64,000 nucleotides of DNA, from the NCBI GenBank assembly GCA_025056865.1, contig JANWVO010000037.1:1-64000 (forward strand). The letters are read 5' to 3'. The translations under genes and the position numbers were made by a program. Source of the stretch: Bryobacteraceae bacterium (GTDB lineage Bacteria; Acidobacteriota; Terriglobia; Bryobacterales; Bryobacteraceae). Under the pieces are notes generated by a model. That model searched no databases. It was not told the DNA's origin and saw nothing but the letters and a program-made list of their open reading frames with translations. This document shows, in pieces, positions 1 to 64,000 of the stretch; positions within the stretch are counted from its first letter, which is position 1, and the number at the start of each line of letters is the position of its first letter.

Positions 1-3
1 AAG

Positions 4-858
4 ATGCCCCGCAATCGCGTCGAATGGAAGATCGGAAACGAAGTGTGGCGTTTGGGGGAGCGGACATTGGTCTGCGGCGTCGTCGAGGCCTGGGCTCCGC
101 CGGAGCGCGGAACGCGCACCTATGAAGAGCCGGACCGGGCGTTCGTCCGCGCCAATGAACTCGCCGACGCGGGCGCCGACTTCATTGAGATCGCGGTGGA
201 GCGCTACGCCGCAGGGGTTCCGCTGCTGAGCGAGGCCGAGGAGCTGCGCCGCCTCGTGCCCATCCTGAAACGGCTGCGCGGCAGGCTCCCGGTGCCGCTG
301 GCGGTGCAGACGTGGAAGTCCGCGGTGGCCGAGAAGGCCATCGAATACGGCGCGGTCATCATCCGGGATCCTTCGGGGCTCACGCTGGATCAGGACCTGG
401 GCAAGGTGGTGCTGAAGCATGACGCTGCCCTCGTGCTTCAGCACATGCGGGGCACGCCGGACAAGTGGGCGCAACTCGGCGCCTGGAAGAACCCGGTGTC
501 GCTGGTCGCTGCCGAGCTGACCGCGGCGCTCAACCGGGCCAACCGCCTGGGCATCGAACGGACGCGGCTGGCCATCGATCCCGGCTTCGGAATGGGCAAA
601 CGGAAAGAGACCAACACGGAGCTGCTGGCTTCGCTGGAGGAATTCCAGCGGATGCGCCTGCCTGTCTGCGTCAGCCCCGACGGTCAGCCCTTCGATGCCG
701 AGGCGCGGGTCGATCCTTCGCTGGCAACGGCGGCTGCCGTCACGGCCCTGTGCATTTCCCGCGGGGCCCACATCTTGCGCACGGCGCAGCCAGCCGAGCT
801 GCGGGGCGTGGCACTGATCGCCGACGGGCTGCTCCGGGCCGAGGCCCAACGGGGCTGA
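4..858 (+). CDS. Dihydropteroate synthase-like protein, catalytically degenerate
   Basis: 284-residue protein with the overall order of dihydropteroate synthase (DHPS), the folate-pathway TIM barrel joining pterin pyrophosphate to pABA. Family landmarks are visible: GADFIEIAVE (as GADIIDIGGE), HMRGTP, AIDPGFGMGK (as LDPGIGFGK) and a C-terminal GAHILR. Most ligand residues are changed: the NVTPDSFSD loop reads VVEAWAPPE, the STRP loop reads ERYAAG, the SIDT Asp is Gln (AVQT), the IND Asn is Arg (IRD), and the SRK lysine loop near residue 222 is absent (CVSPDG). Length is normal for the family. I infer a DHPS paralogue that no longer makes folate. The ATG lies 3 bases inside the window, so the upstream context is not visible. 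It runs convergent to the SDR gene. Confidence 0.75.
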   Translation: MPRNRVEWKIGNEVWRLGERTLVCGVVEAWAPPERGTRTYEEPDRAFVRANELADAGADFIEIAVERYAAGVPLLSEAEELRRLVPILKRLRGRLPVPLAVQTWKSAVAEKAIEYGAVIIRDPSGLTLDQDLGKVVLKHDAALVLQHMRGTPDKWAQLGAWKNPVSLVAAELTAALNRANRLGIERTRLAIDPGFGMGKRKETNTELLASLEEFQRMRLPVCVSPDGQPFDAEARVDPSLATAAAVTALCISRGAHILRTAQPAELRGVALIADGLLRAEAQRG

Positions 859-867
859 GGACGCGGC

Positions 868-1593
868 TCAGACCATGGTGAGGCCGCCGCCGGCCTGAAT
901 GTTCTGGCCCGTGATCCAGCCCGCATCTTCCGTGCACAGCCATGCCACCACGGCCGCGATTTCTTCCGGCCGTCCGGCGCGGCCCAGAGGGGTCAGCTTT
1001 GGCGCGAGTTCCACCAGATGCGGCAGGGAGTGGAACATGTCGGTCTCGGTGAAGCCCGGAGAAACGGTGTTGACGGTGATGCGCCGCGGCGCGAGTTCGC
1101 GGGCCAGCGCCCGGGTGAACTGCTCCACAGCGGCCTTGCTGGCGCAGTAGACTCCGCCGCCTGCGGTGCCGCCCACGGTGGCGCCAGTGGAAATGTTGAC
1201 AATGCGCCCGCCGTCGCGCAGCCGCCGCGCCGCCTCGCGGCAGCAGTAGAAGGCGCCGCGGGTATTGACCGCGAAGACGCGCTCGAAATCTTCGTCGGAG
1301 AAATCCCGGATCGGCCCCATGATGGCGATGGCGGCGTTGTTGACGACGATGTCCAGCCCGCCGAAGGCGGCCGCGGCGCGGTCGAACATTGCGAGGACTT
1401 CCTGCCTGTTCGAGACGTCGGCGCGGACGGCGATGCCGCCGATGCGGCTCGCCAGCTCCTCGGCGTGGGCAGCGGAGCTCGCATAGTTGACCGCCACCCG
1501 CGCCCCGTCCGCGGCGAGCCGCTCCGCGATGGCGCGCCCGATGCCGCGGGACGCGCCGGTCACCAGAGCCGTCTTCCCCTGCAAGGGTCCCAT
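868..1593 (-). CDS. SDR-family NAD(P)-dependent oxidoreductase, FabG-like
   Basis: Short-chain dehydrogenase of about 241 residues; FabG-type enzymes reduce 3-oxoacyl-ACP, but SDR substrates cannot be read from sequence. The cofactor motif TGASRGIG, the NNAA motif (VVNNAAIA) and the catalytic Ser, Tyr and Lys (NISTG, then VYCASKAAVEQF) are all present. The C-terminus NIQAGGGLTMV matches the usual GxxxxxDGG end in form, with AGGG in place of DGG. I chose the ATG at 1593 (protein begins MGPLQGKTALVTG). A longer reading to 1644 would overlap the end of the upstream arabinofuranosidase gene. The two genes are on the same strand, 25 bases apart, and are probably co-transcribed. Confidence 0.85.
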   Translation of the reverse strand: MGPLQGKTALVTGASRGIGRAIAERLAADGARVAVNYASSAAHAEELASRIGGIAVRADVSNRQEVLAMFDRAAAAFGGLDIVVNNAAIAIMGPIRDFSDEDFERVFAVNTRGAFYCCREAARRLRDGGRIVNISTGATVGGTAGGGVYCASKAAVEQFTRALARELAPRRITVNTVSPGFTETDMFHSLPHLVELAPKLTPLGRAGRPEEIAAVVAWLCTEDAGWITGQNIQAGGGLTMV

Positions 1594-1618
1594 GCCTGAC
1601 AGGATGCCGCAGGCAGGC

Positions 1619-3169
1619 TCACGGCTCCAACGCGAGCCGGACAATCGTCAGCGAGTGCTTCGGGAAGCGGTAGGTGAAGCCGTTGCGCTCGAGTTTCAGC
1701 GTCTCTTTCCAGGTCCGCGGCCGCACCCGCCGGTCGTCGCCGAAGGTGTGCGTGGCCTTCAGGTCCTCGTGGTACATCTGCCAGAACTCGGCGGCCGGGG
1801 CGAGCCTGCCTTCCACGTTCTCGATGCGCGCCGCGATGTCGCGCGAAGCGCTGCGGTTGAGCACGTTGACGAAGAGGGAGCGGGTTTTCGGGTCGTGCGT
1901 GACGCTGACGTCGAGGTAGCCGAGCTCGCCGCGGTTGCCGGCCCGGTATTTCGGGGATTCGACGAGGGCGTCCAGCGCGATATTGCCTTTCTGTTTCGCG
2001 TATTCGGCAATGGGGAAGTAAATGGTCTGCAAATACAGGCCTTCCTTGTTCGTGAAAATCGGCGCAATCACATTGACGAGCTGGGCGAGATTGGCCATTT
2101 TCACGATATGGGCATGGCGGAAAAAGGAGTTAAAAAAGACTGCCATCGCCAGCGCGTCTTCAAAGTTGTATTTCTCCTCGAGCCGCGTGGATCCGGTCTC
2201 GAATTCCGAGCGGCCCATCGTCCTGTACCAGACGTTCCATTCGTCGAAGGCGATGTAGATGGGGCGCGTGACGCGCCGGCCGGCCAGGGCGGCGCGGATG
2301 AGCCCTTCGGTGATCTCGATCCGCTGGTCGATGTCAGCCGAGGCGGCGAGAAAGCTTTCGAGGTTGTTTTCGCGGTTGCCGATATAGGTATGAAGGCTGA
2401 TGTAGTCGATTTCGCCGCGCAGCCTTTCAAGCACGGCCCGGTTCCAGGCGATCCAGTCGGCGCCCGGGCCGAAGTTGGAAGAGCCGGATGCGATGAGCCT
2501 GATGGACTCGTCGGCGCGGCGCATCGCCTTGGCCGCCTCGAGCGCGAACTTGGTGTAATCGTCGGCATTCTTGTGGCCGAGCTGCCACGGGCCGTCGATC
2601 TCGTTGCCGAGCCCCCAGTATTTGACGTTGAAGGGCCGGTCGCGCCCGTTCTTGCGGCGCTGCTGGGCCCAGTAGGTGTTGCGCGATTCATTGGTGTATT
2701 CCACCCATTCGCGCGCCTCGTCGATGGTGCCGAGGCCGGCGTTGATGCAGATGTAAGGCTCGGCGCCGATGCGCTCGCAATACTCGAGGAATTCATGAGT
2801 GCCGAAGCGGTTGGACTCGATGTCGCCCCAGGCGTGATCAGGGCGGGCCGGGCGGAGATCTTTCGGTCCGATGCCGTCCTTCCAGTGATAGCCGGAGACG
2901 AAATTGCCGCCGGGCCATCGCAGGATGGTGACCCCGAGGCCGCGGACGGCCTCCATGACATCCTTGCGGTAGCCTTTCTCGTCCGAGAGGGGGCTGCCCT
3001 CTTCGTAGATTCCTCCGTAGATGCAGCGGCCGAGGTGTTCGGCGAAGTTGCCGAACAGATGCGGGTGGACCTCGCCGATGCGGCGGTCGGTGTCGATCTT
3101 GATGCGCGCTTCCGGCGTCTGCGCGGGGAGCAAGGCAGCGGCGAGCACGAGGATCGAAAGCGGTTTCAT
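1619..3169 (-). CDS. Secreted alpha-L-arabinofuranosidase, GH51 family
   Basis: 516 residues with an N-terminal signal peptide ([17 protein letters not shown]). Family GH51 enzymes release terminal arabinose from arabinoxylan and related plant polysaccharides with a retaining mechanism. The hallmark [11 protein letters not shown] and [13 protein letters not shown] motifs are present, as are the acid/base Glu in GLGNEID (about residue 190) and the nucleophile Glu in FDEWNVWYR (about residue 310). The C-terminal third forms the usual beta-sandwich. Length is typical of GH51. The export signal implies extracellular or periplasmic action on plant-derived material. The downstream SDR may be co-transcribed. 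Confidence 0.9.
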
Positions 3170-3285
3170 GGGGGCATTCTATCCTGCCGGAGGGGCTGGT
3201 AGGTGGGTCGCCTGGATCGACCCTGGATTTTTCCTGAAACCCTGGCTAATCTTCGAGCAGGAATCCGCCGAAGATTCAGGTAGCC

Positions 3286-6051
3286 GTGACGGACAGGGCC
3301 TCAAATCGCTGCGCCTGGTGCGGGAGCGAAATCCCGGCGGAGGTGTCCCGACGCCATGGCGGTTTCTGTTCGTCCGAACACGCCGACGCCTTCCGCCTCC
3401 GGGAACGCTTTGGGGTTGCGCCGCCGCTTCGAGCCGAATCCTCCGAAGAGGAGGAGCCGGTCTCCAATGCGGAGGCGAAGCTGAGGGAGTCGCGTTCCCA
3501 GTGCCGTTGGTGCGGGCAGCCGCTGCCGTTGCTGCTCCGGCTGAAAGGCGCGGCGTTCTGCTCGGAGTGGCATGAGCGGCAATACCGGCGGCAGCAGGCG
3601 GAGCTTTTTCTGGAGCGCGTCCGGAGATACCGCCGGATGGGAGGTGGATCGCGGCTCCGGTCGGAATCCGCCAAGATCATCGTCCGTCCTTCCTCTTCCC
3701 AGCCGAGAACCCCTCCGGCGGTTCTGGAGAGGACTTCCGAGGTTCCCAGTACGGCACCCGGAAGCTGGCGGCCTCTGCAGGAGTTTCCTTCTGCCATGCC
3801 GGTTCCGCGGGGAGAGCAGAAGCAGAATCCTCCGGCGAGGCGTCCCGGAACGGCCGGGATGGAATGCCGCCGTGCGTCAGGCCCGGAGAGAGTCTGGCAT
3901 GGGGTCTGGCTCGAGCGGCCACCCTCCGCTCCGGCTGTGTTCCCCGATCCGCCCGCAGCAATGCCTTCATTCCGGCCAGGATATGGGTGCGTCGTGTCCA
4001 GCACGGCTTTTCGCTGGGGCGGCAGGTTGCCGGCCGTCACGTGCCGCCCGGCGGCGTCCTGGTGGAATGCCGTGCTTTGGGTGCCTCCACGAGCTCCACG
4101 GGCATTCGGCGCCACCCACGTGCAGACGGCCCGGCTGCCGCGAGGCCTGATGAGCCATCTCGGTCTTTCCCTCTTCGCATGGAGGATCCCTGACGGGGGC
4201 TCATCCATCCCTCCGGCGAATTGGCGCGACGGGGAAGCCGGCGGCGATCCGGTGCCGCCTGGCTTGGGAGGCAGAAACTGCTTCGGCCCGCCACTCCAGA
4301 CGCTTTTCGTGCACCTCGCTCTGTCTTTGCCGCAGCCCGGAAGCCTGTCCGGACAACATTCCGGGTGTGAATTCCTCTTCTCCTGCCAGGAGTTGGCAGG
4401 CACTTCCGGCGCCTCCCATGCAATGGCCGGATTGGCCGGGACTGCCCGCATGAGCGCGCCAAGTCCCATGACGGCTCCGGAATCCAGCCTGCGGAATCCG
4501 GGCGCGCCGCTGTTGCGCCAAGGCGCAGCCGGGCGGGAGGTTCCAGCCGGAGTGTGGGCCTGGATGCCCGAAGCCGGCGACGGGCCTTCGGTCTGCGCGG
4601 GAACAACAGGGAATGCAGCCGGTATTGGTGCAACGCATCTGCCGGCGGCGCCGGAGAACAGGTTGCGGGAACTGTCCCTGCCCCTTCAGCGGCAGGGTTC
4701 CGCGCAGCGGGAGGCTGCCCCTGGCACCTGGGTTGTGAGTTCCGATCCCGAAGGCGACCCGGTGGTCTGTGCGGGAGCAGAGCACGCCGCCGGTATTGGT
4801 GCGGCGCAACTGCCAGCGGCACCGGAGAACGTGTTGCGGAGTCTCTCCCCGCCACTCCTTCGGCAGGGTGGGGCGGGGCGGGAGGTTCCCGCCGGGGCCT
4901 GGGCCGGGGTGCCCGAAACCACCGGCATCGCCCCATCCTGTGCCGGAACGGTGAAGACCGCTCATGTGGCCGCGGCTTGTGGCCTGGCGGGGCCGGAAAT
5001 CGGGTTTTGGAATCTGTCCGCTCCGCACCGGCGGCAGAGCGTTGCCCAAAAGCCGGCCGGATTGGACACCTGGATCTGGCGTCCGGACGCGGCGCCTGCC
5101 CCAGCCTTCGGGGAGCTGGCGGCGGGAGAAAGGGCCTCAGGCGCGTCCACTGCCGCGAAGGCTGATGCGGTGAGCTGCCGGTTGCCGGATTCATGGGAGA
5201 GGGAAGGTCATGCCACGACGTTCGCAAGATCCCTCCCGCTCCGTTACGTTGCGCTGGCGGCTGCGTCCGGAACGACAGCCTGCTGGGCGTGGGCGACGAA
5301 CATCCAGTCCATCCGGCTCGCAAGTCCGATGAGCCGGGAGACGGCTGCATACGCGATGTCCTGGGCAAACCCGACCTGGATTTTCAGCCCGCTTCCTGGC
5401 ATTTCCGTGCCGGGTAGCATGCATGATGGCGGACGTCCTCTGGCGGGCGACACCTGGAGCAGCCCGGAGGGGAATCCGGAAGAAGCGCCAGAGTACAGCC
5501 CCGCATGGGGCTCGCTTCCCGCATACCGGCAGGAGTGCGTTTATGCGGGTATGGCAGATTTGCGCCGTGGCTGCGGTCTGTTGCCTGTGCCGGCACCGGC
5601 GCGCCCTGTGCGGTTCGAGGCCGCGATGCTGCCGGAATCTGCCTATGGCAGCGGGACAGCAACAGCGATTCAGATGGACAGTTGTCCGGCTGGATCCTCC
5701 ATACGGGGAGCGAACCTCCGGCAGCACGAGTTGCGGGTGCAAACGGTCCGGCCAGCATCCGCGCCTGTAAGCCGTAGCGGGATGCGATGGATCGAGGAAC
5801 AGTTCCCGATCGGCACGGGCCCCTGCGGCGGGATGCAGGTGTGCTTTGGTTCTGTGGCCCATCCCGGATCCCGCGGCGTTGCGTGGCCGGACCGGCAGCC
5901 GGCCCGCCCGGTGGCGTCCAGGCCGCAACGGCTGAGGTTGCCAACGCTGTATTTGCGCTTTTCAGGATGTCCTACCCAAAGCCCGGATACGTGCCCGGAT
6001 GCGCAGGACAGGCCATCCTTGCAGACAAACCTGCGGATACCTGGGAGTTGA
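3286..6051 (+). CDS. Large protein with two N-terminal zinc ribbons and an internal repeat region
   Basis: 921-codon frame starting at a GTG with AGG six bases upstream. The first 110 residues hold two tandem C-x2-C-x16-C-x3-H elements: CAWCG with FCSSEH, and CRWCG with FCSEWH. They resemble short zinc ribbons of the FCS/MYM kind and support this strand and frame. The rest is Pro/Ala/Gly/Ser/Trp-rich and likely disordered, with four imperfect copies of a 57-58 residue repeat from residue 399. I do not recognise a family for the whole protein. No signal peptide is visible. A TPR protein gene follows after 33 bases, suggesting an operon. Long antisense frames exist across the same DNA, but none shows a domain. 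The C-terminal two-thirds could be a degenerated or rapidly evolving region. Confidence 0.55.
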   Translation: MTDRASNRCAWCGSEIPAEVSRRHGGFCSSEHADAFRLRERFGVAPPLRAESSEEEEPVSNAEAKLRESRSQCRWCGQPLPLLLRLKGAAFCSEWHERQYRRQQAELFLERVRRYRRMGGGSRLRSESAKIIVRPSSSQPRTPPAVLERTSEVPSTAPGSWRPLQEFPSAMPVPRGEQKQNPPARRPGTAGMECRRASGPERVWHGVWLERPPSAPAVFPDPPAAMPSFRPGYGCVVSSTAFRWGGRLPAVTCRPAASWWNAVLWVPPRAPRAFGATHVQTARLPRGLMSHLGLSLFAWRIPDGGSSIPPANWRDGEAGGDPVPPGLGGRNCFGPPLQTLFVHLALSLPQPGSLSGQHSGCEFLFSCQELAGTSGASHAMAGLAGTARMSAPSPMTAPESSLRNPGAPLLRQGAAGREVPAGVWAWMPEAGDGPSVCAGTTGNAAGIGATHLPAAPENRLRELSLPLQRQGSAQREAAPGTWVVSSDPEGDPVVCAGAEHAAGIGAAQLPAAPENVLRSLSPPLLRQGGAGREVPAGAWAGVPETTGIAPSCAGTVKTAHVAAACGLAGPEIGFWNLSAPHRRQSVAQKPAGLDTWIWRPDAAPAPAFGELAAGERASGASTAAKADAVSCRLPDSWEREGHATTFARSLPLRYVALAAASGTTACWAWATNIQSIRLASPMSRETAAYAMSWANPTWIFSPLPGISVPGSMHDGGRPLAGDTWSSPEGNPEEAPEYSPAWGSLPAYRQECVYAGMADLRRGCGLLPVPAPARPVRFEAAMLPESAYGSGTATAIQMDSCPAGSSIRGANLRQHELRVQTVRPASAPVSRSGMRWIEEQFPIGTGPCGGMQVCFGSVAHPGSRGVAWPDRQPARPVASRPQRLRLPTLYLRFSGCPTQSPDTCPDAQDRPSLQTNLRIPGS
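4480..5166 (+). repeat. Four tandem imperfect repeats of about 171-174 bp inside the zinc-ribbon gene
   Basis: Units begin at 4480, 4654, 4825 and 4996 (residues 399, 457, 514 and 571). Each starts with an E-x2-L/F-x-x-L/P element, continues through RQG-A-REVPAG and a Trp, and ends near LPAAP. Units 1 and 3 share the stretch GGGCGGGAGGTTCC at DNA level. The unit 1/2 and 2/3 junctions share GCCGGTATTGGTGC and CCGGAGAAC. Conservation at DNA level suggests recent duplication. Unit 4 is the most diverged. Confidence 0.75.
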
Positions 6052-6084
6052 TCTCCTAGCGACGAGAATCGGAGTAAAGAAGCC

Positions 6085-7704
6085 ATGTCGGAGTGGAACG
6101 CACAACTGGAGCAGCAGGCCACGGCCGGTAGCGGGCCGGGGCCAGTCCCTGCCGAGCTGGGCAAGGCGGCCGGGCTGCACCTGCTTGGCAAGAAGCAGGA
6201 GGCGGTGGCCGAGCTCACACGCCTGCTGGAGAGGCAGCCTGATTATGCGCCGGCGTGGCGCGTGCGAGCCACGCTGCTAAGCGAACTCGGCGAGGCGGGG
6301 CGCGCCCTGGCAGACTGGGATCGGTTCCACAGCCTGGCCGGAGGCGATGCGGGGACACGGCTTGCCTGGGCGCAGTGCATGCAGCAGGCCGGCCGCTGGG
6401 CTGAGGCTGCGGCCCAATTCGAGGCGGTGCTGGAGGCCGATCCCTCCCGGGATGCCGCCCTGCTCGGCCTCGGGCTTTCGCAGCTTCGGCTGCACCGGGC
6501 CGAGGAGGCGCTGGCGCTGCTGGAGAAATACCTGGAGCGGCACCCCGGGGACGCTGCTGCGCGTTTCGGCCGCGCGGTGGCGCTCCAGCTGACTGGAGAG
6601 CTGGAACAGGCGGTGAAGCTGTACGAGGAGCTGGTCTCCGATCCGTTGCACGGCCCGGACACGCTGGTCAACCTGATCCAGATTTACCGCCAGCAGAAGA
6701 ATGCGGATCGGCTGGAGGAGTGCAGCCGAAAGCTGCTGGAGATGCAGCCGGACTCCGAGGCTGGCCAGGAAGCCGCTGCCTATGCGGCCTTCCTGAGGGA
6801 GGATTACGCCACCGCGGCGAGCCATCTGCGCTGGCTGGTGGAACGCAACGGCCGGCCGGCGGAACGGTGGATGAATCTTGGGCTTTGCCTCCGGAAAGCA
6901 GGCCAGCTCCAGGCGGCGCTGGAAGCCTACCGGGAAGCTCTCCACCGCCAGCCGGACCTTTCCGAGGCGCACATCCGCGTGGCGGAGATTCTGATGGAAC
7001 TCGGGCGTCCCGAAGAGGCTCTCGATGCTTGCAGGAACGGGATCGAGAGCTGTCCGGATGCGGCCGATCTGTATCTGCTGGCCGCCGGAATCCACGAAAA
7101 AGCCGGCAGGCCCGAAGACGCCGAGGCGCTGCTGCAAGTGCTCTCCATGCGCCAGACGGGCAACGCCGATGTGCTGTTCCGTATTGGCAACCTGAGATAC
7201 GACCGGAAGGCCTATGGAGAGGCCGCCGAGGCCTACCGTGCCACGGTGGATGCGCGTCCGGACTGGCCCGAGGCGTGGCTCAACCTTGGACTGGCACTGC
7301 ATGAATCGGCGCAATACGATGCAGCCGCGCAGGCTTTCGACAGAGCCCTGGCGCTGCGCCCCGACTGGGAGGCCGCTCTCCGCGCCGCCGCCGTCAACGC
7401 GCTCCGGCAGAATCTCCTGGAGGCGGCGTTGCACTATCACAGGAGGCTGATCGAGACGGGCCACGGCGATCCCGAAATCCTTTACAACACCGCCGTGCTG
7501 AACGAGCAGCTCGGCCAGAAAGAAGAAGCGGAACTGCTATACCGCCAGGCTCTTGAATGGAAGCCGGACTTCGCCGAAGCTCTGGTCGGGCTGGGCTACG
7601 TGCTGGAGAGCACCGGCAGGCCGGAAGAGGCGCGCCTCTGCTGGGCGAAGGCCATGGAGATCAAGCCCGAACTCGCCGAGGAGTACTTTGGCCTGAAGGG
7701 CTGA
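6085..7704 (+). CDS. Tetratricopeptide repeat protein
   Basis: 539 residues made almost entirely of TPR units. Typical helices include WMNLGLCLRKAGQLQAALEA, AWLNLGLALHESAQYDAAA and ALVGLGYVLESTGRPEEA. TPR arrays act as protein-protein scaffolds; the partner cannot be read. No signal peptide or membrane segment is visible, so the protein is probably cytoplasmic. The ATG is preceded by GGAG about 10 bases upstream. The gene follows the zinc-ribbon gene by 33 bases, and the two are likely co-transcribed. A 9-bp inverted repeat immediately after the stop (7708-7736) may end the transcript. Confidence 0.85.
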   Translation: MSEWNAQLEQQATAGSGPGPVPAELGKAAGLHLLGKKQEAVAELTRLLERQPDYAPAWRVRATLLSELGEAGRALADWDRFHSLAGGDAGTRLAWAQCMQQAGRWAEAAAQFEAVLEADPSRDAALLGLGLSQLRLHRAEEALALLEKYLERHPGDAAARFGRAVALQLTGELEQAVKLYEELVSDPLHGPDTLVNLIQIYRQQKNADRLEECSRKLLEMQPDSEAGQEAAAYAAFLREDYATAASHLRWLVERNGRPAERWMNLGLCLRKAGQLQAALEAYREALHRQPDLSEAHIRVAEILMELGRPEEALDACRNGIESCPDAADLYLLAAGIHEKAGRPEDAEALLQVLSMRQTGNADVLFRIGNLRYDRKAYGEAAEAYRATVDARPDWPEAWLNLGLALHESAQYDAAAQAFDRALALRPDWEAALRAAAVNALRQNLLEAALHYHRRLIETGHGDPEILYNTAVLNEQLGQKEEAELLYRQALEWKPDFAEALVGLGYVLESTGRPEEARLCWAKAMEIKPELAEEYFGLKG

Positions 7705-8362
7705 GTCTGGCAGGCACGCTCGGCGCCTGCCTGCCAATCGCGAGGGGATCTGCCCGGAGTCCAGCGGGCTGCGGGTGGGTGCGACTGAGCAGGCGCGTCC
7801 CCATCTGTCCCGCGTCGAATGCGGCTCCTGGCCGCCGGCGACGCGGGTGCAGCAGGCCCGGTTCGGCTGACACCTGCACCACCGGAGCTGCGCGCAGCGA
7901 AGCCTGCGATGCAGGCCTTCATCCTGGCGCATGGGAGCGTCGGTCACCCTGGCCGTACCTGCGGCGGGCGATGGACCCATGCGCTGCCGTTTCCCTCCTG
8001 CCAGCGACAATCTGGCGCCCGCCGCGCCAATGCACTGTTGTGCCCGATGGTGCCGCGAGCCGGATTTCCCGGACACAGTTTCGGCATGCCGCGGGCCAGC
8101 GGGCACCGCGGCGGCAGCACCGTCTGCGCATTCCATGCCATCGGTGCCTCCCTTGCATTCGGGTGTGCCTACGCTGGCGCAGAATGAGTTCCATGTGCCC
8201 ATCCGGCCGGCAGGCTGCGGCCATTCCGGCATCGCGCGGAACGTTCCGCCCTACCGGGTATCTCAGCGTCCCGGCTTCAGCGCAGGGGACTCTCCTGGTG
8301 TTGCCATTGCAAGGGTGGCAACGCGCTGCCCCAGCCAAGCATGGACGGGTTGCGGGGGCGGT
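7705..8362 (+). other. 658-bp stretch without a convincing gene; two hairpins
   Basis: Between convergent TPR and VWA genes. The perfect inverted repeat TGGCAGGCA/TGCCTGCCA spans 7708-7736, and GTTGCCA/TGGCAAC spans 8300-8322. Neither has a T-run. Plus-strand frames are open for long distances and have a Pro/Cys/Met-rich composition reminiscent of the C-terminal part of the zinc-ribbon protein. No domain, start signal or frame stands out. It may be a decayed coding segment. Confidence 0.4.
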
Positions 8363-9688
8363 TCACTTCTTTTTTGGGGGAGCGGCTTCCTGCGCGGCTT
8401 TCGCCTGCTCGAGGTCCGCCGGTGTGGCCTCCCGCCAGCCGCCCTGCTTTCCAGCGGACTTGCCGGAGGTAGAAACCGGCTCGCCGGGGGCGGGGACGCC
8501 GAGCCGCGGGTCGGGGCCGCGTGTGCCGTAAGACTCGTCCGCAGATCGGCGGCGCAGGCGAGGAGGCGCCGTGCTGCCGGCTGTCTGTTCCGTCTCGTCC
8601 GGGACGACCGGGGCAGAAGCCGCCGGCCCGCCCGCTTCCGCTGGTCCGGAGTGCGAGGGGTCCGATTGGGGGGCGGTCCGGGAGACATCGTCCGGCGCGG
8701 GCGGACTCCAGTCTGCCGGCACGACATATTCGGCGCGGTATTTCAGTTGCGCCCCCGGGTATCGGCGGGCCGCGTCGCGGGCCAGCGCCACGGAGATCGT
8801 GCGCCTCTGGCCGACCTTCGCGTCCGCCGGCACGGAGAAGAAGAGCGAATACCGTTGACGGAGCGCTTCCAGCGTCTCCTGCAACGCCCCCGCGTGTTCC
8901 ACCGGGAGGCTGTCGCCGCCGGAAGCGCGGGCGATTTCCGGCGTGCCCGCCGACTGGGTGCGGGGCCGCTGGATGGTGCCAGGATAGCGGCCCGGGTAGC
9001 GGGGGCCGAGGATGATGTCGCCCCAGCCGGGACGCCGTGCCGGACGGCCCGTGCCCATCGCATCGGGAGCGATCAGCGCGCTCAGCACCGCGTCGGCTTC
9101 TTCCAGGGCGCGCAGAACGCGGGCCTCGTTGCGGTCACGCTCGGTCTGGTCGTCGGTGACGATGACGATGGCGCGGCGCGAGTCGCGGCGCGATGAAGAG
9201 CGGATGAAACGGGCCGCATCCACGAGCGCCCGCGTGATGTCGGTGCCTCCATCGAAGCGCTCCTCTTCCACGACTGCCTGCAACCCCGCGGCGACCTCTT
9301 CGAGCGAATCCGTCCATGGCAGGCGCACGCGAGTCTGCCGGTCGAAGACCAGGATGGCTCCGCGGTCGCCGGGCGCCAGCGTGGCCAGCGCATCGCGGGA
9401 CGCGCGGGCGATGCGCGCCACATGCGGGCGCATGCTCACGCTCACGTCGATCAGGAAGAGCACGTCGAGGTGCATCTCATCGGCGGCGAAGCTGCGGATT
9501 GGCTGCTCCCGCTGATTGTCCAGAAGCCGGAAGTCTGAGGCGGACAGCCCGGTCACCGGGCGGCGATCGGGCGTGGAGACCAGCACGTCGACGCGCACCA
9601 GGCTGACATCAGACCGGAAAACGGGCGTGTCCTGGGCTCCTGCGACGAAGAGGAGTGCCCACGCCATGCAAAGCAACGCGCGACTCAT
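8363..9688 (-). CDS. Secreted VWA-domain protein of the VWFA-related Acidobacterial family
   Basis: 441 residues. The start at 9688 is set by a strong Shine-Dalgarno (GGGAGGAGGGG) and a signal peptide (MSRALLCMAWALLFVAGAQ). The N-terminal DVSLVRVDVLVSTPDRRPVT and GLSASDFRLLDN stretches match the signature region that precedes the VWA fold in the Acidobacterial VWFA-related family. The VWA domain follows with a MIDAS motif DVSVS (Asp about residue 81), FDGGTDITRAL and IVIVTDDQ. The C-terminal 130 residues are Pro/Ser/Arg-rich, end PPKKK, and are likely disordered. Its role in adhesion or complex assembly is unknown. The gene lies 59 bases downstream of the M61 peptidase gene on the same strand. 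Confidence 0.88.
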   Translation of the reverse strand: MSRALLCMAWALLFVAGAQDTPVFRSDVSLVRVDVLVSTPDRRPVTGLSASDFRLLDNQREQPIRSFAADEMHLDVLFLIDVSVSMRPHVARIARASRDALATLAPGDRGAILVFDRQTRVRLPWTDSLEEVAAGLQAVVEEERFDGGTDITRALVDAARFIRSSSRRDSRRAIVIVTDDQTERDRNEARVLRALEEADAVLSALIAPDAMGTGRPARRPGWGDIILGPRYPGRYPGTIQRPRTQSAGTPEIARASGGDSLPVEHAGALQETLEALRQRYSLFFSVPADAKVGQRRTISVALARDAARRYPGAQLKYRAEYVVPADWSPPAPDDVSRTAPQSDPSHSGPAEAGGPAASAPVVPDETEQTAGSTAPPRLRRRSADESYGTRGPDPRLGVPAPGEPVSTSGKSAGKQGGWREATPADLEQAKAAQEAAPPKKK

Positions 9689-9747
9689 CGCCCCTCCTCC
9701 CTTCCGACGCCGCCAGAGCAGGGGGCGTTGCGGCCGCCTACAGAATC

Positions 9748-11568
9748 TCACGGATGGAGCCAGGCGGCAAGGCGGGCTTTCTGTTCCGGCGTGGCGTCCG
9801 GGCGGACCTCCAGCGTCCAGGACTCGGGCGTGCGGGCCTCGATGGGAAGCCGCAGCGTCATCAACTGGTCGCGCCGGGCGATGAGAACTTCCACGGTGGA
9901 GCCGGGCCTGAAATTCTCGAGGAACAAGGGCCACTGCTCGGGCCGCACCCGGAAGCCGTTCACGGCCAGGATCTCATCGTCCACGTTGAACCCCGCCTCG
10001 TAGGCGGGCGTGCCGCGGCGCAGGCCGGAGATGACGATGCGTCCGGGCGTGTTGGCGGCCACGCTGATGCCGGTGACAATCTGCGGGCGGCCCTGCGGCG
10101 GACGGAACCGCAGGCCGAACCAGTCGAGCATCTCGGCGTAGTCCAGCTCTTCGGTCGTCTCCAGCGCGCGGCGGAACCAGCCGGAAAGATCCGCGCCGGC
10201 CACCTCGCTGCACAGCGCCCGGAACTGTTCCGGCGTGTAGCCGCGGGTTCCGCCGTAGCGTTGCAATGCGGCGCGCATCACGTCGTCCAGCGAGCGCTGC
10301 CCGCCGGTCAACCGGCGGATTTTCGCATCGAGCACCAGGCCGATGACCTGCCCTTTCGTGTAATAGCTGATCGTGGTGTTGGGCGAGTTTTCGGTGGTGC
10401 GGTAGAGGCCGATCCAGGCGTCGAAGCTTGCCTGCTCCACCGGGGTGACCAGGCGGCCGGGCGTCGACTGAAGCTGCCCGATGGCCTGCGACATCGCCTG
10501 AAGGAATTGCTGCTCGTTGGAAAGGCCTGCGCGTGCCAGCGCGAGCGGGCCGTAGTAAGAGGTCACGCCCTCGGCGAGCCACAGGCTGCGCGTGTAGTTC
10601 TCGTTTTCGTAATCGAAGGGGCCAAGCTCCACGGGGCGGAGGCGCTTGACGTTCCAGAGGTGGAAGAACTCGTGGCTGACAAGGCCCAGCCAGCCGAGGC
10701 GCGTGGGCCGGCGCACGCGCGGCGCCGAAGGATCGGGCGGCCCGGGCTCGGTGTCCTGCGTGTTGCCATAGGCCCAGCGGCTGGTGTTCATCCACGTGGA
10801 GTTGCGGTGCTCGAGGCCTCCGCCGGCACCCGTGAGCAGATTGAAGAACACGTATTTCTCGTAGGGCAGGCCGCCGAACATCTTTGCATAGACCTCGACG
10901 ATCTTCGCCACGTCGCGCGCCGAGGCAGGCCCGTCCCACCACGGCCCTTCGCCCTCGTTCACCAGGAAGTGCCTCCTGCCGGCGACGGTGAACTCGTGGA
11001 TGGGCGCGTTGCCGGCGTAGATGGGGCAGTCCACCAGCTCGTCATAGTCTTCTGCGACCCACGAGTGCGGCGCGGAGCCTTCCTTCATCCCGCTGATCGA
11101 CTTCTTCCATGCCGCCGGCAGCTCCAGGCGGACTTCATGGCGCAGCCTGCCGCCGCCCACAGGCGTGAGAAAGGTGGGCGCGCCGTTGAGCATGGCGAAC
11201 GAGGCATCCACCCAGTTGCCCTGCACCGCCATGTCGCGCGCATACACGCGGTAGGAGACGCGGATCTCCGGGGCGCCGCCGGTGAAAACCTTCCAGCGGT
11301 TCTTGCGCGTCTTTTCCCAGCGGAGCTCCTGGCCCTGCGGGTTGCGGGCGCGGAAGTCTTCCACGAAACGGGAATACTCGCGCACGAGGTAGGAGCCGGG
11401 CGTCCAGACGGGCATGTACAGCTCCACCTCGGGCTTCCCCGCGGGAAACTCCGCGGCCACTTCCACATAGTGCGTGTGCGGCTGCGGAAAGCGCAGCGTG
11501 TAGCGCACCGCCGGCTGCGCCAGAGCGCCGGCGGTGATTGCAAAGAATAGAAGCAGGCGTCGGGTCAT
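9748..11568 (-). CDS. Secreted M61-family metallopeptidase with PDZ domain
   Basis: 606 residues from the ATG at 11568, which has AGGA upstream and a signal peptide (MTRRLLLFFAITAGALAQ). The zinc site HEFFH is at about residues 299-303, followed by LWNVKRLRP and the downstream Glu in LAEGVTSYYGPL. This is the M61 glycyl aminopeptidase arrangement. The N-terminal beta-sandwich carries VWTPGSYLVREYSRFVE, a typical M61 motif. A C-terminal PDZ domain (about RIVISGLRRGTPAYEAGF, then DDEILAVNGF) completes the standard architecture. It probably acts outside the cytoplasm on peptides. It is divergent from trmFO with only 38 bases between the start codons. Confidence 0.92.
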   Translation of the reverse strand: MTRRLLLFFAITAGALAQPAVRYTLRFPQPHTHYVEVAAEFPAGKPEVELYMPVWTPGSYLVREYSRFVEDFRARNPQGQELRWEKTRKNRWKVFTGGAPEIRVSYRVYARDMAVQGNWVDASFAMLNGAPTFLTPVGGGRLRHEVRLELPAAWKKSISGMKEGSAPHSWVAEDYDELVDCPIYAGNAPIHEFTVAGRRHFLVNEGEGPWWDGPASARDVAKIVEVYAKMFGGLPYEKYVFFNLLTGAGGGLEHRNSTWMNTSRWAYGNTQDTEPGPPDPSAPRVRRPTRLGWLGLVSHEFFHLWNVKRLRPVELGPFDYENENYTRSLWLAEGVTSYYGPLALARAGLSNEQQFLQAMSQAIGQLQSTPGRLVTPVEQASFDAWIGLYRTTENSPNTTISYYTKGQVIGLVLDAKIRRLTGGQRSLDDVMRAALQRYGGTRGYTPEQFRALCSEVAGADLSGWFRRALETTEELDYAEMLDWFGLRFRPPQGRPQIVTGISVAANTPGRIVISGLRRGTPAYEAGFNVDDEILAVNGFRVRPEQWPLFLENFRPGSTVEVLIARRDQLMTLRLPIEARTPESWTLEVRPDATPEQKARLAAWLHP

Positions 11569-11606
11569 GGCGGTCCTACAATGGAAATAGCTTGGGATCA
11601 AAAACC

Positions 11607-12959
11607 GTGATTCATGTTCTGGGCGGCGGCCTGGCCGGCGCGGAGGCGGCCTGGCAGATCGCGCGCTCGGGTCTTGAGTGCATCCTATACGAAATGCGGC
11701 CGGCGCGGCAGACGGCGGCGCACCGCACCGGCGAGCTGGCCGAACTCGTCTGCTCGAACTCGCTGAAGAGCGATGCGGAGAACACGGCCTCGTGGCTGCT
11801 GAAGGAGGAGCTGCGGCGGCTGGGCTCGCTCGGGATGCAGGCGGCGGCGAAGGCGCGCGTGCCGGGCGGCCATGCGCTGACGGTGGACCGCGAGCAGTTC
11901 GCGCGCGAGGTGACGCAGGCGATCCTTGCCGAGCCTCGCATCCGCCTGGTGCGCGAGGAGGTGACGGAGATTCCGCCCGACGGCATCGTGATCGTTGCCA
12001 CCGGGCCGCTCACTTCTGGCGCGCTGGCGGAGGACATTGCGCGCCGCACCGGCCGCGAGGGACTGTATTTCTACGATTCGATCAGCCCGATTGTTGACGC
12101 GGCAACGATTGACCGGACAAAGGTTTTCGCCGCGTCTCGCTACGGCAAGTCGCTCGATGGCGGCGACGATTACCTCAACTGCCCGCTGGACCGCGAGCAG
12201 TACGAGGCGTTCGTCGACGCCGTGCTGGCCGCCGAGCCCGCCGACGCGCACATCGAAGAGGACCGGCTGCTGCGCGAAGGCAAGGTGCCGTTCTTCGAAG
12301 CGTGCCTTCCCATCGAGGAGCTGGCACGGCGCGGGCGTGACACGCTGCGCTTCGGGCCGATGAAGCCGGTGGGGCTGGTCGATCCGCGCACGGGCCGGAG
12401 GCCGTATGCCGTCGTGCAGCTCCGGCAGGAAGACCTGCGCGCCGGCAGCTACAACATGGTGGGCTTCCAGAACTATATGAAGTTCGGGGAGCAGAAGCGC
12501 ATTTTCCGGATGATTCCGGGGCTTGAGCAGGCCGAATTCCTGCGCTATGGACAGATCCACCGCAACACGTACATCCACGCGCCGGCGCTGCTCGACGAGC
12601 ATCTCCGGCTGAAACAGGAACCGCGGATTCTGTTCGCGGGGCAGATCTCCGGCGTCGAGGGCTATGTCGAATCGATGGCCACGGGCCTGCTGGCCGGACG
12701 CGTCGCGGCGGCCATGGCCCGCGGCGAACCGCCGCGCCGCGTGCCGCGCGAGACGGCGCTCGGATCGCTGGTGCACTATGTGACGCACGCCCGCGGCGGC
12801 GCGTACCAGCCGGCCAACATCGCCTTCGACCTGCTGCCGGAGCTGGACGAGGAGACGCGGAAGCGGCTGGGAAGGGACCGCAAGGCGCGGCACGCCGAAC
12901 TGTGCCGCCGCGCGCTGGAGGCGCTGGAACGCCATGAGCGAGCTGGAGCGATGGATTGA
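11607..12959 (+). CDS. trmFO: Folate-dependent tRNA(m5U54) methyltransferase TrmFO
   Basis: FAD/folate enzyme that makes 5-methyluridine at position 54 of tRNA, using methylenetetrahydrofolate as carbon source. The FAD motif VLGGGLAGAEAAWQ is at the N-terminus. Family motifs YDSISPIVD, NCPLDREQYEAF, LPIEELARRGRDTLRFGPMK, YNMVGFQ and GQISGVEGYVES follow. I chose GTG at 11607 because the protein then begins directly before the Rossmann strand, with GGGA 9 bases upstream. A TTG at 11592 is an alternative, nine bases after a TACAAT box (11577-11582). The 3' end overlaps xerC by 26 bases. The trmFO-xerC order is also known from Firmicutes. Confidence 0.95.
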   Translation: MIHVLGGGLAGAEAAWQIARSGLECILYEMRPARQTAAHRTGELAELVCSNSLKSDAENTASWLLKEELRRLGSLGMQAAAKARVPGGHALTVDREQFAREVTQAILAEPRIRLVREEVTEIPPDGIVIVATGPLTSGALAEDIARRTGREGLYFYDSISPIVDAATIDRTKVFAASRYGKSLDGGDDYLNCPLDREQYEAFVDAVLAAEPADAHIEEDRLLREGKVPFFEACLPIEELARRGRDTLRFGPMKPVGLVDPRTGRRPYAVVQLRQEDLRAGSYNMVGFQNYMKFGEQKRIFRMIPGLEQAEFLRYGQIHRNTYIHAPALLDEHLRLKQEPRILFAGQISGVEGYVESMATGLLAGRVAAAMARGEPPRRVPRETALGSLVHYVTHARGGAYQPANIAFDLLPELDEETRKRLGRDRKARHAELCRRALEALERHERAGAMD

Positions 12960-13830
12960 GGACTACCTTGCGGAGCTGCGGCGCCAGAGCGCCAGCGAGC
13001 AGACCATTGCCACCTACGGCGTGGATCTGCGGCAGTTTCTCGGCTACTTCACCCGCGGCGGGCTGGAGCCGCCGGCGCCGGCGCAGTTCGACGTGCTCGA
13101 GCTGCGCGAGTGGCTGGGGCACCTCTACGAGCTGGGGCTGGACAAGACCACGATCCGGCGCAAGCTCGCGGCCGTGCGCAGCCTGTTCGAACACTGTCTG
13201 CGCCGCGGCGTGGTTTCCGTCAACAAGGCGAAGCTGCTGGCCACGCCGCGCCTGCCGAAACGGCTGCCGGTGGTGCCCACCGAGGAGCAGACCAATGCGC
13301 TGATCGACGGCGTGGCCGAAGGGCGGCTCGAGCGTCCGTACCCGGAGCGGGACCTGGCGCTGCTGGAAGTGCTCTATGGCTGCGGAGTGCGCATCAGCGA
13401 GCTGGAAGGGATGAATCTGGAGGACGTCGATCTGCGCGAAGGCTGGGTGCGCGTCCGGGGCAAGAGGAAGAAGGAACGGCAGGTGCCCATTCCGGGACGC
13501 GCGCTCGAAGCCCTGCGCAGGTATGTGGAGTGCCGCCGCGCCGCGCCCGGCGAGAGAGCCCTGTTCGTGAACCACCGCGGGAGCCGGCTGACGGCGCGGG
13601 GCGCGCGGAAGATCCTGCATCTGTATGCGGTGGCAGTGGCAGGCGATCCTTCCATCCATCCGCACTCGCTGCGGCACGCTTACGCCACGCACCTGCTGAA
13701 CTCGGGCGCCGACCTGCGCGCCATCCAGGAGCTGCTCGGACACGCGTCGCTTTCGACGACGCAGAAGTACACGCAGGTCTCGCTGCGCGAGCTGATGGAG
13801 GTCTACGACAAGGCCCATCCGCGGGCCTGA
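12934..13830 (+). CDS. xerC: Tyrosine recombinase XerC/XerD family
   Basis: 298 residues, the usual Xer length. It has an N-terminal SAM-like core-binding domain (QTIATYGVDLRQFLGYF) and a C-terminal catalytic domain. The full catalytic set is visible: Arg153 in GVRISELEG, Lys177 in RGKRKKER, His244 and Arg247 in HSLRHAYATHLLNSG, His270 in LLGHASLS and Tyr279 in TQKYTQV. Xer recombinases resolve chromosome dimers at dif during division. The start lies inside the end of trmFO, so the two are translationally linked. No other recombinase or integration site is seen nearby, which favours the housekeeping role. Confidence 0.92.
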   Translation: MSELERWIEDYLAELRRQSASEQTIATYGVDLRQFLGYFTRGGLEPPAPAQFDVLELREWLGHLYELGLDKTTIRRKLAAVRSLFEHCLRRGVVSVNKAKLLATPRLPKRLPVVPTEEQTNALIDGVAEGRLERPYPERDLALLEVLYGCGVRISELEGMNLEDVDLREGWVRVRGKRKKERQVPIPGRALEALRRYVECRRAAPGERALFVNHRGSRLTARGARKILHLYAVAVAGDPSIHPHSLRHAYATHLLNSGADLRAIQELLGHASLSTTQKYTQVSLRELMEVYDKAHPRA

Positions 13831-13851
13831 CAGGTGTTTACCCTAGAACCC

Positions 13852-13877
13852 GAGTCCCGGTACAGGCCGAAGTAAAA
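13852..13877 (+). repeat. Copy 1 of a 26-nt intergenic motif
   Basis: GAGTCCCGG followed by four variable bases, GGCCGAAG, one base and AAA. A second copy at 19170-19195 matches at 20 of 26 positions. Both sit within 25 bases after the upstream stop codon and about 60-110 bases before the next gene. Function unknown. Confidence 0.4.
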
Positions 13878-13938
13878 TTGGGCATTCCGTTCCGTTGCCG
13901 GTTTCTTCGCCGGCGCGGAGACTGAGGGCAGAGCCGCC

Positions 13939-15474
13939 ATGCAGCGCGCCGAATACGAATCCTGGAAGCCGGTGGACGTCGCCCGCCTGCTGGCGCTGGT
14001 GGAGTCCGAGCGGCGCTATTTCCAGGAGCTGCTGGCGAAGCTCCCCGTGGCGGTGGCGGTGGTGAGCGCCGCGGGCGAGCTGCGCGCAGCCAACCGCGCT
14101 TTTCGGGACACCTTCGGGCTGGCGGCGGAAGACGTGGCGCGCACCAGCGTCACCGGATTGTTTGCCGAGGCTCCGGTGGCCGACTGGGTGCGGGAGGTGG
14201 CCGAGACTGGCGCTTCGCTGGGCGAGTGCGAGGTGCTCACCGGCGAAGGCGAGTCCGCGCGGCACTTCCACCTGAGGATGGACCCGGCGCCGGAGTGGAC
14301 GCACGGGGAGCAGCGGGAAGTGCTGCTGACGGTGCTCGAAGCGGCGGGGGAAGCGGAAGGGGAGGCCGAGGAACAGGAATCCGTTCCGGAGCCCGGAGAG
14401 AAGCCCCAGCCCTCTCGGCCGGCTCCGGACCCGGCGCAGCAGGTGGAGCGGGCCAAGCGGGCCGCGCTCGAGCGGCTGGCGGCGCGCGTGGCGCATGTCG
14501 CCAACAACCTGCTCATGATCATCGGCGGCTACGGAGAAGAGATCCTCGAAAGCCTTCCCGAGGGCGACGTGCGGCGCGCCGGCATGGCGGAGATCCTGCG
14601 CGCGGCGGAACGGCTGGGCCGGCTGACCCGCGACCTGAATGCGCTCACGGCGCCGCGGGAGTACGAAGCAGCGTCCGTGCCGCTGGAGGCATGGATGCGC
14701 GAGGCGGCGGCGCGGCTCGAGGAATTCCGTGTCGTTGCCGAACCGCCGGCGCCGGGATTGTGCGCGCAGGCTTCGCCGGAGCTGCTCGAGGAGATCGTGA
14801 TCGAAGCAGCGCGGTATCTGCGGCCGATGCTTGGCGAAACGGGACGGCTGCGGCTGGCGGCGCTCGCTTTGGACTCTGAACGCGTGCAACTGCGGCTCGA
14901 ATGGCCCGGCGCGCAGATCCGCGAAGAAGCGCGGGAGCGGTTCTTCGAACCGTTCGCGGGGGAGAAGGCTGGCACGGATCCGCCGCTGGGCCTGGCGGGG
15001 CTCGTGAAGAGCTGGGAGAAACTGGGCGGGTCGATGCGGCTGGAGGGCGATGCGCTGGTCATCGAATGCCCGCGGGCGCCGGATGCGGCGGCGGAGGAAG
15101 AGGCGGTGCTGCTGGTAGAAGACGAGCCGGGCATCCGCAGCCTGGTGGCGCGGGCGCTGGAGCGCGCCGGTTACGCGGTGGTGCAGGCGGGTTCGGCCCA
15201 GGAAGCGCTGGAGCTCTGGCAGGATCGCCGCCATGCGCCTGCGGTCCTGGTCACTGATCTGACCATGCCCGGGATTTCCGGCAAGGAGCTGGCCGAGCGG
15301 ATGCGCATGCGTTTCCCCGAGCTGCGTGTGCTGTTCGTTTCCGGCTACGCAAGCGAAGAGGATCTCCCGGGAAGGGCAGACGGCGCCGGGCAGGATCAGA
15401 AAACGCGGTTCCTTCACAAGCCATTCACGACGCAGCGGCTGCTGGAGCTCATCAGGCAGCTCGACGCGCGTTGA
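13939..15474 (+). CDS. PAS/histidine kinase/receiver hybrid, with degenerate ATPase region
   Basis: 511 residues, no membrane segment, so cytoplasmic. Order: PAS domain (about 27-125, PVAVAVVSAAGELRAANRAF); Pro/Glu-rich linker; HisKA-like helix with His186 in ARVAHVANNLLMIIGGYG (compare GGIAHDFNNLL of hybrid kinases); ATPase-like region; receiver with VLLVEDEPG, phospho-acceptor Asp440 in VTDLTMPG and Lys in LHKPF. The ATPase part keeps the FFEPFAGEKAG-PPLGLAGL segment (F/G2 boxes), but the expected N-box Asn (NLVxNAxDA) is missing (IVIEAARYLRP) and no DxGxG is seen. It may be a poor or inactive kinase whose receiver is driven by another protein. It is monocistronic. Confidence 0.8.
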   Translation: MQRAEYESWKPVDVARLLALVESERRYFQELLAKLPVAVAVVSAAGELRAANRAFRDTFGLAAEDVARTSVTGLFAEAPVADWVREVAETGASLGECEVLTGEGESARHFHLRMDPAPEWTHGEQREVLLTVLEAAGEAEGEAEEQESVPEPGEKPQPSRPAPDPAQQVERAKRAALERLAARVAHVANNLLMIIGGYGEEILESLPEGDVRRAGMAEILRAAERLGRLTRDLNALTAPREYEAASVPLEAWMREAAARLEEFRVVAEPPAPGLCAQASPELLEEIVIEAARYLRPMLGETGRLRLAALALDSERVQLRLEWPGAQIREEARERFFEPFAGEKAGTDPPLGLAGLVKSWEKLGGSMRLEGDALVIECPRAPDAAAEEEAVLLVEDEPGIRSLVARALERAGYAVVQAGSAQEALELWQDRRHAPAVLVTDLTMPGISGKELAERMRMRFPELRVLFVSGYASEEDLPGRADGAGQDQKTRFLHKPFTTQRLLELIRQLDAR

Positions 15475-15595
15475 TCTGTGCGGCATGCCACAGCCTCCCG
15501 CGCGATGACGGGGCGGCCAAAGGCGCCTGATTTGCCCTGACATTCCACGTCAGCGAATCGGCGGCCCGAACCGTGCTCACCCTTTTCTTTTCGGC

Positions 15596-16245
15596 TCAGT
15601 TGTTCCTGCAACACCGACAGTTGTCCGTGTTTGCATTGCGGCAGGAGTACCAGCCGGTAGAGCAGCTTGCCGGGCAACCGACGCTGCCAACGCTGCAACT
15701 GGCGGCACACTCGCCTCCCGAAGTGCAGGACATCCCGCCGCAGCACTCGGCGGGTAGATTCAGCTTCGTTCCGGTCCGTCCCGACTCAGGCGCACACGCA
15801 ATGGGGCTGCACAGGCCGAAAGACCGCAGGTTCGCCAGTTGTCTTGCCGAAAGAGGAAAGGACTGGCCGCACCCGGCGATCCGCACGACTTGCCAGTTTC
15901 CTGGTGAGAGCTTTCCAGGCGATGCGGCCACAGGAAGATTCGGGGACCTCGCCATCCGTTTCGTTCCGTCCTCGCCAGCCAAGGCCACCACGCCCCTGCC
16001 CAGGTAGAACGTGCATTTCTTTTCCCATCCAGCAGGAACTTCCCTGTCCCTGTGTATTGCAACACCAGTACAAGCGGCTCCCGTCGGTCCATGGGATGCA
16101 CCAGAATGAGCGTTCCGATCTGATCTGCCACCGTGAGAATCCCGATCTGCCCCCGAAAGCCCTTCCCGTCCGCGGCATCCGGGACCTGCGCGCGAAGCGG
16201 AGCCATCCGGACAAGACAACACATCACAAGGTTTGGTCTTCTCAT
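15596..16245 (-). pseudogene. Secreted cysteine-rich protein interrupted by a one-base deletion
   Basis: The start at 16245 has a good Shine-Dalgarno (AAGGGG, 8 bases upstream) and encodes a signal-like N-terminus (MRRPNLVMCCLVRMAPLRAQ). The first frame reads sensibly (GQIGILTVADQIGTLILVHP) up to FLLDGK near 16024, then turns Arg-rich. From the same point another frame reads KKCTFYLGRGVVALAGEDG and continues to the stop at 15596. One extra A in the AAAA run at 16020-16023 joins the two halves into 216 codons ending with that stop. The last 53 residues hold 11 cysteines (including AECCGGMSC and CRCCRNN), suggesting a disulfide-rich tail. Family not recognised. The break could be a mutation, a sequencing error or a site of slippage. 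Confidence 0.6.
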
Positions 16246-16804
16246 CAGGTTGCCCCTTGTGCCGGATTTCCGGCAGCGTTCCGATTGCCCGTGTTTGCAT
16301 CCCGGTCATGACTCCACCCGACAATTTCAGGATTTCCCTGCCCGGAATTCTTTACTTTGCTTCGCCTGCTCCGGGTGCCACACTGAGGTGCTCTTCCCTT
16401 CACGGATTCCGATCAGCACGGCGCTGGCCCGGCGTGGCAAAGAGGCTTCGCCGGGGCCAGGCAGGCCCGGCCATCACGCCGCCGGCGAACACGGACCCGT
16501 GGTGCATTTTTGCGGCGACTGGGTGGCGGCCACAGCTCTGCCGCAGCCGGCTGCGGTCACAACGAACGGCGCGGGGCGTCTGTCGGCGCGCGTTCTTCGT
16601 TACCTCACGAAGAAGACTGCGGAAGGCCCGGCCGGGTGCGAGAAGCGGGAGGTTCCCAACGCCCCGGATGCGCCGGGTCGAACTCCGGGACCTTGCGTCG
16701 CGGGCCATTCCGGTCTCCTTCCGGACAAAGTTCTTCACAGAACGGAACAGCCGGCGCGGCGCACCGCAGGGAGCAGGGCCGATGTGGCAGGAGATCCCTG
16801 GCGA
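16246..16804 (-). other. 559-bp stretch with at most one doubtful small ORF
   Basis: No convincing gene. On the minus strand an ATG at 16708 has a strong Shine-Dalgarno (AAGGAG, 16715-16720, six bases away) and opens a 102-codon Arg-rich frame to 16400. Its third-position GC looks lower than in the neighbours. A second minus frame over 16605-16700 reads KVPEFDPAHPGRWEPP, which looks more protein-like. Together these suggest the remnant of a frameshifted gene, but no family is recognised. Confidence 0.3.
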
Positions 16805-17692
16805 TCACGCTCCGAGCTGCGATAGAAACTCCACAAACCGCCGCGCGCACCGGTCGAGGTTTTCGACGGATCCGCCGCCGCGCAGCGGGCTGCACATTTC
16901 GTAGGCGACGGGGCCGCGGTAGCCTCCCTCGTACAGCGCGGTGAGAAAGGCGCGGTAGTTGATGATCCCCTCGCCCATCGGGACGGCGATGGTTGCGGGT
17001 GTCAGCGGCTCGAAGTTGACCTGCGCGGGCTGGTAACGGAAGCGGGGCCGCAACTGATAATCCGCCGCGGTCGTGTGAACGGTGTAAGGGGCCATGACGC
17101 GGGCGGCAGTTTCGATGTTGTCGCCCTGGAGAGCAGGCGTCCAGGCGTCGAAGCAGGCCCTGCAATGTGGATGGTTCACGGCATCCAGCAGGTCGCGCAG
17201 GGAGAGGTAGTGCGAGGCGCAGTCGTGGTGGTTCTGCACGCCGAGGACGACGTCGTAGCGGGCGGCGCGGCCGGCGGCTTCGCGCAGAATCTCCACCAGC
17301 CGGTGCGGCGGGAAGAGCGGATCTTCGTACGCGGTGAAGATGCGCACTACGGAAGCTCCGAGGTCCGCGGCGCGGCGGCACAGCGCCTCGATGTGGGCGA
17401 GCTGCATCTCCACGAGCGGGATGTCCGGACGGTCCGCGCCGGCCGAGAAGTTGTTGTAGCCCGCCAGGACGGCGCAGCGCAGGCCCAGAGACTCCATGCG
17501 CTCGCGCAGCCGCAGGCACTCCTCGCGGCCGTAGTCGAGCACGGAGAGGTGCGGCCGTTTCGCCATCAGCATCACTGCGCGGAAGCCGAGTTCCGCGGCC
17601 TTCCGAAGGAACTCATCGAGGGTGAGGCGCGCCTGGCCGGGCCAGACGCCCGCATAGGAGACGGAGTGAAGAACGGGTTCGAACAGCGACAT
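16805..17692 (-). CDS. Sugar phosphate isomerase/epimerase-like TIM barrel
   Basis: 295 residues of the xylose isomerase-like/AP endonuclease family 2 fold. Members are metal-dependent isomerases or epimerases acting on sugars such as inositol derivatives and hydroxypyruvate; the substrate cannot be assigned. Visible landmarks include the repeated strand pattern FRAVMLMAKRPHLSV, a metal-site region VLGVQNHHDCASHY, CFDAWTPALQG and a C-terminal VAYEMCSPL with Glu. There is no signal peptide. The start at 17692 has GGGAG upstream. It is divergent from the YihY gene with 29 bases between the start codons. Confidence 0.8.
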   Translation of the reverse strand: MSLFEPVLHSVSYAGVWPGQARLTLDEFLRKAAELGFRAVMLMAKRPHLSVLDYGREECLRLRERMESLGLRCAVLAGYNNFSAGADRPDIPLVEMQLAHIEALCRRAADLGASVVRIFTAYEDPLFPPHRLVEILREAAGRAARYDVVLGVQNHHDCASHYLSLRDLLDAVNHPHCRACFDAWTPALQGDNIETAARVMAPYTVHTTAADYQLRPRFRYQPAQVNFEPLTPATIAVPMGEGIINYRAFLTALYEGGYRGPVAYEMCSPLRGGGSVENLDRCARRFVEFLSQLGA

Positions 17693-17709
17693 GGAGGCTC
17701 CCCGATGGA

Positions 17710-17724
17710 TAGTATCGAATCGTG
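17710..17724 (+). promoter_or_regulatory. Probable -10 box for a leaderless start of the YihY gene
   Basis: TAGTAT at 17710-17715, then six bases, then the GTG start at 17722. The usual -10 to +1 distance would place transcription start on the start codon itself. No Shine-Dalgarno is present. Confidence 0.4.
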
Positions 17725-18600
17725 GCCGAGTGGTTCCGGCAGTTCGTGAAAGAGGTGCGGGCGGCGCTGTCCGAGCTGAAGGCGGACGCCCGGCAGATCG
17801 GGCGGTATGTGCTCTCGACCGAATCGCACGTGTATGCGTTCGCGGTGGCGGCCAACGTGCTGCTTTCGTTCTGGCCGTTCATGCTGGTGCTGATCGCCGT
17901 CTTCCGCAATGTGCTGGGCTGGCCGGCGGCCATCACGGCGCTGTATGCCACCATCCAGGATTTTTTCGCCGGGGCGACGGGGCAATTCCTTGTCTACAAC
18001 CTTGAGACGATCACGCAATGGCGGCGGCAGGTGGAATGGCTGTCGATCCTGCTGCTGCTGTTCACGGCCAATGGCGTTTTCCTGCCGCTGGAAGTGGCCC
18101 TGAACCGGGCCTGGGGCGCGAAGGAGAACAGGAACCTGCTGAAGAACCAGGCGGTGAGCATGGGGCTGATCTTCCTTTGCGGCACGCTGGCGCTGTTTTC
18201 GGCGGCGCTGACAGGCGCCGGCGTGCAGGTGTGGGAGGCGTTTTTCGGCCCTGCGGGCACAAGCGCGCCGTTCGTGATCAAGATGATCGCCAAGGCGGCG
18301 TCGCTGCCGGTGACGATTCTGGTGCTGTTCCTGATTTACGTCTATCTGCCGAACACGAGCGTGCCGAAGCGCGCGATTCTGCCGCGCGTGGTGGTGGTGG
18401 GGCTGGTGCTGGAGCTTCTCAAGTGGATCAACCTGGCCATCTGGCCGTGGCTGTTCCGGAAGTTCGACCGGGAGTTCGGCGTGTTCAAGCACTCGGTGAC
18501 GATTCTCACCTGGAGCTTCTTCGCGGCGATGGTGGTGCTGGCGGGCGCGGAATGGATTGCGTGGCGGGTGAGGCGGCAGGAGGCAGAAAAAAACTGTTGA
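17722..18600 (+). CDS. YihY/BrkB-family inner-membrane protein
   Basis: 292 residues with six predicted hydrophobic segments, for example VLLSFWPFMLVLIAVF, LSILLLLFTANGVFLPLEV and VTILTWSFFAAMVVLAGAEW. The segment NGVFLPLEVALNRAWG matches the conserved core of the YihY/BrkB family (once mis-called RNase BN). The molecular role of the family is not established. The start is GTG, with no Shine-Dalgarno. A TAGTAT box ends six bases before the GTG, so the transcript may be leaderless. Confidence 0.85.
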   Translation: MAEWFRQFVKEVRAALSELKADARQIGRYVLSTESHVYAFAVAANVLLSFWPFMLVLIAVFRNVLGWPAAITALYATIQDFFAGATGQFLVYNLETITQWRRQVEWLSILLLLFTANGVFLPLEVALNRAWGAKENRNLLKNQAVSMGLIFLCGTLALFSAALTGAGVQVWEAFFGPAGTSAPFVIKMIAKAASLPVTILVLFLIYVYLPNTSVPKRAILPRVVVVGLVLELLKWINLAIWPWLFRKFDREFGVFKHSVTILTWSFFAAMVVLAGAEWIAWRVRRQEAEKNC

Positions 18601-18634
18601 TTCTGCGAGGGATCCGTGATTCAATAGCCGTACC

Positions 18635-19165
18635 ATGCCCTATTGCGCCAACTGTGGTTCGCCTGTCGAGGGGGCGTTCTGTCCGAACTGCGGCCGCCCC
18701 ATGGGGCAGGCTCCTGGAGGAGGTTATGCGCCGCCGGGAGGCAGTCCGCCCCCGGGGCAATATCCGCCGGGCGGATACCCGCCTCCCGGCTACGGGGCTC
18801 CGCCTGCACAGGCGGGGCTCACGGAGAACGTGGCGGGAGCGCTCTGTTACCTGGCAGGGCTGATCACGGGGATCATTTTTCTCGTGATTGCGCCCTATAA
18901 CACCAGCCGCACAGTCCGCTTCCATGCGTTCCAGTCGATCTTCTTCAACGTCGCCTGGATCGCCATCTGGATCGTGGAGATGATCCTCAGCGCCGCACTG
19001 GCGGCCATTCCTGTGCTGGGATGGATGCTGAGCCTGCTGTTGTGGGCGGCAGTCGCGTTGGGCGGGTTCATCCTCTGGCTTGTGCTGATGTGGAAGGCAT
19101 ATCAGGGGGACCGGCTGGTGCTGCCCGTCATCGGTCCGCTCGCCGAAAAGCAGGCGATGAGCTGA
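18635..19165 (+). CDS. Zinc-ribbon membrane protein, DUF4870-like
   Basis: 176 residues. An N-terminal zinc ribbon (CANCG and CPNCG, residues 4-20) is followed by a Gly/Pro/Tyr-rich linker (about 25-60) with repeated PPG units, then three to four membrane segments: GALCYLAGLITGIIFLVIAP, FFNVAWIAIWIVEMIL and LLWAAVALGGFILWLVLMW. The YLAGLITGIIFL and RFHAFQS pattern is that of DUF4870 (Tic20-like) proteins. Function unknown. A TTCAAT box with upstream TG ends nine bases before the ATG and no Shine-Dalgarno is seen, so a very short leader is likely. Confidence 0.8.
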   Translation: MPYCANCGSPVEGAFCPNCGRPMGQAPGGGYAPPGGSPPPGQYPPGGYPPPGYGAPPAQAGLTENVAGALCYLAGLITGIIFLVIAPYNTSRTVRFHAFQSIFFNVAWIAIWIVEMILSAALAAIPVLGWMLSLLLWAAVALGGFILWLVLMWKAYQGDRLVLPVIGPLAEKQAMS

Positions 19166-19169
19166 GGCA

Positions 19170-19195
19170 GAGTCCCGGATAGGGCCGAAGGAAAC
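19170..19195 (+). repeat. Copy 2 of the 26-nt intergenic motif
   Basis: GAGTCCCGG, four variable bases, GGCCGAAG, one base, AAA. It pairs with the copy at 13852-13877 and lies 5 bases after the stop of the zinc-ribbon membrane protein gene. Confidence 0.4.
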
Positions 19196-19304
19196 CGCGG
19201 TGGGAACCGCCGCGTGAGAGGTGCGTCCAATCTAGTAGAATGTCTGCGGGATCCTTCCCGCCGGTCCGGGCGACCCGTATTTTTGCACCCAGAGGTTGAC
19301 TTGC

Positions 19305-20729
19305 ATGGCTGAACCCAAGGAGATGACCCGCCGCGAAGCGATGAAGACCGCCGGCGCCGCCGCAGCGATGGCCGGCGCGGCGATGACGAAACTGGAAGGC
19401 GCGCCCGCCATTCTGAAAGCGCGCGCCGCCGCGGATCCCGTCAAGTATGGCATGGTGGGTACGGGCAGCCGGGGCACCTACCTGCTGAAGCACCTGAAGG
19501 GCATTGACACGGGCGTCTGCGTTGCCATCTGCGACATCAGCGACGAGGCGTTGAACAAGGCGCAGCAGACCATCGGCGGCAGCCCGCGCCGCTACAAGGA
19601 CTATCGCGAGCTGCTGGCAGACAGGGAGGTGGAAGCCGTCTTTGTCACGACGCCTCTGTTCATGCACTTCCCGGTGACGCGCGACGCCCTCGACGCCGGC
19701 AAGCACGTCTTCTGCGAGAAGAGCCTCGTGTTCAAGCCGGAGGAGGTGCACGCGCTGAAGGCGCTGGCGCTGTCGAAACCGAAGCAGGTATTGCAGGTGG
19801 GCTTGCAGCGCCGCTACAGCGCGATGTACCAGGCGGCGCGGCAGATGATCGAAAAGGGCCTCCTTGGCGAAGTGGGCTTCGTGCAGGCGCAGTGGCACCG
19901 CAACCCGGGCTGGAAGATGAAGAAGGGCGTGCCGAACGAGCGGCTGGCCAACTGGCGCCTGTTCCGCGAATACTCTGGCGGCCTGGTGGCGGAGCTGGCC
20001 TCGCATCAGATCGACGTCGCCGACTGGATGCTGGGCATGACGCCGGAGGCAGTGATGGGCCTGGGCACGCTGGACTACATGAAAGACGGCCGCGACGTCT
20101 ACGACAACGTCCAGCTTATTTACAAGTACCCGAAGGGCCGCAGGCTGGTCTGGACAAGCGTGCCGTGCTCGACGCACTGGCCCGGGGTGGGCGGCGCGCG
20201 CACCGAGATGGGAGAGATCATCGAGGGCACGCACGGCACCATCCACATCACCATCGGCGACGACAACAACCGCCCCATCGGCATGTGGTTCCGCGAGCCG
20301 AACCCGCCTTCGAAGGCGGAAGAGACCAAGAAGGCGGCCAAGAAGGAGGAGTTCAAGGCCGGCGCCACGATGGTGGCGGCGGCCGGCTCGCGCCCGCTGC
20401 CCATCCTGCTCAGCAAGGATCTGATGACGGGCAAGGAGAGCTTCCTCGAGCGGGAGCTGAAATACGCGCGGCTCTGGCTGTATCAGAAAGGCATCCTCGT
20501 GCCCGAGGAAGAGAAGAACCCGGTGGACACGCAGCTCGAATCGTTCTTCCACGACGTCCGCACGGGCGGGCGCCCGAAGGCGGACCTGGAGGTCGGGTTG
20601 CAGGATTCGATCGCGGTGATCCTTTCGAACCTCGCTCTCGATCAGGGCCGCATGGTCTACTTCAACGAGATCGAGAACATGGGCAAGCCGGGCGCGCCCG
20701 CGCGTCCCGCGCCGGCCCGCCGCAGCTAG
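19305..20729 (+). CDS. Tat-exported Gfo/Idh/MocA-family oxidoreductase
   Basis: 474 residues. The start at 19305 has AGAGG nine bases upstream. The N-terminus carries a twin-arginine signal (TRREAMKTAGAAAAMAGA). The nucleotide-binding motif GMVGTGSRG follows, then ISDEALNKA, VTTPLFMHFPV and CEKSLVF (in place of the common CEKP). The catalytic-region His is in ELASHQIDVADWMLG. Such exported dehydrogenases act on sugars or polyols. This lineage typically has many paralogues. A TAGAAT box at 19236-19241 may be the -10. The gene ends at a strong terminator shared with the convergent paralogue. Confidence 0.88.
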   Translation: MAEPKEMTRREAMKTAGAAAAMAGAAMTKLEGAPAILKARAAADPVKYGMVGTGSRGTYLLKHLKGIDTGVCVAICDISDEALNKAQQTIGGSPRRYKDYRELLADREVEAVFVTTPLFMHFPVTRDALDAGKHVFCEKSLVFKPEEVHALKALALSKPKQVLQVGLQRRYSAMYQAARQMIEKGLLGEVGFVQAQWHRNPGWKMKKGVPNERLANWRLFREYSGGLVAELASHQIDVADWMLGMTPEAVMGLGTLDYMKDGRDVYDNVQLIYKYPKGRRLVWTSVPCSTHWPGVGGARTEMGEIIEGTHGTIHITIGDDNNRPIGMWFREPNPPSKAEETKKAAKKEEFKAGATMVAAAGSRPLPILLSKDLMTGKESFLERELKYARLWLYQKGILVPEEEKNPVDTQLESFFHDVRTGGRPKADLEVGLQDSIAVILSNLALDQGRMVYFNEIENMGKPGAPARPAPARRS

Positions 20730-20752
20730 TTGCGTTCTTCTGTGCCGGAAGA

Positions 20753-20784
20753 GGGCCGGATCCCCGCATGGGGCCGGCCCTTTT
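20753..20784 (+). terminator. Rho-independent terminator after the Tat oxidoreductase gene
   Basis: GGGCCGG (20753-20759) pairs with CCGGCCC (20774-20780), and inner CCCC pairs with GGGG around a GCAT loop, followed by TTTT. It sits 24 bases after the stop at 20729, between convergent genes. Confidence 0.9.
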
Positions 20785-20794
20785 CGCATTTCAC

Positions 20795-21808
20795 TCAGAA
20801 AGAGGCGACCGGCTCCATACGCCCGGACCGCGCGGAGGCCTGCAACGCCTCGATGACCGCCATCGTGCGGAGGCTGTCTTCGAGCGGCACGGGCACGCTG
20901 CGGCGGCCCATCGCCGCAAGCGAGAACTCGTCCGCCTGGATGGCGTACTGGTCGCAGACGGGCACCTCCTCCACGCGCCGGGAGCCGCCGGCAAGGTCGC
21001 TGCCGTCGTCGAGCAGGAGCCGGCAGGGGCGGTCGTTGGGGGCGTTGAAGGGAATTTCCACTTCGATGCGCGCCTTCTCGCCGAAGACGATGACGCGCTG
21101 CGCAGGCGCGAGCTGCGTGGCGCAGGTGAACACGCAGGTTCCGGAGGGAAACTCGAGCAGCGCGGCGCAGGAGCGGTCCACGCCGAACTGCGGATCGATG
21201 TCCATGCGGCAGGCTGCCCGCACCGGCTCCTCGCCGAACAGGAACCGGGAAAGGAAGACCGGGTAGCAGCCGATGTCCAGCAGCCCGCCCCCGCCGTATT
21301 CGGGCACGTTGCGCACGTTGGCCGGGTCGCGGTTGAAGTAGCTGAACCACGCCTGCACCTGCCGGAGCGGCCCGATGGCGCCGGAATCCGCCAATTCCTT
21401 CACACGCAGCCACTGCGGATGCGTGCGCACCATAAACGCTTCTCCGGCGCACTGTCCGGCGCGGTTGCGGGCGTCGATGAGGGCGCGCACTTCGCTGGTG
21501 GAAAGCCCGAGCGGCTTCTCGCACAGGACGTGTTTGCCAGCCTCGAGCGCGCGGATCGACCAGGGCACATGGAGGTGGTTCGGGAGGGGATTGTAGATGA
21601 CGTCGATTTCCGGGTCGGCGAGCAGCTCTTCGTACGAGCCGAAGGCGCGGGGCAGGCCCAGAGCCGCGGCCGCCTGTTGCGCTTTGCGCGCGTCGCGCGA
21701 AGCGATGGCCACGGGCTCGCACCATTGGCAGAGGCGCATGGCGGGGATCACCTTGTTGACGGCAATCTTCGCCACGCCGAGAATGCCCCACCGGAGTCTG
21801 CGTTGCAT
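20795..21808 (-). CDS. Cytoplasmic Gfo/Idh/MocA-family oxidoreductase
   Basis: 337 residues from the ATG at 21808, directly before the Rossmann motif WGILGVAKIA. Contains the family motifs YNPLPNHLHVPW, ALEAGKHVLCEKPLGLS (with the conserved EKP) and GGGLLDIGCYPVFLSRFLFG. Unlike its convergent neighbour at 19305 it has no Tat signal. The best match in form is the xylose/glucose-fructose oxidoreductase-like group that oxidises sugars with NAD(P). Longer in-frame extensions upstream run into the transporter gene and are not credible. It lies 8 bases after the DUF6691-like transporter gene, so the three minus-strand genes may form one operon. Confidence 0.85.
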   Translation of the reverse strand: MQRRLRWGILGVAKIAVNKVIPAMRLCQWCEPVAIASRDARKAQQAAAALGLPRAFGSYEELLADPEIDVIYNPLPNHLHVPWSIRALEAGKHVLCEKPLGLSTSEVRALIDARNRAGQCAGEAFMVRTHPQWLRVKELADSGAIGPLRQVQAWFSYFNRDPANVRNVPEYGGGGLLDIGCYPVFLSRFLFGEEPVRAACRMDIDPQFGVDRSCAALLEFPSGTCVFTCATQLAPAQRVIVFGEKARIEVEIPFNAPNDRPCRLLLDDGSDLAGGSRRVEEVPVCDQYAIQADEFSLAAMGRRSVPVPLEDSLRTMAVIEALQASARSGRMEPVASF

Positions 21809-21816
21809 TGCGCGCC

Positions 21817-22356
21817 TCAGGCCGCCCTGCGCGAGTCGATCCAGCGGAAGAAGAGTACGGCAAACACGAGCACCGCTGCGAACCAGACGTGCGCGGGGAT
21901 GCCAGTGATCTGCGGCAGCGTGACCGGGCCGAAGTCGGCCAGCGCGCGCAGCCGGGCGCAGGAGGCGTCGAGCTCCGAATACACGGCCGCTCCCAGCGTC
22001 ATGCCGAGAAGGCCCCACCATGCGTCCCGCTTGCCCTCGCCGGCTGCGGCGACGGCGGTGCCCGGGCAGTAGCCAAGGAAGACCATCGCCGGGCCGAAGA
22101 TCAGCCCGCCGAGGACGATGGTGGCCAGGTGGGCGGGCTTGATGGACAGTTGCACCCAGCCGGCGGCCAGCATCGCGTAGACGCCGATGCCGCCGACCAG
22201 GATCGCCGTCATCATGATCTTCATCACCGTGAAGTCGCGCAGCAGAAACTGGCCGAGGATGACGCGGCGGTTTGAGACGCGGCCCTTCTGAAGAAAGAAC
22301 CCGAACAGGAAGCCGGTGAGGAGACCGAGAAGAATGCGCGGCAGCGTGTCGAACAT
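21817..22356 (-). CDS. YeeE/YedE transporter, C-terminal half (DUF6691-like)
   Basis: 179 residues with four to five membrane segments. The YeeE/YedE family includes the thiosulfate importer TsuA, whose pore uses conserved cysteines. This half keeps the cysteine motif GYCPGTAVAAAGEGK. The start at 22356 is 2 bases after the stop of the partner gene, indicating translational coupling. A longer in-frame reading into the partner is rejected. In TsuA both halves are one chain; here they are separate genes, as in several other phyla. Confidence 0.83.
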   Translation of the reverse strand: MFDTLPRILLGLLTGFLFGFFLQKGRVSNRRVILGQFLLRDFTVMKIMMTAILVGGIGVYAMLAAGWVQLSIKPAHLATIVLGGLIFGPAMVFLGYCPGTAVAAAGEGKRDAWWGLLGMTLGAAVYSELDASCARLRALADFGPVTLPQITGIPAHVWFAAVLVFAVLFFRWIDSRRAA

Positions 22357-22358
22357 GG

Positions 22359-22844
22359 TCAGCGGGCCTCCCTGCGGAAGAGCATGGCGGCAGCAGCGCC
22401 GGAGACGAAGATCGTGAGGAAGAACACCCATCCCGACAAGGCCAGTTGCAGCGAGCCGGAGATGCCATTGCCGCTGGTGCAGCCGTTGGCGAGCCGGGCG
22501 CCAATCATCAGGAAAAAGCCGCCGATGACAGCTTCGGCGATGCGCTTCGCCGGGGGGCGCTCCTGCCGCCTGACTTCTCCCAGCCGCGATGCCGCCAGCG
22601 CGCCAAGCCCGATGCCGGCCACGAGGAAGAACTCCCAGTCAAGCACGGGCCGGAGCCGTGCCAGGTAGGGCGTGGCCTCGACATGCGCGGGCGCAATCAG
22701 CCCTTCGATCCATGCCGCCAACCGCACGAAGGCCGAAGAAACCCCGAGCGGGCGGCCCGCGGTGAGAAACGCAAACCAGCTCAGCACGCCGATGGCAGCG
22801 CCAGCGGCGTAAGGGGACCACGAGGGACGTCGGAGAGGGTTCAC
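22359..22844 (-). CDS. YeeE/YedE thiosulfate-type transporter, N-terminal half
   Basis: 161 residues with four membrane segments and the conserved cysteine motif RLANGCTSGNGISGS near residue 120. The start is GTG at 22844. It is first of a tightly packed minus-strand set: this gene, the DUF6691-like half, then a Gfo/Idh/MocA oxidoreductase. The likely substrate is thiosulfate or another small sulfur compound, inferred from the family only. No sulfur-metabolism gene is seen next to it. Confidence 0.83.
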   Translation of the reverse strand: MNPLRRPSWSPYAAGAAIGVLSWFAFLTAGRPLGVSSAFVRLAAWIEGLIAPAHVEATPYLARLRPVLDWEFFLVAGIGLGALAASRLGEVRRQERPPAKRIAEAVIGGFFLMIGARLANGCTSGNGISGSLQLALSGWVFFLTIFVSGAAAAMLFRREAR

Positions 22845-22952
22845 ATGACAGATTTTATCGGCACTCCCCCGGAACCCGCCCGGGCCACTCGCGGCTGCTG
22901 CGTGCGCCCGGCGCTCCCGGCAGGCTCGCTCCCTGTGGCCATGCGCGCACAG

Positions 22953-22982
22953 AAAAAGGGCGGCCTTTGCGGAAGGCCGCCC
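22953..22982 (-). terminator. Rho-independent terminator of rpsT
   Basis: On the minus strand: GGGCGGCCTT, loop CCGCA, AAGGCCGCCC, then TTTTT. The 10-bp stem is perfect. It lies 24 bases past the rpsT stop at 23007. Confidence 0.93.
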
Positions 22983-23006
22983 GGGAAGGAGATGGAACTG
23001 CGAAGA

Positions 23007-23288
23007 TCAGGCCTGGGGCGCAGCGCCCTCCAGGGCCTTCAGCCGCCGGTGCAGGCGGCTCTTGTAGCGGGAGGCGGTGTTGTCCTTGATGATGCCCCAC
23101 TTGGCGGCGCGATCGATCAGCGAAAAGGTTTTCGGCATCAGTTGCGCGGCCAGGGCGAGATCCTTCTTCTCCAACGCCCGGCGCAGATTGCGGATGGCGT
23201 GGCGCATGCGCGACTTGCGGATCTTGTTGATCGCCGTGCGCCGCTTGGTGATGCGCACGCGCTTGAGCGAGGAAACGTGATTAGCCAT
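23007..23288 (-). CDS. rpsT: 30S ribosomal protein bS20
   Basis: 93 residues, Lys/Arg-rich, with the bS20 signature at the N-terminus ([17 protein letters not shown]) and C-terminal [18 protein letters not shown]. It binds 16S rRNA in the small subunit. The start at 23288 has GGAG five bases upstream; a longer frame to 23363 is rejected because it would include the promoter. It is monocistronic, with its own promoter and terminator. Confidence 0.96.
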
Positions 23289-23333
23289 GAGTCTCCAAAG
23301 ACAGTCTTCTTCCGGCGAACTGTAACTTCTCCC

Positions 23334-23363
23334 ATCATAGCCGACAGGCGGGGCGCGGGTCAA
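23334..23363 (-). promoter_or_regulatory. Sigma70-type promoter of rpsT
   Basis: Minus strand: -35 TTGACC (23363-23358), 18-bp spacer, -10 TATGAT (23339-23334). Transcription would start near 23327, about 38 bases before the rpsT ATG. Confidence 0.8.
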
Positions 23364-23497
23364 AACGGGGCGGACCGCGCAGGGAGCGTTCCGGGAGCGG
23401 GCAGCTCGGGGGCTGTGTCTGCATGCGAGATCTTTCCCCGCGTTGCCGCACTAGGTACACTGAGGATTCAGTCCGGGCGGTCCATTTGCGCGGTTTC

Positions 23498-23506
23498 TGT
23501 TATACT
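23498..23506 (+). promoter_or_regulatory. Extended -10 promoter of recA
   Basis: TG at 23498-23499, one base, TATACT at 23501-23506. No good -35 is seen at the usual distance, which fits an extended -10 promoter. The start site would be near 23513, inside the putative operator. Confidence 0.6.
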
Positions 23507-23522
23507 GTAAGAAATTACACAT
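23503..23522 (+). promoter_or_regulatory. LexA-like SOS box overlapping the recA promoter
   Basis: TACTGTA, six bases, TACACAT. The E. coli SOS consensus is TACTGTA-N6-TACAGTA, so the left half is exact and the core CTGT-N8-ACAC differs from CTGT-N8-ACAG by one base. It overlaps the -10 and the expected start site and ends just before the Shine-Dalgarno AGGAG. An inner GTAA-N4-TTAC is a perfect inverted repeat. Confidence 0.6.
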
Positions 23523-23533
23523 AGGAGTTCTCC

Positions 23534-24607
23534 ATGCCCCTCGACGAGAAGGAAAAGCAGCGCCTGCTGGCGGTGACGCTGGGCAATATCGAGAAGCAGT
23601 ACGGCAAGGGCGTCATCCAGCGGCTGGGCTCGCAGGAAGCGGTCGTGCCGGTGAGCGTGATTCCTTCGGGGTCGATCTCGCTCGACTACGCGCTGGGCGT
23701 GGGCGGCTTCCCGCGCGGACGCATCATTGAGATTTTCGGACCGGAGTCGTCGGGCAAGACGACGATTGCGCTCCAGGTAGTGGCGCAGGCGCAGAAGGCG
23801 GGGGGGATGGCGGCGTTCGTCGACGTCGAGCACGCGCTCGATCCGATTTACGCGAAGAAGCTGGGCGTGGATGTCGACAACCTGCTGGTTTCGCAGCCGG
23901 ACTATGCCGAGCAGGCGCTGGAGATCACCGCGGCGCTGATCGGCTCGAACGCCATTGACGTGGTGGTGGTGGACTCTGTGGCGGCGCTGGTGCCCAAGGC
24001 GGAGCTCGATGGCGAGATGGGCGACTCGTTCGTGGGCGTGCAGGCGCGGCTGATGTCGCAGGCGATGCGCAAGCTGACCGGCATCGTGGCGAAATCGAAC
24101 ACGTGCCTGATCTTCATCAACCAGATCCGCGAGAAGATCGGCGTGATGTTCGGCAACCCGGAGACGACCACCGGCGGGCGCGCGCTGAAGTTCTATTCCA
24201 GCGTCCGGCTGGACATCCGGCGCATTGCGGCGATCAAGGACGGGGAGAACGTCACCGGCAACCGGACCAAGGTGAAGGTGGTGAAGAACAAGCTGGCGCC
24301 GCCGTTCCGCGAGGCCGAATTTGACATTCTTTACGGCGAGGGCATCAGCGTCACCGGCGACCTGCTGGACACGGCGGTGAACCTGAACATCGTCGACAAG
24401 AGCGGCTCCTGGTACAGCTACAACGGCGAGCGCATCGGGCAGGGGCGCGAGAACGCGAAGCAGTTCCTGAAGGACCACCCGGACGTGATGGCTCAGCTCG
24501 ACGCGCAGGTGCGCGCCGCGCTGGGGCTGGCGCATCCGCAGCCGAATGCGCAGCCGCAGGCCGCTCCCGCCGAGACGCCGAAAGCGGCCCGCGCGAGCAA
24601 GAACTGA
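23534..24607 (+). CDS. recA: Recombinase RecA
   Basis: 357 residues. RecA forms filaments on single-stranded DNA, performs strand exchange and triggers LexA cleavage. Walker [10 protein letters not shown] at residues 69-77, Walker B region [11 protein letters not shown]1 loop [41 protein letters not shown] in L2, and the C-terminal domain [19 protein letters not shown]. The catalytic Glu is kept, but the surrounding segment reads [12 protein letters not shown] where most RecAs have QPDTGEQALEI. The tail is Pro/Ala/Gln-rich. AGGAG lies 7 bases before the ATG. Regulation by an SOS box is likely. Confidence 0.97.
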
Positions 24608-24687
24608 GCCCCCGTGCCGGAAAGCGCAACGCAAGGCTCGGCAGCCTGCTTCGGGTCCTTCCTTCCGCACACAGGGCCGGCGCGCCG

Positions 24688-24702
24688 TAAGATGGACGCA
24701 TG
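24688..24702 (+). promoter_or_regulatory. Probable -10 box for a leaderless start
   Basis: TAAGAT at 24688-24693, six bases, then ATG at 24700. Same spacing as at 17710-17724. No Shine-Dalgarno. Confidence 0.4.
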
Positions 24703-25329
24703 AACCGGCGCGCGTTTCTTGGCGCAGCTCCGATGCTTATCGCGGCGCAGGCGCAGAAGACCGCCACTCCGCCGCTGGCGGAGGAGATCGAAGCCTTCGG
24801 CCTGAAATGGCAGGTGATCTCGGCGGCGGACTGGCGCGTGGAGCCGGACGAGCTGCATCTGGTGACGGCGCGCCCGCAGCAGGCCAATCCCCGCCGGCCC
24901 ATCCAGTTTGCGCTGGCGCGCACCGAGCCGCTGGCCCGCTTCACCCTGGAGGTGGACGTGCGCCGCTCGTCGCCGAAGGGATCGCTGATCCTTGTCTACG
25001 CGTGGCAGAAGGACGGCTACTTCAACTACGTGCACCTTTCCGACGACGCCGCTTCGCAGGTGGAGGTTCACAACGGGGTCTTTCACTGTTTCGGCGGCGA
25101 CCGCGTGCGCATCAGCCCGCTGGAGGGGCCAGGATCGCTGCCGACGGCGGACTGGCATTCGGTGCGGATGCAGTATGACGCGGCCACCGGACAGGTGGAA
25201 GCGTGGGTCGACGGGAGGACCTCTCCGTCGCTGAAGGCCGTGGATCTCAGCCTGGGCGCGGGCCGCATCGGGCTGGGCAGCTTTTTCAATACGGCGTCGT
25301 TCCGGCGGTTCCGCCTGCGCCGCGGCTGA
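24700..25329 (+). CDS. Secreted concanavalin-like domain protein (DUF1080-like)
   Basis: 209 residues. The N-terminus MNRRAFLGAAPMLIAAQAQ looks like a short Tat or Sec signal. The body is a beta-rich laminin-G/concanavalin-like fold: FTLEVDVRRSSPKGSLILVY, YFNYVHLSDDAASQVEVHNG, WHSVRMQYDAATGQVEAWVD and a C-terminal GLGSFFNTASFRRFRLR. These resemble DUF1080 (3-keto-disaccharide hydrolase-like) domains seen in polysaccharide degraders. No catalytic residue can be named. TAAGAT ends six bases before the ATG, a leaderless pattern. Confidence 0.7.
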   Translation: MNRRAFLGAAPMLIAAQAQKTATPPLAEEIEAFGLKWQVISAADWRVEPDELHLVTARPQQANPRRPIQFALARTEPLARFTLEVDVRRSSPKGSLILVYAWQKDGYFNYVHLSDDAASQVEVHNGVFHCFGGDRVRISPLEGPGSLPTADWHSVRMQYDAATGQVEAWVDGRTSPSLKAVDLSLGAGRIGLGSFFNTASFRRFRLRRG

Positions 25330-25379
25330 AAGGGGGCGGTTGCACGGGCGGCTGCTATCCTGAAAGCAGGCACTCTGGC

Positions 25380-25976
25380 ATGTTCCTGAAAATTCTGGCT
25401 CATCCGGTTCTTGTGAACCTGAACTTCCATATGCCGATCGTCGTCGATCTGCGGCATCCGCTCATTCTGCTGACCGGCGAGAACGGCTGCGGCAAGTCGA
25501 CGCTGCTGCACTCGATTTATTACGCGATGCGCGGAGACCAGATCGACGGCTACATCTACCGCATCGAGAACAGGATCGAGACGCCGAAGGTGTTCCTTTT
25601 CGACGCTGAGCACCACAACCCGCGCATGCATCTGGAGCTGTTCGCCAACAATCCGCAGATGCAGGAGTTCATCCAGATGGCGTCGCACGGGCAGGTGATG
25701 CTGTCGCTGTTCCGCGAGACCTTCCCGGCGCTGCCAGAGGGCACGATGCTGCTGCTGGACGAGCCGGAGATGGCGCTTTCGGTCTCCAACCAGCGGCGCA
25801 TTCTGAAGATGCTTCTGGAGCTGGTCGACCAGAAGAAGTTCCGTATCATCTGCGCGACGCATTCGCAGGTGCTGATCGAGGCGCCGGAGACCTACGTCAT
25901 CAACCTCGACAACTACATCAACCGCAACGTGCCCGACATGACGATGGGCGTCGAAGGCTCGAGCACGATCCAGTAA
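25380..25976 (+). CDS. Small AAA/ABC-type ATPase
   Basis: 198 residues. Walker A GENGCGKST (about residues 37-45), Walker B TMLLLDEPEMALS, and a switch His in ICATHSQVLIEAPET. There is no ABC transporter signature in standard form, and the arrangement is that of the AAA_21/RecF-like single-domain ATPases. There is no partner permease, nuclease or defence gene beside it. The start at 25380 has AGCAGG upstream and an extended -10 TGCTATCCT at 25353-25361. Longer in-frame extensions upstream overlap the preceding gene and are rejected. Confidence 0.8.
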   Translation: MFLKILAHPVLVNLNFHMPIVVDLRHPLILLTGENGCGKSTLLHSIYYAMRGDQIDGYIYRIENRIETPKVFLFDAEHHNPRMHLELFANNPQMQEFIQMASHGQVMLSLFRETFPALPEGTMLLLDEPEMALSVSNQRRILKMLLELVDQKKFRIICATHSQVLIEAPETYVINLDNYINRNVPDMTMGVEGSSTIQ

Positions 25977-25998
25977 GGGCGGCGCCTGCCGGCAGGCC

Positions 25999-28485
25999 AT
26001 GAAGCGCGACACGCTCGTCGATTTCTTCGACTCGATCGTGCGGCAGCAGGGCGCGGCGCTTGCCTATGACGACGGCGTTCGCCCGCGTGCCTATACCTAC
26101 GGGCAGCTCGAAGCCGCCGCCCGCCGTTTTGCCGTGCGTCTGGCGGAGGCAGGCGTGGAGCGCGGCGACCGGGTGGTGCTGTGGAGCGAGAACCGCCCGG
26201 AATGGGTGGCGGCCTTCTGGGGCTGCGTGCTGCGGGGCGCAGCCGTGGTTCCGGTGGACGAGCGGCATTCGGAGGATTTCTTTGCGCGCGTGGTGCGGAT
26301 CACCGCGCCGAAGGTCATCCTGCTGGGCGAAGCCGTGCATCCGCGGGAGCTGCCGCCGCAGGCGGCGGCGTGGCGGCTGGAAGAGATGGACTGGCGCACG
26401 CCCGCGCCCGAAGCGCCGCCGGCGGAGATCGCCGCGTCCGACACCGTCCAGATCCTGTTCACTTCCGGCGCGACGGCGGATCCCAAAGGCGTGGTCATCA
26501 CGCACCGCAACATTCTCGCCAATATTGTTCCGGTAGAGCGGGAGATCCGGAAGTATCTCCATTACGCGAAGCCGTTCCACCCGATCCGCTTCCTCGACCT
26601 GCTGCCGCTGAGCCACATGTTCGGGCAGGCGATGGCGGCCTTCATCCCGCCGATTCTCGGCGGCACGGTGGTGTTCCTGCGCACGCAGGATCCGCGCGAG
26701 ATCGTGCGGCAGATCCGCACGCGCCGCATCAGCGTGATGGTCTCGGTGCCGCGGATCCTCGAGCTGCTCCGGGAGTACATTCTCGCGGTGGCTCCGGAGG
26801 CAGGCCAGCCTGCGCCGCCGGGCGAGAGGTTCTGGCGGCGGTGGTGGCGCTACCGGCGCGTGCATTCCCTGTTCGGCTGGAAGTTCTGGAGCTTCATCGT
26901 GGGCGGAGCGGCGCTCGACTCCGCGCTTGAAGAGTTCTGGGGCAATCTGGGCTTCGCGGTGATTCAGGGGTACGGGCTGACGGAAGCTGCACCGATCGTG
27001 ACGCTGAACCACCCGTTCCACGCGCGGCGCGGCTCGGTGGGCAAGCCGATTGCGGGCGTCGAGATCCGCATCGCGCCGGATGGCGAAGTGCTGGTGCGCG
27101 GCCCCAACATCACCTCGGGCTACTACAACGACCCGGAAGCGACCGCCGAGGCGTTCGAAGACGGCTGGCTGCACACGGGCGACATCGGCGAGCTGGATGC
27201 CGAGGGCCAGCTCTACATCCGGGGCCGCAAGAAGGAAATGATCGTCCTGCCCGACGGCCGCAACGTCTTCCCCGAGGACGTGGAGAAAGTGTTGCAGGCA
27301 ATCCGCGGCGTGCGCGAGGCCGCTGCCGTGGGCCTGCCCGGCGCGGGCGGCGAAAGCGTCCATGCCGTGCTGGTGCTCGAGGAAGGCGCCGATGCCGAGG
27401 CCATCGTGCGGCTGGCGAACACGCAGCTCGAAGAGCATCAGCGGATCCGCGGCTGGACCGTGTGGCCAGAGCCGGAGCTGCCCCGCACCGAGGGCACGCG
27501 GAAGCTGAAACGGAGGCTCATCCGGCAGCGGATGGCGGGCGGCGCGCCGCAGGCTGGGCCTCGGGCGGCGGAAGATCCGGTGGCGGCCATCCTGGCCCGC
27601 TACGCCGGCGGGCGGCAGGTGAGGCCGGAGACGACGCTCGACGAGCTGGGGCTTTCCTCGCTGGACCGCATCGAGCTGATGGTTGCGCTGGAGCAGCAAC
27701 TGGGGCGGACACTGGACGAGGCGGCCTTTGCAAGCGCGCGCACGGTGGCGGATCTGAAGCAGATGGAAAAGGCTCCGCCGGCTCCGCCCGCCGAGCCGTT
27801 CGAGTTTCCGCGCTGGAACCGCAGCCGGTGGGCGCACTGGCACCGCGTGTTCCACCTGAACGCCTGGGTGCTGTGGCTGGCGCGGATCTTTGCGTGGGTG
27901 CGCGTGGAAGGCCGCGAGAATCTGGAGGGGCTGGAGCCGCCGGTGCTGTTCGCCTCCAACCACCAGGGCTATTTCGACACCCCGATTCTGTTCATCGCCA
28001 TGCCGTGGAAGTGGCGGCACCGGCTGGCGCCGGCGATGCGCAAGGAGTTCTTTGACGCCCACTTCCACCCGGAGCGGTTCCCCTGGTGGAAGCGGCTGAC
28101 CAATTCGCTGAACTACTACCTGGCCTGCCTCCTCTTCAACGCCGTGCCGATTCCGCAGCGCGAAGCGGGCGCACGCGAGGCGCTGCGGTATCTGGGGGAA
28201 CTCGCGGCCGAGGGCTGGTGCCCGCTCATCTTTCCGGAAGGAAAGCACAGCCGCGACGAGACGATCCTGCCTTTCCTCCCAGGCATCGGCATGATGGCGG
28301 CGCGGCTGCGCATCCCCGTGGTGCCGGTGCGGATCCGCGGATCGAACCGCGTGCTGCATCCGGACTGGCGGTTCCCGCGGCCGGGCATCGTGCGCGTGAA
28401 GATCGGCAGGCCGGTGCGGCTGGAAGGCGAGGATCACGCCGCGCTGGCGCGTCGGCTGGAGGAGATCATCCGGTCGATGGAGTAA
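25999..28485 (+). CDS. Three-domain fusion: AMP-dependent acyl ligase, acyl carrier domain and PlsC acyltransferase
   Basis: 828 residues. Residues 1-520 form an acyl-CoA/acyl-ACP synthetase of the ANL superfamily: LFTSGATADPKGVV, GYGLTEAAPIV, WLHTGDIGELDAEG and RKKEMIVLPDGRNVFPEDVE. A carrier domain follows, with the phosphopantetheine Ser554 in LGLSSLDRIEL. The last 250 residues are a lysophospholipid acyltransferase with SNHQGYFD (His655, Asp660) and FPEGKHSRDE. This probably activates free fatty acids, holds them on its own carrier and transfers them to lysophospholipid. E. coli Aas has ligase and acyltransferase in the opposite order without a carrier. The downstream TPR gene begins one base after the stop. 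Confidence 0.88.
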   Translation: MKRDTLVDFFDSIVRQQGAALAYDDGVRPRAYTYGQLEAAARRFAVRLAEAGVERGDRVVLWSENRPEWVAAFWGCVLRGAAVVPVDERHSEDFFARVVRITAPKVILLGEAVHPRELPPQAAAWRLEEMDWRTPAPEAPPAEIAASDTVQILFTSGATADPKGVVITHRNILANIVPVEREIRKYLHYAKPFHPIRFLDLLPLSHMFGQAMAAFIPPILGGTVVFLRTQDPREIVRQIRTRRISVMVSVPRILELLREYILAVAPEAGQPAPPGERFWRRWWRYRRVHSLFGWKFWSFIVGGAALDSALEEFWGNLGFAVIQGYGLTEAAPIVTLNHPFHARRGSVGKPIAGVEIRIAPDGEVLVRGPNITSGYYNDPEATAEAFEDGWLHTGDIGELDAEGQLYIRGRKKEMIVLPDGRNVFPEDVEKVLQAIRGVREAAAVGLPGAGGESVHAVLVLEEGADAEAIVRLANTQLEEHQRIRGWTVWPEPELPRTEGTRKLKRRLIRQRMAGGAPQAGPRAAEDPVAAILARYAGGRQVRPETTLDELGLSSLDRIELMVALEQQLGRTLDEAAFASARTVADLKQMEKAPPAPPAEPFEFPRWNRSRWAHWHRVFHLNAWVLWLARIFAWVRVEGRENLEGLEPPVLFASNHQGYFDTPILFIAMPWKWRHRLAPAMRKEFFDAHFHPERFPWWKRLTNSLNYYLACLLFNAVPIPQREAGAREALRYLGELAAEGWCPLIFPEGKHSRDETILPFLPGIGMMAARLRIPVVPVRIRGSNRVLHPDWRFPRPGIVRVKIGRPVRLEGEDHAALARRLEEIIRSME

Positions 28486-28486
28486 G

Positions 28487-30133
28487 ATGCGCGCGAGGAG
28501 GGAGCGCCTGTTTCGCCTTGCCGCCATCGCGGTCGCGTCCTCGCTCTGCCTCGCTCTGGCGCAGGGCCAGGGCAGCGGGCGAGCAGCGCAGGCCGCCTAT
28601 GAGCGCGGCGTGCGGCTGGAACAGGAAGGCCGGCTGGAACAGGCCCTGGCCGCTTATGCGGAAGTCCTCCACCACAACCCGAAATCTTCGGCGGCGCGGC
28701 GGCGGCGCGCGGGCCTGCTGCTCCGGCTGGGGAGGCTGGAGGAGGCCGCGGCGGAACTGGAAGGCGTCTTTGCGCTGAACCGCTCCGACCCTGAAGGATG
28801 GCGGCTGCGGGGAGAGCTGCAACTGGCGCGCGGCGACGCGGCGGCGGCGCTGCAAGCCTTCGAACAGTGCCTCGCCATGCAGCACGAAACCTCGGCCGTG
28901 CAGCGGGGCCGCGGCGCGGCGCTGGACCGCCTGGGCCGTCCCGAGGAGGCGCTGGAGGCATTCGGGCGCGCCATCCGGCTCCGGCTGGATGATCCCCTCT
29001 CCTGGTTCGAGCGCGGCAGGGTGCTGGCTTCGCTCAAGCGATTCCACGATGCGATCGAGGATTTCGACCGCGCGCTGGCGCTGGATCCCAGGTTCGCCGA
29101 CGCGCTGTATGAGCGCGCCCATGCGCATGCGCAGGCGGGCCGGTACGAGCGCGCGGAGAGCGACTTCTCGGCCGCCCTCGCTGCGGCGCCCACAGGGTGG
29201 CCCGCCCGCGCCGATGCGCTGATGTACCGCGGCGCCGCGCGCGAGGCGCAGGGGCGCCACGAGGAAGCGTTGCAGGATTACACGGCCGCGCTGGAGCTGC
29301 GCCCGGATTCGGTGCGCATCCTGCTCGTGCGCGGAGATCTGCTGGCCCGCCTCGGGCGTCATGAAGAGGCGCTGGCCGACCGGCACCGGGCCGTCGAGCT
29401 GGATCCGCGCAACCCGGCGGCGCTGGTGGCCCGCGGTGGGAGCCTGCACGCCCTCGGCATGCACGAGCTCGGTCTTCAGGACCGGACGCGCGCCATCGAG
29501 ATGGCGCCCGACAACGCGCTCGGCTGGCATGCCCGCGGCGCCGCTTTATTCCTGCTGGGCCGGTATGAGGAAGCGCTGGCGGATCTGGAACGCGCGATGA
29601 AGCTGGCTCCGGAGGACGCGGAGCTGCGTTCGCTGGCAGAGCGGGCGCGGGCCGGGGCGCAGTCGCGGAGCCGTCCCGGCAGCGCGGAAGCTGCCTCATC
29701 CGGCCCTGCCGCCCGGCTGGAAGACTCGCCGCAGGCTCAACCCGCCGGCATCCCCGGGAGCTCCCGGCAGCCAGGCGATCCTGTTGCGTCCGCCCCGGGG
29801 ACGGCATCCCCGACGGCTCCTGCCGCTCCGGCCGACGCGCGCAGCGCCGCCGCCTGCCATGCCGAAGGCCGCCGCCTGATCCAGCGGGAACAGTTCGAAG
29901 CCGCACTCGAGCCGCTCACCTGTGCGGTCGCCGCAGACCCGGCCCTCGCGCAGGCGTGGAACGCGCGCGGCTACGCGCTGATGCGGCTGGGGCGCTATCG
30001 CGAGGCGATTGCCGACTTCGACCGCGCGCTGGCGCTCGATCCGGGCTACGACAACGCGCGCCGCAACCGCGAGGCGGCGTTGCGAAAAATGAAGCAGGGC
30101 GGCGCTGCCAACCGGCCCCGCGCCAGAGGCTGA
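28487..30133 (+). CDS. Exported tetratricopeptide repeat protein
   Basis: 548 residues with a signal peptide (AAIAVASSLCLALAQGQG). About nine TPR units fill residues 30-390, for example AAYERGVRLEQEGRLEQALA and ALYERAHAHAQAGRYERAES. A Pro/Ala/Ser-rich spacer (about 385-455) follows, then two more TPRs including AWNARGYALMRLGRYREAIA. It is probably a periplasmic scaffold; partner unknown. It starts one base after the acyl ligase fusion stop and is therefore in the same operon. Confidence 0.85.
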   Translation: MRARRERLFRLAAIAVASSLCLALAQGQGSGRAAQAAYERGVRLEQEGRLEQALAAYAEVLHHNPKSSAARRRRAGLLLRLGRLEEAAAELEGVFALNRSDPEGWRLRGELQLARGDAAAALQAFEQCLAMQHETSAVQRGRGAALDRLGRPEEALEAFGRAIRLRLDDPLSWFERGRVLASLKRFHDAIEDFDRALALDPRFADALYERAHAHAQAGRYERAESDFSAALAAAPTGWPARADALMYRGAAREAQGRHEEALQDYTAALELRPDSVRILLVRGDLLARLGRHEEALADRHRAVELDPRNPAALVARGGSLHALGMHELGLQDRTRAIEMAPDNALGWHARGAALFLLGRYEEALADLERAMKLAPEDAELRSLAERARAGAQSRSRPGSAEAASSGPAARLEDSPQAQPAGIPGSSRQPGDPVASAPGTASPTAPAAPADARSAAACHAEGRRLIQREQFEAALEPLTCAVAADPALAQAWNARGYALMRLGRYREAIADFDRALALDPGYDNARRNREAALRKMKQGGAANRPRARG

Positions 30134-30299
30134 TGGCCAGCATCGCGCCTCCCTTCCCGCATCCCTCCGACCTTGCCGGATGGCGGCGTGCCGGTGCGGG
30201 GGGGCGGGGCGTGCCGCTTTTCATCGCGGCCGCCGCAAGCCACCTGTCAGCGCCGCTACGGTGGAAGCCCGGCTGGCCGGCGGCAAGGGATGGAGTGGG

Positions 30300-31217
30300 A
30301 TGATCCAGAACGGCCTGGAAGACACCCTGCCTCAGGCGAACGGCCCCTCCGCGGAGGGAAACGAGTCGGGGCCCGAGGAGGCAGCCGCCCTGCGCTCCCG
30401 CGGATCTGCGGGCGGCCCCGGGACGCTGGTCATCCGGCCCGGGGCGATTGGCGACGCGATTGTCAGCCTTCCGGCGGTCGAGCGGCTGCGGCCCGCCGAG
30501 ATCTGGTGCCCGGAGCAGAACATTCCGCTGTTCGAGCACATCGCGCCGGCGCGCTCGCTGGTGGCCGAAGGCCTGGACTCGTTGCAGATTCCGCAGCGCA
30601 CGCTCGAACGCCTGGCCCGCTTCGGCCGCATCGTCTCCTGGTACGGCGCCCAGAGGGATGATTTCCGCGCGCAGGTGCGCGGGCTTCCCTTCGAATTCCA
30701 CCGTGCCATTCCGCCCGAGGGCTGCCCCGTTCATGCGGTCGACTACTATCTGGAGCAGGTGGGCGCGCCTCCGGGCGCCAAGCCGCGTCTGCCTTTCCGC
30801 GCTCCTTCGGCAGGCTATGCTGTCATCCATCCGTTCTCCGGCAGCCCGCGGAAGAACTGGCCGCTCGAGCGCTTCCGCGCTGTGGCGCAGAAGCTGGACG
30901 GGCGGCTGCCGGTTTTCTGGTGCGCCGGTCCGGAGGAGGAGCTGCCGGATGCCGTGCGATTCGCAGACCTGCGCGGGCTGGCCCGGTGGCTTGCGGCCGC
31001 GGCGGTCTACATCGGCAATGACTCCGGCATCAGCCATCTCGCTGCCGCCTGCGGCGTGCCGGTGATTGCGCTATTCGGACCCACCGATCCGCGGGTATGG
31101 GCGCCGCGGGGCCGGGTCTGCGTCCTGCCCTTTGAAGCGCCGCCGGAGGATGTGGCCGAAGCGGCGCTGGGCTTCGCCCGCCCGGGCCACTGGACGGCGG
31201 GCCCGCCTGCGCCCTAG
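30300..31217 (+). CDS. Glycosyltransferase family 9 (heptosyltransferase-like)
   Basis: About 305 residues. The GT9 landmarks are LVIRPGAIGDAIVSLPAVE near the N-terminus, HPFSGSPRKNWPLERFRAV, and GNDSGISHLAAACGVPVIAL with LFGPTDPRVWAP. The family adds ADP-heptose or related sugars to lipopolysaccharide core or other glycans. This copy is short. The start at 30300 is preceded by GGAG; the first 40 residues are Gly/Pro/Ser-rich and a later start is possible. A membrane glycosyltransferase gene follows, suggesting an envelope-glycan pair. Confidence 0.82.
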   Translation: MIQNGLEDTLPQANGPSAEGNESGPEEAAALRSRGSAGGPGTLVIRPGAIGDAIVSLPAVERLRPAEIWCPEQNIPLFEHIAPARSLVAEGLDSLQIPQRTLERLARFGRIVSWYGAQRDDFRAQVRGLPFEFHRAIPPEGCPVHAVDYYLEQVGAPPGAKPRLPFRAPSAGYAVIHPFSGSPRKNWPLERFRAVAQKLDGRLPVFWCAGPEEELPDAVRFADLRGLARWLAAAAVYIGNDSGISHLAAACGVPVIALFGPTDPRVWAPRGRVCVLPFEAPPEDVAEAALGFARPGHWTAGPPAP

Positions 31218-31245
31218 ACTGGCCTTGGCGCCCGGCGCTGCTGTG

Positions 31246-33057
31246 ATGAAGACCGTGCTCCGCGACCTCTGTGTGCTGGTGCTGTTCGTGGCCGCCGTCC
31301 GCGCGCCCTTTTTTCATCACCCCCTTCAGGGCGACGACATTTACTACCTGAAGGGCGCCGAGCATGCCCGTCAGGATCCGCTGCATCCGCATCAGGCCCG
31401 CTATGTGTTCCATGGGCGGCTCGTGTCGATGCTCGGGCATCCGCACCCGCCGCTGAACGCCTTCTTTCTGGGCCTGTTGCCGGACTCGCTGCCGGTGCAG
31501 CGGCTCTGGTACGGCACGCTGATGCTGGCCGCGGTGCTGTCCTGCTATGCGCTGGCGCGGCGCTTTACGCAGCGGCCGCTGGCGGCCGCGCTGCTGTTCG
31601 CTTCGACGCCCGTGCTGTGGGTGTCTTCGAATACATTCGACTCGGACGTGCTCTTCGTGGCCTGCCTGCTGGCGGGCATGGCCCTGTTCGTCCACGGGCA
31701 CGAATGGCTGGCCGCCGTTCCGCTGTTCCTGGCCGGGCTGGCGGCCTATCAGGCCGTGGTGTTCATCCCGGTCCTCTGGCTGCTGGGCCGCGGGCGGGTG
31801 GCAGCGCTGGCGCCGGCTGCCGCCGTGGCCGCGTATCAGGTGTCCGAGCGGCTCTCGGCGGGCGTCTGGCCGGTGCTGATGAGCGCGCAGTATTTCAGCG
31901 ACTACGGCCTGCAACGGCTCTCCAACAAGCTGGCAAGCGCCGCTGCGCTGACCGCCCACCTGGCGTGGCTGACCGGCCCGGTGGCCGAGTGGCAGCTCGG
32001 ATGGCCGCTGCTGGCAGGACTGCCGGCGGCGTGGCTCGACCCGCACCCGCTGTTCTGGGTTTCATTCGCGGTGGGCGTGCTGATCCTGTGGCGCGTCGGC
32101 GGGTGGCTGGGCTGGTGGGTGCGGATTTTCTTTGCCGCGTCGCTCCTGCTGTTCTTCGCTGGCGCGGCCCGCTACCTGCTGCCTGTGGCGGCGCCGCTGG
32201 CCATTCTGGCGGCGGAGCGGCTCGGGCGGCGCCGCCTGGCCGCGGCCGTGGCGGCGCAGGCGGCGCTGGCGTTCGCGCTTGCCTGGGCGGCGATGCATCA
32301 CTGGCAGGGCTACAGGGAAATCGCCGGGAAGATCGAAACCGCTCCGAAGACCTACGTGGCGGGGGAATGGAGCCTCCGCTACTACCTGGAGCGGCGCGGC
32401 GCCGTGCCGGTGATGGCGGGCCAGCGCATCGGCCCGCCCGCCGTCATCGTGCGCAGCGAACTCGGCTTTCCCGTGCATTACTCCGTGGGCGGGCGCGCCG
32501 AGACGGTGGCCACGCATGAGATCCGGCCCGCGCTGCCGCTCCAGCTCATGGGGCTGGAAGCCAAGTCCGCGTGGATGACCTGCGCCTTTGGCCTGCGCCC
32601 CTTCGATATCACGCGCGCGCCGCTGGACCGCGTCACCGTGACCCGCGTGGCGGAGGCGCCGATCGAGCGGACGGAGCTGCCGATGAACGCTCCGGACGCC
32701 GAGCTTTATATCGTCAGCGGGATTCACGGCCTCGAAGACGGCCGCTACCGGTGGATGGCGCAGCGCGCCGAGCTGGTTCTGAAGCCCGCGCCCGGCGTGC
32801 TGGCCATCACGCTGTTTCTGCCCGATGCCTCGCCGGCGCGCCGTCTGGCGGTGGCAGCGAACGGCTCGCGCATCGGCGATTTCTTTTTGCAACCCGGCCT
32901 CCAAACCGTGAGAACGTCCTCGCTGCCTCAGGCTGGGGACCGCCTCGACATTGTTCTCGAGGCGGACCGCGCGTTCACGCCGGCCGGCGACGCGCGGACG
33001 CTGAGCCTCATCCTCGAGTCGGTGCGGATTGAACCGCCCGCATCGGCAAGGCCCTGA
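31246..33057 (+). CDS. GT39/ArnT-like membrane glycosyltransferase
   Basis: 603 residues. About ten membrane segments fill the first 370 residues. The early loop PFFHHPLQGDDIYYLKGAEH carries an acidic pair in the position of the catalytic Asp of dolichol/undecaprenyl phosphate-dependent GT-C enzymes. PVLWVSSNTFDSDVLFVACL also fits. The C-terminal 230 residues are a soluble domain. It likely transfers a sugar from a lipid carrier outside the membrane; donor and acceptor unknown. The ATG at 31246 follows GTG by one codon without a clear Shine-Dalgarno. It is 28 bases after the GT9 gene. Confidence 0.75.
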   Translation: MKTVLRDLCVLVLFVAAVRAPFFHHPLQGDDIYYLKGAEHARQDPLHPHQARYVFHGRLVSMLGHPHPPLNAFFLGLLPDSLPVQRLWYGTLMLAAVLSCYALARRFTQRPLAAALLFASTPVLWVSSNTFDSDVLFVACLLAGMALFVHGHEWLAAVPLFLAGLAAYQAVVFIPVLWLLGRGRVAALAPAAAVAAYQVSERLSAGVWPVLMSAQYFSDYGLQRLSNKLASAAALTAHLAWLTGPVAEWQLGWPLLAGLPAAWLDPHPLFWVSFAVGVLILWRVGGWLGWWVRIFFAASLLLFFAGAARYLLPVAAPLAILAAERLGRRRLAAAVAAQAALAFALAWAAMHHWQGYREIAGKIETAPKTYVAGEWSLRYYLERRGAVPVMAGQRIGPPAVIVRSELGFPVHYSVGGRAETVATHEIRPALPLQLMGLEAKSAWMTCAFGLRPFDITRAPLDRVTVTRVAEAPIERTELPMNAPDAELYIVSGIHGLEDGRYRWMAQRAELVLKPAPGVLAITLFLPDASPARRLAVAANGSRIGDFFLQPGLQTVRTSSLPQAGDRLDIVLEADRAFTPAGDARTLSLILESVRIEPPASARP

Positions 33058-33229
33058 GCGGCAGCGCCTTCCACGGTTCGCCTGCAATTGACGGATCCGG
33101 CGAACTGGCGGAATCCCCTAAAGTGTTTCGCTGATTGTTCCGAATGTGAAGTGGTACGCAAGATGGGGTTGAAACCTCCGCGCGTACGGCCGAGGCTCGA
33201 GTGCGACCTGAAACATGGAGAACCGGACC

Positions 33230-34291
33230 ATGGCGGATGCGGCGTGGGTGAAGCCCCAGGTCGCGTTGGCAGAAGCGATCACTGCGGCCAAGCTGGGACA
33301 GCTTGCGCTGGCGCGCCGGCTGCTGGCGGAGCTCGTCGAGCGGGATCCGAACAATGAGAACGCCTGGCTGTGGATTGCGGCCCTCAGCGAGGACAAGCAG
33401 CAGGCGATGGCGGCGCTTGACCGGGTGCTCCAGATCAATCCGAACAACCAGCAGGCGATGAACGCGCTGGCACTGGCGCGCCTTCAGGAAAGCGGCCTGC
33501 GCTATGCGCGCAAGCCGGCGGCCAGGGCGGCGGAAGGCAACGGCCACCAGCCGGCGGCGGCGCCCCCGCATCCGGCGGCTCAGGCATCGCCGGCCATCTC
33601 CTGGACCTGTCCGGTCTGTTCCGCATCCTGTCCCCGGGCCGAAAGGCGATGCCCGCGCTGCGGCGTGCTGGCGGTGCTGGCCTCGCCGGAGGAATACGCC
33701 CAGAACAAAGGCGTCAACGAAGATTCGGTTCACGAGGCGATGCAGCGCGTGCAGCTCCGCCTTGGCCGGCAGGAGAGCTTCGCCGACCGGTTGCTGCTGG
33801 CGCTTTGCCTGCTGAACCTGAACCGCTCGGCCGAGGCGGTGCCCCACCTGAAGAAGGCGCTGGAGTTGCAGCCCGGGCATGCGGGCGTGCAGCGGCTGCT
33901 CGAAAGCCTGCGTTCGCGGCGCCTGATCCTCGCCGTGGACGACAGCCTCACCGTCCGGAAGATCGTCTCGATCACCCTGGAGCGGCTCGGCTACCGGGTG
34001 ATGACCGCCGCCGACGGCATGCAGGCCCTGGCGCGGCTGAGCGAAGAGACGCCGGATCTTGTCCTGCTCGACATCACCATGCCGCGCATGGACGGCTACC
34101 AGGTCTGCAAGGTGATCAAGCAGGCGCCGCTGACGAAGTCGATTCCGGTGGTCATGCTCAGCGGCAAGGACGGGTTCTTCGACAAGGTGAAAGGGCGCCT
34201 GGCCGGCGCCACCGACTACATCACGAAACCATTCCGGGAGGCCACTCTGGCCGAGGTTGTGGAGAAATACGTTTCCGCCCGGACCAGCTAG
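33230..34291 (+). CDS. TPR / zinc-ribbon / receiver fusion, PilG-like
   Basis: 353 residues from the ATG at 33230, which has GGAG nine bases upstream; an ATG at 33215 is possible but lacks one. N-terminal TPR (LGQLALARRLLAELVERDPN and ALDRVLQINPNNQQAMNAL), Pro/Ala linker, a zinc ribbon with four cysteines (CPVCSASC and CPRCG), a second TPR-like helix pair, then a CheY-type receiver with Asp281 in LLDITMPRMDG and Lys in YITKPF. The receiver resembles PilG, the output regulator of the Pil-Chp system for type IV pili. It is first gene of a five-gene chemosensory operon. Confidence 0.85.
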   Translation: MADAAWVKPQVALAEAITAAKLGQLALARRLLAELVERDPNNENAWLWIAALSEDKQQAMAALDRVLQINPNNQQAMNALALARLQESGLRYARKPAARAAEGNGHQPAAAPPHPAAQASPAISWTCPVCSASCPRAERRCPRCGVLAVLASPEEYAQNKGVNEDSVHEAMQRVQLRLGRQESFADRLLLALCLLNLNRSAEAVPHLKKALELQPGHAGVQRLLESLRSRRLILAVDDSLTVRKIVSITLERLGYRVMTAADGMQALARLSEETPDLVLLDITMPRMDGYQVCKVIKQAPLTKSIPVVMLSGKDGFFDKVKGRLAGATDYITKPFREATLAEVVEKYVSARTS

Positions 34292-34320
34292 CCGGGCGGC
34301 GTGGAGAGGTTGAAGCAAAG

Positions 34321-34686
34321 ATGGCAAAGCGAATCCTGCTGGTGGAAGACAGTCCGGCGCATTTGCAGATGATGCAGGCCGCGCTCGCCAACCGCGGCTA
34401 TGATCTGCTGGTTGCCGAAGACGGGGAGCGTGCGCTCGCGCAGGCGCGGCAGCACAAGCCGGATCTGATCCTGCTTGACGTCGTTCTGCCCAAGATCAGC
34501 GGCTTTCAGGTGTGCCGCCAGATCAAGAGCGACGCCGAGCTGCGCTCGATCCCTGTGATTTTCGTCAGCAGCAAGACCCAGGAGTTCGACCGCTATTGGG
34601 GGATGAAGCAGGGCGCCGACGGCTACATTACCAAGCCGTTCCGGCCCGAGGAGCTTGCGGCGGAGGTGGAGGCCCGTCTGCACTGA
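34321..34686 (+). CDS. Single-domain response regulator, PilH-like
   Basis: 121 residues, a lone CheY-like receiver. Acidic pair in LLVEDSPAHL, phospho-acceptor Asp53 in LILLDVVLPKISG, Thr/Ser switch replaced by VSSKTQ and Lys in YITKPFRPEE. Its place between the PilG-like and CheW-like genes and its close match to PilH suggest a phosphate sink or second output in the same pathway. It starts 29 bases after the PilG-like stop, with GGAGAGG upstream. Confidence 0.88.
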   Translation: MAKRILLVEDSPAHLQMMQAALANRGYDLLVAEDGERALAQARQHKPDLILLDVVLPKISGFQVCRQIKSDAELRSIPVIFVSSKTQEFDRYWGMKQGADGYITKPFRPEELAAEVEARLH

Positions 34687-34718
34687 TTGCCGGAACCGCC
34701 GGAAAGGAGACCTCGCCG

Positions 34719-36596
34719 ATGCAGCAGTGGGAAGAACCCGCCGAGCCACTCGGACAGGCGGCTGAAAATCTGCCGCTCGCCGGCCTGCTCGCCGAGCTGC
34801 TGGCCGGGGCGGAAGCCGACAACGAAGGAACGCTGGCGGCCGGACTCCCGGGTCCGGAAGGCGCGCCGGCGGCCGCCGGCGAGTCCTGGCTGGCCGAGTC
34901 TGCTACTGCCGGGGCCGCAGTGCCCGACCTGATGCGGGCGCTCGGCGAGGCGGAGCAGGAACGGCAGGAGGCTGCCTCCGGCGAGGTGTCCGGCCAGCTT
35001 CTGGCCAGGTTGATGGGAGACGCGCCGCCCTCCTGCCCGGCGGAGCCGCCGGAAGAACCGCAGGACGCAGCAGCTCCGGCGAGGGCTGCGGTGGAGCTGG
35101 AACCGGCTGCCGTCGCGGATCTGCCCGGCGTGGCCGAAGGCACGCCTTCACCGGAAGTGCTGGGGGTCGAGCTGGAACTGCTTGCAGAGCCGGCCGTTCC
35201 GCAGGGAGAGGCGCAAGCCGGGGCGGAAACGCCTGCTCCGGCAGAAGAGATTGCATCGCCGCAGTGGCCGGAGAGCCTTCCGGCAGCCGCCGCAGCCCTC
35301 GAAGGGGAAGAAGAAGCCCCGGCGGGCGAGGGCGTGGTGCCGCTCGGAATCGAATCCGCCGGAGCAACCGGCGAGGCGGCGGAAGCCGGGATCCAGTGCG
35401 GGGTCTTGCTCGTGCCAGATTCTTCCGCCGCGGCTGGGCCGGAACCGGTTGTTCCGGTTCCTGGCGCGCCGGAGTTGCCTGAAGCTGGAGTGCCGGCCGG
35501 GCTTGCGGCGGCGCTGGAAGCAGACTCGGCTCCGGCTCCTGCCGGGGAGGCGGCGTCAGAAGGGTTCCCGTGGAAGGAATCCGCCGGGGAGCCGGCGCTG
35601 GCGGCCGCGCACGAGGCTCGCGCAGACCTTCCGGCTCCATCGGGCGCCGCCCTTGCGCAGGACTTTCCCGCTGCGGTGCTGCCTCCATCCGAGGAGGACG
35701 ATTTCGAACTCGTCGACGCGGAGACCGCGGGCAGGATGCTCGACCAACTCATCGACGCCGCCCGCTCCGCCATCCGTTCCTCGATGCCGCCGCCGGCGAA
35801 TGCTCCGGCCGGGGATGAGGGCGGAACGGCCGAGGCGGCTCTGCCGGAGGAGGAGCCATCCCCGGCAGCGCAGCCCGCATTGCCTGCGCCGCCTGCTGGA
35901 GAGGCATCCACGGCCGGCGAGAACGGCCAAGGCCGCGCCGTGCCCTCGCTGCGGCCGATCCGCCCGGCGCCTGCTGCCGCGGACGACGAGATGGCCCAGG
36001 AGCCGCCGCCGCTGCCGCCCGCCGCGGCGCTCATCGGCATGGGCCTGCCCGAGCGGCTGAGGGCGAGGCTGGAGGCGCTGGGAGACGTGGAGAAGGTCCT
36101 CGCCGCGCAGTCGGACTCCGCGTCTGGCAAGGCGGTGGATCAGCGGCGCCGTCTTCTCGTGTTCCGCGTTGGCGGCGCGCATTACGGCCTCCCGATCGAG
36201 CATGTTCGCGAAGTGGAGCGCGTCGCGCGCCTGACTCCCGTGCCGGGCGCGCCCCGCTTCGTCCGGGGACTGGTGAACCTGCGCGGCGAGATTCTGCCGC
36301 TTCTGGATATGCGCCTGCTGCTGGGCGCTGGGGGAGGCGAACTGCCGGCGTCGCCACGCCTGATTGTGGCCCAGGCTGACCGGCAGGAGCCGCCGCTGGC
36401 GTTGATGGTGGAGGAATTGAATGGGCTGGCGCCGGTGGAGGAGGAATCGCCCGGAGCGTTCCCGCCTGGGGAGAGCGGGGCGCTGCCGCACGGGGTGCGG
36501 GGCAGTCTGGAGCACCGCGGGCGGCGCGTCTGGCGGCTGGATCCCGCGGCCCTGCTGAGCCTGGCCGCGCTGGAAGAGAGGGCGGAATGGCGATGA
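34719..36596 (+). CDS. CheW-domain protein with a 470-residue acidic low-complexity region
   Basis: 625 residues. The start at 34719 has AAGGAGA 8 bases upstream. Residues 1-474 are Ala/Glu/Pro/Gly-rich and likely disordered, apart from a possible helix near 327-350 (DDFELVDAETAGRMLDQLID). Residues about 476-625 form a CheW domain: LLVFRVGGAHYGLPIEHVRE, GLVNLRGEILPLLDMRLLL and a C-terminal WRLDPAALL. CheW couples receptors to the CheA kinase; here it would serve the adjacent PilJ-like receptor and CheA. Ordinary CheW is about 150-170 residues, so the extension is exceptional. The frame is supported by the Shine-Dalgarno, operon position and the intact domain. Confidence 0.82.
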   Translation: MQQWEEPAEPLGQAAENLPLAGLLAELLAGAEADNEGTLAAGLPGPEGAPAAAGESWLAESATAGAAVPDLMRALGEAEQERQEAASGEVSGQLLARLMGDAPPSCPAEPPEEPQDAAAPARAAVELEPAAVADLPGVAEGTPSPEVLGVELELLAEPAVPQGEAQAGAETPAPAEEIASPQWPESLPAAAAALEGEEEAPAGEGVVPLGIESAGATGEAAEAGIQCGVLLVPDSSAAAGPEPVVPVPGAPELPEAGVPAGLAAALEADSAPAPAGEAASEGFPWKESAGEPALAAAHEARADLPAPSGAALAQDFPAAVLPPSEEDDFELVDAETAGRMLDQLIDAARSAIRSSMPPPANAPAGDEGGTAEAALPEEEPSPAAQPALPAPPAGEASTAGENGQGRAVPSLRPIRPAPAAADDEMAQEPPPLPPAAALIGMGLPERLRARLEALGDVEKVLAAQSDSASGKAVDQRRRLLVFRVGGAHYGLPIEHVREVERVARLTPVPGAPRFVRGLVNLRGEILPLLDMRLLLGAGGGELPASPRLIVAQADRQEPPLALMVEELNGLAPVEEESPGAFPPGESGALPHGVRGSLEHRGRRVWRLDPAALLSLAALEERAEWR

Positions 36597-36657
36597 GGCG
36601 TAGTCAACAAACCGGACGAAAGCGCTGTGGACCGACAGCCGGGGAGAGTGCAGGCGT

Positions 36658-38877
36658 ATGTTGGGCAATCTGAAGATCTGGCAGAAGCTGCTGTTGGCCG
36701 GGCTGCTGGCCGTGATTCCTCTGGGTACGTTGCTGTACCTGTTCCTCCAGGGGCAAAACGAACAGATCGCCAGGACGGAGGCCGAGCGCGAGGGCCTGGA
36801 GTACGTGCTGCCGCTGCGAAACCTGCTGGAGCGCGTGCCGCATCACCGTGTTGCGGCCAACGCGCTGCTGAACGGCGACCAGAGCGTGCTGCCGATCCTC
36901 GAGAGGAGCCGCGCGCAGATCGCCGAAGCGGTGGAGGCCATCGACCGGGTGGACGCCCGCATGGGGCGGCGGCTCGGCACGACGCAGAGCTGGGAAGCCA
37001 TCCGCGCCTCCTGGAACGATCTCCGGGACAATTACGCGAAGCTGAAGGCCGAGGACAGCTACCAGCGCCACACGCAGCTCATCGCGCAAATCATCCAGCA
37101 CATCCGCCTCGTCGGGGACAAGACCGGCCTGACGACGGATCCGGAGCTGGAAACGTTCTACCTGGTGGACTCCATCCTCCAGCAGATTCCGTGGACGGTG
37201 GAGTATCTGGGCCAGTTGGCGAGCTACGGATCGGGCGTGGCGGCCAGGCAGTCGATGACCGCCGCCGAGGAGGCGCAGATCCGCTACCTCGTGCGGCAGG
37301 TGAGCTCCTCGCTGGATTCGCTCCAGCGCAACTACCGCTCCGCGTTCGGCTACAACGACGAGGTGCGCGACAAGCTGGACGCGACGCTGGCGACGGCGAT
37401 GAACGCCGCCGGCTTCCTGCGCAACCTGACCCAGCGCGAGCTGCTAGAGAAGGGCTCGATCTCGGTGCAGCCGGTGGCCTACATCGAGAACGGAACGACG
37501 GCGGTACAGAAGCTGTTCGCGCTGCATGATGAGACCGCCGCCACGGTGCGCGGGCTGTTCGACCGGCGGCTCCGCCGGCTTGCGGCGCAGAAGAACTCGC
37601 AGCTTCAGACGGCGCTGCTGCTACTGGCCGCCTCGGCCGTGTTCGCCTTTGTCATCCAGCGCGGCATCACCCGCCAGATCCGCTCGATGCGGGAGACGTT
37701 CGAGCAGATCAGCGTCGGCAATTACGACGCCCGCGCGGAGGTTTACAGCCGCGACGAGCTCGGCATGATGGCCGAGACGACCAACGTGATGCTGGCCAAC
37801 ACGCTGTCGCTGATCCAGTCCAAGGAAGAGCGGGACCGGATCCAGAAGAGCATTCTGAAACTGCTGGACGACGTCAGCGGCGTGGCCGCGGGCGACCTGA
37901 CCAAGGAAGCCGAAGTGACGGCCGAGATGACGGGCGCAATCGCTGACGCGTTCAACTACATGCTTTCCGAGCTGCGCTCGATCATCGGCGCCGTTCAGGA
38001 CACGACGGCGAGCGTCAACCGCAGCGCCTTCCATGTGCGCGAGGTGACCGAGTCGCTGGCCGAGAGCAGCCAGCAGCAGTCCCAGCGCGTGTTGATGGCG
38101 TCGAACGCGCTCCAGGCGATGGCGCAGTCGATCCGGAAGGTGGCCGACCAGGCAAATGCGGCCGCCAAGGTCGCCGAGGATGCTCTCGCCGCGGCGCTGG
38201 CCGGCGGCGACTCGGTGCGGCGCACGGTCGCAGGGATGGACAATATCCGCCGCCATGTGCAGGAAACGGCCCGCCGCATGAAGCGGCTTGGCGAAAGCTC
38301 GCAGGAGATCGGCGAAATCGTGCAACTGATCTCGGAAATCTCGGACCGCACCTCGATCCTCGCTCTGAATGCATCCATCCAGGCGGCGGCCGCGGGCGAG
38401 TCCGGCAAGGGCTTCGCCATCGTCGCCGAGGAGGTGGAGCGGCTGGCCGAACGAGCCGCCGAAGCGGCCCAGCGCATCACCGTGCTGATCCAGTCCGTGC
38501 AGAAAGAAACCAACGAGGCGATCTCGGCCATGGAGGCGACGACGCGCGAAGTGGTCGAAGGATCGTCGGTGGCCAGCGAGGCCGGCGAACGCCTGAGCCT
38601 GATCGAAACCGTGTCCCAGCACATTTCGGACCTGGTTCGCGGCATTTCGGAAGTGGCCCGGCGCCAGGCGGACAGCTCCGAGCAGGTGGCCACGGCGGTG
38701 GCCGAGGTCAGCCGGGCGACGCAGACGACGGCCGCGGGCGCGTTGCAGGCGGCCGAGGACATTCGCCGCCTCGCCTCGATGGTCACGCGGCTGAACGAGT
38801 CGCTGTCGCGGTTCCGGGTCCCGCCGCGGGAGCACAGCCCGGAGCCGCAGACGCCCGAGCAGGTGGAAGCCGCCTGA
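36658..38877 (+). CDS. Methyl-accepting chemotaxis protein, PilJ-like
   Basis: 739 residues. Membrane segment near the N-terminus ([20 protein letters not shown]), a helical periplasmic domain (about 40-315), a second membrane segment ([15 protein letters not shown]), HAMP and linker helices, then the signalling coiled coil with the conserved hairpin tip region [20 protein letters not shown] and [19 protein letters not shown]. It senses an unknown stimulus and controls the CheA encoded next. It sits between the CheW and CheA genes, as pilJ does in Pil-Chp clusters. No CheR or CheB gene is in the window, so adaptation enzymes must be elsewhere or absent. Confidence 0.9.
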
Positions 38878-38899
38878 GGCCGCACGCGGAGGCATGGCC

Positions 38900-41800
38900 A
38901 TGAGTCACTCGCTCGACCCCGCGGTTCTCCACAGCTTTCTGGAGGAAGTGCGCAGCTACCTGCCCGCGCTCGAGCAGGAAGCTGCACGGCTCCGGAAGGA
39001 TCCCGAGGCGCCGGATGCGCTGTCGGAAATCCACCGCCTGGCGCATTCTGTCCGTAGCGCCTGCGAGATGATCGGGCTGGAGGCCCTGGCCGCCCCGGCG
39101 CGAGAAGCCGAGGAGCTGGCTGCTCCCTCGCTGTTCGGAGCGCATGCACTCGACGAGGAGGGTCTCGGCCGCCTGGAGGCTGCGCTGGAAGGGCTACGGC
39201 GCGGGCTGGGCGGAGCCGCCGCCGAAGCCCCGCCCGCTCCAGCCGCTTCCTTCGCGCCGGTGCCGCTCGCCTCCGCCGGCAGCGGCGCTGAAGCCGCCCC
39301 GGTGGCCGACGAGGATCCGGTCGCCGAAGAACTGGTCGACACGTTCCTGTCGGAAGCCGAACAGCTTCTGGACCGCATGGACGGCTGCCTCCGGGCCTTG
39401 CGCCAACAGCCGGGCGCGGCCAGCCAGGTTCTGTCCGAGCTGCGCCACCACGCCCACACATTCAAGGGAGCGGCAGGCATGGCGGGTCTCGAGACGGCCT
39501 CCCGCGTGGCCCACCGCACCGAAGACCTCCTCGATCTGCTCATCGCCGGCAAGCTTCCGGCCGAGAGCGAAGTGCTCGAACTGCTCCAGGCCAGCCACGA
39601 CCTGCTGGCCGATCTGGCCGCCGCGCGCGGCAACAACCGGGCGCTGAAGGCCCGCGTTTCGGAACTGCTCGAGCAGTTGGGAGCGCTGCTCGCCCTCTGC
39701 GAGGAACAGCCGGCGCGGGCGCCCGGAGCGCCTGAGGGGGGCGAAAGCGAGGAACTGGCCGCCGCGGAAGAGCCGGACTCTTTCCTGATCGAGACTTTCC
39801 TCGCCGAAGCCGAATCGAATCTCGCCGCCGCCGAGGCAGCGCTGCGGGAACTCGCCGCGAAGCCGGCCGACCCCGGCCCGTCCCTGCTCGCGTTCCGGCG
39901 CGCCGTGCACACGATCAAGGGCGCCGCCGGGATGGTGGGGCTGGGCAGCGCCAGCACGGTGGCCCGGAAGCTCCAGTCGCTGCTGGACGGCATCCTTGGC
40001 GGGGCTACGCCGTTCACCGAGGCGTGCCTGTCGGCGATGGGTTCGGGATTCGACCTGCTGGCCGAGCTGATCGCTGCCCAGGGCAACAACGCGCCTCTGC
40101 TCGAGCGGGCCCGCCACGTGCTGGACGAGATCGCCTGGGCGGCCGCTGCCAAACAGCCGCAGGGCGTCCGTCCGGCGCCGGCGCGGTCCGAGGCAGGCCC
40201 GCGCGCAGCCGAGCCGGCTCCGGCCGCGGAGGCGCAGGCCACCGTCCGCGTGCCGGTGGAACGGCTGGCCGGCATTGCCCGCATCCTCAGCGAGATCTTC
40301 ATGAACGCCTCGGGCTTCGAACAGCAAATCGAAGCCTTCCGCCGCGAGCTCGACGAACTTTCGCTGAACCTCGCCCGCATCCGCAGGATTTCCAACCAGC
40401 TCGTCGACACGCAGGAGAGCGGTGCGCCCGGGGCGGACGGGACGCTGGCCCGCCACGAGGCCACCTCGTCCGCCTCGGAGTTCGACGTGCTGGAGTTCGA
40501 CCGCTACACGCGGCTCAACCTGCTGGCCCGCGACCTGGCGGAAGCCACGACGGACCTGTCTGCGCTCAGCGCCCAGTTCCAGTCGATGCGCGCCCAGTTC
40601 GATATGTGGGCGGCGCGGCAGCGCGGCCTGAGCGGCGAAGCCCAGGACCAACTGATGCGCCTGCGCATGGTTCCGCTGGCGAGCCTCTCTTCCCGCCTGG
40701 ACCGCACGGTGCGCGTTACCGCCAGCAAGACGGGCAAGCTGGTGCGGCTGGAGACGTCGGGCATGGACACGGAATTCGACAAGACCGTGGTCGAGCAGCT
40801 CGCGCCCGTGCTCGAGCATCTGCTGCGCAACGCGATCGGCCACGGCATCGAGCCGCCGGCGCAACGCATCGCCGCGGGCAAGCCTGACATGGGCACGGTG
40901 AGGCTGTCGGCAAGCCGCCAGGGAGCGCACGTGACCCTCCAGCTCAGCGACGATGGAGCCGGGCTCGACTACCGCAAGATCGCGCGCCGCGCCGTGGAGC
41001 TGGAGTGGCTGAGTCCGACGCAGGCGCAGGCGGCCAGCGAGGAAGCCCTGGCGCGCCTGATCTTCGAACCCGGCTTCTCGACATCGGACACGGTGAGCGA
41101 GATCTCCGGCCGGGGCGTCGGCATGAACATCGTCCGCAGCACGGTGGAAAGCCTGCGCGGCCGCCTTTCGGTGCAGTCGGCGGCAGGCCGCGGGACCACG
41201 TTCACGATCGTGCTGCCCGTCTCCATGGCGGTGGATCGCGTAGTGATCGTGCAGGCTGGCGGAGAGAAGTTCGCGCTGCCCATGGAGGCGCTCACGCGGC
41301 AGATGGCGGTGCTCGACTCGCCGCCGGTGATGCGCGGAGGGCAGCCGGGCGTGGGTTCCGGAGAAGACTGGGTCCCGGCGGTGTGGCTGGGCGAATGGCT
41401 CGGTCTGGCGGCCGAAGAGGATCGCCCGCGCCGCGCGGCCCTGATCTACATCAACAACGGCGAACGCGAGATTGCCGTCGTCGCCGACCGTGTCATCGAA
41501 GCCCGCGAGGTGGTCATCAAGCCGCTCACCGGCCTGCTGGCCCGCATCACGCGCTTCTCCGGCGCCACCATCCTGGGCGACGGCAGCGTCGTGCTGATTC
41601 TGAACCCGTCGGCCTTCGACCTCAACCTGGCCGAAGCGCTGCCGCTGGCGCCGGTCCACCGCCGCACGGCCCGTCAGGAGCAGGTTCTGATTGTCGATGA
41701 CTCGATCTCCATCCGCCGGTCCCTCGCCAATCTCCTGCGCGCGGCGGGCTGGCGGCCGTTGCAGGCCCGCGACGGCCTGGAAGCGCTCGAAATGCTGGAG

Positions 41801-42073
41801 CGCACGGCAAGGCCGCCGGACGCGATCATCATGGACATCGAGATGCCGCGCATGGACGGCTACGAACTGGCCGCCGCCCTGCGCTCAAGACCGGGCTTCG
41901 ACCATGTGCCCATCCTGATGCTGACCTCGCGCGCCGGCGACAAGCACCGCCAGAAAGCGCTGCGGCTCGGCGTGGACCGCTACCTGATCAAACCCTGCCC
42001 GGACGATCTGCTCGTGGCCGAACTGCGCAACTCGATCGATTCGCGCCGGGGCGACCGCCTCGCCGCCGGTTGA
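38900..42073 (+). CDS. CheA-family hybrid histidine kinase, ChpA/PilL-like
   Basis: 1057 residues from the ATG at 38900 (GGAGG seven bases upstream; an ATG at 38894 is too close). Three HPt modules with His49 (RLAHSVRS), His186 (HAHTFKGAAGMAGL) and His337 (AVHTIKGAAGMVGL). The kinase part has LLRNAIGHGIEPPAQR (Asn644), SDDGAGLD and SGRGVGMNIVRSTVE. A CheW-like domain (VIVQAGGEKFALPMEAL) and a C-terminal receiver (Asp979 in IIMDIEMPRMDG, Lys in YLIKPCP) follow. This is the layout of ChpA/PilL, which controls twitching motility and surface sensing. It is last of the operon. Confidence 0.92.
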   Translation: MSHSLDPAVLHSFLEEVRSYLPALEQEAARLRKDPEAPDALSEIHRLAHSVRSACEMIGLEALAAPAREAEELAAPSLFGAHALDEEGLGRLEAALEGLRRGLGGAAAEAPPAPAASFAPVPLASAGSGAEAAPVADEDPVAEELVDTFLSEAEQLLDRMDGCLRALRQQPGAASQVLSELRHHAHTFKGAAGMAGLETASRVAHRTEDLLDLLIAGKLPAESEVLELLQASHDLLADLAAARGNNRALKARVSELLEQLGALLALCEEQPARAPGAPEGGESEELAAAEEPDSFLIETFLAEAESNLAAAEAALRELAAKPADPGPSLLAFRRAVHTIKGAAGMVGLGSASTVARKLQSLLDGILGGATPFTEACLSAMGSGFDLLAELIAAQGNNAPLLERARHVLDEIAWAAAAKQPQGVRPAPARSEAGPRAAEPAPAAEAQATVRVPVERLAGIARILSEIFMNASGFEQQIEAFRRELDELSLNLARIRRISNQLVDTQESGAPGADGTLARHEATSSASEFDVLEFDRYTRLNLLARDLAEATTDLSALSAQFQSMRAQFDMWAARQRGLSGEAQDQLMRLRMVPLASLSSRLDRTVRVTASKTGKLVRLETSGMDTEFDKTVVEQLAPVLEHLLRNAIGHGIEPPAQRIAAGKPDMGTVRLSASRQGAHVTLQLSDDGAGLDYRKIARRAVELEWLSPTQAQAASEEALARLIFEPGFSTSDTVSEISGRGVGMNIVRSTVESLRGRLSVQSAAGRGTTFTIVLPVSMAVDRVVIVQAGGEKFALPMEALTRQMAVLDSPPVMRGGQPGVGSGEDWVPAVWLGEWLGLAAEEDRPRRAALIYINNGEREIAVVADRVIEAREVVIKPLTGLLARITRFSGATILGDGSVVLILNPSAFDLNLAEALPLAPVHRRTARQEQVLIVDDSISIRRSLANLLRAAGWRPLQARDGLEALEMLERTARPPDAIIMDIEMPRMDGYELAAALRSRPGFDHVPILMLTSRAGDKHRQKALRLGVDRYLIKPCPDDLLVAELRNSIDSRRGDRLAAG

Positions 42074-42175
42074 GGCCGCGGCAGCGGCGCAGGCTGTCTT
42101 CTGAAGCCGCCGCAGAGGAGAAGAGGGCAGGCGGCATGCGCCAGAAGCGTGCTGCTGCGAAAGGCCTGTGGCGGG

Positions 42176-44992
42176 TCAGGGCTGAAGCAGCGGCGCGAGG
42201 AACCGGCCGGTGTAGGATTCGGCGCAGGCCGCCACCTGCTCCGGCGGACCTGCCACAACGACGCGCCCGCCGCGGTCTCCGCCTTCCGGACCGAGGTCGA
42301 TCACCCAGTCGGCGTGCCGGATCACCTCGAGGTTGTGCTCGATCACGAGCACGCTGCCCCCGCGGTGCAGCAGCCGCTCGAACGCATCGAGCAGTTTCGC
42401 GATGTCATCGAAGTGCAGTCCGGTGGTGGGCTCGTCGAACAGGAACAGGAACCCGCTCACGTCGCTCAGCGCGAGGTGACTGGCCAGCTTCACGCGCTGT
42501 GCCTCGCCGCCCGACAGCGTGGTCGCCGGCTGCCCGAGCCGCAGATAGCCCAGCCCGACATCGGCCAGCGGCTGCAGCCGCGATGTGATCTTCGGGTGTC
42601 CGGCGAAGAACTGAAGCGCTTCGCGGATGGTCAGTTGAAGCACTTCATGGATGTTCAGCCCCTGCCAGCGCACGTCGAGGATCTGCGGCTTGAAGCGCGT
42701 GCCGCGGCAGTCCTCGCAGACAAGCTCGACGTCGGCGAGGAACTGCATCTCCACGGTCACGGATCCGTCGCCCTGGCACGTTTCGCAGCGGCCGCCGCTC
42801 ACATTGAACGAGAAGTAGCCGGCGGGGTAGCCGCGCCCCTGCGCCTCGGGCGTCGCCGCGAACAGCTCGCGGATGGGGTCGAACGCCTTGCAGTAGGTGA
42901 CGGGATTGGAGCGCGGCGTGCGTCCAATGGGCGACTGATCGACCAGAACCAGCCCCCGCACTTTTCCGGCGCCTTCCACGCGGCGGCAGGTCTGCCGGCC
43001 CAGGGACGGGTCCAGTTCGGCATCCTCGGCCGGCGCGGCCAGATCGCGTTGATAGCGCGCCAGCAGCGTCCGGTAGATCACATCGTGCACCAGCGTCGAC
43101 TTGCCGGAGCCGGATACGCCGGTCACTACCGTCATCAGTCCCAGCGGGAGGGCGACGTCGATGTCCTTGAGGTTGTGCGCGCGGCAGCCGAGGAAGCGGA
43201 CCCAGGCGTCGGCTCCCGGCTTCCGGCGCGCCGTCTTGTGCGAGGTGCGCGCTTCGCCACGCAGGTAGCGGGCCGTAAGCGTGTCAACCTTCCTGCGCCC
43301 GTTCGCAACCAGCATCTCGCGCAGGGTGCCCTGAAATACGACTTCGCCGCCCAGTTCTCCCGCGCCCGGCCCCAGGTCGACGATGTGGTCCGCTGCGCGC
43401 ATCACGTCGGCATCATGCTCGACCACCAGCACCGTATTGCCGAGGTCGCGCAGCTCCTCGAGGATGCGGATCAGGCGCGCCGTGTCGCGGGGGTGGAGTC
43501 CGATCGATGGTTCGTCCAGCACGTAAATGGTGCCCACCAGCCGCGAGCCGAGGCAGGTGGCGAGCTGGATGCGCTGCGCCTCGCCGCCGGAGAGCGTCAT
43601 CGTGAGCCGGTCGAGCGTCAGGTAATCCAGCCCGACGTTCTCCAGGAAGCCGAGCCTCTGCCGGACCTCTTCGAGAACGCGTCCCGCCACGGCCGCCTGT
43701 TCGCCGCCCAGGTCCAGCCCCGCGAAGAACGCTCTGGCCTCGGCGATGTTCATGCGCACGACGTCGGCGATCGACCTGCCCCCAAGGCGCACGTTCAGGG
43801 CATCCTCGCGCAGCCGGGCGCCGCGGCACGCCGGGCAGGTCGCGTACCCCCGGTACCGGCTGAGAAAGACGCGGACGTGGACTTTGTACTTCTTCCGCTC
43901 CACCTCCTGGAAGAAATCCCGCACTTCCCGGCGGACGATCTCCTTCTCTTCAGGCGTCAGGTCGGCGTAGGGGACGCGGAGCCGGACGTCGCGCCGGCGC
44001 CGGTGGGCGAAGTCCTCGAGCACCCATTCGTATTGGGGACGATTCCACGGCTCGATGGCCCCTTCGGCAATCGAGAGCGACGGGTCGGGCACGACCAGGT
44101 CCATGTCGTAATCGATGGTGCGCCCGAAGCCCTGGCAGGTGGGGCAGGCGCCCCAGGGGTTGTTGAAGCTGAACAGCGAGGGCTCCGGCGCAGCGAACTC
44201 GCGGCCGCAGCTCTTGCAGGCGAATTTCTCCGAGAAGCGCAGCCGCAGAGGCCCGGCCTCGCCGGCCTGCTCGAAGATCGCCTCGCCCGCCTCGCGATAG
44301 CAAAGCTCCACCGTGTCGACGATGCGCTGATGCTGGTCGGGCCGGATGACCAGCCGGTCGGCAAGCACGAAAAACGGCCGGCGGAAGTCCATCTCGAGCA
44401 GCGACTCCGGCGTCGAAAATTCGAAGACGCGCCCGTCCTGGTACAGCCGGGTGAAGCCGCGCCGCCGCAGGTCCTCGAGCCGCTCTTTCAGCGCCTCGCC
44501 TTTCGCGCCGGCTCCATGCACCGGGAAGAGCGCATACCAGCGGGAGCCTTCCGGCTGCGCCAGCATCTTCCGCGCCACCGGATCCACGGTGTCCCTTTCC
44601 ACGCGGATGCCGCACTTCGGGCACCAGGTCTCGCCCGCGCGCGCGAACAGCAGGCGCAGGTAGTCGTAGATCTCGGTGGCCGTGGCCACCGTGGAGCGCG
44701 GGTTTCGCGTGGTGTTCTTCTGGCGGATGGCGATGGGCGGCGCGATGCCGTCAATCTCTTCCAGCGCGGGCTTCTCCATGCGCTCGAGGAACTGCCGCGC
44801 GTAGGCCGAGAGGCTCTCCACATAGCGGCGCTGGCCTTCGGCGTAGATCGTGTCGAAGACGAGCGAGGACTTGCCCGATCCCGACACCCCGGTGATGACG
44901 GTGAGCCGGTTGTGCGGCAGGTCGAGCGAGATGTTCTTCAGGTTGTGGACGCGCGCGCCGCGGATCCTGAGGAAGTCGCCCGGTTCAGCCAT
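42176..44992 (-). CDS. uvrA: Excinuclease ABC subunit A
   Basis: 938 residues. UvrA scans DNA for bulky lesions and loads UvrB in nucleotide excision repair. Two ABC ATPase halves each have GVSGSGKS Walker A motifs (about residues 35 and 629) and LSGGEAQR signatures. Zinc cysteines appear in CPKCG, CKSCG with [22 protein letters not shown] and CEDCRG. The UvrB-binding insertion after the first zinc region is present, which marks the standard UvrA rather than the short UvrA2. There is no Shine-Dalgarno before the ATG. An extended -10 (TGCTACAAT, minus 45040-45032) lies about 40 bases upstream. No SOS box is visible. Divergent from mutY. Confidence 0.96.
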
Positions 44993-45031
44993 GGAGGGGA
45001 GATTTGATCGCGCGAGGGAGAATCCCTCATC

Positions 45032-45040
45032 ATTGTAGCA
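45032..45040 (-). promoter_or_regulatory. Extended -10 box upstream of uvrA
   Basis: Minus strand TG, C, TACAAT with the hexamer at 45037-45032. No clear -35. Start site expected near 45025, giving a leader of about 33 bases. Confidence 0.45.
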
Positions 45041-45045
45041 ACCGC

Positions 45046-46098
45046 ATGCAGAATCCCCGCCAGGCTGCGCGCCTCCTGCTCGAATGGTACGCCCGCATGC
45101 GCCGCGACCTGCCGTGGCGGCGCACGCGCGACCCCTGGCGGATCCTTGTTTCCGAGGTGATGCTCCAGCAGACGCGCGTCGCGGCCGTCATCCCTTACTA
45201 CGAGCGCTTCCTGGCGCGCTTCCCCACGCCGGAAAGCCTCGCCGCGGCGCCGGAGGAAGAGCTGTTGGCCCTGTGGGCGGGGCTGGGCTACTACAGCAGG
45301 GCGCGCCATCTCCGGCGGGCCGCCGAGGCCATTGCGGCGCGCGGCGCCATGCCAAGGACGGCGGAGGAGTGGCGCACGCTGCCGGGCGTAGGCGACTATA
45401 CGGCGGCGGCGGTCGCCTCCATCTGTTTCCACGAGCCGTGTGCCGTTCTGGATGGCAACGTGGTTCGCGTGATGGCCCGGCTGAGCGCGGAAGCCGGCGA
45501 TGTCTCCTCTGCGCCCGTGCGGTTGCGCCTGAAAGAGCTGGCGCAACGGATGCTCGATCCGCGCCGCCCGGGCGACTTCAACCAGGCGCTCATGGAACTT
45601 GGCGCCACCATCTGCCTGCCGCGCCAGCCGAAGTGCCTGCTGTGCCCGCTGGCCGCACATTGCCGAGCACGGGCGGCAGGAATCGAAGAGCAGCTTCCGG
45701 TGCGCGCCCGCCGCAGGGAAGCAGTGAAACTCGAGTTGGACCTCGCCGTGGTGCTGCACCGCGGGCGCATCCTGCTGCGGAAACGGTCGGAAAACGATGG
45801 GCGCCTGGCCGGCTTCTGGGAGCTGCCAGAAGTGGGCACCCTTCCTGATTCCTTTCCCCGCCAGTTTCTGGGCTCGTTCCGCCATTCCATTACCCGCCAC
45901 GACTACGCCGTGCGGGTGTGGAGGATCCAGACGGGTCGCGTGCTGCCGGGCTTCGAGTGGCAGGCGCTGCCGGCGCTCGCCATGCTGCCGCTCAGCTCGA
46001 TGACACGCAAGGCGCTGGAGCTGGCCGGGATCCGGGTGGCCTCAGCCGCCACGGATCCTGACCGCCTGCCCACGCTGCGTCCCGCCCAGCCCGGCTGA
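45046..46098 (+). CDS. mutY: A/G-specific adenine glycosylase MutY
   Basis: 350 residues. MutY removes adenine opposite 8-oxoguanine. The helix-hairpin-helix glycosylase core has RRDLPWRR, the catalytic Glu in SEVMLQQTRV, LPGVGDYTAAAV and the catalytic Asp in AVLDGNVVRV. The 4Fe-4S site C-x6-C-x2-C-x5-C is intact (CLPRQPKCLLCPLAAHC). A C-terminal NUDIX-like recognition domain follows (ILLRKRSENDGRLAGFWELP). I chose the ATG at 45046 because the protein then starts just before LLLEWYARM. A TTG at 45004 follows GAGGGGAG and is an alternative. No Shine-Dalgarno precedes 45046. Confidence 0.94.
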   Translation: MQNPRQAARLLLEWYARMRRDLPWRRTRDPWRILVSEVMLQQTRVAAVIPYYERFLARFPTPESLAAAPEEELLALWAGLGYYSRARHLRRAAEAIAARGAMPRTAEEWRTLPGVGDYTAAAVASICFHEPCAVLDGNVVRVMARLSAEAGDVSSAPVRLRLKELAQRMLDPRRPGDFNQALMELGATICLPRQPKCLLCPLAAHCRARAAGIEEQLPVRARRREAVKLELDLAVVLHRGRILLRKRSENDGRLAGFWELPEVGTLPDSFPRQFLGSFRHSITRHDYAVRVWRIQTGRVLPGFEWQALPALAMLPLSSMTRKALELAGIRVASAATDPDRLPTLRPAQPG

Positions 46099-46233
46099 GC
46101 GTCGGCGAAGCCTGGCCCATTTCCTGCGCCACTTCCCAGGGGAAGTAGTGCCAGGCATCCCTGGCCGGCATATCCCGTGGTCGTGTCCGGGAATATCGAC
46201 AGCCGCGTCCCGCTCTCCCTAGGATGAAGGCGG

Positions 46234-47079
46234 ATGCGGCGGTTCGCGCTCCGGGCCCTGCCGGCGCTGGCGGCGTGCGCTGTCTTCGCCGCCGAGCCTG
46301 TCGCCAGCCGGGCGCCGGTTTACAGCCAGGCGACCATTGTCAATCTCGGCAACGGAGTGCCGGGCGAACTTGCCCCGAACTCGCTGGCCGTGATTTACGG
46401 CGCGAATCTGAGCAATGCCACCATTTCCCGCCTGGAAGCCTCGCCCTCCTCGCTGCTGATGCCCACGCTGTTGCCCGGAGCGGGCGTTTCCGTGAAGGTA
46501 AACGGGATTCTGGCCGGGCTCGAATACGCGTCTCCGGAGGCGGTCGTCTTCGTCGTCCCGCCGGAGCTGGTGGGCGGTCCGGCGAAGGTTGTGCTCACGA
46601 GGAATTCGCTCAACGGACCTACGGTGCAAGTGCAGCTTCGCGATGCGGCGCCCTCGCTGCTTCCGCTCGATTCCGGCTGGACGCTGGCGCGCCGGGCGGA
46701 CACGCTGGAATGGTGTCTGCCCCAACAGGGGGCCCGTCCCGGGGATGAAGTCATCCTGTACGGCACCGGTTGGGGACCCCTGCTGCGCCAGCCGGTGAAC
46801 CTCCAGATTCCGGATCGCCCCAACGAATTGAAGGCGCGGGCCGGGGTGCGAGTGCTTCTCGATGGTGCGGAAGTGGAGCCGGGGCGGATCCTGTATGCCG
46901 GCGCAGCTCCTGGAGTGCCGGGGGTGTATCAGCTCCGCTTCCGTCTGCCCGCATGGAGTCCGCCGGATCCGGAGATCCGCGTCTCCATCTCTGGCCTGCT
47001 CACGCAGCCCGGCCTGCGCCTCCCTGTGGCCGCTCCCGCCACGCAACCGCCGGCCGAGCGGATGCGTTTCATGGAATGA
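46234..47079 (+). CDS. Secreted protein of the Solibacter C-terminal (TIGR03437-like) domain type
   Basis: 281 residues with a signal peptide (ALRALPALAACAVFAAEPVA). The body follows the pattern of the Solibacter C-terminal domain: ELAPNSLAVIYGANLSNA, GVSVKVNGILAGLEYASPEA, a pre-barrel VVPPELVGGP, then PGDEVILYGTGWGP and PGVPGVYQLRFRLP. This domain usually ends large secreted proteins; here it is nearly the whole protein. Function unknown. TAGGAT at 46220-46225 ends eight bases before the ATG, so the leader may be almost absent. Confidence 0.75.
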   Translation: MRRFALRALPALAACAVFAAEPVASRAPVYSQATIVNLGNGVPGELAPNSLAVIYGANLSNATISRLEASPSSLLMPTLLPGAGVSVKVNGILAGLEYASPEAVVFVVPPELVGGPAKVVLTRNSLNGPTVQVQLRDAAPSLLPLDSGWTLARRADTLEWCLPQQGARPGDEVILYGTGWGPLLRQPVNLQIPDRPNELKARAGVRVLLDGAEVEPGRILYAGAAPGVPGVYQLRFRLPAWSPPDPEIRVSISGLLTQPGLRLPVAAPATQPPAERMRFME

Positions 47080-47137
47080 GCGCCGGGAGGCTTTTGCTCC
47101 GGGCTGATCCGGTCTAGCCTGAGAGAAGGGAGGCGCC

Positions 47138-47920
47138 GTGAGAGTCAGGACTGTATGCATGGAGCTGGTGGCGTGCGCCGCCGTTGCGCTGGCGGCGCAA
47201 TGGCCCGCCGCCCCGGAAGAGGGGAAGGCGCAAGCCGACGACCCGGCCAGGCGCATTTACACCGTGCCTGAGGGTACGAAGATCCCGCTGCAACTGATCA
47301 ACAGTGTGAGCACGAAGACCGCGGCCGTGGGAGACCGCGTCTATCTTCAGACGGCGTTCCCGATTCTCTCCGGCGGCCGCATCGTCATTCCTCCGGGTTC
47401 GTATGTCACCGGCACCGTCACCGAGGTCAAGCGCGGAGGCAGGGTGAAAGGACGCGCCGAGCTCTACATCCGCTTTGACTCGCTCACGTTGCCCAATGGA
47501 GTGACCCGCGACTTCCGCGCCGGCGTTCACTCGCTGGATGCCGCCAACCCGGGCCGCGTGGATCGCACCGAAGGCAAGGTGGAAGGCGAGTCGAACAAGA
47601 GCGGCGATGCCGTCAAGGTGGGCGAGGCTGCCGGCTGGGGAACGATGATTGGCGGCGTGGCCTCCCGCAGCGGCAAGGGGGCGGGCATCGGCGCAGCGGC
47701 AGGCGCCGCCGCAGGGCTGGTCGGCGTGCTGCTCACGCGGGGGCCGGACGCGATTCTCGAGCGCGGCACCACGGTGGAAATGGTCCTGGACCGCACGCTG
47801 AAGTTTGAAGAGGCGGAACTGGAGGGGCTTGGAGCCGCCAGTACAGGACCGCGCATCATCCCCCCGCGCGGAGCCCAGGAGCAGCAGAATCCGCGCCTCT
47901 CGCGCCGGCCGTTTCCCTGA
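47138..47920 (+). CDS. Exported protein with VirB10/TrbI-like beta domain and glycine zipper
   Basis: 260 residues. GTG start with AGGGAGG five bases upstream and a signal-like N-terminus (MELVACAAVALAAQW). Residues about 40-140 resemble the beta-barrel of TrbI/VirB10-like proteins: VPEGTKIPLQLINSVSTKTA, GGRIVIPPGSYVTGTVTEVK and ELYIRFDSLTLPNG. A glycine-rich membrane or zipper segment follows (GKGAGIGAAAGAAAGLVGVLL). The tail is polar. No secretion-system gene is nearby. This resembles stand-alone exported Acidobacterial proteins of unknown role. Confidence 0.65.
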   Translation: MRVRTVCMELVACAAVALAAQWPAAPEEGKAQADDPARRIYTVPEGTKIPLQLINSVSTKTAAVGDRVYLQTAFPILSGGRIVIPPGSYVTGTVTEVKRGGRVKGRAELYIRFDSLTLPNGVTRDFRAGVHSLDAANPGRVDRTEGKVEGESNKSGDAVKVGEAAGWGTMIGGVASRSGKGAGIGAAAGAAAGLVGVLLTRGPDAILERGTTVEMVLDRTLKFEEAELEGLGAASTGPRIIPPRGAQEQQNPRLSRRPFP

Positions 47921-48022
47921 CAGGATGCTGAAAGATGCCTCTCTTCCGTCATTGGCGGATGTGGAATGAATGATTTTCGGTCGACTTTTTGTGGCCGAAC
48001 AGGATCTCTCAGCATCCTGCCA
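47918..48022. repeat. 105-bp intergenic element with 19-bp terminal inverted repeats
   Basis: The left arm TGACAGGATGCTGAAAGAT (47918-47936) starts on the stop codon of the upstream gene. The right arm (48004-48022) is its reverse complement with two mismatches (17 of 19). The inner 67 bases are lower in GC and carry a TTTTT. It resembles a REPIN or small non-autonomous mobile element. A motif at 48029-48042 (GGGGCCAGACGCCA) resembles the arm of the element at 53504. Confidence 0.55.
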
Positions 48023-48157
48023 GGAAAAGGGGCCAGACGCCACAGGCCCGATTTCCTGCTGGAGCCGCTGCTTCTCAGTGGAGGAAGCGGCCGCGGACGA
48101 GGCACACGAGGCTCATGCTGGCAGGATGGATGCGCCAGTGTCTGACCGCAACTCCAG

Positions 48158-48544
48158 TCAGGGCTGTGGAGTGCCGCTGAGCGTTTCCGCGATGAGCTTC
48201 AGCAGCACCGGCATCTGAATCGGCTTCGGCAGGGTGCCGTGCGCCCCGAGGTAGGATGCGATCCGGAGGTAGTCGCCCCCGAAAGCGCCGCTCATGGCGA
48301 TGACTTTCAGCTCCGGATACTCGCGCCGCAGGGTCTTGATCGTTTCAATGCCTTCCTGCTCCGGCATCACGAGGTCGGTGAGGATCAGGTCGACCGGCGT
48401 GCCCCTGAGGATCCGCAACGCCTCCTTGCCGTTCTCGGCGCAGAGCACGGAGTAACCGGCCGACTCCAGCATGCTGCGGATGACCTCCCGCACGCCGGGA
48501 TCATCGTCCACGACAAGAATCCGTCTGGTGGATCTCTCCTCCAT
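48158..48544 (-). CDS. Single-domain response regulator
   Basis: 128 residues, one CheY-like receiver: acidic residues in LVVDDDPGVRE, phospho-acceptor Asp57 in LILTDLVMPEQEG, Ser switch in IAMSGAFGG and Lys in LPKPIQMP. There is no output domain and no neighbouring kinase. The start at 48544 (MEERSTRRILVVDDD) is chosen because residues upstream in the longer frame have no family match. Its strand matches the UPF0182 gene upstream, 80 bases away. Partner unknown. Confidence 0.85.
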   Translation of the reverse strand: MEERSTRRILVVDDDPGVREVIRSMLESAGYSVLCAENGKEALRILRGTPVDLILTDLVMPEQEGIETIKTLRREYPELKVIAMSGAFGGDYLRIASYLGAHGTLPKPIQMPVLLKLIAETLSGTPQP

Positions 48545-48623
48545 GAGGCTGTCTTCCCCAGTGTAATGATTCAATCCCGGGAAGGGAATCGGAAAAATCC
48601 ACTGAGGTCCGCCTGTCTGCTTT

Positions 48624-51320
48624 TCATCTGGACTTCGATCCCGCGGCCAGCCGTTCCAGTGCTTCGATTTCCCGTCCTGCATCAGCAAATCTGCCCTGCC
48701 CCATCAGCTCCTTGTAACGCTGCAAACGCCGGGAAATCTCCTCGAGAAGCCGGCGGCTCTCTTCCGCGGACGGCTGCGGCGCGGAGGGAGGTTGAGCCTG
48801 CGTCTCCGCGGGACGGGCCGGCGGCGCCTGCTGTCCGGTGAGCTGCGCGACGGCGTCTTCGTACGTATCGGCATAAATCAGCCGGTTGCCCATGGCCACC
48901 ACAACCTTTTTGAGCTGGGGCATGCGGGCTTCAGCCGCCTGAATGTAAATCGGTTCGACGTAAACGAGCGTATTCTCCACCGGAAGCACCAGCATCTGGC
49001 CGCGCAGCACCTGCGAGCCCTGCTGGTTCCACAGCGTGAGATCCTTGCTGATCACCTGGTCCTGGTTGATGCGCGCCTCAATCTGCATCGGGCCGAAGAT
49101 CAACTGCTGCTTGGAGAGCTGGAGGAAATGCAGTTCGCCAAGCGCCTCGCCGTCGCAGCGGGCCACCATCAGGCCGATCAGGTTGTCCTTGTTGCGCGGC
49201 GTGAAGGTTGTCATCAGGAGGAACTCGGGCCGGTCGCTGCCGGGCAGCGCCGCCACGATGTAGGTGGGCGTGACGGGCTGGGGCCGGCCGCCGGGGCTGT
49301 TCAGGTTCCGCGCGAGGTCCCAGACGTCCTCCTTGTTGTAGAACGCCTCCGGATCCGTCATGTGGTAGGTGCGGTAGATCTCCGCCTGGATGCGGAAGAT
49401 CGTTTCCGGATAGCGGGCATGGGCGCGCAGGTCGGCCGGCATCGCGCCGCGGGAAGTGAACAGTTTCGGAAACAGCCTCCGGTAGGCGGCCAGCACCGGG
49501 TCTTCCTCGTCGAAGACGTAAATGCGCACCGCGCCGTCGTAGGCGTCCACCGTGGCCTTGACGGAGTTGCGGATGTAATTGATGGCGTCGCCTTCCCCGA
49601 TCCGCAGGGCACGGGAGTAAGGATGATTGTCGCTCACGGTGTAACCGTCCACCATCCAGACGAGACGGCCGCCCTCCGTGATCACCAGGTACGGATCGCG
49701 GTCCCAGACGATGAAGGCAGCCAGCGCTTCCAGCCGCTCGCGCACGCGGCGGCGGATGATCATGCGGCTCTCTTCGGTCAGGTAGGACGTCAGTACGATG
49801 TTCCAGTCGCCGTAGCGGAGCGCCGCGGCCACGCGCAGCGGCATCGATGCGATAGGAAAGCCGCCCTTGCCCGCGTAGCGCGTCTCCACGTTGCCGGACC
49901 CCGACGGATAGTCGAACTCGGGCTGCTTCGTGTGGACGAAGACCGGCTCGTGCGAGACTTCGCCGAAGTAGATCTCGGGCCGGGTCAGCTTCAGGGACTT
50001 CGTCCGCACGGCCGGCGGCGCGTCCTGCACGAGCAGCACCGGGAGCCCTTCGCCGGTGATCCGCGCCGCTTCCGCCACCACCATTCCGTAGCCGTGCGTG
50101 TAGACGAAGTGCGGGTTGATCCAGCGGGCGCGCGCGTCGGCGGGCAGTTGCGCGACATCGATTTCGCGCGGCGTGATCAGGAGCTGACGGAGCTGGCCGT
50201 CGATCATGTAGCGGTCGACGTCGGTGTCATGGAATACGTAATAGGGCCGCAGCGCCTGGATCTGCGTCACCGTGTCGTGGAAGGCGCGCCAGTCCCACAG
50301 CCGCACGTTGTCGAATAGCGCGCGGTGCTTGTTGCGGTCGATCGGCGCTTCGAGCTGCGCCGGGAAGTCGGTTTCCACCGTGTTCCGGTCCAGCCGGTAG
50401 GCGGCGCGCGTGGCCTCGATGTGCCTCTGGATGTAAGGCCGCTGGATGGTGATCTCGCTCGGGCGCACGTACACGGCCGTGAACAGCGGCGGCAGCGCGG
50501 CGCCCGCGATCAGAGCGGCAGGGAACACAAGCGCCCAGCGGAAGCGGCCGGATAGAAAGGCGGCTGCCGCCGCGAGAGCCGTGCCGAACTTCACCCATAT
50601 CAGCGGAAGGCTGACGTTTTCCGCCGTCCAGTCCACGCCCACCAGCGAGCCGTGGTCCTCGAAAAGCAGATCGTAGCGGCTGAGCAGGATCGAAACGGCC
50701 CATGCAGTGAAAAAGAGCGCCGCCGCGGTCCGCAGAAAGCGCGAATCAAATGAGGCTTTCAGGCTGCGGAGATCGAACACCTCGGATCGTTCAAACTCCT
50801 GGTCGATCCAGTTCAGGCTGTACATTCTCCAGAACCGTGCCGTCGCCCAGAAGATGAGCACGGCCACCAGCGAGGTGCCGAGAACAAAGCGCAGCAGCAC
50901 GCGATAAAAAGGCAGGTCGAAGAAATAGAAGCTGAGCGGGTGGCCGAATACCGGATCCGTCCAGCCGCCGGGCGCGCCGCGGCTGCCTGCCCAGCGCACA
51001 ATCGTCCAGCCGTCCACGGTGACGGCGGCAAGGAGCACGCCAAGCAGAAGAATCACCAGCGTCGCAATGCGCGCATAGACGGGATGATGCCGCAGCCCCG
51101 TTCCGGCGTGCTTCATTCCGCGGGCATGCGCCACCCAGAGAGCCGCAAACGCCGCGAGCGCCGCCAGCGCAGCGGGAATCAGGTTGTAGGAGAGCATTTG
51201 CAGCCAGGTCTCTACCTGCTGCATTTCCTTCCACCACTGGTATTCGATGGCGAAGCCGGCAATCCAGCGCGCGCTGAGCAGGAGCAGCACGAGGAGGACA
51301 ATCAGGGTGGTTCGGGCCAT
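48624..51320 (-). CDS. UPF0182-family membrane protein
   Basis: 898 residues. The start at 51320 has AGGAG upstream. Seven or so membrane segments fill the first 300 residues (LIVLLVLLLLSARWIAGFA, LIPAALAALAAFAALWVA, ATLVILLLGVLLAAVTVDGW and others). A large extracytoplasmic domain follows with family landmarks TYPRPSEITIQRPYI-like (VRPSEITIQRPYIQRHIEAT), WRAFHDTVTQIQALRPYYVF, DVDRYMIDG, HGYGMV and VWMVDGYTVSDNHPYS. The C-terminus is Pro/Gln-rich and helical. The family is widespread and its function unknown. Confidence 0.9.
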   Translation of the reverse strand: MARTTLIVLLVLLLLSARWIAGFAIEYQWWKEMQQVETWLQMLSYNLIPAALAALAAFAALWVAHARGMKHAGTGLRHHPVYARIATLVILLLGVLLAAVTVDGWTIVRWAGSRGAPGGWTDPVFGHPLSFYFFDLPFYRVLLRFVLGTSLVAVLIFWATARFWRMYSLNWIDQEFERSEVFDLRSLKASFDSRFLRTAAALFFTAWAVSILLSRYDLLFEDHGSLVGVDWTAENVSLPLIWVKFGTALAAAAAFLSGRFRWALVFPAALIAGAALPPLFTAVYVRPSEITIQRPYIQRHIEATRAAYRLDRNTVETDFPAQLEAPIDRNKHRALFDNVRLWDWRAFHDTVTQIQALRPYYVFHDTDVDRYMIDGQLRQLLITPREIDVAQLPADARARWINPHFVYTHGYGMVVAEAARITGEGLPVLLVQDAPPAVRTKSLKLTRPEIYFGEVSHEPVFVHTKQPEFDYPSGSGNVETRYAGKGGFPIASMPLRVAAALRYGDWNIVLTSYLTEESRMIIRRRVRERLEALAAFIVWDRDPYLVITEGGRLVWMVDGYTVSDNHPYSRALRIGEGDAINYIRNSVKATVDAYDGAVRIYVFDEEDPVLAAYRRLFPKLFTSRGAMPADLRAHARYPETIFRIQAEIYRTYHMTDPEAFYNKEDVWDLARNLNSPGGRPQPVTPTYIVAALPGSDRPEFLLMTTFTPRNKDNLIGLMVARCDGEALGELHFLQLSKQQLIFGPMQIEARINQDQVISKDLTLWNQQGSQVLRGQMLVLPVENTLVYVEPIYIQAAEARMPQLKKVVVAMGNRLIYADTYEDAVAQLTGQQAPPARPAETQAQPPSAPQPSAEESRRLLEEISRRLQRYKELMGQGRFADAGREIEALERLAAGSKSR

Positions 51321-51385
51321 GGGCGCAACTCCTGCAACCAGTGTATGCTTCCCCGTGAACGGCAGCCGCCGTTCGGGAGGCGCAC

Positions 51386-53500
51386 ATGACACGCCGCGAA
51401 TTCGCCGCTTCGCCCCTGGCCGCCGCCCTCCGGCAGGCCGCTCCCGCAGGCAGCCGGCTCGCGCAGCCGATGCGCTGGTTCCAGCTCGCCTTCGTCGAAG
51501 ACGACCCCGGCCGCTACGACATGCAGTTCTGGCTGGATTTCCTTCGCCGCGTGCGCGCCCAGGGCGTCTGCCTTTCGGCGGGCGGCTGCGTCGCCTTCTA
51601 TCCGACGAGCATCCCCTTGCACTACCGCTCGCGTTTCATGAAGGAGGGCGACGACCCCTTCGGCGACCTGGCGCGCGAGTGCCGCAGGATGGGGCTTGCG
51701 ATCCTCGCCCGCGTGGATCCGCACGCCGCGCACGATGACGTCTTTCAGGCGCACCCGGACTGGATTGCCCGCGACGCCGAGGGCCGGCCGCGCCGCCATT
51801 GGGCGATGCCGGACTACTGGGTGACATGCGGCCTCGGCCCGTACAACTTCGAGTTCCTGCGCGATGTCGTCCGCGAAATCGCCGGGCGGTACGACATCGA
51901 CGGCATCTTCGCCAACCGCTGGTCCGGCTCCGGCATGTGCTGGTGCGACCACTGCCGACGGAACTTCCGCGCCTTCTGCGGGCGCGACCTGCCGCGCACG
52001 GCCGACCGCTCGGATCCGCTCTGGCCCGTGTGGCGCGAGTTCTTCAACCAGCGCCTCTTCGAGCTGTGGGAGACGCTCGACGCGGCCGTGCGCAGCGTGC
52101 GGCCGGAGGCGGCCTTCATCCCGAACACGGGCGGCGGAGCGAATGCGGAGATCGACATGAAACGCGCCGGCGCCCGCGCGCCGTTCCTTGTGGCGGACCG
52201 CCAGGCGCGCTATGGCGTGCTTCCCGCCTGGGCCAATGGCAAGAACGCGAAAGAGTACCGCGCGGCGCTCGGCGCGAAGCCCGTGGCGGGCATCATCTCC
52301 GTGGGGCTGGAAGCGCCTTACCGCTGGAAGGACTCCGTTCAGCAGCCGGAGGAGATCCAGCTCTGGGCCGTGGACGGCATCGCCCATGGCATGCGCCCGT
52401 GGGTCACGAAGTTCAACGCGAAGCCGCTCGACCAGCGCTGGTTCCGCCCGGTGGAGGAGCTTTTCGCCTGGCACGCGCGGCACGAGCCTTACTTCCGCAA
52501 CGAAGCGAACCTGGCGCGTGTCGCCGTCGTGTATTCGCAGGAGACGGCGCGGCTGGCCGCGCCGGACGCGGAGGACTTCATCCGCGGCGCCTGCCATGCG
52601 CTCATCGAAGCGCGCATCCCGTTCGAGATGGTGCACGAGGGCCTGCTCGACGCGGATCATCTGAAACCGTTCCGCGCGCTCGTCCTCCCGGACATCGCCG
52701 TGCTGTCGCATGCGCAGTGCGAACAGATCCGGGCCTTCGCCGCCGCGGGCGGCGGCATCGTGGCCACGCACGAGACCTCGCTGTATGACGAATCCGGGCG
52801 CCGCCGGACGGACTTTGGCCTGGCGGACCTGTTCGGCTGTTCCTACGCGGGCAACACAATAGCCCGGCAACAGAATGCCTACATCGACATCCGCGGCCGC
52901 GGCCACCCTCTCCTCGAGGGGTTGCGCGATGCCGGGCGGTTCATTCACGGCGTCCGCCGCGTCGAGATTCACCCGCATGACCCGGCACTTCCGCCGCTGA
53001 CCACGATGCCCTCCTATCCGGATCTGCCGATGGAAGAAGTGTACGTGCGCCAGCCGCCCACCTCCATCCCCGCGGTCCTCTGCCGCAGTCACGGCAAGGG
53101 GCGCGTGGTCTACTTCCCGTGGGACATAGACCGCACCTTCTGGGAAGTGCTCTCGCCGGATCACGGGCGGCTGCTGGCCAATGCCGTGCGGTGGGCGCTT
53201 CAGGAAGAGCCCCTGCTCGTGCTGGAGGGGCCGGGGCTTGTCGATGTGGCCGTGTGGCGGCAGGCGTCCTCGCTCACCGTCCACCTGGTCAACCTCACGA
53301 ACCCCTATGCGATGAAGGGGCCGATCCGCGAGCACATCCCGCTGCCTCCGCAGCGGCTGCGCCTGCGCTGTCCGCAGAAGCCCCGCCGGGCGCGGTGGCT
53401 GTGGAAGGACGAGGAGGCCCGCTGCCGCTGGCGGGATGGAGTGCTGGAGGCGCAGACCCCGCCCATCGCGCTCTACGACGTGCTCGCCCTGGACCTCTGA
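51386..53500 (+). CDS. Putative exported glycoside hydrolase with trimerisation-type domain
   Basis: 704 residues. GGGAGG five bases before the ATG. The N-terminus has a twin-arginine-like MTRREFAAS followed by a weak hydrophobic stretch. The first half looks like a TIM barrel of the hypothetical glycosyl hydrolase 6 kind (GVCLSAGGCVAFYPTSIP, ILARVDPHAAHDDVF, YDIDGIFANRW, CWCDHCRRNFRAF). The second half resembles the glutamine amidotransferase-like trimerisation domain of GH42 enzymes (VAVVYSQETARL, FRALVLPDIAVLS, GKGRVVYFPWDIDRTFW). Catalytic residues cannot be fixed and the substrate is unknown. It is divergent from the UPF0182 gene. Confidence 0.72.
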   Translation: MTRREFAASPLAAALRQAAPAGSRLAQPMRWFQLAFVEDDPGRYDMQFWLDFLRRVRAQGVCLSAGGCVAFYPTSIPLHYRSRFMKEGDDPFGDLARECRRMGLAILARVDPHAAHDDVFQAHPDWIARDAEGRPRRHWAMPDYWVTCGLGPYNFEFLRDVVREIAGRYDIDGIFANRWSGSGMCWCDHCRRNFRAFCGRDLPRTADRSDPLWPVWREFFNQRLFELWETLDAAVRSVRPEAAFIPNTGGGANAEIDMKRAGARAPFLVADRQARYGVLPAWANGKNAKEYRAALGAKPVAGIISVGLEAPYRWKDSVQQPEEIQLWAVDGIAHGMRPWVTKFNAKPLDQRWFRPVEELFAWHARHEPYFRNEANLARVAVVYSQETARLAAPDAEDFIRGACHALIEARIPFEMVHEGLLDADHLKPFRALVLPDIAVLSHAQCEQIRAFAAAGGGIVATHETSLYDESGRRRTDFGLADLFGCSYAGNTIARQQNAYIDIRGRGHPLLEGLRDAGRFIHGVRRVEIHPHDPALPPLTTMPSYPDLPMEEVYVRQPPTSIPAVLCRSHGKGRVVYFPWDIDRTFWEVLSPDHGRLLANAVRWALQEEPLLVLEGPGLVDVAVWRQASSLTVHLVNLTNPYAMKGPIREHIPLPPQRLRLRCPQKPRRARWLWKDEEARCRWRDGVLEAQTPPIALYDVLALDL

Positions 53501-53503
53501 AAG

Positions 53504-53569
53504 GGGGACAGGCGCCATTGGCCCTGCTTCCGGCCTCTGTTCTCAGGACTGGAATTGGCGTCTGTCCCC
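53504..53569. repeat. 66-bp intergenic element with 14-bp inverted repeats
   Basis: GGGGACAGGCGCCA (53504-53517) and TGGCGTCTGTCCCC (53556-53569) are inverted repeats with one mismatch that would be a G-U pair in RNA. It lies between convergent genes. The arm resembles REP-type palindromes associated with RAYT transposases. It may also serve as a bidirectional terminator, though no T-run follows. Confidence 0.55.
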
Positions 53570-53576
53570 GTTCCGC

Positions 53577-54878
53577 TCAGAAGCCTGGGGCTTTCCAGAC
53601 GATTTCGCCGCCGACAATCGTCACGATGGGCCCGCCGCGGAATGTCCGCCCGTTGAACGGCGTGTTCGCGCTTTTCGACAGCGAATTCTTCACGTCGTAG
53701 GTCCAGGGATATTCGGGGTGGAAAATGGTCACGTCGCCCGGGTAGCCGGGCCTGAGCGCGCCGCGGGCCTTGTCCCCGCGGAACCCCATGACGCGCGCCG
53801 GCTCGCTCGTGAACAGCGCGACCAGCCGGTTCAGGCTGATGCGCCCGGTGTGCACCAGCACTTCCAGCGCCACGCCGAGCGCGGTCTCCAGGCCGATGAT
53901 GCCGAACGGGCAGCGCTCGAACTCCTGCATCTTGTCGTCCCCGGCGTGCGGTGCGTGGTCGGTGGCCAGGCAGTCCACCGCGCCGCGGATGATGCCGTCG
54001 ATGACCGCTTCAACGTGTTCCGGCCCCCGCAGCGGCGGCTTCATTTTGAAGTTCGAATCGTAGGGGCGCATGTGGCCGGTATCGAGGGCGATGTGATGCG
54101 GCGTCGCTTCGCAGGTCACCGGCAGCCCGCGCTGCCGGGCGAAGGCGACCATCGCCACGGCGTTCTTCGTCGAGATGTGCGCCACATGGTAGCGCGCGCC
54201 GGTCAGCTCGGCCAGCAGGATGTCGCGCGCCACCATCACGTCCTCGGCGGCTGCCGGGATGCCGCGCAGCCCCAGCCGCACGCTGTCGGCGCACTCGTGC
54301 ATGTCGCCGCCGGCGGAGAGGTTCAGATCCTCGCAGTGCTGGATGACGGGGATGTCCAGCACGCGCGCCGTTTCCATGGCGCGGCGCATCACGCGCGCGT
54401 TCATCACCGGGCGGCCGTCGTCGCTGATGGCGACGGCTCCGGCGGCCACCATCGAGCCGATGGCGGCCAGCTCCTCGCCTTCGCTGCCCTTCGTGATGGC
54501 GCCGATCGGAAAGACGTTCACCACGGCCTCGCGGCGCGCCTTCTCCACGATGTAGGTGGTCACCGTGGCCGAATCGTTCACCGGATTCGTGTTCGGCATG
54601 CAGCAGATGGTGGTGAACCCGCCAGCCGCCGCCGCGCGCGAGCCCGTCGCAATCGTCTCCGCGTGCGTGAAGCCCGGCTCGCGCAGGTGCACGTGAATGT
54701 CAATGAAGCCCGGCGCCACCACCAGCCCGGCGGCGTCCAGCGTCTCCGCGCCGGGCGCGCCGAGATCCTCGCCCACTGCCGCGATGCGGCCATCTTCGAT
54801 GAGCACGTCCGCCGTCCTGTCGATGCCCGAGGCCGGGCAGATCACTCTCCCGTTGCGGATCAGCAGCTTCTTCACCAC
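53577..54878 (-). CDS. pyrC: Dihydroorotase
   Basis: 433 residues, class I dihydroorotase, catalysing ring closure of carbamoyl aspartate in pyrimidine synthesis. Metal-binding motif DIHVHLREPG near residue 60, MPNTNPVND, ISDDGRPV, HCED, HISTK and the catalytic ATDHAPH with substrate-loop FGIIGLETALG. Starts with GTG (two in succession) that overlap the end of pyrB by 7 bases (GTGGTGA). A GGAGAGG lies inside the pyrB end. It is last of the pyr operon. Confidence 0.95.
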   Translation of the reverse strand: MVKKLLIRNGRVICPASGIDRTADVLIEDGRIAAVGEDLGAPGAETLDAAGLVVAPGFIDIHVHLREPGFTHAETIATGSRAAAAGGFTTICCMPNTNPVNDSATVTTYIVEKARREAVVNVFPIGAITKGSEGEELAAIGSMVAAGAVAISDDGRPVMNARVMRRAMETARVLDIPVIQHCEDLNLSAGGDMHECADSVRLGLRGIPAAAEDVMVARDILLAELTGARYHVAHISTKNAVAMVAFARQRGLPVTCEATPHHIALDTGHMRPYDSNFKMKPPLRGPEHVEAVIDGIIRGAVDCLATDHAPHAGDDKMQEFERCPFGIIGLETALGVALEVLVHTGRISLNRLVALFTSEPARVMGFRGDKARGALRPGYPGDVTIFHPEYPWTYDVKNSLSKSANTPFNGRTFRGGPIVTIVGGEIVWKAPGF

Positions 54879-55783
54879 AGCAGCGTCCTCTCCAGCACCG
54901 CCATGCGCACGGGCACGCCGTTCTCCACCTGGTTCAGGATCATCGACCGCTGCGAGTCCGCCACCTCGGACGAGATCTCGCGGCCGCGGTTCATCGGGCC
55001 GGGGTGCATGACGATCACGTCCGGGTGGGCCAGATCGACGTGCTCCTGCCGCAGCCCGTAGAAGCGGAAATACTCGCCAGCCTGCATCGGCGGCTCGTGG
55101 ATCCGTTCGAGCTGCACGCGGAGCATCATGATCACGTTGGCGTCCCGCACCGCGCGCCGCATGTCATATTCAAGCTCCACGCCGGGGGCGATCTGCGCCA
55201 TCTCGCGCGGCAGCAGCGTGGGCGGCCCGCACAGCACGACGTGCGCGCCGAACTTGGTCAGCAGGAACACGTTCGACCGCGCCACGCGGCTGTGGAGGAT
55301 GTCGCCGATGATCACCACGCGCAGCCCTTCGAGGCGCCCGAGGCGGTCAAGGATCGTGCGCGCATCGAGCAGCGCCTGCGTCGGGTGCTCGTGCGTGCCG
55401 TCGCCGGCGTTGATGATCGGCGTCGACAGATGGCGCGCGAGGAAATGCGGCGCGCCGGAAGCCTGGTGCCGCATCACGATCACCGACGGCCGCATCGCCG
55501 ACAGCGTGTTCAGCGTGTCCACAAGGCTCTCGCCCTTGGCCACGCTGGAGCCGGCGGCGGTGATCGACAGCGTCTCGGCGCCCAGCCGGTGCGCGGCGAT
55601 CTCGAAACTGGAACGCGTCCGCGTCGAGTTCTCGAAGAACGCGTTCACCACCATCATGCCGGTGCAGGTGTTGACTTTCGCGAAGCTCGGGCCCCCGTGC
55701 GGCTGGAAGGCCACCGCGCGGTCGAGGATCCGCTCGATTTCGGTCCGGTCCAGGTCTTCGATGCCGAGCAGGCTGCGGCCCAT
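54872..55783 (-). CDS. pyrB: Aspartate carbamoyltransferase catalytic subunit
   Basis: 303 residues. Carbamoyl-phosphate loop NSTRTRSSFE, the GSSVAKGES loop, HPTQALLDARTI, and VMHPGPMNRGREI all present. It joins carbamoyl phosphate and aspartate. The start at 55783 has GAGGAGG 7 bases upstream and lies 11 bases after pyrR. It overlaps pyrC by 7 bases. No pyrI regulatory subunit is seen, which fits the PyrR-controlled type of operon. Confidence 0.95.
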   Translation of the reverse strand: MGRSLLGIEDLDRTEIERILDRAVAFQPHGGPSFAKVNTCTGMMVVNAFFENSTRTRSSFEIAAHRLGAETLSITAAGSSVAKGESLVDTLNTLSAMRPSVIVMRHQASGAPHFLARHLSTPIINAGDGTHEHPTQALLDARTILDRLGRLEGLRVVIIGDILHSRVARSNVFLLTKFGAHVVLCGPPTLLPREMAQIAPGVELEYDMRRAVRDANVIMMLRVQLERIHEPPMQAGEYFRFYGLRQEHVDLAHPDVIVMHPGPMNRGREISSEVADSQRSMILNQVENGVPVRMAVLERTLLW

Positions 55784-55794
55784 GGCGCGCCTCC

Positions 55795-56346
55795 TCAGTC
55801 GGCTTTCTCGACGAGCATCACCTTTTCGACGCCGTCGATCTCCTGGAACTTCACCTCGATGATCTCGCGCGACGACGTCGGCACCTTGCGCCCGATGAAC
55901 TGGGCCTCGATCGGCAGCTCCCGGTGGCCGCGGTCGATGAGCACGAGCAGTTGCACGCGCGCCGGACGGCCATGCTCGAACAGCGCATCCAGCGCCGCGC
56001 GCACGGTGCGGCCCGTGTACAGCACGTCGTCCATCAGGATGACGTCCTTGCCCGTGATCGGGAAGTCGATCTGCGTCGCCGCCACCACCGGCTTCGGGCC
56101 GATGGTGGACAGGTCGTCGCGGTACAGCGTGATGTCAATCGCCCCGACGGGAACCCGGATGTTTTCGAGCGACTCGATCTTGCGCGCGATCCGCTCCGCC
56201 ATCGGCACGCCGCGGCGGCGGATGCCGATGAAGGCGAGATTGGCCGGATCATTCGTCTTCTCCAGCACCTCGTGGGCCAGCCGCACCAGCGTGCGGTCCA
56301 TCTCGGAGGCGCTCATCAGTTGGGCTTTTTCTCGGGTGGCGCTCAT
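55795..56346 (-). CDS. pyrR: Bifunctional pyr operon regulator / uracil phosphoribosyltransferase
   Basis: 183 residues. The PRPP-binding loop reads VILMDDVLYTGRTVRAALD. Other landmarks are FIGIRRRGVPMAERI, GAIDITLYRDDLSTIG and LIDRGHRELPIEAQFIGRKV. PyrR senses UMP and, in many bacteria, binds leader RNA to control transcription of pyr genes. I see no obvious attenuator in the 20 bases between this gene and the preceding small gene, or before pyrB. No Shine-Dalgarno precedes the ATG; TACACT lies eight bases upstream. Confidence 0.93.
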   Translation of the reverse strand: MSATREKAQLMSASEMDRTLVRLAHEVLEKTNDPANLAFIGIRRRGVPMAERIARKIESLENIRVPVGAIDITLYRDDLSTIGPKPVVAATQIDFPITGKDVILMDDVLYTGRTVRAALDALFEHGRPARVQLLVLIDRGHRELPIEAQFIGRKVPTSSREIIEVKFQEIDGVEKVMLVEKAD

Positions 56347-56366
56347 CGGAGTTCAGTGTACTAATT

Positions 56367-56720
56367 TCAGTGCCGTTTCATCCGGTCGCGGACGCGCCGC
56401 GAGAGCCGCTCAAGCTCCTCGAGATCCTTCAGCGCCTTGAGGGAAAGCACATGGCCCTGGCTCTGCTCGATCTCCGCCTGCACGCTCTCCACGATCTTCT
56501 TCATCCGCTCGAGGTCCTTCACGTTGGCTTCGTAATTGGCCTTGAGCACCGCCTCCGACCACAGCCGCCCGTCCGGCAGCCGCTTCGGCTCGTCCGTCCG
56601 GCGCGGCGGCGGAGCCTCGATCTGCGCCGCAGCGGCGCAGGCGGCCAGAACTGCCGCGAACAGGGCCGCGAGAGCCCGCCTGCTAGACTGAACTTTGATG
56701 AAGGGCGTTGGAATCGGCAT
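56367..56720 (-). CDS. Small exported protein at the head of the pyr operon
   Basis: 117 residues if started at the ATG at 56720. Signal-like N-terminus (RRALAALFAAVLAACAAAAQ) with a possible lipobox LAAC. The mature part is charged and helical (LKANYEANVKDLERMKKIVE, then EIEQSQGHVLSLKALKDLEE), with heptad-like spacing, ending RVRDRMKRH. No family recognised. No usable ATG or GTG lies closer to the signal peptide, so the gene must overlap the first 23 bases of hom on the other strand. It precedes pyrR by 20 bases and is probably co-transcribed. Confidence 0.65.
   Translation of the reverse strand: MPIPTPFIKVQSSRRALAALFAAVLAACAAAAQIEAPPPRRTDEPKRLPDGRLWSEAVLKANYEANVKDLERMKKIVESVQAEIEQSQGHVLSLKALKDLEELERLSRRVRDRMKRH
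56682..56700 (+). promoter_or_regulatory. Extended -10 promoter for a near-leaderless hom transcript
   Basis: TG at 56681-56682, C, TAGACT at 56684-56689, eight bases, then ATG at 56698. The start site would fall within two bases of the ATG. No Shine-Dalgarno. Confidence 0.5.
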
Positions 56721-58002
56721 CATCGGCCTCGGCAACGTAGGTGGGGGAACACTTACCATTCTCGCGGAAAACGCCGCGGAAATCGCCCGCAAGCTCGGCT
56801 TCCCGCTGCGCGTCGCCGCCGTGTGCAGCCGCCACCCGCAGGCGAAAACGCTGCCCGCGGGCCTCGGGCCGGCGCTGGTCACCAGCGACTGGCGCGAGGT
56901 GGTCGCGCACCCGGAAGTCGAAATCGTCGCCGAGCTGGTGGGCGGCACGTCCGTGGCGGCGGAAATCGTCGAAGCGGCGCTGCGGGCGGGCAAGAGCGTC
57001 GTCACCGCCAACAAGGAGCTGGTGGCGCTGCGCGGCGTGGAGCTTTACCATCTGGCCGAGCGCCACGGCGCCGCGCTCGCCATGGAAGCGAGCGTCTGCG
57101 GCGGCATCCCGATCCATGCCGTGCTGCGCGAGGGCATCGCCGGAGACCGCATCGAGGCGCTGTTCGGCATCCTGAACGGCACCAGCAACTACATCCTCAC
57201 CGAGATCGAGCAGCGCGGCGCGCCTTTCGCCGAGGTGTTGCAGGAGGCGCAGCGCCTGGGTTACGCCGAGGCTGATCCGGCTGCCGACGTCGACGGCTGG
57301 GACGCGCGCTCGAAGCTGGCCCTGCTGGCTTCGCTCGCCTTCGGCGTGCGCCTGGAGCCTTCGGCGATTCCCACCGAGGGCATCCGCCGCGTTTCCCCCA
57401 CCGACTTCGAATACGCGCGCCAGCTCGGCTGCACCATCCGCCTGCTGTGCTCGGCAAGGCGCGCCGAAGGAGGCCTGTTCGTCAGCGTGCGGCCGGCGCT
57501 GCTGCCGCTCGACACGATCATGGCCGGCGTCCGCGGAGCCTACAACGCGGTGTGGGTGCGGGGCGCCTTTGGCGCGGACACGTTCTACTATGGCCGCGGC
57601 GCCGGCCCGCTGCCCACGGGCGTCGCCGTTGTCAGCGACCTGATGCGCGTGGCGCGCGGGCTGCGCCCCGCTCCGGCGCACCGCGTGCCGCCCTTCGCCG
57701 CGAGCACGCTCGAGCCCGCCGACCCGCTGCCCATCGGACGGCAGCAGCGGCCCTGGTACCTGCGCTTCCGCATCAAGGACCGGCCCGGCATCATCCGCGA
57801 CCTCGCAACGATCCTCGCGCGGCAGTCGATTTCCATTGATGCCGTCCTGCAACTGCCCGGGCAGGACAAGCAGAACCTTCCCTTCGTCATCACGCTGGAA
57901 AGCTCGCCGGAGGCGGCCGTCCGCGCCGCGCTGGAAGAGATGCAGGCGCTGGACTTCATGGTGGAGCCGCCGCTGGCGATGCCCATCGAGCGCGGCATCT
58001 GA
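56698..58002 (+). CDS. hom: Homoserine dehydrogenase with C-terminal ACT domain
   Basis: 434 residues. It reduces aspartate semialdehyde to homoserine for threonine and methionine synthesis. Rossmann motif GIIGLGNVGGGTL, AELVGG, VVTANKELVA, ASVCGGIPI, LNGTSNYILT and the catalytic region DVDGWDARSKLAL (Lys206). The C-terminal ACT domain (about 355-434, RFRIKDRPGIIRDLATILAR) indicates feedback control by an amino acid. The ATG at 56698 follows a TTG codon that could also start. It is divergent from the pyr operon and convergent with a second homoserine dehydrogenase-like gene. Confidence 0.95.
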   Translation: MKGVGIGIIGLGNVGGGTLTILAENAAEIARKLGFPLRVAAVCSRHPQAKTLPAGLGPALVTSDWREVVAHPEVEIVAELVGGTSVAAEIVEAALRAGKSVVTANKELVALRGVELYHLAERHGAALAMEASVCGGIPIHAVLREGIAGDRIEALFGILNGTSNYILTEIEQRGAPFAEVLQEAQRLGYAEADPAADVDGWDARSKLALLASLAFGVRLEPSAIPTEGIRRVSPTDFEYARQLGCTIRLLCSARRAEGGLFVSVRPALLPLDTIMAGVRGAYNAVWVRGAFGADTFYYGRGAGPLPTGVAVVSDLMRVARGLRPAPAHRVPPFAASTLEPADPLPIGRQQRPWYLRFRIKDRPGIIRDLATILARQSISIDAVLQLPGQDKQNLPFVITLESSPEAAVRAALEEMQALDFMVEPPLAMPIERGI

Positions 58003-58080
58003 ACGGCTCCGCGGCGCACAGCCGCCGCCGCGGCCCGCGCTGGCAGGCCGCCCGGACCGCCGCCTCCGGAGCTGGCCCGC

Positions 58081-59043
58081 TCACGCGTTGCGCGCCACGT
58101 CCACCAGATCCGCGAAGACGCCATAGGCGGTCTGCTCCAGCCCGGGCTGAAAGCTGAACACCGCCAGATCGCCCATCAGGTCCGTGTGCAGCAGAAGCAC
58201 GTTGGAGGTGCCGGACACCTGCGCGAGCAGGTCCGCGTGGTCCAGCACTTCCGCGCGCACGCGCAGCGAAACGCCCTGCGGCGTGCGCTTGCCGCGGCTC
58301 ACCATCACGATGCGCTTGCCGGCGCGCTCGGCTTCCGCCACCTTCTCCGGCGTGAGCCGGCCAATGCCGCGGCGGTTCACTGCTGCGGGCGTGGTGCGCG
58401 CGTCCATCAGCACGTTGGCCAGCGCCGCCGCCTTGCAGGCGCTGTCCCAGCCGTCGATGTCGAACCACGGGTCGGCTTCGGTCACGCCCATCCGGCGCGC
58501 CTCTTCGATGCCCTCTTCCAGCGATGCTCCGCGCCGCATGGCATCGAGGATGACCTGCGTAGTCGAATTCAGCACGCCGGCGAATCCCTGCACGCGCACG
58601 CCGGGCAGGCACTGCCGCGCCAGGCTGAATACCGGCGTGCCGTCCATCACCGTGCTCTCGAACCGGAACCCGACGCCCGCGCGGCGGGCTTCTTCGGCCA
58701 GTTCGGCGTAGCGGCAGGCGACCGGCCCCTTGTTGGCGGTCACCACATGCATTCCGCGCGCAAAGGCCGCGCGGATGTGACTGACAGCGGGCTCGCCGTC
58801 TTCGGGGTTCATCGTCGTCAGCTCGACCAGGATCTCCGCGCGGGCGCGGTCCAGAAACTCTTCCGCGCTCGCCGCCGCCGGGCCGAACACGGGCTCTTCG
58901 GGCAGCCCATGCAGATCGTATGCGGTGCCATGGCGCAGCGTGTGCGCGGCCACGATGCGGAACGGATAGACGTGCTGCTGCTTCGCGATCAGGCGCGCCA
59001 GCGCGCGCGCCACTCTGCCGTAGCCAAGGATTGCGACTCTCAA
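58081..59043 (-). CDS. Second homoserine dehydrogenase-like protein, without ACT domain
   Basis: 320 residues. NAD(P) motif AILGYGRVARALARL, VELTTMN, VVTANKGPVA, ESTVMDGTPVFSLA, LNSTTQVILD and DIDGWDSACKAAALA (Lys204) give a complete homoserine dehydrogenase core. It ends after the catalytic domain with no regulatory ACT. The start is TTG, overlapping the stop of the DUF4139 gene as TTGA, so translation is coupled. It shares little identity with hom at 56698. It may be an unregulated isozyme or use another semialdehyde. Confidence 0.85.
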   Translation of the reverse strand: MRVAILGYGRVARALARLIAKQQHVYPFRIVAAHTLRHGTAYDLHGLPEEPVFGPAAASAEEFLDRARAEILVELTTMNPEDGEPAVSHIRAAFARGMHVVTANKGPVACRYAELAEEARRAGVGFRFESTVMDGTPVFSLARQCLPGVRVQGFAGVLNSTTQVILDAMRRGASLEEGIEEARRMGVTEADPWFDIDGWDSACKAAALANVLMDARTTPAAVNRRGIGRLTPEKVAEAERAGKRIVMVSRGKRTPQGVSLRVRAEVLDHADLLAQVSGTSNVLLLHTDLMGDLAVFSFQPGLEQTAYGVFADLVDVARNA

Positions 59044-61097
59044 AACTCCAGCTTCTCGATCAGGGCGTTCAATTCAGTCTCAAGCGATGCGCGCCGCCGG
59101 CGCAACCCGCTCTGCCGGTCGCGGAGCTGCGCGATCTGGGCGTCGCCCCTGGCCAGCTCGGCGGCATAGCGGTTCACCTGCTCCTGCTGCCCGGGGACGT
59201 TGCGCAGCGTGTTGATGTTCTGCCGCAGCCGGTCCTGTTCGGCAGCGAGGTCGCGGATCTCGGCCTCGACGCGGCGCAGCTCGCCGTCCGCGTCGCTGAT
59301 CTCGCGCTTCCGGGCGGCAATCGTTTCGAGCTGCTGCCGCGCCGCCGCGCTGAGCGAACGGTTCTGGATATAAGCGGAGAGCGCATCGGGCGTCAGCGAC
59401 GTGACCGCCGTCGACTGTTCGATCTCGCGCTCTTCCACCACCGGCAGCTTCGCCGCGCCCTGGGCGGGCAGTTTCACCGGGAAACGCCACGAGTTCGGCG
59501 TCGTTTCCTCAGGCTTCGGGCTGATCAGCTTCCAGCCCTGCGAGGCGGCGTGTTCCACAAGCAGCAGCTTCTCCTTCGCCTCGGCATTCATGGCCGTGTA
59601 AACGGTGGTCCGCTGAATGGCGGTGCGCGTCGTAAGGACGCCGCGCCGCGCGGAGAAGCCCCGCACGACCTGTTCCTCCGAGTCGAACCGCGTCGTCACG
59701 CGCACGGACTGGTCCACGGCGTAACTGACGAGCCGCTTCTCGCCGCTCTTCAGCTCCTCGATCAGCGCCTCGCCCGAGTAGCCGGACGGATGGTACACGG
59801 TGACCGTGCCGCCGTCGAGCGTCTTGCCGGTAGTGTTGGTGATTTCCGCGGCGTGGCGGGGATTCATCTGCGAGCGGTCGGAGTAGATCAGAAGCCTGCG
59901 CGCGGCAACCTTTCCCTGAAAGAAGGGCAGCAGCAGGGACTCGCCGGCGCGGGCGTTCACCGGCGTGGTGAAGCTGTATTCGAACAGCTCGCCCGCCGAG
60001 CGCCCCTCGGCAGCCGGCTCCACCGAGCTGAGCGTCATCGGCTCCGGGGCGGGCGCCCTGGCATCCTCGGTCTCCGCCCGTGGCCCCGCCATCGCCATCA
60101 TTCTCTGCGCGCCGCGAATGGGGCCCGCCTTCTCTGCCGTCGCCGGGCTCACGATGCCGCCGATGGCGCCGCCCGGAATTCCGCCCACGTGCAGTTGCGG
60201 CGCCACTGCCTCCAGCCCCGGCAGGTCTGCCTCGCGCCGCTGTACGTAGCGCGCGTTCAGAAGGCGGGTGAGGAACGAAACCGGCCTGCCGCTGACGACG
60301 CTGAGCGAGACCTGGTTCCAGTCCTCGCCGGTGGCGTTCTCGACGATCGCCCAGCCTTCCAGCGAGGCTTCGCCCGTGTCGGGCAGCAGCAGGCGGTAGG
60401 TGGACTTCCACACCGGCGCCGGCGCCAGATACCGCGCCATCACGCGCTGCGGCCCGGCTCCGGCCACATCGATGTAGAGAGTGCGGCGGTCCGGGCTGAG
60501 ATCCTGGGCCAGGGCCGACAGCGCATCGGCAAGCTGGCGCTGGAGGCGCGGCTCGGCAAACCGCAGCCCGGTGGCGGCGTCGAGATCGCAGATCATCAGG
60601 CCGCCGGAGTCGAGCATCAGCGTCAGCTCCTGCCTTTCGCCGCCGTTGGGCATGGGGGCGGTGCGTCCGGAGACGATCACGCCCGCCAGCGGCTGGCCGC
60701 GGTATGTCATCTCGACACGCGCGCCGCGCCACTGATCCAGCAGTTGCGCCAGGGCCTGGCCCTGCGCCCCCCTGAGCCTCTGCGGAGCCTGCGCCTGCAT
60801 CCGCAGCGGATCGAGAAACTCATAGCGCACGCGCGCCACGCCGCCCGGAGCCTCGACGAGCAGCGATTTCAGCACGTCGTCGATCTCCGTGGCCCGGAAG
60901 TCCAGCGCCGCCGGCTCGCCCGCCTTCACGTCTCCGCTCCTCTCGTAGAAAGCAACGCCATTCTTGTACACGACCACGCGCCGCACCGGCAGCGTGGCGG
61001 CCTGCGAAGCGCCCAGAGCCAGCAGGACCAGAGACAGGAGCTTCCTGCGGATCCTTCCCCCGCCGTGATATGGTCGACAAAAGGCCGCAACCGTCAT
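59040..61097 (-). CDS. Exported DUF4139-domain protein with C-terminal coiled coil
   Basis: About 685 residues. A signal peptide (RRKLLSLVLLALGASQA) lies about 20 residues in, and the first ATG codons (61097, 61103) overlap the start of the divergent receiver gene. No ATG, GTG or TTG lies closer, although GGGGGAAGG precedes the signal region. The DUF4139 part includes LPVRRVVVYKNGVAFYERSG, APVWKSTYRLLLPDTGEASL, EGWAIVENATGEDWNQVSLS and ITNTTGKTLDGGTVTVYHP. The last 100 residues are a coiled coil (ELRRVEAEIRDLAAEQDRLR). Function of the family is unclear. It is coupled to the second homoserine dehydrogenase-like gene. Confidence 0.8.
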   Translation of the reverse strand: MTVAAFCRPYHGGGRIRRKLLSLVLLALGASQAATLPVRRVVVYKNGVAFYERSGDVKAGEPAALDFRATEIDDVLKSLLVEAPGGVARVRYEFLDPLRMQAQAPQRLRGAQGQALAQLLDQWRGARVEMTYRGQPLAGVIVSGRTAPMPNGGERQELTLMLDSGGLMICDLDAATGLRFAEPRLQRQLADALSALAQDLSPDRRTLYIDVAGAGPQRVMARYLAPAPVWKSTYRLLLPDTGEASLEGWAIVENATGEDWNQVSLSVVSGRPVSFLTRLLNARYVQRREADLPGLEAVAPQLHVGGIPGGAIGGIVSPATAEKAGPIRGAQRMMAMAGPRAETEDARAPAPEPMTLSSVEPAAEGRSAGELFEYSFTTPVNARAGESLLLPFFQGKVAARRLLIYSDRSQMNPRHAAEITNTTGKTLDGGTVTVYHPSGYSGEALIEELKSGEKRLVSYAVDQSVRVTTRFDSEEQVVRGFSARRGVLTTRTAIQRTTVYTAMNAEAKEKLLLVEHAASQGWKLISPKPEETTPNSWRFPVKLPAQGAAKLPVVEEREIEQSTAVTSLTPDALSAYIQNRSLSAAARQQLETIAARKREISDADGELRRVEAEIRDLAAEQDRLRQNINTLRNVPGQQEQVNRYAAELARGDAQIAQLRDRQSGLRRRRASLETELNALIEKLEF

Positions 61098-61476
61098 GGC
61101 CATCCTCCTTGTAGACGACGAAAAGCCGTTGCTCGCCCTGCTCCAGCGCTTTCTCGAGCGGGCCGGCTACCCTGTAGACACCTGCGAGCAGGGTTTGGTT
61201 GCGCTCGAGAAGTGCCGCGCGCGTCCGTGCCCGTACTCGGTGGTGGTTCTCGATCTGAAACTGCCTGACATCTCCGGCCAGGAGCTGCTGCCGCGTCTGC
61301 TGGAAGCCGCGCCGCACGTCCATGTCATCGTCTCCAGCGGCACGCCCTTCAGCCCGGCGTCGCTGCCCCCCGCGCTGCGGCCAAGAGTGGAAGCGCTGCT
61401 GAAGCCGTTCCTTCCGAAAGAGCTGCTGGACGCGATTGCACGGCTCGCGCCGCGCGCCAGGAGCGCCTCAGTCTAG
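61096..61476 (+). CDS. Single-domain response regulator
   Basis: 126 residues. A CheY-like receiver: ILLVDDEKPLLALL, Asp53 in VVVLDLKLPDISG, Ser switch in VIVSSGTP and Lys in LLKPFLPKE. There is no output domain. An extended -10 (TGATATGGT, 61066-61074) lies upstream. The start overlaps the 5' end of the DUF4139 gene on the other strand, and the end overlaps the next minus-strand gene by 9 bases. Partner kinase unknown. Confidence 0.85.
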   Translation: MAILLVDDEKPLLALLQRFLERAGYPVDTCEQGLVALEKCRARPCPYSVVVLDLKLPDISGQELLPRLLEAAPHVHVIVSSGTPFSPASLPPALRPRVEALLKPFLPKELLDAIARLAPRARSASV

Positions 61477-62022
61477 CAGCGCCTTCAGCCGCTCGGCGAA
61501 ATTCTCCTCGTCCTCCGACCACAGCAGCCGCCGCTCGGCCGCCAGCTCGTTCTCCAGATCCTGTGCCAGATGGAGCAGGCTGCGGATGTTGGCCTGCACG
61601 GGGCGCAGGTTGTCGCTCTGCGCTTCCGGCACGTAGAGCCGCTGCGGCCCGAGGTCGATGCGCACGTGCTCGCCCCGGGGCGTGTCGAACTGCGGCCCGA
61701 AAATCTCCAGATAGACCGTAGACGGCTTCAGTTCCCAGTCGCCGGTCCACTGGTAAAGATCCCAGCGGAGCTGCACCTGCAACGCGATGTCGTCGTGGAG
61801 GTGCAGTTGCGCCCGCTCGGCGGCTGCTTTCGGGTCGAGCGGCCCGTCGAAGTACTCTTCCAGCAGCGGCGCCTCCTGGAAACTGAGCGGATAGACGCGC
61901 AGCACGCCGCCCGGCAGCAGCTTCGACTGCGGAAATATTTCCACGGCCTTCTTCAGGTACATGGGCAGGCCGACCCCGGAAAAATGCTTCAGCCAGAAGG
62001 AAAGGAACAGCGGATCGTGCAT
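61468..62022 (-). CDS. Conserved protein of unknown function downstream of glgB
   Basis: 184 residues from the ATG at 62022, 5 bases after the glgB stop, so coupled. The sequence has MYLKKAVEIFPQSKLLPGGV, then LRVYPLSFQEAPLLEEYFDG, a beta-rich LQVQLRWDLYQWTGDWELKP and an acidic helical C-terminus (ENFAERLKALLD). No signal peptide or membrane segment. I do not recognise the family. The position suggests a link to glycogen metabolism, but this is inference. A longer frame to 62061 is possible but would overlap glgB. Confidence 0.7.
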   Translation of the reverse strand: MHDPLFLSFWLKHFSGVGLPMYLKKAVEIFPQSKLLPGGVLRVYPLSFQEAPLLEEYFDGPLDPKAAAERAQLHLHDDIALQVQLRWDLYQWTGDWELKPSTVYLEIFGPQFDTPRGEHVRIDLGPQRLYVPEAQSDNLRPVQANIRSLLHLAQDLENELAAERRLLWSEDEENFAERLKALLD

Positions 62023-62026
62023 CGCA

Positions 62027-64000
<1,974 letters not shown>

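Follow-up and report, generated by a model that had tools for sequence, protein, structure and literature searches.

Positions 15596–16245 of the window, the whole stretch of 64,000 nt analyzed from a Bryobacteraceae bacterium, carry two overlapping open reading frames on the minus strand. The question was whether these encode two proteins, one protein read across a shift of frame, or a single gene that has been broken.

Two frames on the minus strand

The starting frame ran from the ATG at 16245 to a stop at 15760 (161 codons), and a second minus-strand frame ended at 15596 with the C-terminal residues ...NCRCCRNN. Joining them reproduced the product of 216 residues reported in the first-pass annotation, with 11 Cys within the last 53. 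The features of the locus were as follows.

15596..16245, minus strand: probable pseudogene, frameshifted, for an exported Cys-tail protein; 216 aa when joined
16016..16245, minus strand: 5' part in the starting frame, with a weakened putative signal peptide and the first half of the domain; matches residues 1–78 (G004 match)
16013..16023, minus strand: region of the frame break, with a one-base gap between 16015 and 16014 according to the relatives (alignment)
15596..16014, minus strand: 3' part in the second frame, with the remaining domain, the Cys tail and the stop; matches residues 75–216 (G004 match)
15599..15757, minus strand: last 53 codons with 11 Cys, nine of the ten family tail Cys plus two extra (comparison with intact relatives)
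16253..16258, minus strand: possible Shine-Dalgarno sequence AAGGGG, 7 nt before the ATG at 16245 (read from the sequence)
13939..15474, plus strand: flanking PAS / histidine kinase / receiver gene (context), adjoining the locus in 5/5 genomes of the genus
16805..17692, minus strand: flanking gene of the xylose-isomerase-like TIM-barrel type, second conserved neighbor (context)

The AAGGGG at 16253–16258 was a plausible match to the Shine-Dalgarno sequence proposed before the start. The signal-like start stood in part. The N-terminus was hydrophobic, but it was weakened by an Arg within the hydrophobic stretch (LVMCCLVRMAPL, compared with LLCCALWMMPLV in the related genome G004; signal peptides were judged by eye only).

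Inserting one base anywhere within the first 486 positions opened the joined frame. The two frames stay open throughout their overlap, so the window alone fixed neither the position of the break nor the kinship of the two halves.

Intact relatives and the position of the break

A sister species of the same genus (G004, a genome in one contig) contained a single uninterrupted ORF that was 60% identical to the joined product over residues 7–216. This one ORF matched both halves in two different frames of the window, at 62% and 45% identity. It occupied the corresponding locus, flanked as in the window by the histidine kinase gene and the TIM-barrel gene. Full-length single ORFs were also present in G009 (JACADU010000046.1, a Bryobacteraceae MAG), G232, G234 and G181, and, at a greater distance within the same class, in G539, G533 and G324.

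Both halves were therefore found in one ORF in G004 and in seven more distant Acidobacteriota genomes. This showed that the joining of the two halves was not due to chance, as the first-pass annotation had proposed from the frames; the opposite outcome of the search of Acidobacteriota genomes with the joined protein, relatives in which the halves are never one protein, did not occur. The window copy was homologous to both the domain and the tail of this family. It did not hold the domain and a ten-Cys tail in one open frame, and it was classed as a broken member.

The break was placed by a DNA alignment of the window with G004, G001 (another genome of the genus) and G009. A gap appeared between 16015 and 16014, where the window reads AAAT-GCACG compared with AACGGGCACG and AAATGGCACG in G004 and G001. 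It fell just after the codons GAT GGG AAA AGA AAT, where the relatives have the residues D W K/S G x G T. The AAAA run at 16020–16023, in which the missing A had originally been placed, was aligned without a gap and was not shared by the relatives. That placement was not upheld, as the relatives put the gap at 16014/16015, downstream of the run. One base is missing near 16014 in this assembly, its exact position being inferred from the alignment.

The AAAA run near the frame boundary spoke for a reading in which programmed ribosomal frameshifting, or slippage of the polymerase within the A-rich stretch, links the two frames. The slippage suggested for GGGAAAAGAAA was not supported, however: the run consists of only four A, it is missing from the intact relatives, and the gap aligns downstream of it. 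No X_XXY_YYZ heptamer, and hence no slippery site, was present in the zero-frame codons GAT GGG AAA AGA AAT. In the test for a programmed −1 frameshift, neither the frame change nor the site was conserved, and G004, G009, G181, G232 and G234 encode the protein in a single frame without the A run. We regarded a recoded gene as extremely improbable.

Loss of the base would cause translation from the ATG at 16245 to leave the frame after about 77 residues. Past the break, the ribosome would add about 84 out-of-frame residues and reach the stop at 15760, giving a product with no Cys tail. That this 161-residue truncated product, or one made from the tail frame, still serves on its own was very unlikely. 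Both ORFs are open, and tail-less forms exist, as G192 has the domain without the Cys tail. On the other hand, the residues after the break matched the frame of none of the relatives, and otherwise invariant positions were changed on both sides of the break.

Probable decay of the window copy and instability of the locus

To estimate the state of the window copy, we used 28 columns that do not vary among four more distant homologues. The window differed at 11 of these and G004 at 3. Changes unique to one copy numbered 8 in the window and none in either G004 or G001 (window 8/28 vs G004 0/28; Fisher p 0.004). Among the window-only changes were one tail Cys, the G of GIARYG, an F and a P, together with the W and the G next to the break. 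Positions that are invariant elsewhere were altered in the window copy on both sides of the break.

Codon changes specific to the window were 13 nonsynonymous to 9 synonymous, compared with 55:302 over seven neighboring genes (p 9e-6; the TrmFO row was left out because its extraction was mis-framed). The difference from G004's own ratio of 6:10 was not significant (p 0.32), and the gene family is fast-evolving in any case. The dN/dS between the window and G004 was 0.38, which indicated purifying selection over most of their shared history. By dS, the window copy was closer to G004 than to G001, and the neighboring genes differed from this pattern. The history of the gene may differ from the species tree.

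A second broken copy was found in G001. There the domain was conserved, a frame change preceded the tail, a TGA lay within the tail, and tail Cys were lost. The defects in the window and in G001 differed, and two species of the genus therefore carry differently broken copies.

These results bear on the alternative that the organism itself carries an intact gene and that an error of sequencing or assembly produced the frameshift. The one-base gap was the sole break, and the dN/dS of 0.38 would also suit an intact gene. Against an error stood the separately broken copy in G001 and the eight changes at sites invariant elsewhere, of which two adjoin the break. Other frame breaks were also few, with one further candidate in about 66 orthologue comparisons, a background drawn from few genes, some of them counted against two references. 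We considered an error unlikely.

We interpreted 15596–16245 as a frameshifted, decaying pseudogene of an exported Cys-tail protein, with a probability of roughly 0.83. The losses at invariant sites and the separately broken G001 copy both supported the recent pseudogene offered in the first-pass annotation as one of its readings. The product of the window copy would be non-functional, and constraint would have been relaxed in the window's lineage.

The locus as a whole is unstable: the gene was intact in G004, differently broken in G001, and absent from G002 and G003. In G002, both flanking genes were present about 165 bp apart with no copy between them. In G003, both flanks were likewise present without the gene, and the gap held genes for two other proteins that look exported, one of 261 residues and a Cys-rich one of 137; both of these lie beside the intact gene in G004. 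The gene for the 261/276-residue exported protein was intact in G004 and G003 and broken in G001. Neither this gene nor that for the 137-residue protein was detected in the window's genome. The locus is one at which exported-protein genes have been gained and lost within a single genus.

Several rearrangements were seen around these genes. Co-directional exported-looking genes, one of them very Cys-rich, were present at L137:2810-4943 (G004) and L047:3102-4313 (G003), and the combinations of such genes between the kinase and isomerase genes varied within the genus. Comparison of window:16845-23366 with G001:C1:1525605-1532146 revealed a local inversion in G001. One end of it was about 200 bp upstream of G001's broken Cys-tail gene, and the other adjoined G001's broken neighboring exported-protein gene.

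The window gene is most likely an ordinary pseudogene, from a protein family that is uncatalogued, and not a recoded gene. The stretch at 15596–16245 should be annotated as one pseudogene, rather than as two proteins or a recoded gene.

The Cys-tail family and its tail module

Members of the family have a hydrophobic, signal-peptide-like N-terminus (by eye), a domain of about 130 residues and a C-terminal Cys tail. The domain contains motifs like VEG..G.I, W.G.GR and GIARYG..PL; it also has G, Q, G, P and GI positions that do not vary. The tail module had exactly ten Cys in all eight intact members, two of which carry a further Cys within an extension at the C-terminus.

The count of 11 Cys in the window tail was correct, but the module was an altered one. 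Nine of the ten module Cys were kept, one was replaced by Arg, and two were additional. With ten Cys in all the intact relatives, we interpreted the eleven in the window as a decayed ten-Cys module. The even and fixed number fits about five disulfides that would form outside the cytoplasm, and the intact protein is presumably exported.

The family was sparse, being found in 8/257 genomes of the order and in 1/200 in another family. Because the gene is rare, patchy and repeatedly lost, the intact protein is most likely a dispensable accessory exported protein with a disulfide-bonded tail.

As first reported, the family was not recognizable: no match above threshold was found in Pfam-A, NCBIfam, PHROGs or PDB sequences. 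Searches of plasmids (with the DNA and the tail protein) and of viral contigs gave no relatives, and a literature search gave nothing relevant. AlphaFold2 modeling of the G009 protein together with the window's pieces reached a pLDDT of 34, too poor for a fold search. Weak matches in G011, G044 and G059 were rejected, as the translated loci showed no matching exported protein. A functional link to the export (MacB/ABC) genes beside the gene in G009, G234 and G181 was dropped because the neighbors varied among relatives. The abundance of MacB-like sequences in the genomes examined further weakened this link.

In genus g83, the gene was found at different sites in two relatives. Each time, the 3' end of another gene lay on one side of it and a partial copy of that end on the other (gene names by eye). 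In G232 (L133:4241-6244) it lay behind an exonuclease VII large-subunit-like gene, with a duplicate of 431 bp (88% identity). In G234 (L132:4544-6005) it lay behind a MacB-like permease gene, with a duplicate of 252 bp (82%). This second site was empty in G230 and G237, with a single copy of the 3' end. At the first site, G236 had another gene in its place, and after it came a short sequence similar to that site's 3' end. The permease-adjacent copy in G234 was 88% identical to that of G230 and the distal copy 83%, a difference to be expected of a distal copy that is a non-coding remnant. Such flanking repeats were absent around the gene in G004, G001 and the window.

The identical 119-bp ends of the G009 contig (JACADU010000046.1, k119; L021:1-119 and L021:4343-4461) suggest that its assembly path of 4342 bp is circular or tandem.

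Among the matches listed, the tail alone recurred on exported-looking Acidobacteriota proteins. It was near the C-terminus of otherwise unrelated proteins at L127:2-289, L128:1468-2160 and L129:1169-1933, and the members tested gave no match to Pfam or NCBIfam models. A tentative proposal, to which we gave somewhat less than an even chance, is that the intact family is undescribed and sporadically transferred, that the ten-Cys module is an uncatalogued disulfide domain of different secreted Acidobacteriota proteins, and that in one genus the gene was inserted together with a 250–430 bp duplicate of the neighbor's 3' end. The locus brings to light an exported family with a Cys tail as well as the tail module, neither of which is named in current libraries.

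The three carriers of the tail alone share the pattern SGG.GAS.C ... C.V.C..G[YF][YF].CCN at or near the C-terminus with the Cys-tail proteins; they differ in that the tail is fused to unrelated N-terminal parts. The closest likeness was to the uncatalogued family itself (G004, G009, G181, G232, G234, G539, G533 and G324), whose order of parts the window shares: a signal-peptide-like start, then the domain bearing a motif like GIARYG, then the C-terminal Cys tail. The window and G004 were 60% identical, and the other members were 31–42% identical to G009. Unlike these members, the window copy is frameshifted, has changes at 8 invariant sites (one of them a tail Cys), carries 11 rather than ten tail Cys, and begins with a weakened putative signal peptide.
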